Source of the DNA: an uncultured Alphaproteobacteria bacterium
Lineage (GTDB): Bacteria; Pseudomonadota; Alphaproteobacteria; Rs-D84
Direction: 5' to 3'
Assembly (NCBI GenBank): GCA_947168075.1
Contig: CAMVKK010000003.1
Span: 1 to 42,509 of the forward strand
Length of the DNA stretch: 42,509 nucleotides
The first letter of the stretch is position 1, and each line of letters starts with the position of its first letter. The notes beneath the pieces are model-generated. The model was given only the letters and a program-made list of their open reading frames with translations, was not told the DNA's origin and did not search any database. Of this stretch, positions 1 through 42,509 are shown one piece after another. The translations under genes and the position numbers were made by a program.

Positions 1-1
1 C

Positions 2-658
2 CTATTTTACCGATGTTATCGGCGGGAAACAATCTCCCCCAGATTTTGGACAGCACGCAAATACCAAATTTCCCATATCTTTAAATGTTTCGTCTGTACA
101 ACAACCATACTTATTCGGTTTCGTCCCGTCCCCGCAAAGCCCCGCCGCCAAATTAGCATCATATTCAGCCGCCCATTGTTCATCGGTCTTTTCGGTTGCC
201 ACCGCGGTTGCCGCCCCTGACTTTTCAGTGCAATCCATTTCATATACGCCACGCATAGATGCCAACATATCTGATTTTGAATCGTCTTTTTCCAATTTTT
301 CAATTTCGGAATTCAATTTATCGCAATTAGATTTTTTGTTTGCTAAATATTCGCTTAATGCATCTGGGGTTGTTGTTGATGCGGTTGATTCAACATTTTT
401 CACAATAACAGGAATATTTCGCGCAACCGTTCGCCGACCAATTGATTTAGGTAAACAATTTGCCCGATAATGCACCTGTAATTGCTTTAATTTTTCTGCA
501 TTAACATCATCCAATTTTTCCATTGCGGACAAAGCATCAATATCAGATTTTACTTCGGCACAAGTTCTGCGTTCGGTAATATTCTGCACAGTCGCATCAT
601 CTGCAAATGCAACACCTGTACACAATACGATTCCCGCAAATAATATTGATAATTTCAT
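2..658 (-). CDS. Secreted Cys-rich protein with an internal repeat, unknown function
   Basis: 218 aa. The N-terminus is a signal peptide ending AFA (about residue 19), so the product is probably periplasmic or surface-exposed. Two similar modules follow, each running from one Cys to another about 32-34 residues later with Lys/Glu-rich helix between (residues ~33-68 and ~112-143), which I read as a helical-hairpin repeat closed by a disulfide. The C-terminal ~45 residues are rich in Cys (CGDG, GCC, CCP and GDC motifs) and resemble small disulfide-knot domains. I do not recognise the family. A GGGGCGGAT ribosome site precedes the ATG. It is the last visible gene of an operon with lolD/lolC and a secretin-like gene, 15 nt after the preceding gene, so an envelope role is inferred. 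Confidence 0.7.
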   Translation of the reverse strand: MKLSILFAGIVLCTGVAFADDATVQNITERRTCAEVKSDIDALSAMEKLDDVNAEKLKQLQVHYRANCLPKSIGRRTVARNIPVIVKNVESTASTTTPDALSEYLANKKSNCDKLNSEIEKLEKDDSKSDMLASMRGVYEMDCTEKSGAATAVATEKTDEQWAAEYDANLAAGLCGDGTKPNKYGCCTDETFKDMGNLVFACCPKSGGDCFPPITSVK

Positions 659-673
659 ATCCGCCCCCGATGG

Positions 674-1255
674 TTATTCATTAATAATTTTTTCAACCTG
701 CAATATAAAGTCGATTGCCGGGTTAGTTAATTTTTTTGCTTTTTCAAAAATCTCTTCGGCGGCCGCCTGCATATTAAGCCGTTTATAAGTTTCGACAACT
801 TCTATTGTTTCTTCGTGATCAAATTCATCATCTTCGATTGCACGCGCAATATCCAGTTCCTGACGAGCCAACTCGACATACGCATTGGCATTTTCAGGAC
901 ATCCACGTTCAGCCATCGATGCGTATATTTTTGCCCGTTCAATACGATCATCAACATCATCCGATGCCACTGGCAAATGACGTGACAACAACCGTTCTAT
1001 TTCTGCACATACACTTTGTGGTTCAGAAATCGCGACAATTTCAGTTTCTGACGGCGCAACAACAGAACTTTCTGGACATATTGTATTGGTTGGTTTATTA
1101 ATAGCCATTCCGACAAACAGCCCACAAAAAAACAGACCAGCCAACGCAACAATTCCCCAAAAACGTTGCCGGCGATTATGCACAACCACCGCACGCGTCA
1201 TTGCGACTGCCATTTTTGTATTTTGTGTTTTTGTTTTTCTGGTCTGTTTTTTCAT
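674..1255 (-). CDS. Membrane-anchored helical (TPR-like) protein, unknown function
   Basis: 193 aa. A very basic N-terminus (KKQTRKTKTQ) precedes one hydrophobic segment at residues ~33-53, predicting a type II membrane protein with most of the chain in the periplasm. The C-terminal ~110 residues are acidic and helical, with alternating Ala/Glu/Leu patterns that suggest one or two TPR-like hairpins; no specific family is recognised. An AGGAGAG ribosome site lies just upstream of the ATG. It sits between lolD and the Cys-rich secreted protein in one operon, so it may be an envelope-assembly factor, but that is inference only. Confidence 0.65.
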   Translation of the reverse strand: MKKQTRKTKTQNTKMAVAMTRAVVVHNRRQRFWGIVALAGLFFCGLFVGMAINKPTNTICPESSVVAPSETEIVAISEPQSVCAEIERLLSRHLPVASDDVDDRIERAKIYASMAERGCPENANAYVELARQELDIARAIEDDEFDHEETIEVVETYKRLNMQAAAEEIFEKAKKLTNPAIDFILQVEKIINE

Positions 1256-1299
1256 TTTCTCTCTCCTCTTGGGCTCTTTTAACTCTTGTTATATTTTAA

Positions 1300-2010
1300 C
1301 TATTTTACAATACCATTTGCAATGGTAATTTTTTTATCGGCGCGATTTGCCAATCCCATATCGTGTGTCACGAACAGCATCGCCATATTATTTTTTCGTA
1401 CCAAAGCCAACAATTGGTCAAATACCGCCGTTGCATGTGCCGGGTCCAGGCTGCCCGTTGGTTCATCCGCCAATAATATTTCAGGTTCGTTTGCCAATGC
1501 GCGTGCAACCGCTGTGCGTTGCTGTTCCCCGCCGGACATTTCACCAGGTAAATGTTCCGCCCTGTGCGCTACACCCGCCGCACGCAATAATTTCATTGCG
1601 CGTTTTTGAGCAATTTCTTCATCAACACCATTTGCCAGCATTGGCAACACAACATTTTCAACCGCCGTAAAGTCCGACAGTAAATTATGTCGCTGATATA
1701 CAAATCCTATCTTTTTCCGGCGAATAATTGTACGGGAATCTTCACTCATTTTATGAACAGGGGTACCGGCGATAATAATGCTGCCGGATGTAGGTTTATC
1801 CAGCAACCCAACACACTGCAACAGTGTTGATTTACCCGACCCCGATGGACCGACCAGCGCAATAATTTCCCCACGGTGCAAATTGAAGCCGCCACCGCGC
1901 AGAATATGCAACGGCTGACCACCTTCGACAAAAGTTTTTTTAATATCGCGCACCGACATAACAATATCGCCACGATTTACCCGTGATAAAGAATTTAAAA
2001 TACCAGCCAT
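1300..2010 (-). CDS. lolD: Lipoprotein-releasing ABC transporter ATPase LolD
   Basis: 236 aa, normal LolD length. It energises removal of outer-membrane lipoproteins from the inner membrane for transfer to LolA. Visible motifs: Walker A GPSGSGKS (54-61), ABC signature MSGGEQQR (158-165), Walker B ILLADE (178-183) with the adjacent D-loop, and an H-loop FVTHD near the end. This is the MacB/LolD/FtsE subfamily. The gene follows lolC by 9 nt and has an AAGGAT ribosome site before the chosen ATG; an internal ATG 17 codons later (MSVRD) is a possible alternative start. The pairing with the FtsX-type permease upstream makes LolD more likely than FtsE or MacB. Confidence 0.92.
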   Translation of the reverse strand: MAGILNSLSRVNRGDIVMSVRDIKKTFVEGGQPLHILRGGGFNLHRGEIIALVGPSGSGKSTLLQCVGLLDKPTSGSIIIAGTPVHKMSEDSRTIIRRKKIGFVYQRHNLLSDFTAVENVVLPMLANGVDEEIAQKRAMKLLRAAGVAHRAEHLPGEMSGGEQQRTAVARALANEPEILLADEPTGSLDPAHATAVFDQLLALVRKNNMAMLFVTHDMGLANRADKKITIANGIVK

Positions 2011-2019
2011 ATCTTATCC

Positions 2020-3276
2020 TTATTCATTTCTTAATACATCAACCGGATCTGTATTTGCCGCCTTCCACGCAGGATAAAGTGTTGCAAGAAATGCCAGCGC
2101 AATTGCCAACACGACAATACCTATGACCTGACTTGCAACTAACTTGGACGGTAATTCAGATAAATAATATAATTCCGATGGGAATAAATCGCGTCCCGTT
2201 GCCCACTGAAAGAACTGACGAATTGGCTCAACATAAATAGCGACAATAATCCCCAAAACCATACCAATAAATGCGCCAATAACGCCGATACTGGTTCCGG
2301 ACAAAATAAATATTTTCATCATAGATTTGCGCGACACACCAAACGTGCGCAGGACAGCGATATCTTTATTCTTATCCTTGACCAACATAACCAAGGACGA
2401 CACAATATTAAACGCAGCGACAATTACTATTAACATTAAAATCAAAAACATCACATTTGATTCGACCTGTAACGCACCAACAAATCCACGATTTAAATCG
2501 CGCCAATCCCGCACAACAAACCCATCCGGCAACAGGCGCACCAACGCATCCAAAACCCGGGTTGTATCATCTGGATTTTTAAGGAACAAATCAATATGTG
2601 TAACTGCATCGCCAATATTTAAATATTTCTGTGCCGTTTCCAATGGCATAAAAATATAGCCTGAATCATATTCATACATTCCCATAAAGAACGATGCCAT
2701 AACTGGATACGCCATAATGCGCGGCATTGTACCAAACGGTGTTGGTGTTGCCCCATTTGCCGAAACAAGTGAAATATTATCGCCCATTGTAACATTTAAT
2801 GCACGTGTAAGCGATGAACCCGCAACCAATTCGCCATCGGCAATCGCGTCCAGTGGTTTACCATAAATACGCGTACCCGTTCCAGACTTTGCCGCCAAAT
2901 CAGACATACGAATACCACGAATCATCGCGCCTGTATTATTACCATTTGCAGTTGCCATAACTTGACCTTCGGCAATTGGCACTATGGATGTTGTATGCGA
3001 ACTGACTATTTTATTTTGCGCCATTTTTTCAATAAGGAAATCATAGTCCTTTATTGCCCCGTCTTGGTGATAAACAACAACATGACCATTCATACCAACA
3101 ATACGCGACAAAAGTGTATCATGGAACCCACCCATAACGGACATCACGACAATAAGTGTCGCCACCCCCAGCATAATGCCAATTAACGACACCCATGACA
3201 CCACGGAACCAAATCCGCGCTTTTTCATGGCCAGATATCTAAATGCAACTTTTTTTTCCAGTTTTGAAAACAACAT
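2020..3276 (-). CDS. lolC: Lipoprotein-releasing permease LolC/LolE family
   Basis: 418 aa, typical for LolC/LolE. The N-terminus (VAFRYLAMKKRG, then a transmembrane helix with GIMLGVATLIVVMSVMGGF) is characteristic. A large periplasmic domain follows (about residues 50-270), then three C-terminal transmembrane helices of the FtsX fold, with LRTFG and LYPAWKAANTDPVDVLR near the end. It acts in the inner membrane with LolD to extract lipoproteins. Only one permease gene is present here, so the transporter is either a homodimer (LolF-like) or its partner lies elsewhere. Gene order secretin - lolC - lolD suggests that lipoprotein sorting and assembly of the lipoprotein secretin are co-expressed. 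Confidence 0.92.
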   Translation of the reverse strand: MLFSKLEKKVAFRYLAMKKRGFGSVVSWVSLIGIMLGVATLIVVMSVMGGFHDTLLSRIVGMNGHVVVYHQDGAIKDYDFLIEKMAQNKIVSSHTTSIVPIAEGQVMATANGNNTGAMIRGIRMSDLAAKSGTGTRIYGKPLDAIADGELVAGSSLTRALNVTMGDNISLVSANGATPTPFGTMPRIMAYPVMASFFMGMYEYDSGYIFMPLETAQKYLNIGDAVTHIDLFLKNPDDTTRVLDALVRLLPDGFVVRDWRDLNRGFVGALQVESNVMFLILMLIVIVAAFNIVSSLVMLVKDKNKDIAVLRTFGVSRKSMMKIFILSGTSIGVIGAFIGMVLGIIVAIYVEPIRQFFQWATGRDLFPSELYYLSELPSKLVASQVIGIVVLAIALAFLATLYPAWKAANTDPVDVLRNE

Positions 3277-3288
3277 TATTTTTATCCC

Positions 3289-4650
3289 TTAGTCATTTAA
3301 AAAAGCCCGCAATGCATCACCAACCAGCATTTCACGCGGGGTTGATTCAATCGTTGCCGGATCAACAACAGATATTAACCGCGGCGACATAAACACAACC
3401 AATTCTGCGAACGGGCTTATCAGTGTTTCCGGTGTTGTTACAAACGCATGTGTTGGAATACCGACAATTACATAGTTATCACCAACACTGGACGGAATTG
3501 TGAACGAAGACAATTCGCCATTTGATGTCCGCAAAACAATTTTCGCGTCAATTTTATTCAATCCGCCATAATCGCCGTATGTCGCCGTTGCGCCAATAGT
3601 CAGGTCTGTTTCCAGACGATCTTCCTTGCCACATTGACCAATATCAAACCGCGATTGCCATCCGTTTGGAATAGCAAATGTCCCCTGGGATATAAGGACA
3701 ACATTAGATTGTTGATACAAAAATTCCTGTAAAGTTTTTGTATTGATTTCAGGTCCCACAACAACCGCTCTTCCAACGACACCTGGTATTGACATTTTTA
3801 TATTTTTATCACCAAACGCCGGGAACAGGTTCATCCAAATAATCGGATTGTCCGTACGCGGATAAACACGATATACATCAATATCCCACGCCAACATATA
3901 TTTTTTAGACGAAATATCGGCAATCATACGCGCGACTTCGCGTTCGGTTTGGTAATTACCTTCAAATACAATTGTTTTATCATCCCAATTCACCAGCAAG
4001 TTGCGCATATCCGCCCCGTGCATAGCGTCCAGCAACGCCATTATTATTGTTTCGTTTTTTGGCATTTTGATTAACCATTTTGCACGGTTAGTCAGGTGTA
4101 TTACCCCTTCGGCTTCGTCATAGTAATAATAAACGCGCCCCATTTTTGCCATTAATTCCACCGCATCGCTTAATGTTCCGGTGGATATAGTCCCGGATAT
4201 TTTTTCAATTAATTCGCCATCTTCTTCGACTGAAATATCTGTTCCGTCCAGCAATTTATCCAATGCTTCGCGTACAGTTAATTTCTTGAATTCATAATCA
4301 GAAACCTTTAAATCCGGTAATTTATCGCCGGTATTAAGGCGAACGACCTCTATCTTTTCTTCGGGCACGACTGAAACAACACTTTGGTTGTTCCAATCAA
4401 CACTGCACCGTTTTGGCAGTTCGATTGAAAAGCGCCGCGCAGTATCAGTTGTTAATGCCGCCTTTTTTGGAAAGATGGGAACAGAATTTTCATCAATTAC
4501 CAAATTATTAATAACAGTAACCGTATCATAGTCTGGTTCGGTATCTTGATTCTGATTTTGTGTTTGGCACGCAGTCAGACCGATAATGCCGACACACATA
4601 CATACAATCACCACTTTACGTTTTATTAAATCGATAATATGTTTTTTCAT
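3289..4650 (-). CDS. Secretin-like outer-membrane lipoprotein (type IVb pilus PilN/BfpB-like)
   Basis: 453 aa. A lipoprotein signal ends in the lipobox LTAC (Cys28). Residues ~115-175 resemble the STN domain of secretins (TVREALDKLL, then GTLSDAVELMAKMGRVYYYYDEAEGVIHL). Residues ~205-260 resemble a secretin N-domain ending in the strand LAWDIDVYRVY. The C-terminal ~150 residues contain secretin-like strands (DNYVIVGIP and ELVVFMSPRLI). This architecture, lipid anchor plus short N-domains and C-terminal secretin core, fits the PilN/BfpB family of R64 thin or bundle-forming pili. That fits the PilO2/PilP/PilQ/PilR-type operon elsewhere in this window. The central part is divergent, so the secretin call is probable rather than certain. 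Confidence 0.6.
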   Translation of the reverse strand: MKKHIIDLIKRKVVIVCMCVGIIGLTACQTQNQNQDTEPDYDTVTVINNLVIDENSVPIFPKKAALTTDTARRFSIELPKRCSVDWNNQSVVSVVPEEKIEVVRLNTGDKLPDLKVSDYEFKKLTVREALDKLLDGTDISVEEDGELIEKISGTISTGTLSDAVELMAKMGRVYYYYDEAEGVIHLTNRAKWLIKMPKNETIIMALLDAMHGADMRNLLVNWDDKTIVFEGNYQTEREVARMIADISSKKYMLAWDIDVYRVYPRTDNPIIWMNLFPAFGDKNIKMSIPGVVGRAVVVGPEINTKTLQEFLYQQSNVVLISQGTFAIPNGWQSRFDIGQCGKEDRLETDLTIGATATYGDYGGLNKIDAKIVLRTSNGELSSFTIPSSVGDNYVIVGIPTHAFVTTPETLISPFAELVVFMSPRLISVVDPATIESTPREMLVGDALRAFLND

Positions 4651-4668
4651 CTGTTTCCCTCTTGTTTA

Positions 4669-4995
4669 TCAGATATTCATAAATTTTTCAAATTCCGCCA
4701 ACGACATTTCATAAATCGGTTTTTGGGTCGGAGTGGTCAAATTCTTAACCCGTTCGTATTGAGCATTAAATTGTTCCATTGCGCGTGCGACATCGGCGGG
4801 AATTTTAATCCGCCCGTCCGCACGCAACCGCCGTGCATATTCAACAATATATTCTAAAACATCCGCCGCATACATGCGTCCAGAATAATTTTCAATCGGT
4901 ATGCCGCCTTTTTGGACACAGATTGCGGACATTAGTATTGCGGTCTGATTATAATAATTTGCCAGTTTTATGAACTGTTGAACCGATAATGCCAT
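4669..4995 (-). CDS. Small helical protein of unknown function, first gene of the secretin-lol operon
   Basis: 108 aa, no signal peptide, predicted mostly helical, with segments QQFIKLANYYNQTAILMSA and ADVLEYIVEYARRLRA. I do not recognise it. The ATG follows a good AAGGAT ribosome site, and a promoter lies 27-56 nt upstream of the start. The stop codon is 18 nt before the secretin-like gene, so the two are almost certainly co-transcribed; a pilus-related cytoplasmic or periplasmic accessory role is a guess from position only. Confidence 0.6.
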   Translation of the reverse strand: MALSVQQFIKLANYYNQTAILMSAICVQKGGIPIENYSGRMYAADVLEYIVEYARRLRADGRIKIPADVARAMEQFNAQYERVKNLTTPTQKPIYEMSLAEFEKFMNI

Positions 4996-5021
4996 ATAAA
5001 AATCCTTTTCCTGTTTTTCAC

Positions 5022-5051
5022 ATTATAAAAACTATTGCCCCCCGAACGCAA
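5022..5051 (-). promoter_or_regulatory. Promoter of the 108-aa gene/secretin/lol operon
   Basis: On the minus strand, TTGCGT (5051-5046), an 18-nt spacer and TATAAT (5027-5022). It is divergent from, and overlaps, the plus-strand promoter of the neighbouring lipoprotein gene, so the two operons share one ~75-bp control region. Confidence 0.6.
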
Positions 5052-5063
5052 TTAAATTATAAT
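5035..5063 (+). promoter_or_regulatory. Promoter of lipoprotein gene, predicted leaderless
   Basis: TTGCCC (5035-5040), 17-nt spacer, TATAAT (5058-5063). Only 7 nt separate the -10 box from the ATG at 5071, so transcription should start at or next to the start codon; no Shine-Dalgarno sequence is present. Confidence 0.65.
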
Positions 5064-5070
5064 AAGAATT

Positions 5071-5451
5071 ATGAGAATGAAAATTATCGGTGTATTATTA
5101 TTACTTGGCGCGTGCGCATCGGTCAACAGTGGCAACATTGATAATGCCACTATTCTTAATTGGGAAAACGAGGCTGTTACCACCGAACAATTCGTCCGTG
5201 ATCACAAGGCGTGCTTGGGATTAAAAGAAAATTCGTACAAACCGCGTTCACGTTTGGCCAAACTTTTGGCGCCGAACCAAAGTGGTATGATGCCGAATTG
5301 GGATGGACTGTGGGTTACATTTCAGTCGAACGAATATCGGGATGTTGGCCAGCGGTCATTGATGTCCGTGCCACGAAATGCGACATCTAAATCTGTTGGC
5401 GCATATCGCAGATGTATGTTCCGGCGCGGATATTTACTGCGTGCGATATAA
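5071..5451 (+). CDS. Small lipoprotein of unknown function
   Basis: 126 aa. Signal peptide with lipobox LLGAC (Cys15 from the first ATG), so a lipid-anchored envelope protein. The mature part contains two Cys (one in HKACLG, one in RRCMFRRGY) that could form a disulfide. No known family recognised; the conserved-looking segment WDGLWVTFQSNEYRDVG could mark one. Two in-frame ATGs lie 6 nt apart; the first fits the leaderless promoter best. It is 38 nt before ftsQ, which has its own promoter. Confidence 0.65.
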   Translation: MRMKIIGVLLLLGACASVNSGNIDNATILNWENEAVTTEQFVRDHKACLGLKENSYKPRSRLAKLLAPNQSGMMPNWDGLWVTFQSNEYRDVGQRSLMSVPRNATSKSVGAYRRCMFRRGYLLRAI

Positions 5452-5454
5452 TTT

Positions 5455-5482
5455 TTGTAATACTGTAATTTTATGATATAAT
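5455..5482 (+). promoter_or_regulatory. Promoter of ftsQ, predicted leaderless
   Basis: TTGTAA (5455-5460), 16-nt spacer, extended -10 TGATATAAT (TATAAT at 5477-5482). The ATG of ftsQ follows after 7 nt with no ribosome-binding sequence. A 17-nt string spanning this -10 (TTATGATATAATTGTTG) recurs at the promoter of the lipoprotein gene at 27388. Confidence 0.65.
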
Positions 5483-5489
5483 TGTTGCC

Positions 5490-6170
5490 ATGAAACGTTC
5501 ATTTTTGTTTTGGGTGTATTTTATTGTTGCCATTATTTTGGGCATATATTTCACGACCCGTATAGTTATGATTAGTATGGGACATGGTAATTTGGCAACA
5601 ATCCATAATATTTCAATTACATCTGATTCATCGGACGGTGATTTATCCGGGGTCCAGACAGCCGCCGCGGCGGGGCTTGGGGCGCCAACGGGTTCACTGG
5701 ATTTAGAAATATTAAATAATCGAATAAGGGCTGTACCAATTGTTCGTAATGCTGCAACACGGCGATTACCAAACGGAACATTGCGTGTCCGGGTCGAATT
5801 GCATCGTGCCGTGGCACAATGGACCGATGGGGTTGCTTTTTATCCACTGGCGGCGGATGGCACAACGGTTGAAACACCGATTGCCACGCGTGATTCAGAT
5901 GCAATTGTATTTCGCGGAACATTGCCCGATGATATTTCTGAAATTACTGCGGCGGCACAACCACTGGCGCAAAAGATTGATTATCTTGAATGGATTGAAA
6001 ACCGCCGTTGGAACATAATAACTGTTGATGGCATGACGGTTATGTTACCCGAAAATAATCCATTGGCATCGCTTCGTGAATTAATATCATTAAATGAAAA
6101 TCAGAATATTTTGGAACGCGACATCAGGGTAATTGACATGCGCGATTCCGCACGAATATTGGTAAAATAG
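5490..6170 (+). CDS. ftsQ: Cell division protein FtsQ
   Basis: 226 aa. One N-terminal transmembrane helix (residues ~5-28), a POTRA domain (~35-105, with IRAVPIVRNAATRRLPNGTLRVRVELHRAVAQW), and the FtsQ C-terminal domain with RRWNIITVDGMTVMLPE and RDIRVIDMRDSARILV. FtsQ is the divisome scaffold that links early and late proteins in the periplasm. It is followed 3 nt later by ftsA-rpe, as ftsQ-ftsA in classic dcw clusters. The usual upstream ddl/murB/murC genes and downstream ftsZ are absent, so the dcw cluster is broken up here. Confidence 0.88.
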   Translation: MKRSFLFWVYFIVAIILGIYFTTRIVMISMGHGNLATIHNISITSDSSDGDLSGVQTAAAAGLGAPTGSLDLEILNNRIRAVPIVRNAATRRLPNGTLRVRVELHRAVAQWTDGVAFYPLAADGTTVETPIATRDSDAIVFRGTLPDDISEITAAAQPLAQKIDYLEWIENRRWNIITVDGMTVMLPENNPLASLRELISLNENQNILERDIRVIDMRDSARILVK

Positions 6171-6173
6171 AAA

Positions 6174-7946
6174 ATGAATCTTAATAATTCTGCTTTTTTA
6201 TGTCTGGACATTGGGTCATCGGCTGTTCATGGCATTGCACATCGTGTGCATGGCGCACGCATTGTAAAATCTGCGATGTTTACGGTGGAATCTTTTGATA
6301 CCGTTTCCGCGATAAAGGCTGTGGTTGACGAATTAGAATCTCAAATCGGCAAACATTTTGATAATGCATATATTACTGGAAATTTTGGTGAATCGTATTA
6401 CGAATTGGCAATAAAAAACCAAGTTTGGTCAAGTGGACATCGCATCACATCCGCCGATATAAGAAATCAGATATCCCAGATTACCCCCCCCGATGAATAT
6501 ATGCCATTGCATATTGTGCCACTGCGATACGACACACCAACGGTTCGTAATTTATTGACCCCAATTGGCCATATTGATATCCAGTTGGCTTCTGCATTTG
6601 GTGCGATATTTTATCCAATCGCAAATATTAACGAAGTAAATACATTTATGCGACGCGCCCATTTACAGACAAACGGATTTTTTGATCCACAATTTGTTCA
6701 AAACGCTGTATTTCGCAAACCCAAAACGGTTACATTATTTATTGATTTTGGTGCTGAATTTACATCTGCGTCCATATGGACGGATCGTGGACCGGTATGG
6801 CACTATAAATTACAAATTGGTGGCACAAATATATCGCAACAAATTGCCGAAGATCAAAATATCAGTTTCGGCGAAGCAGACCGGATAAAACGTGCGGTAT
6901 TTACTATGTTGCCCGGACCGACCGACCGATTTACGCCTGCGGACATTGCGTACGATTTTTCGCGTGCCGATATAAACGATGTCGTTGTAAAATATATGAA
7001 CGATATTATTAATGATATACGCGACAATGCTATGGACGCGATTGAAAAATATAAACCACAAAACATAATTATAACAGGTGGTGCATCGGACGCGAACAGT
7101 GTTGTTGATTTTGTATCAAATGCGTTTGGATTACCGTGCGAAAGTTTTCATGACGATGCATCTGTGCGCGCACTTGGCGAATTTATATGGAACCAAAGTG
7201 CATCTGAACGTGCAAAAATAATTGCACATACAGAACGCAGAAACACTCGCATTGACCGCATATTAAAGATATTCCATCGCAAACCTAAAAAGCGGCGTAC
7301 CTTTGTTCCGATTATGCCCAGTACACTTTGTTTCAATATGAACGATCCAACGACATACACGACATTTGATGCGGCGGGAATAAGCATGATTCATGTTGAT
7401 ATAATGGACGGTCTGTATGTGAACCGGATTGCGGGCAGCAACGAACAAATTCGTCAGATTCGCGAACGAACAACGGCGCATCTGCATGTGCATTTGATGA
7501 CGGAAAGTCCGTCCGTCTGGGCGGCGGACGCGATTGCCGCCGGCGCAGATACAGTTATTGTTTCAACAAATACATCGGGTGTACGCGCGGCGATACGCAC
7601 GATAAAATCATCTGGTCGGCGTGCCGGGGTTGCGCTGAACCCGGACACATCGCCCGACATATTAAAACCTGTTTTGCGGGACCTGGACGAAGTAATGGTG
7701 ATGGCGGTTACCCCCGGTGCCGCTGGTCAAGATTTTTCACCGGCGTGCCTGCATAAAATTTCTGTTTTGGCGGCAACGCGTAAAAAATATGATTTGCATT
7801 TCAAGATTTCTGTGGACGGTGGCATAAATGATAAAACCGCCCCGCTCTGTTGGGCGGCGGGCGCAGATTATTTGGTTTCGGGTTCATACCTGGCGCATGC
7901 ATCTGATTTCCCAATTGCGGTGCAAAGTTTATTAAAAAAACAATAA
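6174..7946 (+). CDS. FtsA cell-division actin fused to ribulose-phosphate 3-epimerase
   Basis: 590 aa in one uninterrupted frame. Residues ~5-355 are FtsA: phosphate-1 motif LDIGSS (11-16), 1C-like insert after HRITSADI (~89-150), phosphate-2 motif FIDFGAEFTSASIW (189-202) and adenosine motif IITGGAS. Residues ~357-375 (RIDRILKIFHRKPKKRR) look like the amphipathic membrane-targeting helix that normally ends FtsA. Residues ~377-588 are a TIM-barrel ribulose-5-phosphate 3-epimerase, with the metal/catalytic set His407, Asp409, His440 and Asp548 (VDGG), plus ALNP and a VTPGAAGQ loop matching NPGFGGQ. FtsA tethers FtsZ to the membrane; Rpe interconverts ribulose-5-P and xylulose-5-P in the pentose phosphate pathway. 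The gene lies 3 nt after ftsQ. Fusion of these two functions is unusual. Both halves appear intact. Confidence 0.88.
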   Translation: MNLNNSAFLCLDIGSSAVHGIAHRVHGARIVKSAMFTVESFDTVSAIKAVVDELESQIGKHFDNAYITGNFGESYYELAIKNQVWSSGHRITSADIRNQISQITPPDEYMPLHIVPLRYDTPTVRNLLTPIGHIDIQLASAFGAIFYPIANINEVNTFMRRAHLQTNGFFDPQFVQNAVFRKPKTVTLFIDFGAEFTSASIWTDRGPVWHYKLQIGGTNISQQIAEDQNISFGEADRIKRAVFTMLPGPTDRFTPADIAYDFSRADINDVVVKYMNDIINDIRDNAMDAIEKYKPQNIIITGGASDANSVVDFVSNAFGLPCESFHDDASVRALGEFIWNQSASERAKIIAHTERRNTRIDRILKIFHRKPKKRRTFVPIMPSTLCFNMNDPTTYTTFDAAGISMIHVDIMDGLYVNRIAGSNEQIRQIRERTTAHLHVHLMTESPSVWAADAIAAGADTVIVSTNTSGVRAAIRTIKSSGRRAGVALNPDTSPDILKPVLRDLDEVMVMAVTPGAAGQDFSPACLHKISVLAATRKKYDLHFKISVDGGINDKTAPLCWAAGADYLVSGSYLAHASDFPIAVQSLLKKQ

Positions 7947-7978
7947 AAAACACCGGCAAATGCCGGTGTTTATTTTAT
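7945..7978. terminator. Bidirectional terminator between ftsA-rpe and tsaE
   Basis: Hairpin CACCGGC (7951-7957) / GCCGGTG (7962-7968), loop AAAT, flanked by A6 and T-rich tracts, so it can stop transcription from both sides of this convergent pair. Confidence 0.85.
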
Positions 7979-8401
7979 AACTATTTTCCGCCCGTCGCCG
8001 TGTTCGGTGATATATAAATGAATCGTGTTTTCGGGCAACATGGCGGACGCAATATCCGGCCACTCTATCAATGTAATGTCGTTCGCGATTGCGTACGGCA
8101 GCCCTATTTCCACCAATTCAGATGCATCGTTTATGCGATATAAATCAAAGTGCGAAATACCATCATAACTTTGCACAATTGTAAAAGTCGGGCTGGGGAC
8201 GACTGTGTCCGCCCCGCGCAGTGTTTGAATTATTGTGCGCGCAATCTCGGACTTTCCCATGCCCAGGTCGCCGTGCAAAGCCACCGTTACCGGCGCCCGC
8301 AGCGTTTTTGCAAATTCGCGTGCAAACGCCCGCGTTTCTTCAACATTTTTTAATACGAACTCTTTATCTGCACTTTGAACTTTGCACTTTGAACTTTCCA
8401 T
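7970..8401 (-). CDS. tsaE: tRNA threonylcarbamoyladenosine biosynthesis ATPase TsaE
   Basis: 143 aa from the ATG at 8401. TsaE is the P-loop ATPase partner of TsaD/TsaB that makes t6A37 in ANN-decoding tRNAs. Motifs: Walker A GDLGMGKS (44-51), then PSPTFTIVQSY, HFDLYRI and LIEWPD, all characteristic of the family. A GGAG ribosome site lies in the 3' end of uvrB, whose stop codon is 4 nt upstream, so this start is preferred over a longer frame reaching into uvrB. Residues 2-12 (ESSKCKVQSAD) are encoded by four GTNCARA heptads and are absent from typical TsaE; the same element occurs in two other genes of this window. Confidence 0.93.
   Translation of the reverse strand: MESSKCKVQSADKEFVLKNVEETRAFAREFAKTLRAPVTVALHGDLGMGKSEIARTIIQTLRGADTVVPSPTFTIVQSYDGISHFDLYRINDASELVEIGLPYAIANDITLIEWPDIASAMLPENTIHLYITEHGDGRKIVIK
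8367..8399 (-). repeat. (GTNCARA)4 heptad element inside tsaE
   Basis: Minus-strand units GTTCAAA, GTGCAAA, GTTCAAA and GTGCAGA encode ESSKCKVQSAD at the TsaE N-terminus. The same frame is used as in the copies in topA and in the HhH-GPD gene. Confidence 0.75.
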
Positions 8402-8405
8402 AGCC

Positions 8406-10397
8406 CTACTCCAATAATAATAAATCATCTTCCAACTTGTGTATAGTATCGCGCAATTCGGCGGCGTTTTCAAACTCTAAATCTTCGGCAGATTGGCGCA
8501 TCTTTTTTGTTAATTTTTTAATCTCGGCGCGAATGCTTTCCGCGTCCATAACACCACCGGTCTTGGTATAAACAAATTGACGCGCTTTATCGGTCTTTTC
8601 CGCAATATCGCCAACTTCGTCAAATATCGCCTTGGTAATAGTTTGTGGTGTAATGCCGTGTTCGGTATTATATGCCATTTGCTTTTCACGGCGGCGCGCG
8701 GTCTCGTCCAACGCCGCCCGCATTGAATCAGTTATTGTATCGCCATACAAAATCACGCGACCATTTGCGTTTCGCGCCGCGCGACCAATCGTCTGAATCA
8801 GCGAACGCGTTGACCGCAGGAACCCTTCTTTATCCGCATCCATAATCGCGACTAATTCACATTCGGGCACGTCCAGCCCTTCGCGCAATAAATTAATTCC
8901 AACCAGCACATCGTATTTACCCATACGCAAATCACGCAACAAATCAATACGTTCCAGTGTATCAATATCACTGTGCATATATCGCGCCCGCACCCCGTTT
9001 TCGTTCAGGTAATCTGTCAACTGTTCCGCCATTTTTTTGGTCAGTGTCGTCACCAGCGCACGTCCCGATATAGATTTTAATGTATCCAACAAATCATCAA
9101 CCTGGTGCGCGGTGGGGCGGACTTCGCATACCGGGTCCAGCAGCCCTGTCGGACGAATAACCTGTTCCGAAACAATTCCGCCGGACTGTGTCAGTTCCCA
9201 TTCCGCCGGTGTTGCCGACACAAATATTGTTTGCGGACGCAGTTTGTCCCATTCTTCGAATGTCAATGGTCGATTATCGATACACGCCGGCAGACGAAAA
9301 CCATATTGCGACAGTGTTTCTTTACGCGCCCTGTCCCCGCGCGACATAGCACCAATTTGTGGAACAGTTACATGAGATTCATCAATAAACAACACCGCAT
9401 CGCGTGGTAAATATTCAAACAAAGTCGGTGGTGGCATACCCGGTGCGCGTCCAGACAAATACCGCGAATAGTTTTCAACACCGCGACATGTTCCGGTTGA
9501 TTCCATCATTTCAATATCAAAGTTCACGCGTTCGCGCAGACGCTGTTCTTCGATATACTTCATATTATCGTGAAAATATTTCAACCGTTCTTCCAGATCA
9601 TTTTTTATTTCACCAATCGCCTGTAACACGCTTGGCATAGGCGTTGCATAGTGCGTATTCGGATAAACAACAATGCGGTCAAGTTTACCAAGTTTTGCAC
9701 CTGTCAATGTATCAAATTCCCAAATCTCGTCAATTTCATCACCAAAGAAAGATAATTTCCATCCCCTGTCCATCGAATGTGACGGGAATATGTCCAGTGT
9801 ATCGCCACGCACGCGAAAAGTTCCACGGTCGAACGCCAAATCGTTTCGTTTATACTGGATATCAACCAAGGCATGCATAACATCCGATACACCAATTTTA
9901 TCGCCGGTATGTAATGCAAACTTCATTCCGGAATATTGTTCCGGCGACCCAAGTCCATAAATACACGATACAGACGACACAACAATAACATCGCGTTCCT
10001 CTAACATAGCGCGCGTTGCACTGTGCCGCATACGATCCAGTTGGTCGTTTATAGACGCATCTTTATCAATATATGTGTCGGTGGTGGGAACATACGCTTC
10101 GGGCTGGTAATAATCATAATACGACACAAAGTATTCAACATGATTATTGGGAAAGAACGATTTCATTTCGGTATAAAGTTGCGCCGCCAAAATCTTGTTC
10201 GGTGCCATAATTAACGCCGGTCGCCCCAGTTCCGCAATAACATTCGCCATTGTGAAAGTTTTCCCAGACCCCGTCACCCCAAGCAAGACCTGATTTTTTC
10301 GACCATCACGCACCCCCGCAACAAGTTCGTTGATTGCGGTTGGCTGATCCCCCATGGGGGCATAAGAACTTTCAAGATTAAATACTTTTTTCGTCAT
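8406..10397 (-). CDS. uvrB: Excinuclease ABC subunit UvrB
   Basis: 663 aa from the ATG at 10397. UvrB is the damage-verifying helicase-like subunit of nucleotide excision repair. Motifs: Walker [11 protein letters not shown], beta-hairpin [16 protein letters not shown]-like [11 protein letters not shown], helicase motifs EGLDVPE and [19 protein letters not shown], and a C-terminal UVR motif that binds UvrC ([18 protein letters not shown]). A TTG at 10418 would add 7 residues, but [10 protein letters not shown] aligns with the usual UvrB start. No Shine-Dalgarno sequence is evident. It is divergent from the AsmA gene, with a short shared promoter region, and co-transcribed with tsaE. Confidence 0.96.
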
Positions 10398-10418
10398 TTT
10401 TTTATTCACAAAAGACAA

Positions 10419-10434
10419 TATAATCTATTATAAT
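10419..10434 (+). promoter_or_regulatory. Candidate -10 boxes for the AsmA-family gene
   Basis: Two TATAAT hexamers, at 10419-10424 and 10429-10434, lie between uvrB and the AsmA-family gene. The second has TTCACA 18 nt upstream as a weak -35. The same AT-rich block should contain the divergent uvrB promoter. Confidence 0.4.
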
Positions 10435-10466
10435 CAAATTACAAGCAGGAAGAGAGAATATTACCC

Positions 10467-12944
10467 ATGGCATTAAAGCCCAGATATAAGCGCAGAATCG
10501 CATGGACACTTATCGGTGCCGTGACGGCGGCTTTTGTTGCACTGATATTTATTCCGCCTGCTATTACCCTTAATTTTATGAAGCCAGAATTAGCAACCGC
10601 TGTATACGAACAAACCGGGGTAACGGCGGAATTTAATGGTGATGTAAATTTCAGTATGCTGGGGCGCACAACAATTGTTGCACGCGATATTACCGTACCA
10701 TTTGGAACAATTCATTCTGCAATGTTTTCTGTTCCGCTTTTAAGTGTGTTTAATAAAAAAGATGCTAAATTAACTGGTCCTATTTCATTATATGGCGCAA
10801 ATTTTACGGTCAAAAATCTTAACGCGATTAATTTCAGAAAGAAAATTATTTTCTATAATTCCATTGTTCGCTTTCACAATCACGATTATGAAATTATTCG
10901 TGGCGATTTAGAAAATGGGCGTTTTACCGGCACCGTACGCACCCACCAACATAAATACGATGTTACATTTGAAAATGATGAATTTGTTATTCGTAATCAA
11001 AACAATCAACTGGAAATCGTTGGTCAATTATATGATGACGGTTCCGCCCGCGGACAAATATCACTGGTAACTGACGATGTGAATAAATGGTTTGAATTTC
11101 CTGAACCAAAAATAAACGAAACAGTCGATTTAACCATGAACTTTGAATGGGATGGAAATGTCGGATTTAATTTTACAGATATAAACGCCAATAATATGTC
11201 GGGAAATATCCGCCTGTATCCCGATGGCCGCCGTGATTTGGACTTAAAGGCCAATGATATGAATTTTGATTTTTCGTTTTTAACCGAACCCAATAAAGTT
11301 TTACGTGGGGTTAATCTTAAACTGGATTTTTATGGCAATATTCGTTTTCTTGACCGAATATTTAGTCATGTAAAAATTGATGCTATTGGTACCGATGAAA
11401 AATTACAGATTGGAACAATAATCGCGGATGATATTGCTTTTAACGGCGGCACAATTGATGCGAATGGCGCACATGATATTATGGTAACAATGCCTATGCA
11501 CGGCAAAAACACAATGTGTTTATTCAGTGGCACCCCAAATGCGTGGCAGTGCAGTGAATATACCCACGGTAATATGTATGGTTCATTATCTGTTAATGGC
11601 GATGAATTTAATATCACGGCAATCGCGCCTATTAAAATGCCGGACATCACGACTGTTCGCAAAAATGCGTTACGGTTTGGAAAACGTGGCATTGTTAATT
11701 TTTCTTTTGATGATGCAGCCGGGACATTAACCATTGACGGCGACAATAAAATGCGTCCTGAATTTACATTTGCGAAAAATAAAAACCTGGATTGGCTTGG
11801 TAAAAAATTACCATTTTTACCAAAATCCATGGCGGACGCAGTTGGTAATTTTGAGTGGGAATCGGGCGCGGTTGTTTTTAAGCCACACGATGGTAAATGG
11901 CAAATGGCGATACAAAACGACTATTTTTATATCTATGGAAATAATTTTAAAACCTGGTTCCCGGACATAGATTTACAATCACTGCGCGACAATATTTACA
12001 CAATATCGGGCGAATATAAAAATGGTATGATATCCGATTTAACAATCAATATTGCGAATCATGTGTTTACTGGTTCTATGGTTGATGATTTAATTACATT
12101 AAAGACCGATGTATTAAATCTTGATTCATTTTTATCATCAGACTATATGGATCATTTTGAACAAAAATCGTTTTTAACAATGCACCCGATAATGCTGCCG
12201 TTTGATGTTGATATAAAATTATCACTGTCGGCGGACAAATTGGTGTTTGATGCCAAAGACTATAATAATTTTGTATATTCATTAAAACCAAATGTCCAAG
12301 TATTTTCAATATCTGATGATTATCGCGGAAATATATTGGCGACAATTGAACGCAATGGCAATGATTACGATATATCGTTACAATTAAATCGCTTTGAAAC
12401 ACATGGAAAAATCCTTAACGAACTTATGCCGCTTAATGTTGCCGATGCATATATTACCGGCAATATAGAAATGAAAACCAATGGTATGATTGCACATGAT
12501 TTGAAATATAATTTAAACGGCACAATGGATTTAACATTTGAACGCGGATACATTTTTGGACTTGGGATTGATGATTTCTTTGCGTCCGCAAACAGCATAA
12601 ATATATTAAATGCCGAAGTTGCACTGGGGACCGCACTGAACGATGGCCAGACCCGATTAAAATCGTTACATATAATCGGCAAATACGACCGTGGTAATTT
12701 TGAAACAACCGAACCATTTACATTATCAATGCCACACGCAGATGCAACTGGCGCAGTGCAAATTAATGACGGAAAAATGTCTGCACAAATCTATCTGGTA
12801 CTGCGCGGAACGGCGCCAGAGCCAGCGCCAATTGATATCGAAATATCACCATCTGGGGAACGCGTGTATTCATTATCAGAAATTATGCAAACATTTGACC
12901 CGGCGTATATGCGTGAATTTGTAAAAACGCATGATAGGTATTAG
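10467..12944 (+). CDS. AsmA-family envelope protein
   Basis: 825 aa. N-terminal basic stretch and one transmembrane helix (~11-32), followed by a long beta-rich periplasmic chain. The N-terminal AsmA signature is visible (ITLNFMKPELATAVYEQTGVTAEFNGDVNFSMLGRTTIVARDITV). The C-terminal AsmA-like region includes NGTMDLTFERGYIFGLGIDDFFASANSI and a repeat-like strand pattern before the last helix. AsmA/TamB relatives form grooved bridges thought to carry phospholipids between membranes. An AGGAAGAGAG element lies 11-14 nt upstream of the ATG. The stop codon TAG lies inside a TTAGTGA heptad array. Confidence 0.8.
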   Translation: MALKPRYKRRIAWTLIGAVTAAFVALIFIPPAITLNFMKPELATAVYEQTGVTAEFNGDVNFSMLGRTTIVARDITVPFGTIHSAMFSVPLLSVFNKKDAKLTGPISLYGANFTVKNLNAINFRKKIIFYNSIVRFHNHDYEIIRGDLENGRFTGTVRTHQHKYDVTFENDEFVIRNQNNQLEIVGQLYDDGSARGQISLVTDDVNKWFEFPEPKINETVDLTMNFEWDGNVGFNFTDINANNMSGNIRLYPDGRRDLDLKANDMNFDFSFLTEPNKVLRGVNLKLDFYGNIRFLDRIFSHVKIDAIGTDEKLQIGTIIADDIAFNGGTIDANGAHDIMVTMPMHGKNTMCLFSGTPNAWQCSEYTHGNMYGSLSVNGDEFNITAIAPIKMPDITTVRKNALRFGKRGIVNFSFDDAAGTLTIDGDNKMRPEFTFAKNKNLDWLGKKLPFLPKSMADAVGNFEWESGAVVFKPHDGKWQMAIQNDYFYIYGNNFKTWFPDIDLQSLRDNIYTISGEYKNGMISDLTINIANHVFTGSMVDDLITLKTDVLNLDSFLSSDYMDHFEQKSFLTMHPIMLPFDVDIKLSLSADKLVFDAKDYNNFVYSLKPNVQVFSISDDYRGNILATIERNGNDYDISLQLNRFETHGKILNELMPLNVADAYITGNIEMKTNGMIAHDLKYNLNGTMDLTFERGYIFGLGIDDFFASANSINILNAEVALGTALNDGQTRLKSLHIIGKYDRGNFETTEPFTLSMPHADATGAVQINDGKMSAQIYLVLRGTAPEPAPIDIEISPSGERVYSLSEIMQTFDPAYMREFVKTHDRY

Positions 12945-12972
12945 TGATTAGTGTTAGTGAATAGTGATTAGT
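12941..12972 (+). repeat. TTAGTGA heptad array (left arm)
   Basis: About 4.5 degenerate copies of TTAGTGA start at the asmA-like stop codon. A similar array in inverse orientation lies at 13011-13044, with a terminator hairpin in between. Confidence 0.65.
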
Positions 12973-13003
12973 AAAAACACCGGTGTTTGCCGGTGTTTTT
13001 TTA
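12973..13003. terminator. Terminator downstream of the AsmA-family gene
   Basis: ACACCGG (12977-12983) / CCGGTGT (12990-12996) with A5 before and T7 after; bidirectional in principle. Confidence 0.85.
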
Positions 13004-13010
13004 TTATCAT

Positions 13011-13044
13011 TAACTAACCACCAATACTAATCACTAACCACTAA
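13011..13044 (-). repeat. TTAGTGR heptad array (right arm, inverse orientation)
   Basis: On the minus strand this reads as TTAGTGG, TTAGTGA, TTAGTAT, TGGTGG, TTAGTT units, so it is an inverted counterpart of the array at 12941-12972. Confidence 0.6.
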
Positions 13045-13071
13045 AAAAGCCGGCATCCGCCGGCTTTTTTA
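13043..13071. terminator. Terminator of aspS
   Basis: GCCGGC (13049-13054) / GCCGGC (13059-13064), loop ATCC, with A6 and T6 flanks; immediately downstream of the aspS stop on the minus strand. Confidence 0.85.
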
Positions 13072-14844
13072 TTAATTTTTATCCCTGATTTTAATATGGA
13101 CATCGCGTAGTTGTTGTTCGGTAACCTCGTTCGGGGAACCCATTAACAAATCTTGACCGCGTTGGTTCGCCGGGAACAAAACTGTTTCACGTAAACTTTC
13201 ACCGGTACCCAATATTTCAGAAATCAATCTGTCGATACCGAACGCGAACCCGCCGTGCGGTGGTGCGCCATATTGGAACGCGGTATACAGCGCGGAAAAG
13301 TTCTTTTCAACCGCTTCTATTGGATAGCCCGCAATATCAAAGCACTTTTTCATAACCTCTGGATTATAATTACGAAGTCCCCCACTGCACATTTCAATAC
13401 CGTTTATAACCATATCGAATTGCGCCGCCTTAATTGAAAACGGATCACGTGTTGTTAAATCTTCGACCGAATCAATAATCGGGTACGAGAACGGGTTATG
13501 CGTGAACTTTGGCGCACCACCACGATCTTCGTCTGGTTCAAAGAACGGGAAATTGTCAACCCAACACAACGCAAAGTCGCGCGGGTTAACCAATCCCAAA
13601 TCTTCGCCCAACTTGTTACGCAGTTTACCGGCGGCCTTGGCTGCGACCTCTTCTTCATCACAGACAAAGAACAACGACGCATTATCGCCCGCGATTTCAT
13701 GCAGTTTTGCAACACGTGCCGCATCCAACTTTTTCGCAACTGGACCTTTGGCTTCGTCCGCAAATACGATGTATCCCAATCCACCAAGTCCCAATTCTTT
13801 GGTTGCATATTCGCCCAATTTATCAAACCACGAACGCGGTTTATCGGCACTGTTTGGTGCCGGAATCGCACGAACAACCGCGCCATTTTCAATTGCGTTT
13901 GCAAATATACCAAATTCAGAACCACGGAATATCTCTGTTACATCACTTATCAAAATCGGGTTGCGCATATCAGGTTTATCTGAACCATATTTTAACATTG
14001 CTTCGTCAAACGAAATATGCGGAATTTCCGGATATACATTTGCGTCCGGCGCAAAAGTTTTTATCATTTCCGGTATAAGCGTTTCACCAACCTTGTGAAT
14101 TTCTGGCAAATCAACAAAGGACATTTCCACATCCAATTGATAGAATTCCAGCAAACGATCTGAACGCAAATCTTCGTCACGGAAACACGGCGCAATTTGG
14201 AAATAGCGATCAAAACCGGACACCTGAATCAATTGCTTGAACATCTGGGGTGCCTGGGGCAATGCATAGAATTTACCGTGATTCAAACGCGATGGCACAA
14301 GGAAGCAACGCGCACCTTCGGGACTGTCCGCGGTAAGCAGTGGTGTTTGAAATTCTGAAAAGCCCATATCCCACATTTTATCACGAATCCATTTTACCAT
14401 TTTATTGCGCATTAAAATATTGTGGTGCAATTTTTCACGGCGCAAATCCAAGAAACGATATTTATAGCGCAATTCCTCACTGGTATCATCATCACCGAAC
14501 ACCTGGAACGGCAGAGTTTCCGCCGCGGTTAAAACCTTCCACGATTGCGCCTGGATTTCGATTTCCCCGGTTGGGATTTTATCATTAATTTGTGATGCGT
14601 CACGCGCCACAACCGTACCAGTAATTTGAATAACGGATTCAGGGCGAACTTTTTCCAACGCCTCGTTACCGCCATCAAACACAATCTGGGTAATACCATA
14701 ATTATCGCGCAAATCGACAAACAACAGCGAACCATGGTCGCGTTTACGATGCACCCAGCCCGACAAAGTTACAGTTTCACCGACATTTTTTGCGGTTAAT
14801 TCCCCGCATGTGTGCGTTCTGTATTTAGATTTCAAAGATAACAT
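13072..14844 (-). CDS. aspS: Aspartyl-tRNA synthetase
   Basis: 590 aa from the ATG at 14844, exactly the usual bacterial AspRS length. Class II synthetase charging tRNA-Asp. N-terminal OB-fold anticodon domain (YRTHTCGELTAKNVGETVTLSGWVHRKRDHGSLLFVDLRD), motif 2 FRDEDLRSDRLLEFYQLD, the bacterial GAD insertion domain (~residues 280-420), and motif 3 GGFAFGIDRL followed by FPANQRGQDLLMGSP. The start is set by the AGGGGT ribosome site (14854-14849); the longer frame would begin inside the leader. Upstream lie a T-box-like RNA and tRNA-Thr on the same strand, with no terminator visible between them. Regulation by tRNA-Asp charging is inferred from that leader. Confidence 0.96.
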   Translation of the reverse strand: MLSLKSKYRTHTCGELTAKNVGETVTLSGWVHRKRDHGSLLFVDLRDNYGITQIVFDGGNEALEKVRPESVIQITGTVVARDASQINDKIPTGEIEIQAQSWKVLTAAETLPFQVFGDDDTSEELRYKYRFLDLRREKLHHNILMRNKMVKWIRDKMWDMGFSEFQTPLLTADSPEGARCFLVPSRLNHGKFYALPQAPQMFKQLIQVSGFDRYFQIAPCFRDEDLRSDRLLEFYQLDVEMSFVDLPEIHKVGETLIPEMIKTFAPDANVYPEIPHISFDEAMLKYGSDKPDMRNPILISDVTEIFRGSEFGIFANAIENGAVVRAIPAPNSADKPRSWFDKLGEYATKELGLGGLGYIVFADEAKGPVAKKLDAARVAKLHEIAGDNASLFFVCDEEEVAAKAAGKLRNKLGEDLGLVNPRDFALCWVDNFPFFEPDEDRGGAPKFTHNPFSYPIIDSVEDLTTRDPFSIKAAQFDMVINGIEMCSGGLRNYNPEVMKKCFDIAGYPIEAVEKNFSALYTAFQYGAPPHGGFAFGIDRLISEILGTGESLRETVLFPANQRGQDLLMGSPNEVTEQQLRDVHIKIRDKN

Positions 14845-14848
14845 TTTG

Positions 14849-15000
14849 ACCCCTTTTTTAACATCGGGCGCAAAAATCAGATGGATTTTGGCACCCTTTT
14901 TAAGATTCCGCAGGGGCGCAGATTTCTGCGCGGTGCCACCCCGCATTTATTACTTTTAACTGGGTTTTGGAACTCTGTGTTTGTCAGACACTTCACCGCC
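14849..15000 (-). promoter_or_regulatory. T-box-like leader RNA of aspS (candidate tRNA-Asp sensor)
   Basis: On the transcript strand, GCGGGG (14944-14939), the 7-nt bulge TGGCACC (14938-14932), GCGCAG (14931-14926), loop AAAT, CTGCGC (14921-14916), CCCTGC (14915-14910). The inner 6-bp helix is perfect, and the outer 6 bp pair with one G-U, leaving exactly the T-box UGGNACC bulge. In T-boxes UGGN pairs with the tRNA NCCA end; N = C here calls for discriminator G73, which is that of tRNA-Asp. TGGCACC can instead pair perfectly with GGTGCCA (14895-14889), freeing CCCCT (14916-14912) to pair with the ribosome site AGGGG (14854-14850). An upstream hairpin GTGT/ACAC (14991-14977) exposes GAC, an Asp codon, in a 7-nt loop. 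No U-tract terminator is seen, so translational control is inferred. A full canonical Stem I is not recognisable. Confidence 0.72.
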
Positions 15001-15028
15001 CCGCCCCCGAAAAAACTTTTTACTTTTG

Positions 15029-15102
15029 TGGTGCCCTAAGCAAGAATCGGACTTGCGACTCGTCCTTACCAAGGACGTGTTTTACCACTAGACTATTAGG
15101 GC
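15029..15102 (-). tRNA. tRNA-Thr (GGT anticodon)
   Basis: 74 nt with encoded CCA. Acceptor GCCCTAA/TTAGGGC, discriminator A, anticodon stem CGTCC/GGACG with loop TTGGTAA (anticodon GGT), T-arm GCAAG/CTTGC with loop TCCGATT. It reads ACC and ACU codons. It has its own consensus promoter and lies 184 nt upstream of aspS on the same strand. Confidence 0.92.
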
Positions 15103-15113
15103 AACGCCCGCCT

Positions 15114-15142
15114 ATTATAACCACCGATTTTCAAATAATCAA
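15114..15142 (-). promoter_or_regulatory. Promoter of tRNA-Thr (and possibly aspS)
   Basis: Minus strand: TTGATT (15142-15137), 17-nt spacer, TATAAT (15119-15114), 11 nt before the tRNA 5' end. Confidence 0.8.
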
Positions 15143-15146
15143 GCGG

Positions 15147-15872
15147 TTAGTGATTTTTAACAAAATGTGCTAAAAACTCTATATTCCCCGACCCACCGGC
15201 AATCGGCGACTGGACGACACCACGACATTCAAACCCGTGTTCACGAAATGCCGCACATACATCTTCGACCGTGGCTGCACGCACAGCTTCATCGCGTATA
15301 ACCCCACGAAACCGCGCAGATAATTCGGCACCACATTCAAATTGTGGCTTAATCAGACACACTACTTCGCGCAACCGCGGCAAAGTCGCCAGTTTATCAA
15401 GTATCTTGGTTACTGAAATAAACGATACATCAATCGTTGCAATATCAACACCCGCAATCAATTTATCGTCTATATGCCGGAAATCGGTCTGTTCATGCAA
15501 TTCTATTTTCGGGTTACCACGCAACGATTGATGCATTTGGTCGGTCCCGGTATCAACCGCGACAATATGCGCGACCCCGCGCCGCAATGCAACATCCGAA
15601 AAGCCACCGGTGGATGAACCAATGTCAATCATATTGCGACCCGTCATATCAATATGGAAAGTATCAATCGCGTGTTCCAACTTTAATCCCCCGCGCGAAA
15701 CATATGGCATAACCGCCCCCCGCACAGAAATTAAATCGGGATTTTCCGCATCGAAACTTGGCTTGGTTATTTGCGCATCACCATAGAACACCGCACCACC
15801 CCGCACAGCATTTGCCGCGCGGTTGCGCGATTCAAACAATCCAAGATTTACCAGCGCAACATCAATCCTCAT
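15147..15872 (-). CDS. tlyA: TlyA-family rRNA 2'-O-methyltransferase/hemolysin
   Basis: 241 aa from the ATG at 15872. An N-terminal S4 RNA-binding domain (MRIDVALVNLGLFESRNRAANAVRGGAVFYG) is followed by an FtsJ-like Rossmann methyltransferase: SRGGLKLEHAI, SAM motif DIGSSTGGFSDVALRRG, VDTGTDQMH, and motif IDVSFISVTKIL with IKPQFE. TlyA methylates cytidines in 16S and/or 23S rRNA (capreomycin sensitivity). A TTG start 18 nt upstream is possible, but the S4 domain begins at this ATG. No Shine-Dalgarno sequence; TTGACT and an A/T-rich -10-like stretch just upstream suggest a very short or absent leader. A terminator separates it from the next gene downstream of tlyA's start region. Confidence 0.92.
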   Translation of the reverse strand: MRIDVALVNLGLFESRNRAANAVRGGAVFYGDAQITKPSFDAENPDLISVRGAVMPYVSRGGLKLEHAIDTFHIDMTGRNMIDIGSSTGGFSDVALRRGVAHIVAVDTGTDQMHQSLRGNPKIELHEQTDFRHIDDKLIAGVDIATIDVSFISVTKILDKLATLPRLREVVCLIKPQFECGAELSARFRGVIRDEAVRAATVEDVCAAFREHGFECRGVVQSPIAGGSGNIEFLAHFVKNH

Positions 15873-15908
15873 AATTTGATTTTTACACAACTGTTATCCA
15901 AGTCAAAT

Positions 15909-15937
15909 AAAAAACACCGGCATTTGCCGGCATTTTT
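15909..15937 (-). terminator. Terminator of the 201-aa hypothetical gene
   Basis: CCGGC (15917-15921) / GCCGG (15926-15930), loop ATTT, followed on the minus strand by TGTTTTTTATTT. Confidence 0.75.
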
Positions 15938-15938
15938 A

Positions 15939-16544
15939 TTATTCTATGCAACAATTAACTTTATTTTTAACCCATTTCCCAAGGCGCTTTACAGCTGATG
16001 TTTCATCTTTTTTTTCGCCGGCATTTACCGGTTTTTTTTCGTCTTTTTTGTCGGCTTCTTTTTTAACTATTACCGCTTCGTAAAATTCTGGAATCTGCTC
16101 ATGAACACCACCCAAATCAATCAGGTGCATATTCAACCCCCAGAACAGTGAATATAAATCGTATGCTTTTGCGAACAGATCTTCGGCGTCCGCCTTGTTC
16201 CCCGCACCTAACGCTTTGGTACCAACCTCCATCAAACGCATAGATGCCGCCAGCAAGTGCTTAGATATACACCAAACTTCGCTGCCATCGGTCCCCGATT
16301 TATCGACAATGCGCGTCATCAATTCTTTACGCATTTCGCGCGTAGTATTTAACAAATCATAAAACCCGGGCTTTTGCGTTTTTGCGCCACTGAAAAAGAA
16401 GTGTTCTTCCAATGATATAAGGTTCATCAAACCAATGGACAAATCCTGGTCCGAAGACAAATCCAGCGGATTCGCTTTTTTTGCAGCGTCCACACGCGCA
16501 ATCATTTCTTCCATGGTTAATTTTTCATTTTTCGCCATATCCAT
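15939..16544 (-). CDS. Conserved-looking helical protein of unknown function
   Basis: 201 aa, no signal peptide or membrane segment. Predicted largely helical (for example EDLFAKAYDLYSLFWGLNMHLIDLGG), with a Lys/Glu-rich low-complexity linker (~residues 162-185) before a basic C-terminus ending NCCIE. I do not recognise the family. AAGGAAAG ribosome site precedes the ATG. The linker is encoded across a CCGGCATTTACCGG hairpin (about 16018-16031), which resembles this genome's terminators and may have entered the gene as a repeat. It is transcribed alone, between tRNA-Met and tlyA. Confidence 0.7.
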   Translation of the reverse strand: MDMAKNEKLTMEEMIARVDAAKKANPLDLSSDQDLSIGLMNLISLEEHFFFSGAKTQKPGFYDLLNTTREMRKELMTRIVDKSGTDGSEVWCISKHLLAASMRLMEVGTKALGAGNKADAEDLFAKAYDLYSLFWGLNMHLIDLGGVHEQIPEFYEAVIVKKEADKKDEKKPVNAGEKKDETSAVKRLGKWVKNKVNCCIE

Positions 16545-16626
16545 CTTTCCTTTATATGTAAATTGGTATGCTTATGATATTAAACAAACACCTAAAAATC
16601 AATATGTATTTACGCCCAAAAAGAAT

Positions 16627-16652
16627 AAAAACCCCGAATAAATCGGGGTTGA
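16627..16652 (-). terminator. Terminator of tRNA-Met
   Basis: Minus strand: AACCCCGA / TCGGGGTT (16650-16643 and 16637-16630) with T5 following; just 3' of tRNA-Met. Confidence 0.8.
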
Positions 16653-16657
16653 ATCTT

Positions 16658-16734
16658 TGGTAGCGGGAGAGGGACTTGAACCCCCGACACGTGGATTATG
16701 ATTCCACTGCTCTAACCAGCTGAGCTATCCCGCC
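16658..16734 (-). tRNA. tRNA-Met (CAT anticodon, elongator type)
   Basis: 77 nt with encoded CCA. Acceptor GGCGGGA/TCCCGCT (first pair G-U), D-arm AGCTCAGCTGGTTAGAGC, anticodon stem GTGGA/TCCAC with loop ATCATAA, T-arm GGGGG/TCCCT region. The normal acceptor pairing rules out initiator identity. The sequence resembles alphaproteobacterial elongator tRNA-Met; a tRNA-Ile2 with lysidine-modified CAT cannot be fully excluded. Confidence 0.9.
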
Positions 16735-16744
16735 AAGCCAGCGA

Positions 16745-16772
16745 ATTATATCAGACATTTTTGCGATTGCAA
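16745..16772 (-). promoter_or_regulatory. Promoter of tRNA-Met
   Basis: Minus strand: TTGCAA (16772-16767), 16-nt spacer, extended -10 TGATATAAT (TATAAT at 16750-16745), 10 nt before the tRNA. Confidence 0.75.
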
Positions 16773-16792
16773 GGATATTTGAATAAATCCCT

Positions 16793-16821
16793 TTGCACAA
16801 AGCCAATAAAAATGATACCAT
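16793..16821 (+). promoter_or_regulatory. Promoter of the PagL-like gene, predicted leaderless
   Basis: TTGCAC (16793-16798), 17-nt spacer, TACCAT (16816-16821), 8 nt before the ATG at 16830; no ribosome site. Confidence 0.5.
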
Positions 16822-16829
16822 TGATTGTT

Positions 16830-17387
16830 ATGAAAAAGATTACTGTATTTCTAGCATCTTTATTATTTGTATCCGTCGCCAATGCGGCCGCAAACCCATT
16901 TATGGGAGATGCCCAGAATCAGGTTGCTTTTTTCCTGGGCCAGGGATTTGATAACGGTTACATAGTCCCATTGCCATATCATATTGTTCCGTTCTATATT
17001 GTCCAGGGTCAATATTCCCAACCGGCGACTTTTTTCCGCCTGCCGGCGCGTCAGTCGCTTAACATTGCTGAAACAATCGGCCTTGGCAAAAAATACGGAT
17101 GGGATTGGCGAAAATTCACGATTCCAATTGTACTGGCATCGGGTGATGTCGCGCTTTTATATGGCGATAATTGGTATACAGGACTGGGGGCTGGCGTTGG
17201 GTTACAGGCGCAACAAAACGAACGTTTGGGGGCAAAGTTGCTGTTCCAGTTCAAATTGCTTTATGGTTATCGCATAAATGAAAAATGGGCAATCGAACTG
17301 TATGCCCAACATTTTTCAAATGCCAATACAGCCAAAGAAAATCATTCATATGCATTTTACGGAATTGGTGTAACGCGCAATTTTTAA
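16830..17387 (+). CDS. PagL-like outer-membrane beta-barrel (putative lipid A 3-O-deacylase)
   Basis: 185 aa from the ATG at 16830; the signal peptide ends ANA (about residue 19). The rest is an alternating beta-strand pattern ending in Arg-Asn-Phe, the terminal aromatic expected of outer-membrane barrels. Near the C-terminus, IELYAQHFSNAN places a His161-x-Ser163 pair like the catalytic His/Ser of PagL, with strand GLGAGVGLQAQ before it and FYGIGVTRNF after. PagL removes the 3-O acyl chain of lipid A. The third catalytic residue (Glu) is not clearly assignable, so this could be a non-enzymatic relative. The gene runs head-on into ung with no intergenic base. Confidence 0.55.
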   Translation: MKKITVFLASLLFVSVANAAANPFMGDAQNQVAFFLGQGFDNGYIVPLPYHIVPFYIVQGQYSQPATFFRLPARQSLNIAETIGLGKKYGWDWRKFTIPIVLASGDVALLYGDNWYTGLGAGVGLQAQQNERLGAKLLFQFKLLYGYRINEKWAIELYAQHFSNANTAKENHSYAFYGIGVTRNF

Positions 17388-18050
17388 TTACCAATCAATT
17401 GGTTCTTTGCCGTGTTGGGCCAGGTATTCATTAGCGCGCGAAAAATGATGATTTCCAAAAAATCCGTGATATGCCGATAATGGGGACGGATGCACACTTT
17501 TCAAAATCAGATTTTTTGTCGGGTCAACTATTTGTGCCTTGCGTTGCGCATAACTTCCCCACAGCATATATACAATATTATCGCGCTTCGCGCATTCACG
17601 AATAACCGCATCGGTAAACTGTTCCCAGCCCATACCGGCATGCGATGCCGCGCTATGCGCCCGAACGGTCAATGTCGCGTTTAATAACAATACGCCCTGC
17701 TGTGCCCAATGAGTTAAATCACCATGTGTTGATGATGGTCGCCCTAAATCAGATTCAATTTCCTTATATATATTTTGCAGCGATGGCGGAATTGGTGTCG
17801 GCGGCAAAACAGAAAAACAAAGTCCATGCGCCTGGCCGGGTTCATGGTATGGATCTTGGCCAATAATTACAACACGCACTTTATCTAATGGGCACAAATT
17901 GAATGCATTGAAAATATTTTTTGGCTCTGGAAAAATCTGTTTGCCCGATTTGTATTCGCCGCGCACAAAGTCGGTAAGTTTAATAAAATAGTCTTTATCA
18001 AATTCCGAACTTAACGCATTTTTCCAAGATTGTTCTATTTTTACATCCAT
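17388..18050 (-). CDS. ung: Uracil-DNA glycosylase, family 1
   Basis: 220 aa from the ATG at 18050 (a GTG at 18059 is an alternative). Removes uracil from DNA to start base excision repair. Family 1 motifs: water-activating [35 protein letters not shown], and [21 protein letters not shown] near the C-terminus. An AAGGTG sequence serves as ribosome site. It lies immediately after an HhH-GPD glycosylase and gyrB on the same strand, which groups two base-excision enzymes. Confidence 0.96.
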
Positions 18051-18060
18051 ATCCCACACC

Positions 18061-18719
18061 TTATAATTTTATCAGACCAATTTGACATGCTTTCCACAAA
18101 ACAACATCAATATAGCCTATTGGCAAACCCGTCACGCGCGCCAAATGCGCAAACATTTCATCACACGCTTTTTTAATCTCTGGATTTAATTTTCCGTTAT
18201 TAATATCTGAACTTTGAACTCTGCACTCTGAACTCTGGGTCGCGTATGCGACACCTAATCTCTGAATCCAGATGTCATATTTCACAACATTTTCACCCAG
18301 ATTTCGCGCCAGATGATTTGCAGTAATTTTACCAATATGTGGCAGGTTCGAAAGATATTTTATTTTATCATCTAAACTGTCTATGTGGTAATATCCGGCA
18401 CATAGCGCATTTTTATTGTTCCATATTTCACACACCGCACTAATCTTATTTTTATTGTGAAACATCGAAAACAGGTCATCAAAATTTGCACCATGTGTAT
18501 GTAAATATTCTGTGATATTGCCGTGTATTTTCTTTGCCGTCTTTTGTGAAAAACCACCCGCCAAAATCACATATGCACACATGTCGGCAAATTCAGTCGG
18601 CGAAAGTTTACGCGGGTGCGATAAATTTTCCCGAATTTCATCAAAACTTTGGGCGTCGGAATCGGCGCCCAATTTACGGATTTCGTTTTCAAGATTAAAG
18701 AACCAATCTTTATCAAACA

Positions 18720-18720
<1 letters not shown>
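18061..18720 (-). CDS. HhH-GPD superfamily DNA glycosylase without Fe-S cluster
   Basis: 219 aa. The helix-hairpin-helix and Gly/Pro-Asp signature is [21 protein letters not shown] followed by [11 protein letters not shown], with Asp149 in the catalytic Asp position. At the place of the EndoIII catalytic Lys (G-R-K-T-A-N) this protein has G-K-I-T-A-N, so it may be a monofunctional glycosylase. The C-terminal four-Cys iron-sulfur loop of EndoIII/MutY is absent. Substrate unknown. Residues ~161-172 ([11 protein letters not shown]) are an in-frame heptad-repeat insertion right after the catalytic segment. Its ATG overlaps the gyrB stop (TAATG), and ung follows. Confidence 0.75.
18206..18239 (-). 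repeat. (GTNCARA)4 heptad element inside the HhH-GPD gene
   Basis: Minus-strand units GTTCAGA, GTGCAGA, GTTCAAA and GTTCAGA encode [11 protein letters not shown], in the same reading frame as the copies in tsaE and topA. Confidence 0.75.
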
Positions 18721-21494
<2,774 letters not shown>

Positions 21495-21498
<4 letters not shown>

Positions 21499-22064
21499 AG
21501 TTTAAATTGCTCTATTTTGGCGATATTTTGGTAAATCCAAAAAAACGCGCCCAGCATATATCTGATATTCGTATGCAGTTCCATCCGCAATTAAAAAAAT
21601 TGCTGGAACACAGTCCGTGGAATAATCTGACCCAATATATGATGCCAAATCCGACCAAAAGCCCAATTACAACCCGGCATATTGGCGGAATAGACTGGAA
21701 CCCGATTATTACACCAAACCTTAAATTATTAGCGGAACTGGAAATCCAGATGTTACACCCGGAAATTGTTGGCGTTTCGCGGTCTGATATTGATAATCGG
21801 ATTAAAACATTATTTGACGGTCTGCGCTGTCCGCAAAATGAACACGAAATTGGCGACAATACTCCGCGTGATATTGGTCCGATTTATACATTGCTGGACG
21901 ATGACCATTTAATAACTAAAATATCGGTAAACACATCGCACTTACTGGGGACAGACATCTTCTCGGGCGATATTCCAAAAACACCTGATTCAATCTTTAT
22001 GATGGTTGATGTTAATGTCCGTGTTGCCGAAGGTACACTCGAAAACCTGCCGTTTATGGTCTAG
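21495..22064 (+). CDS. RusA-like endonuclease (Holliday junction resolvase-related)
   Basis: 189 aa. Residues 94-112 (VSRSDIDNRIKTLFDGLR) and 131-146 (YTLLDDDHLITKISVN) match the RusA core pattern: two Asp on one strand/helix (Asp98, Asp100) and a further Asp in the D-D-D-H stretch (135-137), as in the metal site of RusA. The protein is longer than E. coli RusA (~120 aa), with an extra ~60-residue N-terminal part and an insert between the acidic clusters. RusA relatives are typically phage-borne; no phage genes are visible here. Coupled to the small basic protein upstream. Nuclease activity is inferred. Confidence 0.6.
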
Positions 22065-22095
22065 GGTTATAGGTTGTAGGTTTTGGGTTATAAGT
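22065..22095 (+). repeat. GGTTRTA-type heptad array (left arm)
   Basis: GGTTATA, GGTTGTA, GGTTTTG and GGTTATA in tandem, starting directly after the RusA-like stop codon; degenerate inverse counterpart at 22125-22160 across a terminator. Confidence 0.65.
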
Positions 22096-22123
22096 AAAAA
22101 ACACCGGCGTTTGCCGGTGTTTT
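22096..22123. terminator. Bidirectional terminator between RusA-like gene and pilus operon
   Basis: ACACCGGC (22101-22108) / GCCGGTGT (22113-22120), loop GTTT, with A6 before and TTT after. Confidence 0.85.
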
Positions 22124-22124
22124 A

Positions 22125-22160
22125 CCAATCACTTACAACCAACAACTAACCACTAACTAA
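22125..22160 (-). repeat. GTTAGTK-type heptad array (right arm)
   Basis: On the minus strand reads GTTAGTG, GTTAGTT, GTTGGTT, GTAAGTG; it overlaps the last codons of the PilC/PilR-like gene. Confidence 0.5.
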
Positions 22161-23223
22161 GTGCGGCTGTAATTTGATCCTGCATCTGGAAAGTACCCAA
22201 AACAACCCACGCAATTATCGCGGATACCATCATAATACCAATACCATTTAACACATTGGACAAAGATTCCATTTTCCGCACAGAACTGTCCAGATAATCA
22301 TTTGCAATCGATGTTATATTCTTATCAAAATCGACCATATCAGCATATATCATCAAATCGCCAATTATTTCCTTGTTCGGAAAATCGCGGCCTGTTCGCG
22401 ACAGTGCAACGCCTAAATTATCACCGTTTGCGATATAGTGTAATGTTTCCTCTAATATACTGCGCAAATATTTCGATGCATTGTCCGCCAACATACGAAT
22501 TGCATCAGGCATTGTGATACCCGCACTTATCATCGATGATAAAGACATAAGCCATCCAACAGATATGTGTATTTTATAAATACTCCACGGTGGCAATTTA
22601 TCAAATGCCGCGCGCAAACGACCCGACCAATTATCCAACGACAGCCATATGGTAAAAATTAACCCCAAAAATACGATTGCAAAAATATACCAATATTCGA
22701 CTGTAAAGTCCGACATAGCAATCAATCCACGCGCCGCACCGCGCCAAATAACGTCAGACCCGGCGACCTCTATTAATGGCGGGACAAGGTAAAGACCAAC
22801 CATAACAATAATACCAAATGTCAATAACAATAAAAACAATGGATATGCAACCGCATTACGCACCGCCCGGCGAATACGACCTTCGCCTTCGACTACGCGC
22901 ACAGTATTTTCCAGCGCAATAACCAGATTTGAAATATTACCAGATGTTACCAATAAAGTTTCTTCGTCCGGCAACCATCCGCGTGTTGTATCGGAAAAAC
23001 TTAAACCCCGTTCCAGGTTTTTTTGCCATTGGCGCATAACGATTGCAAATGGTTCATTTGGATTTTTACCATTGTTGGATTCAATCATTTCCAAACGTCC
23101 CAGTGCGTTCATCAATGTAAAATCATTACGCAACAATGATGCTAATTTGCGCAACATCGCAATACGTTTTTCCGTATTAAGACGAAAAATAAGTCGTGCA
23201 TACCACTGATTAAGCCGTTCCAT
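22153..23223 (-). CDS. Type IV pilus inner-membrane platform protein (GspF/PilC, R64 PilR-like)
   Basis: 356 aa from the ATG at 23223, which overlaps the stop of the ATPase gene (TGATG); a TTG 3 nt earlier is less likely. Two GspF repeats are visible, each a cytoplasmic helical bundle followed by hydrophobic helices: ~132-157 (YPLFLLLLTFGIIVMVGLYLV), ~175-200, and a C-terminal helix (GIMMVSAIIAWVVLGTF). The protein anchors the assembly ATPase in the membrane. Position directly after the ATPase matches the R64 pilQ-pilR order. Confidence 0.8.
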   Translation of the reverse strand: MERLNQWYARLIFRLNTEKRIAMLRKLASLLRNDFTLMNALGRLEMIESNNGKNPNEPFAIVMRQWQKNLERGLSFSDTTRGWLPDEETLLVTSGNISNLVIALENTVRVVEGEGRIRRAVRNAVAYPLFLLLLTFGIIVMVGLYLVPPLIEVAGSDVIWRGAARGLIAMSDFTVEYWYIFAIVFLGLIFTIWLSLDNWSGRLRAAFDKLPPWSIYKIHISVGWLMSLSSMISAGITMPDAIRMLADNASKYLRSILEETLHYIANGDNLGVALSRTGRDFPNKEIIGDLMIYADMVDFDKNITSIANDYLDSSVRKMESLSNVLNGIGIMMVSAIIAWVVLGTFQMQDQITAALS

Positions 23224-24869
23224 CAATACGCCCCCGGTCTGTCAAGTAACCCAACCCAACGTTCAAGTTCATCAATACTTATCACACCCATTAACATTAA
23301 TTCGGCGGCTGCTTCTTTTAATGTGCGGCCATCCATTTCTTCTAACCAGTATTTAACCGCATCATCTGTTTTACCCGCCAGTGCCAGCGATAAAAATTCA
23401 CTGTTGGTAACAATAACCTCGCCTGCCTTGATACGCCCCATTGTGCCGGTACCGTTACACGCATCGCATCCAGGGCCACGGATAAACACCTGGTTCAACC
23501 CTATTTCACCAAACGCATCCAAAACCCGTTTATATGCTGGATTTTCAGGATGATCCGCCAAGCGTTCGCGACAATGTGGACAAACCTTTTTAAACAGACG
23601 CATAGAAATCAAACCACGCATCAAAGTTTCTTCTTTTAACTTAAACGGTTCGACCCCCATATCCAGCAATCGTGTTAACGCCGCCATTGCCGAATTAGCG
23701 TGCAATGTTGTCCAAACATTATGCCCAGATAACGCACCACGCACAGTTAATTGCGCCGCCGCCAGTGTTCGTATTTCACCAACCATCAATGTATCAGGGT
23801 CGCTTCGCAATGCCGCAGCCAACGCTTCTGTGTATGCTTCGTCACGTTGTTCTTCGTTCATAGCGTTTGTAACAGGCATCTGATGCGCGCCGAAAATTTT
23901 CTGTTCCACGGGATTTTCCACCGTAATCATATTGATTTCATAATTGCGTTCTTTCAGCATCATTGACATATTACGCACCAATGTCGTTGATTTACCGGAA
24001 CTGGTTGGACCCGCAACAATAACCAAACCCGTTGGGAACGAACGCATACGCATCAACAGACGTTGTTCATACGGTCCAAATTCCTGCTCGGTTTTAATGC
24101 CGGCATTTGGGTTATCGTATAACAAACGCATTACAACATAGCGCGATCCAAATGCAATAGGATTAAATTGCATACGAATACTTAAAATACCCTCGGGCAA
24201 ATATAAATCTTTGGTTCCACGCAGTGGTGTCCGACCATCTTTTTGCGCAGACTGATATTCGTTCTGGGCATAGTTCGCATTTGACATATCAGCGGATGCA
24301 AACGCGGCACGAACAAAAGATTCACCCCATGCAGAATTATATTCCAAAACAGGTTGCATACTGCCATCTATACGGAAATAAATTGTTGTTTGGTCTGCAA
24401 CCTCTATATGAACATCAGAAACCTTTTGCGCGGCGGCACGTGCGATAATATCGACAAAATCTTTCTGCATTTGGTTATCATAGTCGCGCGCACCACGAAC
24501 CATTGCACCGCCACCGATACGCCCTTCGTATTCCTTGTATATTCCTGAAACCAAACCCAGATCAGAATAGAACGGTTCACGAACAATATGCGATTTGCGT
24601 TTTAATAAATCGATAAAAGCCAACACACGACCGTCAAAGCGATGCGTCCGCGATACAATGATTTCGCCACCCGAAAAATATGCAATTAAACTTTGCATAT
24701 CCTTGGACAGTTCCATTGCGCCACCCGTTGCGGTCAAAAGCCGATTTCCATTAGAGAAAAGATATTCTATTATTTCTTTGTTTTCGGCATTTTCCAAACC
24801 AACCGGCACCGATGGTTTTTGTTCCATCAATCCTGTATTACTAAAATCGTCATATCTTTCTGTGCTCAT
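23223..24869 (-). CDS. Type IV pilus assembly ATPase (GspE/PilB, R64 PilQ-like)
   Basis: 548 aa. Hexameric ATPase powering pilus assembly at the inner membrane. Motifs: Walker A GPTSSGKS (287-294), Asp box ITVENPVEQ (315-323), Walker B LMVGEIR (361-367), His box GHNVWTTLHAN (382-392), and a zinc tetra-Cys (Cys430, 433, 468, 471). The N-terminal ~130 residues are shorter than the N1E domain of PilB/GspE. It overlaps the platform gene and follows the PilP-like gene by 17 nt. No PilT retraction ATPase is visible in the window. Confidence 0.88.
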   Translation of the reverse strand: MSTERYDDFSNTGLMEQKPSVPVGLENAENKEIIEYLFSNGNRLLTATGGAMELSKDMQSLIAYFSGGEIIVSRTHRFDGRVLAFIDLLKRKSHIVREPFYSDLGLVSGIYKEYEGRIGGGAMVRGARDYDNQMQKDFVDIIARAAAQKVSDVHIEVADQTTIYFRIDGSMQPVLEYNSAWGESFVRAAFASADMSNANYAQNEYQSAQKDGRTPLRGTKDLYLPEGILSIRMQFNPIAFGSRYVVMRLLYDNPNAGIKTEQEFGPYEQRLLMRMRSFPTGLVIVAGPTSSGKSTTLVRNMSMMLKERNYEINMITVENPVEQKIFGAHQMPVTNAMNEEQRDEAYTEALAAALRSDPDTLMVGEIRTLAAAQLTVRGALSGHNVWTTLHANSAMAALTRLLDMGVEPFKLKEETLMRGLISMRLFKKVCPHCRERLADHPENPAYKRVLDAFGEIGLNQVFIRGPGCDACNGTGTMGRIKAGEVIVTNSEFLSLALAGKTDDAVKYWLEEMDGRTLKEAAAELMLMGVISIDELERWVGLLDRPGAY

Positions 24870-24886
24870 AACGATTGCCGCCCATC

Positions 24887-25579
24887 TTATTTAGAATTTG
24901 TGATATTCAGTGTTTGTGTTTCACCATCTTTTGCAAAAACGACCCCGTCATCCAACGATATAGATTTTACTGTCCATCCATCTAAAACTTTACCAACCGA
25001 TATCCGTTTATTTTGTCCAGTTACCAGATCAGCAACAGTTGCCTGTAATTGATTTCCAGCACCAATAACATTTATTAATTTGAAACGTTCACCTATTTTT
25101 GATTCTGTATCTTCGGATATTTTTTTACCTGACGAAGATACTGTTTTTTTAGTTGTCGCGGCTGTATCAGCACCAGATGACTTTTCATCGGTTGCATTTT
25201 CCAGCGCTTCTTTTTCACGCGCCAAACGCGCAGATTCAGCCTCTAACCGCGCCATTTGTGTTTCTAATTCCTGTTGTTGAGCCTCGGCCCGACCAGAAAG
25301 AGTATCTATTTCCATGTGCAATTTGATTTTTTCCGCCGCCAATCTGTCCAGATCCAAATCCAACTGGGCGCGTTCCTTTTCAAGTTGCATCAATACTTTT
25401 TCTTGTTCTAAATCTGTAATTTGTTGGAATAAACTGCCTTCGACCTGATAATTTTCGACCGCATCCGCAGATATTTCTTCGATGTCCACAATTTCTTCTT
25501 CAACTGCGAACGATGATGCCGGCATAAATATACCGAACGCCATTATGCATAATACAAATGTTTTTATTTTATTTAGCAT
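24887..25579 (-). CDS. PilP-like periplasmic pilus protein
   Basis: 230 aa. A signal peptide ends around SSFA (residue 25). Residues ~52-125 form a long heptad-like Glu/Leu/Arg coiled coil. After a Ser/Thr/Lys linker, residues ~165-230 form a small beta domain (FKLINVIGAGNQLQATVADLVTGQNKRISVGKVLDGWTVKSISLDDGVVF). This domain is similar to PilP of R64-type systems, which bridges the inner-membrane complex and the secretin. Its start overlaps the PilO2-like gene by 11 nt. Confidence 0.7.
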   Translation of the reverse strand: MLNKIKTFVLCIMAFGIFMPASSFAVEEEIVDIEEISADAVENYQVEGSLFQQITDLEQEKVLMQLEKERAQLDLDLDRLAAEKIKLHMEIDTLSGRAEAQQQELETQMARLEAESARLAREKEALENATDEKSSGADTAATTKKTVSSSGKKISEDTESKIGERFKLINVIGAGNQLQATVADLVTGQNKRISVGKVLDGWTVKSISLDDGVVFAKDGETQTLNITNSK

Positions 25580-26834
25580 AGATTATCACCTCATAGTTCC
25601 ATGTGCGATTGGATGCATTCCAATTACAGTTTGTCATATAAACACCGCCGAAATTATCGAAAATATGCATAAACTGCATCGGTGTCAGTTTAGATGATGC
25701 CGCCACTTCGACAACATCAAAATTTTGAGTTTCAACGCCATTACTTACCGTATCAACAACCGTTTGAACATCAACCGGTGTATCAATCGATTGAAATGCC
25801 GTCATAACATCGCGCACAATATCGTCCGGGGCGCGTTCATCACGACTGGAAAAAGTATTCAATTTTGGCAACTTGGCACGAATAGTCAATGTATCTTCGG
25901 ATAATTCCTGGACAAATGCACCCGGCATCAATTCAGTTGCGATTGCATAAAAATCGCCAATTGTTCCATATGTTCTGCGAACATTGACGGTTGCGTAATT
26001 TTCATCACATTTGGCTGAAACCTGATTCCACCCGGAAATAGGCTGCATCAAAAATCCAATCGCGCGATAGCACATATCAGCACGCGCCGCAACATTTGGT
26101 AATGTATTATACGGTGGTACGATTGGTTTAACTTCTACTACCTTTTTTTCTATTTGGAATTGTTCGTCCAGTTCTTTATTTTTTTCATCAACCAATCGCT
26201 GATATTCTTCGGCTTGTTCTGGATTAATATTTTTCATACTTGGATGATACGAAAAAGATTTAATAACAGGTTCGCGATATATCAACGCAAATATCAAAAT
26301 AAATAAAACAACCAATAATATTGACCAAACGATTGATCTGGTCATACTTATTGACCGCAACATAGCGTGCGAACGACCAGTTATAACATCATTCAAATCA
26401 TGTTCAACCGCACGTGGCATTCCCCACTTTGACGGCGCAATAAACGCACCCCAATCAGGCATCTGTGCCAACCGCGCATATTCGGCACGCGCATCACTTT
26501 CATCTTCGAACACTTTGTCTGTTAATATGATGCCATTACGGACAACAACCATATAAAAGCCGTTTTCCACCGCAAACACTGCCAAGAAAGACGAATGTTC
26601 CGCCAATGCTTCGCATACTTCCGCCGCCGCAGATGGCATACCACTTTTTTGTCCCGTGCGCCGCATCGACACTCCGACCATCTGTTTATATTCGACATAT
26701 AAATTGTAATGGCCATCAATAGATTTTGCCAAATGACGCGCAGCCGCACGCCCAGTAACACCGGGCGCAACCGGTTGCCAAAAAAGCCCAACCGCGTACC
26801 TTCTTCTGTGAACAGATATTGTTTGATTTGCCAA
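25569..26834 (-). CDS. PilO2-like pilin accessory protein
   Basis: 421 aa with a TTG start (26834) supported by an AGAGAG ribosome site and an upstream promoter; no in-frame ATG fits. The cytoplasmic N-terminal half (~1-165) resembles the PilO2 domain (RYAVGLFWQPV, EHDLND), followed by one transmembrane helix (~174-194, SIVWSILLVVLFILIFALIY), a coiled coil (~205-235), and a periplasmic C-terminal domain with several Cys. PilO2 proteins link the cytoplasmic ATPase to the periplasmic PilP/secretin part. Gene order PilO2-PilP-ATPase-PilR equals R64 pilO-pilP-pilQ-pilR. Confidence 0.7.
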   Translation of the reverse strand: MANQTISVHRRRYAVGLFWQPVAPGVTGRAAARHLAKSIDGHYNLYVEYKQMVGVSMRRTGQKSGMPSAAAEVCEALAEHSSFLAVFAVENGFYMVVVRNGIILTDKVFEDESDARAEYARLAQMPDWGAFIAPSKWGMPRAVEHDLNDVITGRSHAMLRSISMTRSIVWSILLVVLFILIFALIYREPVIKSFSYHPSMKNINPEQAEEYQRLVDEKNKELDEQFQIEKKVVEVKPIVPPYNTLPNVAARADMCYRAIGFLMQPISGWNQVSAKCDENYATVNVRRTYGTIGDFYAIATELMPGAFVQELSEDTLTIRAKLPKLNTFSSRDERAPDDIVRDVMTAFQSIDTPVDVQTVVDTVSNGVETQNFDVVEVAASSKLTPMQFMHIFDNFGGVYMTNCNWNASNRTWNYEVIIYAK

Positions 26835-26856
26835 TTTTTCTCTCTACCTTTGTGCA

Positions 26857-26886
26857 ATTATAACATAAAAAGGTTCCCTTTGGCAA
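26857..26886 (-). promoter_or_regulatory. Promoter of the pilus operon
   Basis: Minus strand: TTGCCA (26886-26881), 18-nt spacer, TATAAT (26862-26857), 22 nt upstream of the TTG start. Confidence 0.6.
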
Positions 26887-26895
26887 ACACAGAAT

Positions 26896-26932
26896 AAAAA
26901 TCCCCGTCATTTTTTTGACGGGGCGTTTTTAA
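26896..26932. terminator. Terminator of the lipoprotein gene/lpx operon
   Basis: CCCCGTCA (26902-26909) / TGACGGGG (26916-26923), loop T6, flanked by A5 and T5. Confidence 0.85.
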
Positions 26933-27388
26933 TTACATTCCACATGGTCCATATACGGTTGTACACTCGCTAACCTCGTACCCGTATGGATAATCATTTT
27001 GTGGTTCGTCCGGCATTACCGACACAGTTGCCGCGCCACCATCACGCGCAGTGCGCACAGACCCCGGATGCGGACAATCATAAACATTGGCAACCAACAC
27101 AAATGCGCGTTCAGGCCCAAAAATAACCCACTTATTCGGACGCGTGCGTTGTGCGACAATCCAATATGCGTTGCCTGGGCGCGCCTGGTCCGCTATGCGG
27201 TTTTCCAGATACCGCCGCGCATCTTCTGCATCGTACACCGACACTTCGGATTCTAACTTATACAAAAAGGTGCAACCAATTGGTTCACCATCCAACTGGG
27301 TAATATGTTCGCTGCCGTGTTCATTTTTAATCATGCCACCACACGCCGCCAGCGCAACCACCGCCAAAAAAGCAAATATTTTTTTCAT
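26933..27388 (-). CDS. Small lipoprotein (DUF4156-like), unknown function
   Basis: 151 aa. Lipobox LAAC (Cys16). The mature segment IGCTFLYKLESEVS, LENRIADQARPGNAYWIV and ANVYDCP has the spacing of small RcsF/DUF4156-type envelope lipoproteins (Cys, Ala/Asn-rich helix, Cys), and a further Cys pair lies at the C-terminus. Function unknown. It is 14 nt after lpxC, but an extended -10 in the lpxC 3' end gives it a possible separate promoter. AGAGAGG serves as ribosome site. Confidence 0.6.
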   Translation of the reverse strand: MKKIFAFLAVVALAACGGMIKNEHGSEHITQLDGEPIGCTFLYKLESEVSVYDAEDARRYLENRIADQARPGNAYWIVAQRTRPNKWVIFGPERAFVLVANVYDCPHPGSVRTARDGGAATVSVMPDEPQNDYPYGYEVSECTTVYGPCGM

Positions 27389-27402
27389 TTTTCCTCTCTT
27401 TT

Positions 27403-28344
27403 CTATTTTTCAACAATTATATCATAATTTTCCGTATCACTGAACAACTTTTTAAGAACGATGTTATTTAACGCATGACTGCCCTTGTACGATTCTAATT
27501 TTCCACAAATCATACCACCGCTTAACGCCATATCACCAATGGCATCTATGATTTTATGGCGCACAAATTCGTCCCGCCACATTAATTTATTAAGTGTCCC
27601 ATCGCCATTATTATTAAGCGCAATTACATTTGTTTCGTCCGCCCCGCGTCCCATACCGTGCTTTTTAAGATATTCCCATTCTGAATATTTTCCAAATGTC
27701 CGCGCACGCGCAATTTGCTTTATAAAATTATCACGCGACTTTTTTGTTCCGTCAAAACTATAATTATATGTTTGCGCCCCAATAATTTTTTCAGGATAAA
27801 TCAATGTAGCAGTAATTTCCAAACCTCTGCCATCATTTGGCGACAGTTTTACAAACCCATCGCTTTTTCTGTGTGCTAATTTATCCATAATCCATAATTT
27901 TATACGCATTGATAATGGTAATTGACGGCGAACTTCACGCGTATATGCAACAACAGGCTTTTTTACAATTATTTTACAAATTTTGCCGCGCCCGACACCG
28001 GCACTTGCAATTTCTTTGATAAACAATGCCGCACTGCCGTCCATAATTGGTGTTTCCGCCCCATTTATATCAATTATCGCGCTGTCCACACCAGATATAA
28101 ACAGCGCCGCCATCAAATGTTCAATTGTTTGCACATGTGCGCCCGCCGGGTTACCAATTGTTGTATTGCGCATTTTTGTTTCGCCAACATTGTCGTATTT
28201 CGCAGCAATTAATTTTTTTGGGTCAATATCAACGCGGCGGAAAAATATCCCCGGCTTTTTTGAAGGCTTTATAATAATATCCACAGGTAATCCAGAATGA
28301 ATACCTTTGCCTGTTAAACGAATATTTTTCAACAATGTTGTCAT
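27403..28344 (-). CDS. lpxC: UDP-3-O-acyl-N-acetylglucosamine deacetylase LpxC
   Basis: 313 aa from the ATG at 28344, which overlaps the lpxK stop (ATGA). Committed step of lipid A synthesis. Motifs: LTGKGIHSG near the start, zinc-binding HVQTIEHLMAAL, a second metal/catalytic segment VRHKIIDAIGDM, and SHALNN with the C-terminal His. The start is chosen from the overlap and from TTLLKNIRLTGKGIHSG, the usual N-terminus. Coupling of lpxC directly to lpxK is unusual, since lpxC normally sits with ftsZ in the dcw cluster. Confidence 0.95.
   Translation of the reverse strand: MTTLLKNIRLTGKGIHSGLPVDIIIKPSKKPGIFFRRVDIDPKKLIAAKYDNVGETKMRNTTIGNPAGAHVQTIEHLMAALFISGVDSAIIDINGAETPIMDGSAALFIKEIASAGVGRGKICKIIVKKPVVAYTREVRRQLPLSMRIKLWIMDKLAHRKSDGFVKLSPNDGRGLEITATLIYPEKIIGAQTYNYSFDGTKKSRDNFIKQIARARTFGKYSEWEYLKKHGMGRGADETNVIALNNNGDGTLNKLMWRDEFVRHKIIDAIGDMALSGGMICGKLESYKGSHALNNIVLKKLFSDTENYDIIVEK
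27416..27424 (-). promoter_or_regulatory. Internal promoter (-10) for the lipoprotein gene
   Basis: Extended -10 TGATATAAT on the minus strand, within the lpxC 3' end and 27 nt before the lipoprotein ATG; the surrounding 17 nt are identical to the ftsQ -10 region. Confidence 0.45.
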
Positions 28345-29246
28345 TTTAATTTTCCCCCAATCCAATCCCAGAAACGATTATCAATATTTACATCCAACCG
28401 CGCATATTTTATTTTATCGCGGTATTGTTCGGGTAACCGCACCCAATCTTTTTCAGTGGTAATTAATTTTGCGTCCTTGCTTTCCGCCAACGCGATTAAT
28501 TTTTCCAAATCTTGGTCTGTATATTGGTAATGATCTGGAAAAGCGCGCGTTGCCACAACACCAGATAAACATCTGAAAAATTTCTTTGGATAACCGATAC
28601 CAGAAAACGCAACCAATTTTTCATTTTCATTATATGGCGATACAGTCTGGGTCTTTGCACAAAATACCGGCACACTGGACGGAACATTAAAATTCTTGCG
28701 CGGGGTTTTTGATTGAATAATTATAATTGCATCCGCACGCGCGGCTTGTTTTTTAGGTTCGCGCAATGGACCCGCCGGCAATAAAAATCCATTTCCATAA
28801 CCAATAGATTCATCAAACACTAATAAAGATATGTCTTTTTTAACCGTTGGATTTTGCAACCCGTCATCCATAACGATTGGCGAATTTTCTTTTTTCTGTC
28901 TGTCCAGTAACATTACATTACTTTTTCTGTCGCCGGTATGAACGATTAAGCCATCACGCGACAACATTGTTGCTTCGTCCCCTATGTTGCCTGTTTCCGC
29001 GCTTTTTTTATACCCGCGCATAACAACAGGCGCATCAAAATATGTTGCAATCGCGCGCACAATTGGTGTTTTACCAACCCCGCCCGCCAATATATTTCCA
29101 ACACAAATAACGGGTCTGTTTGATTTATACTGATTAATTCCACGAAAACTGTACACAATACGGGACGCTAAATAATAAATCCACGACACCGGCAATAAAA
29201 TTATTGCCAACGGCGTTTTATGCATAAACCACCACGGCGTTTTCAT
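28341..29246 (-). CDS. lpxK: Tetraacyldisaccharide 4'-kinase LpxK
   Basis: 301 aa. Phosphorylates the 4' position of the lipid A disaccharide at the inner membrane. N-terminal membrane-associated helix (PLAIILLPVSWIYYLASRIVYS), P-loop NILAGGVGKTP, MDDGLQN, the FDESIGYGNGFLLPAGPLREP motif, and TTEKDWVRLP near the C-terminus. Shares an ATGA overlap with lpxC and follows the acyltransferase by 10 nt, forming a lipid A operon. Confidence 0.95.
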   Translation of the reverse strand: MKTPWWFMHKTPLAIILLPVSWIYYLASRIVYSFRGINQYKSNRPVICVGNILAGGVGKTPIVRAIATYFDAPVVMRGYKKSAETGNIGDEATMLSRDGLIVHTGDRKSNVMLLDRQKKENSPIVMDDGLQNPTVKKDISLLVFDESIGYGNGFLLPAGPLREPKKQAARADAIIIIQSKTPRKNFNVPSSVPVFCAKTQTVSPYNENEKLVAFSGIGYPKKFFRCLSGVVATRAFPDHYQYTDQDLEKLIALAESKDAKLITTEKDWVRLPEQYRDKIKYARLDVNIDNRFWDWIGGKLK

Positions 29247-29256
29247 TCAATCCCCC

Positions 29257-30048
29257 CTATTTCTTATTTTTGCGCGCGGCGCGTTCTTCGCGCAGTTTGC
29301 GTTTAAATTCACTGGCGGTTAAATCTTGTTCAACCATCATATGATTAAATTCAGCATCCATTTTATGCGTGGTTTCAACCATATAATTTTCTAATGATTT
29401 TCGTATAGATTCAAATTCCGCATCCGTTGCCCGCCGCGGCACAAATACAGGATTTCCAACAACGCAATTTACGCGGGAAAAAGGCTTTACCAGCATATAC
29501 CGGTCCCATCTGTTTACAAATTTTGCACGCGATGCAGAATAGCATACTGGAATAATCGGTGCCCCAGTCATTTTGGCAAAATACATTGCGCCATCTTGAA
29601 CCCGCAGCGAAGGTCCACCCGGCCCGTCGGGCGAAATACACATTGAATACCGCCCGTCCATTAACACGCGCAGCCCGCCGCGCAAAACATCCATACCGCC
29701 ACGCCCAGTTGACCCATATATCGAACGCAGACCGAATAATCGCTGTAACTTTGCCATAATGCGACCATCGTGATGCTTGCTTGCCACCGCATAGGCACGC
29801 ATACGCCCCACTGCGATAATCGGCGACAGCATCATACTGCGCCCGTGCCAGAACACGAATACAGCGGGCCTGCGGCGATACTTTTTAAATGTTTCATAAT
29901 TTGTAATTTTGATGCGTGATGTCAGATATATTAACCAAATTGGTGTTGCAATAATAATCGCAACAATCCATTGAATTATGGCCAGCCCCAGGAAAAAATC
30001 CCAGAACCCTTTCCATGCACGCCTAAAAAGACTTCTTTGTTGTGCCAT
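29257..30048 (-). CDS. Lysophospholipid acyltransferase-like protein (DUF374/LpxL-like)
   Basis: 263 aa from the ATG at 30048. An N-terminal membrane helix (~14-42) is followed by the DUF374 acyltransferase signature: FVFWHGRSMMLSP (the His of the catalytic H-x4-D-like region), STGRGGMDVLR, SPDGPGGPSLRVQDGAMYFA, and PVCYSASRA. This family includes KDO-lipid A acyltransferases; the operon with lpxK and lpxC supports an acyl transfer step in lipid A or phospholipid assembly. The start is chosen because a -35/-10 pair ends 6 nt before this ATG. Confidence 0.82.
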   Translation of the reverse strand: MAQQRSLFRRAWKGFWDFFLGLAIIQWIVAIIIATPIWLIYLTSRIKITNYETFKKYRRRPAVFVFWHGRSMMLSPIIAVGRMRAYAVASKHHDGRIMAKLQRLFGLRSIYGSTGRGGMDVLRGGLRVLMDGRYSMCISPDGPGGPSLRVQDGAMYFAKMTGAPIIPVCYSASRAKFVNRWDRYMLVKPFSRVNCVVGNPVFVPRRATDAEFESIRKSLENYMVETTHKMDAEFNHMMVEQDLTASEFKRKLREERAARKNKK

Positions 30049-30054
30049 ACCCGA

Positions 30055-30083
30055 ATGATAGCAATAAAAAATATAATATGCAA
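30055..30083 (-). promoter_or_regulatory. Promoter of the acyltransferase-lpxK-lpxC operon, predicted leaderless
   Basis: Minus strand: TTGCAT (30083-30078), 17-nt spacer, TATCAT (30060-30055), 6 nt before the ATG at 30048. Confidence 0.55.
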
Positions 30084-30110
30084 GAAACACACGCAAAACG
30101 CACATTTCAT

Positions 30111-30138
30111 TTGACACCCGGACAAATTAAGATATAAT
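30111..30138 (+). promoter_or_regulatory. Promoter of tRNA-fMet
   Basis: Perfect hexamers TTGACA (30111-30116) and TATAAT (30133-30138) with a 16-nt spacer, 12 nt before the tRNA. Confidence 0.9.
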
Positions 30139-30150
30139 AAACAGCACTAT

Positions 30151-30227
<77 letters not shown>

Positions 30228-30231
30228 AGAT

Positions 30232-30269
30232 TTAACAAAAGACACCCCATTGCGGGTGTTTTTTGTTAA
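30232..30269 (+). terminator. Terminator of tRNA-fMet
   Basis: ACACCC (30242-30247) / GGGTGT (30254-30259) extended by AACAAAA/TTTTGTT, giving a ~14-bp stem with T6 in the 3' arm. Confidence 0.85.
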
Positions 30270-30285
30270 ATATGTGTGTTGTGCA

Positions 30286-30395
30286 GGATTTGAACCATCG
30301 AATAAGCGTGGTTCAACCGCCGGCGAGAGCCAGACGGCAGTATGGCTGTGAGCATAGCGAGCGAGCCAAGGTCGCTAAATCCATCCCCCGCCAAA
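30286..30395 (+). repeat. tRNA-fMet-derived fragments (decayed duplication or attachment-site remnant)
   Basis: AAATCCATCCCCCGC at 30377-30391 is identical to the 3' part of tRNA-fMet (30208-30222), preceded in both by AAGGTCG with a short deletion here. GGATTTGAACCA (30286-30297) is an inverted copy of the T-arm, and GTGGTTCAA (30308-30316) a direct copy. It does not fold as a tRNA. Confidence 0.65.
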
Positions 30396-30423
30396 AAAAT
30401 TCCACGATTTTCATCCTATTTTG

Positions 30424-30432
30424 TGATATAAT
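30424..30432 (+). promoter_or_regulatory. Extended -10 promoter of the AT-rich lipoprotein gene
   Basis: TGATATAAT (TATAAT at 30427-30432), no clear -35; an AAGGAT ribosome site follows 8 nt before the ATG. Confidence 0.5.
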
Positions 30433-30455
30433 ATTTTCGACAAAAAGGATGAAAT

Positions 30456-30809
30456 ATGAAAAAATTTTTACCATTTTTTCTTTTGTTTTTTTTAACAGGA
30501 TGTGATTCAGATATTGATATTACAAAATACCCAGAAAACATACAAAAATGTTTTAATCATATTTATTACTCAGATAATAACTGTACCAAAAAGCAAAAAA
30601 TTATTATTAAATTTTGTGAATGTTATAATGCAAAATATTCACAAAAAATTCAAAAAGAAGAAGAAATATATTCTAAAACAGTCAATCTGTTTGGATATGA
30701 TAACTTTTTTTCTCAAATAAACAGACTTACCGCTTCTGATAGAATGAATGAAATTTCACAAGAAGTATCTAACGATTGTGCAAAAAGAACAGGTTATACA
30801 TGTAAATAA
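30456..30809 (+). CDS. Small AT-rich lipoprotein, unknown function
   Basis: 117 aa. Lipobox LTGC (Cys16). The mature part has six further Cys, Lys/Asn-rich sequence and no recognisable domain. Its base and codon use is clearly more AT-rich than the neighbours (runs of AAA, ATT), which together with tRNA debris just upstream and a lone phage-type regulator just downstream suggests acquisition by transfer. AAGGAT ribosome site; its own -10 promoter. Confidence 0.6.
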   Translation: MKKFLPFFLLFFLTGCDSDIDITKYPENIQKCFNHIYYSDNNCTKKQKIIIKFCECYNAKYSQKIQKEEEIYSKTVNLFGYDNFFSQINRLTASDRMNEISQEVSNDCAKRTGYTCK

Positions 30810-30825
30810 TATTTTTTCCCTAGGA

Positions 30826-30888
30826 TATGCCCCCTATTGAAAATATTCTTTCCCGGCCCCAGAATTAAGTCATGTTAAGGGGGGCATA
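30826..30888 (+). promoter_or_regulatory. Inverted repeat that can sequester the HTH gene ribosome site
   Basis: TATGCCCCC (30826-30834) is perfectly complementary to GGGGGCATA (30880-30888). The right arm contains the AAGGGGGG ribosome site ending just before the ATG, so the folded leader would hide it; alternatively it is an operator for the regulator itself. Confidence 0.5.
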
Positions 30889-30889
30889 A

Positions 30890-31144
30890 ATGACACATGA
30901 CCAAATATGGACAGCAATAGAAAAGTTCGCAACCGAACACGGTATGTCTTGTTCTGGACTTGCGCGGTTCAGTGGTTTGGACCCAACAACATTTAATCGC
31001 AGTAAACGGTGGTCAAAGTTTGGTCAGCCACGTTGGCCATCGACCGGCAGTATTGCAAAAATACTTGCATCAACCGGTCAAAACATAGGCGATTTTGTAA
31101 AATACATTCACGACGATAAAAAGAACCCGGATAATCAGAGATAA
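30890..31144 (+). CDS. Lone HTH regulator (phage-repressor N-terminal domain type)
   Basis: 84 aa. The whole protein is one XRE-like helix-turn-helix domain: IWTAIEKFATEHGMSCSGLARFSGLDPTTFNRSKRWSKFGQPRWPSTGSIAKILASTGQNIGDFV. This pattern (HGMS-SGLA-GLDPTTFN-SKR, RWPS-SIAKIL) is the N-terminal domain of alphaproteobacterial LexA/CI-like repressors that normally continue into an S24 protease domain. Here the protein stops after the DNA-binding domain, so SOS-type self-cleavage is not possible. Strong AAGGGGGG ribosome site inside an inverted repeat. Confidence 0.75.
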   Translation: MTHDQIWTAIEKFATEHGMSCSGLARFSGLDPTTFNRSKRWSKFGQPRWPSTGSIAKILASTGQNIGDFVKYIHDDKKNPDNQR

Positions 31145-31170
31145 AAAAACCGGCAACTGCCGGTTTTTAT
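31141..31170. terminator. Bidirectional terminator between HTH gene and rfbD
   Basis: ACCGGC (31149-31154) / GCCGGT (31159-31164), loop AACT, with A7 and T5 flanks. Confidence 0.8.
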
Positions 31171-32006
31171 TTTGTTTTTTGTGCATCTAATTCTTTTATG
31201 CACTTTGATAAACTTTTTTTCCAATGGTCTATTTCCAGCCCAAATGTTTTTTGAATGTCTGATTTATCAAGAACACTGTAAAATGGCCGCTTCGCGCGCG
31301 TTGGATATTCATCTGAACTTATCGGATTTACTTTACAATTCAAACCTGACATTTCCATAATTTCGGTTGCAAAATCATACCACGAACAAACACCACTGTT
31401 TGTAAAATGATAAATACCACGATTATCCATATTTATTTGTGGTAAAATTTTAACAATAGCCGCCGCTAAATCACCGGCGTATGTCGGCGAACCAATTTGA
31501 TCAGTAACTACATTTATTGATTTTTTTTCAGACCCTAATCTGCGCATCGTCTTTACAAAATTGTTTCCATACGGCGAATAAAGCCACGCAGTACGAATAA
31601 TTGTAGCCACATATGCGTTTTCCAACACAGCCGTTTCGCCCGCCAGTTTTGTTTTACCATATACAGATACCGGGTTTGGCATATCTTTTGGTGTATACGG
31701 TTTGTGTGCCGTACCGTCAAAAACATAATCTGTGGAAATATGAATTATTTTTGCACCACTGCGTGCCAAATTACGCGGACCATCGACATTTATTTTAGTT
31801 GCCATTTCAACATCATCTTCGGCACGGTCAACGGCGGTATATGCCGCACAATTTATAATTGTTTTAATTCTGTTTAATACAACAAAACGCCGCACAGCCA
31901 ATTCATTGGTTATATCTAATTCATTGACATCTGTTTTAATTGCATTTGGTAATAATTTGGATAATTCTGTCCCCAGTTGACCATTAGCGCCCGTGATTAA
32001 TAACAT
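31167..32006 (-). CDS. rfbD: dTDP-4-dehydrorhamnose reductase
   Basis: 279 aa. Last step of dTDP-L-rhamnose synthesis for O-antigen or capsule. Short-chain dehydrogenase fold: nucleotide motif TGANGQLG at the N-terminus, INCAAYTAVDRAEDD, STDYVFDG, catalytic YGKTKLAGE, and RTAWLYSPYGNNFV. An AAGGT ribosome site; 17 nt downstream of rfbC. rfbA and rfbB are not in the window, so the pathway is split or the genes lie elsewhere. Confidence 0.93.
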   Translation of the reverse strand: MLLITGANGQLGTELSKLLPNAIKTDVNELDITNELAVRRFVVLNRIKTIINCAAYTAVDRAEDDVEMATKINVDGPRNLARSGAKIIHISTDYVFDGTAHKPYTPKDMPNPVSVYGKTKLAGETAVLENAYVATIIRTAWLYSPYGNNFVKTMRRLGSEKKSINVVTDQIGSPTYAGDLAAAIVKILPQINMDNRGIYHFTNSGVCSWYDFATEIMEMSGLNCKVNPISSDEYPTRAKRPFYSVLDKSDIQKTFGLEIDHWKKSLSKCIKELDAQKTK

Positions 32007-32023
32007 TTTTTACCTTTTTTATT

Positions 32024-32584
32024 TTATCTGGTTTTTGGAATTTTATACTGAATATCTCTTAATGTTTTGGCTATTCTGTCTTTTTCAGAAACTATGATTT
32101 TATCCGCCGGTACACGCCAGTCTATATTAATATCCGGATCATCATAACGAATACCAAATTCAGATTCTTTGCAATAAAAATTATCGCATTTATATGCAAA
32201 TACAGCCGTTGGCGATAATACAGAAAACCCATGCAAAAATCCGCGTGGTATAAATAACTGTTTTTTATTTTCACCCGATAATTCAACCGCAATATGTTTT
32301 CCAAATGTCGGCGAATTTTTACGAAAATCAACCGCGACATCCAACACAGTGCCATATAAACAACGAACTAATTTTGCCTGGGCATGGTTACCCAACTGAC
32401 AATGCAAACCGCGCACAACACCGTATGATGAACTGGACTGATTATCTTGGACAAAATTATATTCCATGCCGTGCAGAATAAATTCAGATTTATTATAACT
32501 TTCGAAAAAATACCCACGATCATCTTTGAATACTTTTGGTTCAACAATGATTACACCGGGTAAATCAGTTTTTATAAAATTCAT
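32024..32584 (-). CDS. rfbC: dTDP-4-dehydrorhamnose 3,5-epimerase
   Basis: 186 aa. Cupin-type epimerase acting before RfbD. Motifs: PGVIIVEPKVFKDDRGYFFESY, QDNQSSSSYGVVRGLHCQ (catalytic His), VAVDFRKNSPTFGKH, FIPRGFLHGFSVLSPTAVFAYKCDNFY, and IRYDDPDINIDW. Family-typical length. First gene of a two-gene rhamnose operon; the upstream spacer (32585-32672) is AT-rich with only weak promoter candidates. Confidence 0.94.
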   Translation of the reverse strand: MNFIKTDLPGVIIVEPKVFKDDRGYFFESYNKSEFILHGMEYNFVQDNQSSSSYGVVRGLHCQLGNHAQAKLVRCLYGTVLDVAVDFRKNSPTFGKHIAVELSGENKKQLFIPRGFLHGFSVLSPTAVFAYKCDNFYCKESEFGIRYDDPDINIDWRVPADKIIVSEKDRIAKTLRDIQYKIPKTR

Positions 32585-32672
32585 TTTTTACCACCACTGT
32601 TATTACTAATTCAGCAGTATAGTAGTAAAAAAATAGCAAAATACAACACTAAATAATAAAATTGTCAAATTG

Positions 32673-33299
32673 TTATAAAAGGCATTTTTTTAATTCTGAA
32701 TAGTCTTCGGCTTGGTCGATTAATTTATTTTTTATTTCTTCGGCGGCGTGGATTTTCTGCATAGTTAAAACTATATCAGGATGAGATTGCAATTCATTGT
32801 TAATTTTTTCAACCGCCGCATCTATATCAGATTTATCTTTTATAAAAACAGGCATAATTGAATCAGCCGCCGAATATATCGCATTATGCAGTTCTGTTTT
32901 ATTATCATCAATCACAGATAAATATGCGTTTATGTGCATGTTTTCGTGGTTCAGAATAGCATTATACGAACATGTTTTTGGATTATGTCTTATATCAACC
33001 TGGACCAAAAAATCATTATATCCAATAGTTGCATCAACAGATTTAAGCGCGACACAAAAACCATTATCCACGGGATTTATTGTTGTATTAATATCATAAT
33101 TATCAACCATTGTTGCAATAACATTACCGTGTAATAAATCCATTGGCTTTCGTGGTTGAACAACTGTTTTTGTCCAATTGGGTGTATTAATTGTAATTTT
33201 TGGTTTTATTTTGTATGTGGTGCATTCGCCCGCATTGGCGATACTAATAAAACCAAAAATAAATAATAAAACAGATAAAAAACGAATATTTTTAAACAT
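32673..33299 (-). CDS. Secreted HExxH protein, putative metallopeptidase, in the virB operon
   Basis: 208 aa from the ATG at 33299, which overlaps the virB4 stop region by 8 nt. Signal peptide (LFIFGFISIANA). The segment NAILNHENMHINAYLSVI contains His-Glu-x-x-His, the zinc-binding core of gluzincin-type peptidases. The C-terminal ~60 residues are helical and charged. No exact family recognised. Overlap with virB4 suggests a role linked to the secretion apparatus, possibly opening the cell wall, but that is inference. Confidence 0.6.
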   Translation of the reverse strand: MFKNIRFLSVLLFIFGFISIANAGECTTYKIKPKITINTPNWTKTVVQPRKPMDLLHGNVIATMVDNYDINTTINPVDNGFCVALKSVDATIGYNDFLVQVDIRHNPKTCSYNAILNHENMHINAYLSVIDDNKTELHNAIYSAADSIMPVFIKDKSDIDAAVEKINNELQSHPDIVLTMQKIHAAEEIKNKLIDQAEDYSELKKCLL

Positions 33300-35712
33300 T
33301 ACCACCGGACTGTTTTTTAAGATATTCAGATACAAAGTTTGTTCCGTACATTTTATATAATTCTTCTGCCAACAGTACAGATGGACGACCCGATTCAAAC
33401 AGTCGCAATAAATTACCCAAACCACCCAATTCTGTATTTAATATGACAGATTCGCCATTGACCGGCCGCGATAACAATACAGCACGTTTAAGGTTTGGAT
33501 AGGCTTTACCCTGGATAAATGCCATTTCCAACGGATTTAAATTCCAATGTGCATAATCCGCCGCGTCCGCCGCCGGATTACGGAAGAATAATACTGTTTG
33601 CGCCTGGCCACGAACAACATCACCGATACCTAACTTGTCTAAAATATTTGCGCGTTGGAACGCAACCATATATGCCTGACGGTTTTTGCGTCCCTCTTGC
33701 AGACCCGCAATAAAATTATCACGGAACATTTTATTTTCTAACATAGGCGCTGTTTCATCAATCATAATAAGCGATGGATTTCCACCGGATACAGTTGTTG
33801 TATTTATACGATGCAAAATGTATGAAATAACTGCGGGCGATAAAACCTCGTCTTGTAAAATTTCTGTAAAATCAAATGTAGTAAGCCGCGCCCCCAGATC
33901 CAGTGTATCTGATTCTTCGTTAAATATATCGCCATACTGCAACGGATCAACCCACTTTTTAAGTGCAGCGCGCATTTGACCAGATGATGAAAAACAACTT
34001 TCCCATAAATTTTTAAGTAATCTGTCTTTGCCAGATAAATAATCAAAATTAACCGATACAGCGCGCGCAATTTCATCGGCAGATTGTGGATCACCTTGGC
34101 CCGATATAATTGCAAACCAACGCCGTAAAAATGCCCTGTTTTCCGCCGTATCCGGCATTTTTAATGGATTAAGCCGTGTTTCAAATGATTTTTCAACGGT
34201 ATTTTCAGCCTTTTCTTTACCCTGCATAGTAATATATTTACCACCCACAGAAAGTGTAAATATTTCCGCCCCTTTGTTCCGGTCAAAGAAAAACGCTTTT
34301 AATTTAGGATGACGCAATGATTGCGCAATAAGAAAACTGAATAATGTTGTTTTACCGCCACCCGTTGGACCAATGGTCAGTGTATGCCCCACCGCCGCGG
34401 GTTTATCAGATACATGGAATTGGAACATATATGGCGTACCCTGGGCAGTTGGGAAAACAACCAATGGTCCCGGACCCCAGTCAGAATTTTCAACACCGCG
34501 TGGGGTACTGGACATAGGAATACAAATCGCCGCAGTTTTTGAAAGTAACTTAAAACTGCGCGGGAAAGTATCAAATCCCGGAATTTGTGCAAACCAAGCA
34601 ACCTTTGACGCAAAAGATTCAACAATTGGCGATACACCAAATGACGCAGCAATTTTCTTGAATTCATCAATATATTTATTAAGTTCATCTATTGTAGCGC
34701 CAAACAAAATAAACAATGGATAGTAATTAACCAAACTTTGATTACCAGAAATATTTTCATCCATTGCGCTTTGGGCTTCGTCAACCTGTTCCAATGCAGA
34801 TGTTTGTTTTTCATCGGCGGTTGCGCGCCGCTGACGCAGTGTTATTTCAACATCGGTATTTCCCATAATATGAAAACCGTTCATACAAATCATTTCTGTT
34901 TGTATTGTCGATATTGAATTAAAGAAATCTTCGTCCAAATAATCCGGCGAAATACGGAAAGATATAGTCGCCGCAAATGTTTGAGAATCGCCACTGGTAT
35001 ATCTTATTAAACCATTATTTTCAAAATACACATTATCAACCGCCACATTTTCAGATACTTTATTATCAGCCACCGCCGGGAACGGTTTTGTTACAGGCGA
35101 TAATATCCGGCCAAAAAACCGCGCCATATTATCAGATGATTTATTCTTTAATAATTTTGGTTTATATGCCGCCAAAATTGATTCGATATAATTACCATAT
35201 TGATTTAATTTATCACGCGCCCCAGAACCCGACACAGACAAAACAATATAATAATTATTTAAAAATATCCGTAACCCTTGGGACCGCCATTTGTTATAAA
35301 TACCCTGCAACACAGGCTGATCAAATTCATAGTCCATATTATCATTTGCCGCATCGCGCACCATATAAAATCGTAATATAACATTTGGATCGCGAATTTG
35401 ATTAAATAACTGTGTCCGTAAATCCAGGAATTTTTCCCGTGTGGCGTTATCCTGCATACTGGTCTGGACCCCTGAAACACGATAAACACGAACCAACGAC
35501 CCATCGGTTAATTCCAAAGAATCATCGTTAAATACACGTTTAAACGGTAAATACTGCGCATAATGTGCATATCCAAAATTCGGAAAAATTCGCCGTGTTA
35601 ATGCCGGTAAAAACATCATAAGAACAATAAATACAAAAATCACCGCCATAACCAGTATTGTCATGGTAATCGAGTATCCACCGCCGGCAAAATAATTCAA
35701 AAATCCATCCAT
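33292..35712 (-). CDS. virB4: Type IV secretion ATPase VirB4 (CagE/TrbE/VirB family)
   Basis: 806 aa. Residues ~13-38 form a transmembrane helix, which many VirB4 proteins lack. A CagE/TrbE N-terminal domain (~50-400) precedes the ATPase domain, with Walker A GPTGGGKT (448-455), Walker B SLIMIDETAPM (647-657), and the C-terminal GQAQTVLFFRNPAADAADYAHWNL. VirB4 energises pilus and channel assembly in type IV secretion. The ATG directly follows the virB3 stop (TAAATG). No VirB6, B8-B11 or VirD4 genes are visible here, so the rest of any system lies elsewhere. Confidence 0.85.
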   Translation of the reverse strand: MDGFLNYFAGGGYSITMTILVMAVIFVFIVLMMFLPALTRRIFPNFGYAHYAQYLPFKRVFNDDSLELTDGSLVRVYRVSGVQTSMQDNATREKFLDLRTQLFNQIRDPNVILRFYMVRDAANDNMDYEFDQPVLQGIYNKWRSQGLRIFLNNYYIVLSVSGSGARDKLNQYGNYIESILAAYKPKLLKNKSSDNMARFFGRILSPVTKPFPAVADNKVSENVAVDNVYFENNGLIRYTSGDSQTFAATISFRISPDYLDEDFFNSISTIQTEMICMNGFHIMGNTDVEITLRQRRATADEKQTSALEQVDEAQSAMDENISGNQSLVNYYPLFILFGATIDELNKYIDEFKKIAASFGVSPIVESFASKVAWFAQIPGFDTFPRSFKLLSKTAAICIPMSSTPRGVENSDWGPGPLVVFPTAQGTPYMFQFHVSDKPAAVGHTLTIGPTGGGKTTLFSFLIAQSLRHPKLKAFFFDRNKGAEIFTLSVGGKYITMQGKEKAENTVEKSFETRLNPLKMPDTAENRAFLRRWFAIISGQGDPQSADEIARAVSVNFDYLSGKDRLLKNLWESCFSSSGQMRAALKKWVDPLQYGDIFNEESDTLDLGARLTTFDFTEILQDEVLSPAVISYILHRINTTTVSGGNPSLIMIDETAPMLENKMFRDNFIAGLQEGRKNRQAYMVAFQRANILDKLGIGDVVRGQAQTVLFFRNPAADAADYAHWNLNPLEMAFIQGKAYPNLKRAVLLSRPVNGESVILNTELGGLGNLLRLFESGRPSVLLAEELYKMYGTNFVSEYLKKQSGGNV

Positions 35713-36009
35713 TTATGCCACCAACCGTCCCGGTATTTTCTGTTTAAACAACTGTATTTTTGCCGCAACAATCTGACCCAGTTGCGGATCACGTTTAGAA
35801 TAAATCGCTAAAATCGAATGAACTATTATTACCGATATTAAAAAATACAGTGGATTTATTGCCATTTTTCCACCACTGGTTATTAAACCAATTACAAAAA
35901 AAACAATAAAAACAAGGAATTGAACAGCAAAATTAATCACAGCAAGATTGTACGGCACATAAAATATGCGCGCAGGATTTGCCAATGCTTTTAATACTTG
36001 CTGTTTCAT
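35713..36009 (-). CDS. virB3: VirB3-like inner-membrane protein
   Basis: 98 aa from the ATG at 36009, with a GGAGAG ribosome site. N-terminal NPARIFYVPYNLAVINF, two hydrophobic segments (~24-45 and ~52-70), then the VirB3 signature YSKRDPQLGQIV. VirB3 is a short membrane protein that works with VirB4. Its stop abuts the virB4 start, the standard pairing of type IV secretion operons. The promoter must lie in the repeat-rich spacer upstream. Confidence 0.75.
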   Translation of the reverse strand: MKQQVLKALANPARIFYVPYNLAVINFAVQFLVFIVFFVIGLITSGGKMAINPLYFLISVIIVHSILAIYSKRDPQLGQIVAAKIQLFKQKIPGRLVA

Positions 36010-36321
36010 TTTCTCTCCGGATGATTGAATTATAATAATTTCAACAATTTTTAACAAGCATAAAAAACAAAATATTAAAAATGTTTAAATTGTTGAAAAA
36101 TAATGACTTTTTCAACATGTTAAAAATTACCGTTAATTTTCAACATGTTAACAAAAAAACGCCGGAAATACAGAAAAAAATTGTTAAAAAACTGTTGATA
36201 AAAATATAAAAAATCGTTTTCAACAATTTCAACAGGCACAATAAAAACAACAAAAATTTATAATAAATATTTGATTTTTTGTAAAAAGCGGTTATAATCG
36301 CCCTGCAAAAAGGATTTAGAC
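36010..36321. other. 312-bp AT-rich spacer with clustered TTWTCAACA boxes (origin-like or operator region)
   Basis: No gene. TTTTCAACA or its complement occurs at 36091-36099 (-), 36109-36117, 36137-36145 and 36217-36225; TTATCAACA at 36193-36201 (-); ATTTCAACA at 36038-36046 and 36226-36234. TTATCAACA differs from the DnaA box TTATCCACA at one base. Two copies sit in near-palindromes centred on AACATGTT (36108-36126 and 36136-36155). The spacer also holds the divergent virB3 and rpmJ promoters. Confidence 0.5.
36271..36298 (+). promoter_or_regulatory. Promoter of rpmJ
   Basis: TTGATT (36271-36276), 16-nt spacer, TATAAT (36293-36298), then an AAAGGA ribosome site before the ATG at 36322. Confidence 0.65.
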
Positions 36322-36456
36322 ATGAAATTTTTAAGTTCGTTAAAGGCTTGGAAAAAACGCGGCAATATTAAACAAATTCGCCGTGGTAAACAGGTTATCT
36401 TGATTGATCCAGATAATCCGAAATTGAAAGCAAAGCAAGGCTTTAAGAAAAAATAA
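36322..36456 (+). CDS. rpmJ: Ribosomal protein bL36 (Cys-less form)
   Basis: 44 aa: starts MKFLSSLKAWKKRG and continues with IRRGKQVILID and a basic KLKAKQGFKKK tail. This matches the zinc-independent (C-) bL36 form (MKV-SSLK, RRRGRVYVI, FKA-QG). It has none of the four zinc-binding residues. Large-subunit protein near the 23S rRNA core. Encoded alone, as bL36 often is in Alphaproteobacteria. Good AAAGGA ribosome site and its own promoter. Confidence 0.85.
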   Translation: MKFLSSLKAWKKRGNIKQIRRGKQVILIDPDNPKLKAKQGFKKK

Positions 36457-36493
36457 ATCCATATCGCGCACTTTGCGCGGGGAATTTTTTGGT

Positions 36494-36530
36494 ATTCCGT
36501 GGGGCAATTGTTCCGCGGAATATTTTTTTA
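36494..36530 (+). terminator. Terminator of rpmJ
   Basis: ATTCCGTGG (36494-36502) / CCGCGGAAT (36513-36521), 9 bp with one G-U, followed by a T7 run. Confidence 0.8.
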
Positions 36531-36534
36531 TACA

Positions 36535-37215
36535 TTAAAATAATGAAAAATCGTTTATAAAAGCTTCGCGTATAACTTGGTCTATTTCCAGTGTACCCAA
36601 ACCGGCGGCACGCAAATATTCAATTTGAACCTGTTTTGGTGAATAAATAGATGCACTGTGATCGGCATTTGTCGGAACTGATGAAATTCGTTGTGCCGGT
36701 AAAAATTCTATTTTGGCATCCCGCGCCGCCACCGCATTAAAATTAATGTCTGAATTACAGTCTGAACAATTTTTATCAATAATCGCGACACCCGATAATT
36801 TTGAAATACTGTTTTTATTCGCAATTAATTTATTTTCTAAAAAAATCCCAGTGTTTGCCGACAAATGATGCGCCGTGCAATCGTATGTTAAATTATCATA
36901 ATTATCCAATAAAATATGACCATAAAAATCAGAATTTTTCCCGGTGTTTTTTATAAAAATATTAAAAAAAGCCGGCTTTTTATTTTTTATATTTACAGAT
37001 AAACAAACTTTCTGATTTGGCACATTTATATCAATATTTAACCGGTGTTTGCCGGCAATTTCGCCAACATATATAATATGTACTGGTAAATCATAATTTT
37101 TATCAATCGCGCCATTTGGCAAAGTTGATAAATCTGCACAATATTCACCATTGCGGTAAACAATTGTTTCCGCAGGAAATGGTTTTATGTTGAAATCGTC
37201 CCATATGTATGACAT
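36535..37215 (-). CDS. Short SufD-like (SufBD family) protein
   Basis: 226 aa from the ATG at 37215. The chain is beta-strand-rich, with the SufBD C-terminal pattern: a strand carrying AVAARDAKIEFLP, then SVPTNADHSASIYSPKQVQIEYLRAAGLGTLEIDQVIREAFI. This corresponds to the SufD region normally read as D-V-x-x-S-H-G-A-T-x-G and F-Y-L-R-x-R-G-I. SufD (about 420 aa) is a scaffold of iron-sulfur assembly. This version lacks roughly the N-terminal half, and no other suf genes adjoin. It may still be functional or a specialised paralogue. No Shine-Dalgarno site; the promoter ends 9 nt before the ATG. Confidence 0.6.
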   Translation of the reverse strand: MSYIWDDFNIKPFPAETIVYRNGEYCADLSTLPNGAIDKNYDLPVHIIYVGEIAGKHRLNIDINVPNQKVCLSVNIKNKKPAFFNIFIKNTGKNSDFYGHILLDNYDNLTYDCTAHHLSANTGIFLENKLIANKNSISKLSGVAIIDKNCSDCNSDINFNAVAARDAKIEFLPAQRISSVPTNADHSASIYSPKQVQIEYLRAAGLGTLEIDQVIREAFINDFSLF

Positions 37216-37224
37216 ATTACTGGC

Positions 37225-37253
37225 ATTATAAAGGATTTTTAAATGGGATTCAA
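37225..37253 (-). promoter_or_regulatory. Promoter of the SufD-like gene, short or no leader
   Basis: Minus strand: TTGAAT (37253-37248, inside the ychF start), 17-nt spacer, TATAAT (37230-37225), 9 nt before the ATG. Confidence 0.55.
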
Positions 37254-38325
37254 TTGTGGAATTGTCGGGTTGCCAAATGTTGGTAAATCTACACTGTTTA
37301 ATGCGTTGACACAAAGTGCCGCCGCGGACGCGCAAAATTATCCGTTTTGCACTATTGAACCAAATACAGGGCGTGTTGTTGTTCCGGATGAAACATTTCT
37401 GGCGTTGGCGGTAAGTGTGAATTCTGCTAAAATTGTACCGACCCAGTTGGAAATAGTCGATATTGCCGGGTTGGTCAAGGGTGCGTCAAATGGCGAAGGT
37501 TTGGGTAATAAATTCCTGGGCAATATTTTATCAACGGATGCTATTATTCATGTTGTTCGGTGTTTTGAAAATGATGATATTGTTCATGTTAATGGCAAAA
37601 TTGACCCATTGTCCGATATTGATACAATTGAAACAGAATTGGCATTGGCGGATCTTGAAAGTCTGGACCAGCAAATAAAAAAATTGGAAAAGAAAGTACA
37701 TGGGTTGGATAAAAATGCCGTAAAATTACTGGCGGATGCAAATATTATTAAATCTGGCCTGGAATCGGGGGTACCGGCACGTAAATCGGGGGTGGATACA
37801 TCACCGTTTAATTTACTTACTGCAAAGCCTGTTATTTATGTATGTAATGTTGACGAAGATTCCGCCGCAACTGGCAATAAATATTCCGATATGGTGAAAA
37901 ATAAATTTGGTGGGTCGGATTCACCGGTATTAATAATTTCATCAAAAATAGAAATGGAAATAGCACAAATTGTTGACCCGGCTGAACGTAAAATGTTTTT
38001 AACCGAACTGGGGTTAAACGAATCTGGGCTGGATCAGGTTATAAAGACTGGTTATAAAACACTGGGGTTGCAAACTTTTTATACCATTGGACCAAAAGAA
38101 TCGCATGCATGGACAATAACACGCGGTATGACCGCACCCCAAGCCGCCGGCAAGATTCATACAGATTTTGAAAAGGGTTTTATTCGTGCTGAAATCATAT
38201 CACCATCTGACTGGTTAGAACTGGGCGGTGAATTAGCGGTCAAAGAAGCCGGCAAAATGCGTACTGTTGGCCGTGATTATGTTATGCAGGATGGCGATAT
38301 TTGCCATTTCTTATTTAATAATTAA
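37243..38325 (+). CDS. ychF: Ribosome-binding ATPase YchF/OLA1
   Basis: 360 aa, family-typical. Obg-related P-loop NTPase that prefers ATP and binds the ribosome. Motifs: G1 GLPNVGKSTLFNALT, NYPFCTIEPN, G3 DIAGLVKGAS, a coiled-coil insert (~125-175), the YchF form of G4 (YVCNVDE), and a C-terminal TGS domain (FYTIGPKESHAWTITRGMTAPQAAGKIHTDFEKGFIRAE) with MQDGDICHF at the end. AAGGAT ribosome site. Divergent from the SufD-like gene, with only 27 bp between them. Confidence 0.96.
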   Translation: MGFNCGIVGLPNVGKSTLFNALTQSAAADAQNYPFCTIEPNTGRVVVPDETFLALAVSVNSAKIVPTQLEIVDIAGLVKGASNGEGLGNKFLGNILSTDAIIHVVRCFENDDIVHVNGKIDPLSDIDTIETELALADLESLDQQIKKLEKKVHGLDKNAVKLLADANIIKSGLESGVPARKSGVDTSPFNLLTAKPVIYVCNVDEDSAATGNKYSDMVKNKFGGSDSPVLIISSKIEMEIAQIVDPAERKMFLTELGLNESGLDQVIKTGYKTLGLQTFYTIGPKESHAWTITRGMTAPQAAGKIHTDFEKGFIRAEIISPSDWLELGGELAVKEAGKMRTVGRDYVMQDGDICHFLFNN

Positions 38326-38347
38326 TATTAAATAAAATGTTTTAACT

Positions 38348-38383
38348 ATTAAAAAAACACCGGCATTTACCGGTGTTTTTTTA
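38348..38383. terminator. Bidirectional terminator between ychF and dnaG
   Basis: ACACCGG (38357-38363) / CCGGTGT (38370-38376), loop CATTTA, with A7 and T7 flanks. Confidence 0.85.
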
Positions 38384-38395
38384 TATAACAAACAA

Positions 38396-40036
38396 CTAAT
38401 CCCCTATTAATAATTCCAGCTTTTTATTTGCGGCAGCGATATCGGAATCTATCTTTTCAATTTGTGTTTTTGCGCCGGCATCCCCAGATAACATTAATTG
38501 AACAAGTTCTTTTTTATCGGCCTGTAATTTTTCAATATATTTATGTAATTTTAATGACACGATATATTTTTCCGCCGATTTTACATCCAGCGCCAAATCC
38601 CCCGATACAGCCGCATCAAAATTAATATTTAAACTGGACAAAAATTCACCATATCTTTCCACTAATTCAGGGTAAGTATTCACAATATATATCAATGTTT
38701 TCCCGGTAATTTCATCCACAGACGGTAAATTAATTTGTTTTAAATCATCTTTTTTCTTTTGTGAATTAATCCATTTCCAATTACGCCAAGTATCATGTTT
38801 TCTAGAATTTATAGTTGTTTCTATGGTATGTCTGAAATCAATATCAGTAATTTTTTCAATCTGACTATTTAAAAATTTTTCTGCTTGTGATTGTCCACCC
38901 GGTGTCGATATTAAATAACTCTTATTCGTTGTATCCCATAAAAAGTCAACCAATCCAACCGATGAATCTATGATTTTCTTCATCGCGCTTTCGCCGCCGG
39001 TTTTTAACACTTCGTCCGGGTCTTTACCACCGGTAACAAATGCAAAACGAACATCGGAATTATCACGCAAAAACGGCAGGATAATACCACACGCCCTTAC
39101 CGCCGCTTTTTGTCCCGCATTGTCGCCATCAAAACAAAATATTATATTACGATTTGATTTACAAAGTATCGCGATATGGTCTTCGGTTAATGCTGTGCCA
39201 AGTGGTGCAACCGTTTCCGGAAAACCATGACATTGCATTTGAATTGCGTCTATTTGCCCCTCGACTACAATACTTCTGTTTGCGCGATGAATTGCTTCGC
39301 GGGCAAAATTAAACCCGAATATAGTTTGTCGTTTATGAAATAATTCTGTATCGGTTGTATTTATGTATTTTGGTTCCGACCCGTCCAATGAACGCCCCGA
39401 AAAAGCAACAATTTGTCCATGTGTATTAAATATTGGAAACATTAATTTATCACGAAAAAAATCATACAGCCCGTAATCACCGTGCCGAACAAGCCCGGTT
39501 GCAATCAACGCATCTTGCTTTATATTTGTAAATGTTCCGGAAATAATACTGTTTTTTGGCGCGTATCCAATACGATATTTTTTTATCATATCATCTGAAA
39601 AGCCGCGCTTTTTAATATATTCCAACGCATGCGCACCCGCGGGTTCAAATAATTTTTGTTGATAAATAGTTGCTGCGCGGTCTGTTATTTGAATATAAGA
39701 TTCTTCGCGCGCAACCGCCGCCGGATCACGCGGTTTATATTCCGGCATTTTTAATCCAGCCATATCAGCCAATTCTTTGATTGCGGTTTTGAAATCAACA
39801 TTTTCAGATTTCATCGTGAACGAGATAATATCACCATGTTCACCGCATCCAAAACAGTGGTAAAAACCTTTGTCTTCCGATACAGAAAAAGATGGTGTTT
39901 TTTCATTATGAAACGGGCAACATCCCCAATAATTTTGACCTTTTTTAACAAGCGGTACACGCCGCGAAATAACATCGACTATTGATAATCTTTGTCTTAA
40001 TTCATCGGTAAAATTGTTATTGTATGTCTTGCTCAT
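38396..40036 (-). CDS. dnaG: DNA primase DnaG
   Basis: 546 aa. Makes RNA primers for replication. N-terminal zinc domain CPFHNEKTPSFSVSEDKGFYHCFGCGEHGD (Cys-His-Cys-Cys); catalytic core with FRDKLMFPIFN and GRSLDGSEPKYINTTDT; TOPRIM motifs VVEGQIDAIQM and FCFDGDNAGQKAA with GGKDPDE. The C-terminal helicase-binding domain is short and divergent. The ATG overlaps the topA stop (ATGA), so translation is coupled to topoisomerase I. The usual rpsU/rpoD neighbours are not seen. Confidence 0.95.
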   Translation of the reverse strand: MSKTYNNNFTDELRQRLSIVDVISRRVPLVKKGQNYWGCCPFHNEKTPSFSVSEDKGFYHCFGCGEHGDIISFTMKSENVDFKTAIKELADMAGLKMPEYKPRDPAAVAREESYIQITDRAATIYQQKLFEPAGAHALEYIKKRGFSDDMIKKYRIGYAPKNSIISGTFTNIKQDALIATGLVRHGDYGLYDFFRDKLMFPIFNTHGQIVAFSGRSLDGSEPKYINTTDTELFHKRQTIFGFNFAREAIHRANRSIVVEGQIDAIQMQCHGFPETVAPLGTALTEDHIAILCKSNRNIIFCFDGDNAGQKAAVRACGIILPFLRDNSDVRFAFVTGGKDPDEVLKTGGESAMKKIIDSSVGLVDFLWDTTNKSYLISTPGGQSQAEKFLNSQIEKITDIDFRHTIETTINSRKHDTWRNWKWINSQKKKDDLKQINLPSVDEITGKTLIYIVNTYPELVERYGEFLSSLNINFDAAVSGDLALDVKSAEKYIVSLKLHKYIEKLQADKKELVQLMLSGDAGAKTQIEKIDSDIAAANKKLELLIGD

Positions 40037-42312
40037 TTCTTACGATGAAAAAACTTCTTTGTGCTTGGTTTCTTGTTATTTATTAAATCAATAGCAGTTT
40101 CCAAATCTGGTTTTTCTTTAACAGAAACATTTACACGATTTGATGAAATATATGCACCATATCGCCCAGTTGGATAATAATAAATTTCTGCATCTGTTGC
40201 CGGGTTTTTACCCAATTTTTCAGGTTCAACTTTTTTCACTTCGCCCGACAATAATTCGCGCGCGATTTCAAGTGTTATTGTTTCGGCGTTGTATTTTTTT
40301 GCAGATACATTTTTTTTACCATCGGTTACATACGGCCCAAATTTTCCAATTTTAAACGATATACCATCGCCCAAATCAACAGGTGTTGATTGTGGTTTTT
40401 TATTTTCAATTTCATTATTATCTGCACTCTGGACTCTGGACTCTGAACTTTCTTCATTAAGTTTTTTAGTATAATTACATTTTGGATAATTTTCACAACC
40501 AATAAACGCACCAAATTTGGATAACTTTATCCCAAGTTTTCCGCCACACAGCGGGCATTTATCATTACCATCAATAAACAAATGTTTACGCATAAATGTA
40601 TTTATTTGATTGATTATATCTGTTGTTGTAATAGTACGCGCGCCATCAATCATAGATTTTGTCGGTTTCCAGAAATCATTTAATGCATCCAGTTTTTTTG
40701 TTTTTCCATTTGATACATCGTCCAGAGTATCTTCGGTCTTGGCGGTAAAATTAACATCAACTAATTCGGTAAAATATTTATCCAAATATGATGCAATAAC
40801 CCATCCACCCGGCGTAGCATGAAAACGATGTTGTTTATCTTGTTCGACATAGTTTCTGTCCACAATAGTCGACATAATGGTCGCATATGTTGATGGGCGC
40901 CCTATTCCCAATTCTTCCAATTTTTTCACCAGGGACGCTTCGGTATATCGTGCCGGTGGCTGGGTAAAGTGCTGTTCCGGTAATAAAGAATTTATATTAA
41001 CAGAATCACCAATATTCATCGGTGGTAATTTAGTTTCACTTTCGTCATCGTCATCATCACGCGTTTCAATATACATACGCATAAAACCATCAAATGTGCG
41101 TGTTGTTCCAACCGCATGGAAAGTCGCCACTTTATTATCTGTTTCAATATCAGCAGATACAGAATCAAATTCAGCGTTTGTCATTTGACACGCAATAGTG
41201 CGTTTCCAAATTAAATCATATAATTTTGCTTCGTCGCCGGAAATATTTTTAACATCACCATCAAAATGTGTTGGACGAATTGCTTCGTGTGCTTCCTGGG
41301 CATTTTTAGATTTGGTAACATAAACATTTGGTGTTTTTGGAACAAATTTATCACCATAATTTTCGGCGATATATGCACGAATTTCCCGCACAGCGTCATC
41401 AGATAAATTTGTTGCATCCGTACGCATATATGTAATTAAACCGGCTTCGTACAACTTTTGTGCAGTCGTCATAGTGCGTTTTGATGAAAAGAATAACTTA
41501 CGCGCGGCTTCTTGTTGTAATGTGCTTGTTGTAAATGGTGCAGATGCACGCCGGGTAACTTTTTTACGTTCGATATTTACAACATGTGCATTTATTACAG
41601 GTTTGCCAATTTTTGACACAATATCATCAACCATTGATTTATTTTCAATGGTCATCTTTTCAATTTTTTTACCATTAAAATTAATCAACGATGATTTAAA
41701 AGATTGTTTATTTGTTTCGCATTCCGCATCCAGCGACCAATATTCAACAGGCTTGAAATCTTCTATTTCACGTTCACGGTCAACAACCAATTTAACCGCG
41801 ACACTTTGCACACGTCCCGCCGATTTACCCAAATTGCGGCGCCATAATAACGGTGAAATACCGAATCCTATAAGGTAATCCAACGCACGCCGCACCATAT
41901 ACGCATCAACCAGGTTATCATCAATTTCGCGCGGATTTTCGATTGCCGCCAATACGGCTTTTTTGGTAATTTCATGGAAAGCGACACGATACACTTTTTT
42001 ACCATCCAATAATTTTTTAGATTTTAAAATATCCAAAATATGCCACGCAATTGCTTCACCTTCGCGGTCAGGATCGGATGCAAGATATACTGCATCGGCT
42101 TTTTTAAGTTCATCTGTAATAAGTTTTAATTGTTTTTCTTTGCCCGGCATAATTTGCCAACGCATTTTAAAATCGTGTTCTGTATCAACACTGCCATTTT
42201 CAGGAACTAAATCACGCACATGACCAACAGATGCAATAACACGCCACCCCGCCCCAAGGTATTTTTCAATTGTCTTTGCTTTTGATGGTGATTCAACGAT
42301 TAAGAGATTCAT
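40033..42312 (-). CDS. topA: DNA topoisomerase I
   Basis: 759 aa. Relaxes negative supercoils. N-terminal TOPRIM (LLIVESPSKAKTIEKYLG, ASDPDREGEAIAWH), catalytic Tyr in LITYMRTDATNLS, and GRPSTYATIMSTIVDRNYV. C-terminal zinc ribbon CPLCGGKLGIKLSKFGAFIGCENYPKC (four Cys), then repeated GKFGPYVTDGKK and GRYGAYISSNRVNVSV modules and a basic tail. Residues ~621-631 (ESSESRVQSAD) just after the zinc ribbon are the heptad-repeat insertion found in two other genes. It lies 3 nt after rodA and overlaps dnaG. Confidence 0.96.
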   Translation of the reverse strand: MNLLIVESPSKAKTIEKYLGAGWRVIASVGHVRDLVPENGSVDTEHDFKMRWQIMPGKEKQLKLITDELKKADAVYLASDPDREGEAIAWHILDILKSKKLLDGKKVYRVAFHEITKKAVLAAIENPREIDDNLVDAYMVRRALDYLIGFGISPLLWRRNLGKSAGRVQSVAVKLVVDREREIEDFKPVEYWSLDAECETNKQSFKSSLINFNGKKIEKMTIENKSMVDDIVSKIGKPVINAHVVNIERKKVTRRASAPFTTSTLQQEAARKLFFSSKRTMTTAQKLYEAGLITYMRTDATNLSDDAVREIRAYIAENYGDKFVPKTPNVYVTKSKNAQEAHEAIRPTHFDGDVKNISGDEAKLYDLIWKRTIACQMTNAEFDSVSADIETDNKVATFHAVGTTRTFDGFMRMYIETRDDDDDESETKLPPMNIGDSVNINSLLPEQHFTQPPARYTEASLVKKLEELGIGRPSTYATIMSTIVDRNYVEQDKQHRFHATPGGWVIASYLDKYFTELVDVNFTAKTEDTLDDVSNGKTKKLDALNDFWKPTKSMIDGARTITTTDIINQINTFMRKHLFIDGNDKCPLCGGKLGIKLSKFGAFIGCENYPKCNYTKKLNEESSESRVQSADNNEIENKKPQSTPVDLGDGISFKIGKFGPYVTDGKKNVSAKKYNAETITLEIARELLSGEVKKVEPEKLGKNPATDAEIYYYPTGRYGAYISSNRVNVSVKEKPDLETAIDLINNKKPSTKKFFHRKK
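40421..40452 (-). repeat. (GTNCARA)4 heptad element inside topA
   Basis: Minus-strand units GTTCAGA, GTCCAGA, GTCCAGA and GTGCAGA encode ESSESRVQSAD, in the same frame as the copies in tsaE and the HhH-GPD gene. Confidence 0.75.
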
Positions 42313-42315
42313 TTT

Positions 42316-42509
42316 TTAACTTCCCTTTGCTGATAATTGTTGGTCTTTGTGTATATGCGCGTTTTGTGTCAGGCCAAATCCGAACATCAGTGATAAAAGG
42401 CTGCTGCCACCAAAAGACATCAATGGCAACGGCACACCAACTGTCGGCATAAGCCCCAATACCATAGAGATATTTATAAAATAATAAATGAAAAAGTTCA
42501 ACATAAAAC
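42316..42509 (-). CDS. rodA: Rod-shape SEDS protein RodA, 3' end only
   Basis: The C-terminal ~64 residues; the gene continues beyond the window end. Sequence FINISMVLGLMPTVGVPLPLMSFGGSSLLSLMFGFGLTQNAHIHKD matches the last two membrane segments of RodA (I-G-L-L-P-V-V-G-V-P-L-P, S-Y-G-G-S, N-x-H-x-H), the peptidoglycan polymerase of the elongasome. FtsW is the alternative, but the ending NAHIHKD favours RodA. It is followed by topA after 3 nt, so it probably heads the rodA-topA-dnaG operon. Confidence 0.85.
   Translation of the reverse strand, partial: FMLNFFIYYFINISMVLGLMPTVGVPLPLMSFGGSSLLSLMFGFGLTQNAHIHKDQQLSAKGS

Follow-up and report, generated by a model that had tools for sequence, protein, structure and literature searches.

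In the four described classes of T-boxes (I-IV), tRNA binding is augmented by an elbow motif, by Stem II, or by both (PMC10482949). In the structural literature, the elbow motif or Stem II is regarded as necessary for a T-box to keep its grip on the tRNA, and Stem III as necessary for detecting the tRNA 3' end. Antiterminators without Stem III gave no appreciable tRNA binding, and the aminoacyl group was described as being sensed sterically by a G-U wobble at the foot of helix A2 (PMC7583486), while loss of IIA/B lowered the binding of an ileS T-box more than 1000-fold (PMC10482949). A survey of the phyla with T-boxes listed Firmicutes, Actinobacteria, Chloroflexi, Deinococcus-Thermus and Geobacter, and Alphaproteobacteria were not among them (PMC3766115).

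Here we describe the leader of aspS in a 42,509-nt stretch of DNA (the window) from an uncultured alphaproteobacterium of the GTDB order Rs-D84. The nearest named relatives of the source genome are rumen and gut Alphaproteobacteria MAGs, including Candidatus Enterousia, whose group corresponds to this order and has reduced genomes without complete amino-acid biosynthesis pathways (PMC12306168). An earlier note on this DNA had called the leader a T-box, a call upheld by conservation, covariation and the match to tRNA. The leader is very probably a minimal translational T-box for uncharged tRNA-Asp or tRNA-Asn that gates the Shine-Dalgarno (SD) sequence; there are no binding or expression data.

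The aspS leader and the T-box bulge

The leader lies between a tRNA gene and aspS, and contains one antisequestrator.

13072..14844 (-): aspS, aspartate--tRNA ligase, bacterial type (NF001750, 716.8 bits, cut-off 443)
14842..15028 (-): aspS leader RNA, from the tRNA-Thr end to the aspS start codon; the aspS start is kept in relatives
15029..15102 (-): tRNA-Thr(GGU), same strand as aspS and directly upstream; A73, unfitting as ligand
14909..14945 (-): antisequestrator, i.e., helix A1, UGGCACC bulge and helix A2 (RF00230 partial alignment, covariation, scan)
14932..14938 (-): T-box bulge UGGCACC; UGGC is complementary to the tRNA 3' GCCA (G73); invariant in 86/86 leaders

The start codon of aspS is the ATG at 14844-14842 (-). 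An in-frame 5' extension to 14946 (an ORF of 624 aa) was rejected as coding sequence, as the open frames of relatives often stop at or near the conserved ATG. A tRNA-Thr was found upstream of the leader in 13-14 of 76 relatives, and the one in the window ends in ...UUAGGGC-A-CCA, in agreement with the A73 read previously.

The letters and coordinates given in the earlier note for the helices, the bulge, the AAAT loop and the GAC at 14985-14983 were all confirmed. On the reverse strand, the outer helix (GCGGGG at 14944-14939 with CCCTGC at 14915-14910) and the inner helix (GCGCAG at 14931-14926 and CTGCGC at 14921-14916, closed by AAAT) were both exact. When both strands of the whole window were scanned for TGGNACC with flanking and inner helices of at least 5 bp, only the aspS leader site among 16 TGGNACC words met the helix criterion; the chance expectation of such a site is 0.03 per window (60 dinucleotide-preserving shuffles). 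The search with RF00230 that the earlier note had recommended was only partly successful: by cmscan, 14941-14913 aligned with the antiterminator part (model 188-215), but the score of 20.1 bits (E = 0.014) fell well short of the gathering threshold of 93, and the remaining model has no counterpart in the leader. Since only this part aligned, and at such a score, standard annotation would miss the element. Matches of the leader to RF02057, ceN115 and similar Rfam entries were at chance level and were dismissed.

Conservation and covariation in related leaders

For comparison, aspS leaders were collected from 59 genomes belonging to the genus, together with those of named MAGs. All 86 close leaders (genus and near relatives) keep GGUGGCACCGCGC and their helices covary, so that the outcome named beforehand as refuting the T-box, related aspS leaders in which bulge and helices are not conserved, did not occur. 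The motif was not seen near aspS in 51 leaders of more distant Alphaproteobacteria (protein identity ≤58%).

Without guidance, RNAalifold recovered Stem I and the A1/A2 stem from 41 diverse leaders. In the alignment of these leaders 89.6% of cells were paired, compared with 75.0 ± 0.9% after shuffling, and the covariation score was 0.488 against 0.202 (0/500 shuffles). Both sides changed in 15 of the 23 pairs, giving 175 such cells versus 54 in the shuffles. Helix A1 was paired throughout (100%) and showed compensatory changes. At its base, helix A2 had G-C in 41/41 rows (columns 79 and 102), and not the G-U wobble that is a criterion of T-boxes. Relatedness inflates these covariation figures; a control with slid partners, which retains the relatedness, left 33-53% paired and destroyed the signal. 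A covariance model of the element (R1) had matches in 163 of the family's 183 genomes, representing 11 of its 13 genera. Elsewhere in the order R1 gave weak matches only, and in the class sample there were few matches beyond the genus, all weak; weak matches in other genomes (E 0.01-1), mostly without the bulge, were left uncounted. Folding of the leader as a single sequence gave no convincing T-box structure (z = -1.5; the MFE pairs other regions). The comparative evidence, unlike the single-sequence fold, shows the T-box structure.

Stem I, specifier and linker

Upstream of the antisequestrator, a short Stem I is followed by a linker.

14998..15005 (-): 5' strand of the Stem I basal (C) helix; pairs with the strand starting at 14973, covaries; the R1 match starts here
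14993..14997 (-): kink-turn-like element, 3-nt bulge GGT and then GA; GA opposite GA in 74/76 leaders
14980..14988 (-): 9-nt loop at the apex of Stem I, with the specifier, UCUGACAAA; AC invariant at positions 5-6, only G or A at position 4
14983..14985 (-): specifier codon GAC (Asp), complementary to anticodon GUC; GAC in 65/76 leaders, AAC in 11/76
14969..14979 (-): 3' side of Stem I, with CACA (NC helix), GA and the C-helix 3' strand GUUCC (covariation and RNAalifold)
14946..14968 (-): linker replacing Stem II, IIA/B and III, with the conserved purine-rich AAGUAAUAAA; no RNAalifold helix

Stem I consists, in order, of a variable basal helix, the 3-nt bulge, GA/GA, a freely varying pair, 3 bp and the 9-nt loop. 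Pairs 3-6 of the basal helix were paired in 75-93% of the 76 leaders, compared with 43-51% when shuffled, and the pair next to the GA/GA step is variable and non-Watson-Crick in the leaders of relatives. Judged from its sequence, Stem I bears the signature of a kink-turn below the specifier loop. The earlier placement of GAC in a 7-nt loop remains readable in the window, with 4 bp, but the relatives show 3 bp and a 9-nt loop. Position 3 of the loop is U in 64/76 and position 7 is A in 72/76 leaders, and positions outside 4-6 vary more. With this U and A, the loop UGACA could form up to 5 bp with U33-A37 of tRNA-Asp, which is the complementary UGUCA in the tRNAs of relatives. Stem I terminates in the specifier loop without the elbow-binding distal part, and the Class I/II criterion is not met.

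The earlier note had inferred a short, possibly Stem-I-reduced sensor; short it is, but the reduction goes further, with Stem II, IIA/B and Stem III also gone. In the 41-leader alignment and by RNAalifold, Stem II with its S-turn and the IIA/B pseudoknot are absent from the minimal form. As to Stem III with its flanking purine string, RNAalifold gave no helix between Stem I and A1; the purine-rich AAGUNAUAAA persists. Among the alignment positions of the linker, A58 and A59 are invariant, and A51, A52, G53, T54 and A56 are conserved in at least 90%.

The probable tRNA ligand

From the C of the bulge the earlier note had deduced a ligand with G73, namely tRNA-Asp. In relatives the tRNA-Asp does have G73, which fits the C of UGGC, but the ligand need not be tRNA-Asp alone, because tRNA-Asn also has G73 and about one in seven leaders carries AAC. 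The comparison rests on tRNAs of relatives and not on those of the source genome, since neither tRNA-Asp nor tRNA-Asn was found in the window's own assembly (82% complete). No AsnRS above the family cut-off was found in 59 genomes of the genus (0/59), and GatB was present in 35 of 39 genomes, the window's genome included. In a lineage without AsnRS and with GatB, charging of both tRNA-Asp and tRNA-Asn must fall to AspRS unless there is a second AspRS; this would account for Asn specifiers upstream of aspS and supports the reading of tRNA-Asn. The leader probably responds to tRNA-Asp and/or tRNA-Asn; binding data are lacking.

Proteins of about 340 aa resembling AsnRS (E about 1e-40) were seen in three genomes (G042, G051, G054) and may be asparagine synthetase A-like paralogues. 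At two loci (L175, G018:C2; L207, G006:C11), a tRNA-Asn 3' part with CCA and without the 5' half was observed separate from the intact gene; these fragments may be the attachment-site remnant of an integrated element.

A proposed Shine-Dalgarno switch

Three strands between the antisequestrator and the start codon could form the switch.

14890..14895 (-): anti-T-box GGUGCC; partner is the T-box GGCACC (OFF) or the downstream anti-SD (ON); 69/76 leaders
14866..14871 (-): anti-SD strand GCGCCC; covaries with SD
14848..14853 (-): Shine-Dalgarno region GGGGUC (sequence and covariation with anti-SD)

From A1 to the SD, 69 of the 76 leaders have GGUGCC, which is complementary to GGCACC of the T-box, then a C-rich strand and then the SD. 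The SD:anti-SD duplex has a mean energy of -6.60 kcal/mol, compared with -5.81 ± 0.17 kcal/mol for shuffled sequences, and 0/2000 shuffles reach it. Compensations on both strands (ACACC/GGUGU, CGCC/GGCG and CGCCC/GGGCG) were observed in several leaders. Of 10 aspS leaders from the family's other genera, 8 have an SD that itself resembles GGUGCC, a T-box complement. From these sequences, the switch of the genus seems to elaborate on a direct pairing of SD and T-box.

In the mechanism we propose, where tRNA binding, aminoacyl discrimination and regulation are all inferred, the kink-turned Stem I hairpin would present its apical loop with GAC or AAC to the anticodon of tRNA-Asp or tRNA-Asn. The G73-C-C-A end of an uncharged tRNA would pair with UGGC and stabilize the A1/A2 antisequestrator; GGUGCC could then pair with GCGCCC, leaving the SD free for AspRS to be made (ON). 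With charged tRNA, the T-box GGCACC would pair with GGUGCC, and the freed GCGCCC would pair with the SD and switch translation off. Thermodynamic modelling of the ON and OFF states gave a median unpaired SD of 0.27 vs 0.20, with ON above OFF in 56/69 leaders. The predicted effect is right in sign but only weakly supportive, and was not relied on.

Alternative explanations

A transcriptional T-box, in which the antiterminator competes with an intrinsic terminator as in most Firmicutes, would also be consistent with the antiterminator-type fold, and archaeal-type tyrS T-boxes of the order do end in a terminator and U-tract. However, the window sequence has no U-tract after the leader hairpins, the competing strand covaries with the SD, and the SD of the sister genera is itself the T-box complement. 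These three observations together support translational control and make the transcriptional reading very improbable. The antiterminator fold described earlier was thus borne out but not its role against a terminator, the SD/anti-SD covariation indicating a platform for SD sequestration. In E. coli thrS, the leader mimics tRNA and binds the synthetase in an autoregulation. That the aspS leader likewise mimics tRNA-Asp and is bound by AspRS could be suspected for a gene that encodes an aminoacyl-tRNA synthetase and has a leader hairpin of anticodon-arm size. We give this very little credence, as the loop bears a codon (GAC/AAC) instead of the anticodon GUC, mimicry would leave the UGGCACC bulge and the A1/A2 helices without a role, and the same module with AAC precedes a different gene, that of aspartate--tRNA(Asn) ligase.

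The leader may also be a relic, with the T-box fold kept as a constitutive SD hairpin and tRNA sensing lost together with Stem II, IIA/B and Stem III. The absent parts are indeed those that laboratory T-boxes need, and the predicted ON/OFF contrast is modest. Against this, the specifier AC, the UGGCACC and the linker AA are invariant and every helix has compensatory changes, family-wide, which argues for purifying selection on exactly the parts that contact tRNA and leaves a relic quite unlikely. A minimal translational T-box remains the preferred reading.

Other T-boxes in the order and class

The earlier note knew of no established alphaproteobacterial aspS T-box, and we found no report of T-boxes in Alphaproteobacteria in the open-access literature; T-boxes do, nevertheless, occur in other Alphaproteobacteria with small genomes. 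RF00230 at E ≤ 1e-4 matched 7 of 385 sampled Alphaproteobacteria, in the order Rs-D84 and families f94, f95 and f120, and its gathering score was reached in 0/201 genomes of the order. Segments resembling Stem II and the pseudoknot were found in aspS T-boxes of genus g12 and families f3 and f94; labels of Stem II, IIA/B and III in relatives reflect resemblance in sequence only, without a tested fold.

A second type in the family (L327-L335, L260 (+), L271 and L288) precedes the gene of aspartate--tRNA(Asn) ligase, has an AAC specifier and is of the longer form, with Stem II-, IIA/B- and III-like segments. The gene, a class II synthetase of about 440 aa, was considered as AsnRS, a candidate rejected because NCBIfam gives aspartate--tRNA(Asn) ligase. 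In these T-boxes CCUUGUGUU pairs with AACACAAAGG across the SD (-9 to -12 kcal/mol). The specifier before this ligase is AAC in 13/14 (counted by eye), and AAC/GAC usage differs between aspS and the ligase (Fisher p = 2e-8, uncorrected for phylogeny). In one genome (L260) the two T-boxes are divergent neighbours, and in genus g7 (L321) the minimal form with AAC stands before a gene like that of the ligase (by eye, from the first residues). A duplication between the two genes is possible. Since relatives keep fuller class III-like T-boxes, the simplest reading of the minimal form is a reduction of such a T-box within the family.

In a different family of the order, an aspS leader (L262, G200) has UGGCACC, GAC in a 5-6-nt loop and an IIA/B-like CGGGUAAGCCCGUUAUC. 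Three loci (L280, L283 and L285, in G200, G197 and G199) carry a UGGUACC T-box with an intrinsic terminator and U-tract before an archaeal-type TyrRS (PRK08560). Such tyrS T-boxes occur in families f5 and f6 of the order, and L280 scores 90.4 bits with RF00230, slightly below the Rfam cut-off. The three loci suggest that tyrS and its T-box were horizontally acquired. A T-box of 110 bits, over the cut-off, with a terminator precedes a DAHP-synthase-like gene at L310 (G417:C1:135170-135410), in an alphaproteobacterial genome of 1.5 Mb (family f120).

Comparison with known T-boxes

The aspS element extends T-boxes to Alphaproteobacteria, where the T-boxes within one order grade from a class III-like to the minimal form, and charge-sensing is retained in gut genomes of about 1 Mb without complete amino-acid biosynthesis pathways (PMC12306168). 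An element that is strongly conserved throughout the family, yet without elbow motif, Stem II and Stem III, allows direct tests of what tRNA reading and aminoacyl sensing minimally require. Opinion is evenly balanced on whether it represents a fifth T-box architecture, i.e., a functional sensor of about 95 nt without elbow motif, Stem II, IIA/B and Stem III, in which a duplex of up to 5 bp between the specifier loop and the anticodon loop (UGACA with U33-A37), along with an unpaired purine stretch, compensates for these losses, and which reads both tRNA-Asp and tRNA-Asn for a non-discriminating AspRS.

The bulge with A1/A2, the discriminator match, the specifier, the kink-turn (inferred without structural data) and the competing sequestrator meet the criteria of a T-box. 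Since these core features are met and Stem III, the A2 G-U and the Rfam threshold are not, the element is an unclassified variant of the T-box. It has no distal Stem I, Stem II, IIA/B, Stem III or A2 G-U, a combination unlike the four described classes, and it fits none of them.

Class II glyQS has a similar single-stranded linker in place of Stem II, but its Stem I is long and carries the elbow motif, and it has kept both Stem III and a terminator (PMC10482949). The class III ileS T-box of Nocardia farcinica shares the short kink-turned Stem I with the specifier in the apical loop, the lack of an elbow-binding motif, SD sequestration and the UGGNACC antisequestrator (PMC10482949, PMC10651847). 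In contrast to ileS, the aspS element has no Stem II S-turn, IIA/B pseudoknot or Stem III, its loop is 9-nt and not 5-6-nt, its A2 base is G-C and not G-U, and it belongs to a different phylum, gene and tRNA. T-boxes of aspS and of the aspartate--tRNA(Asn) ligase gene in further genera and families within this order and class (L264, L282, L288, L311 and L327-L335) share UGGCACC, the short Stem I, AAC/GAC and mostly SD sequestration, but still have segments like Stem II, IIA/B and Stem III, and may be the ancestral form.
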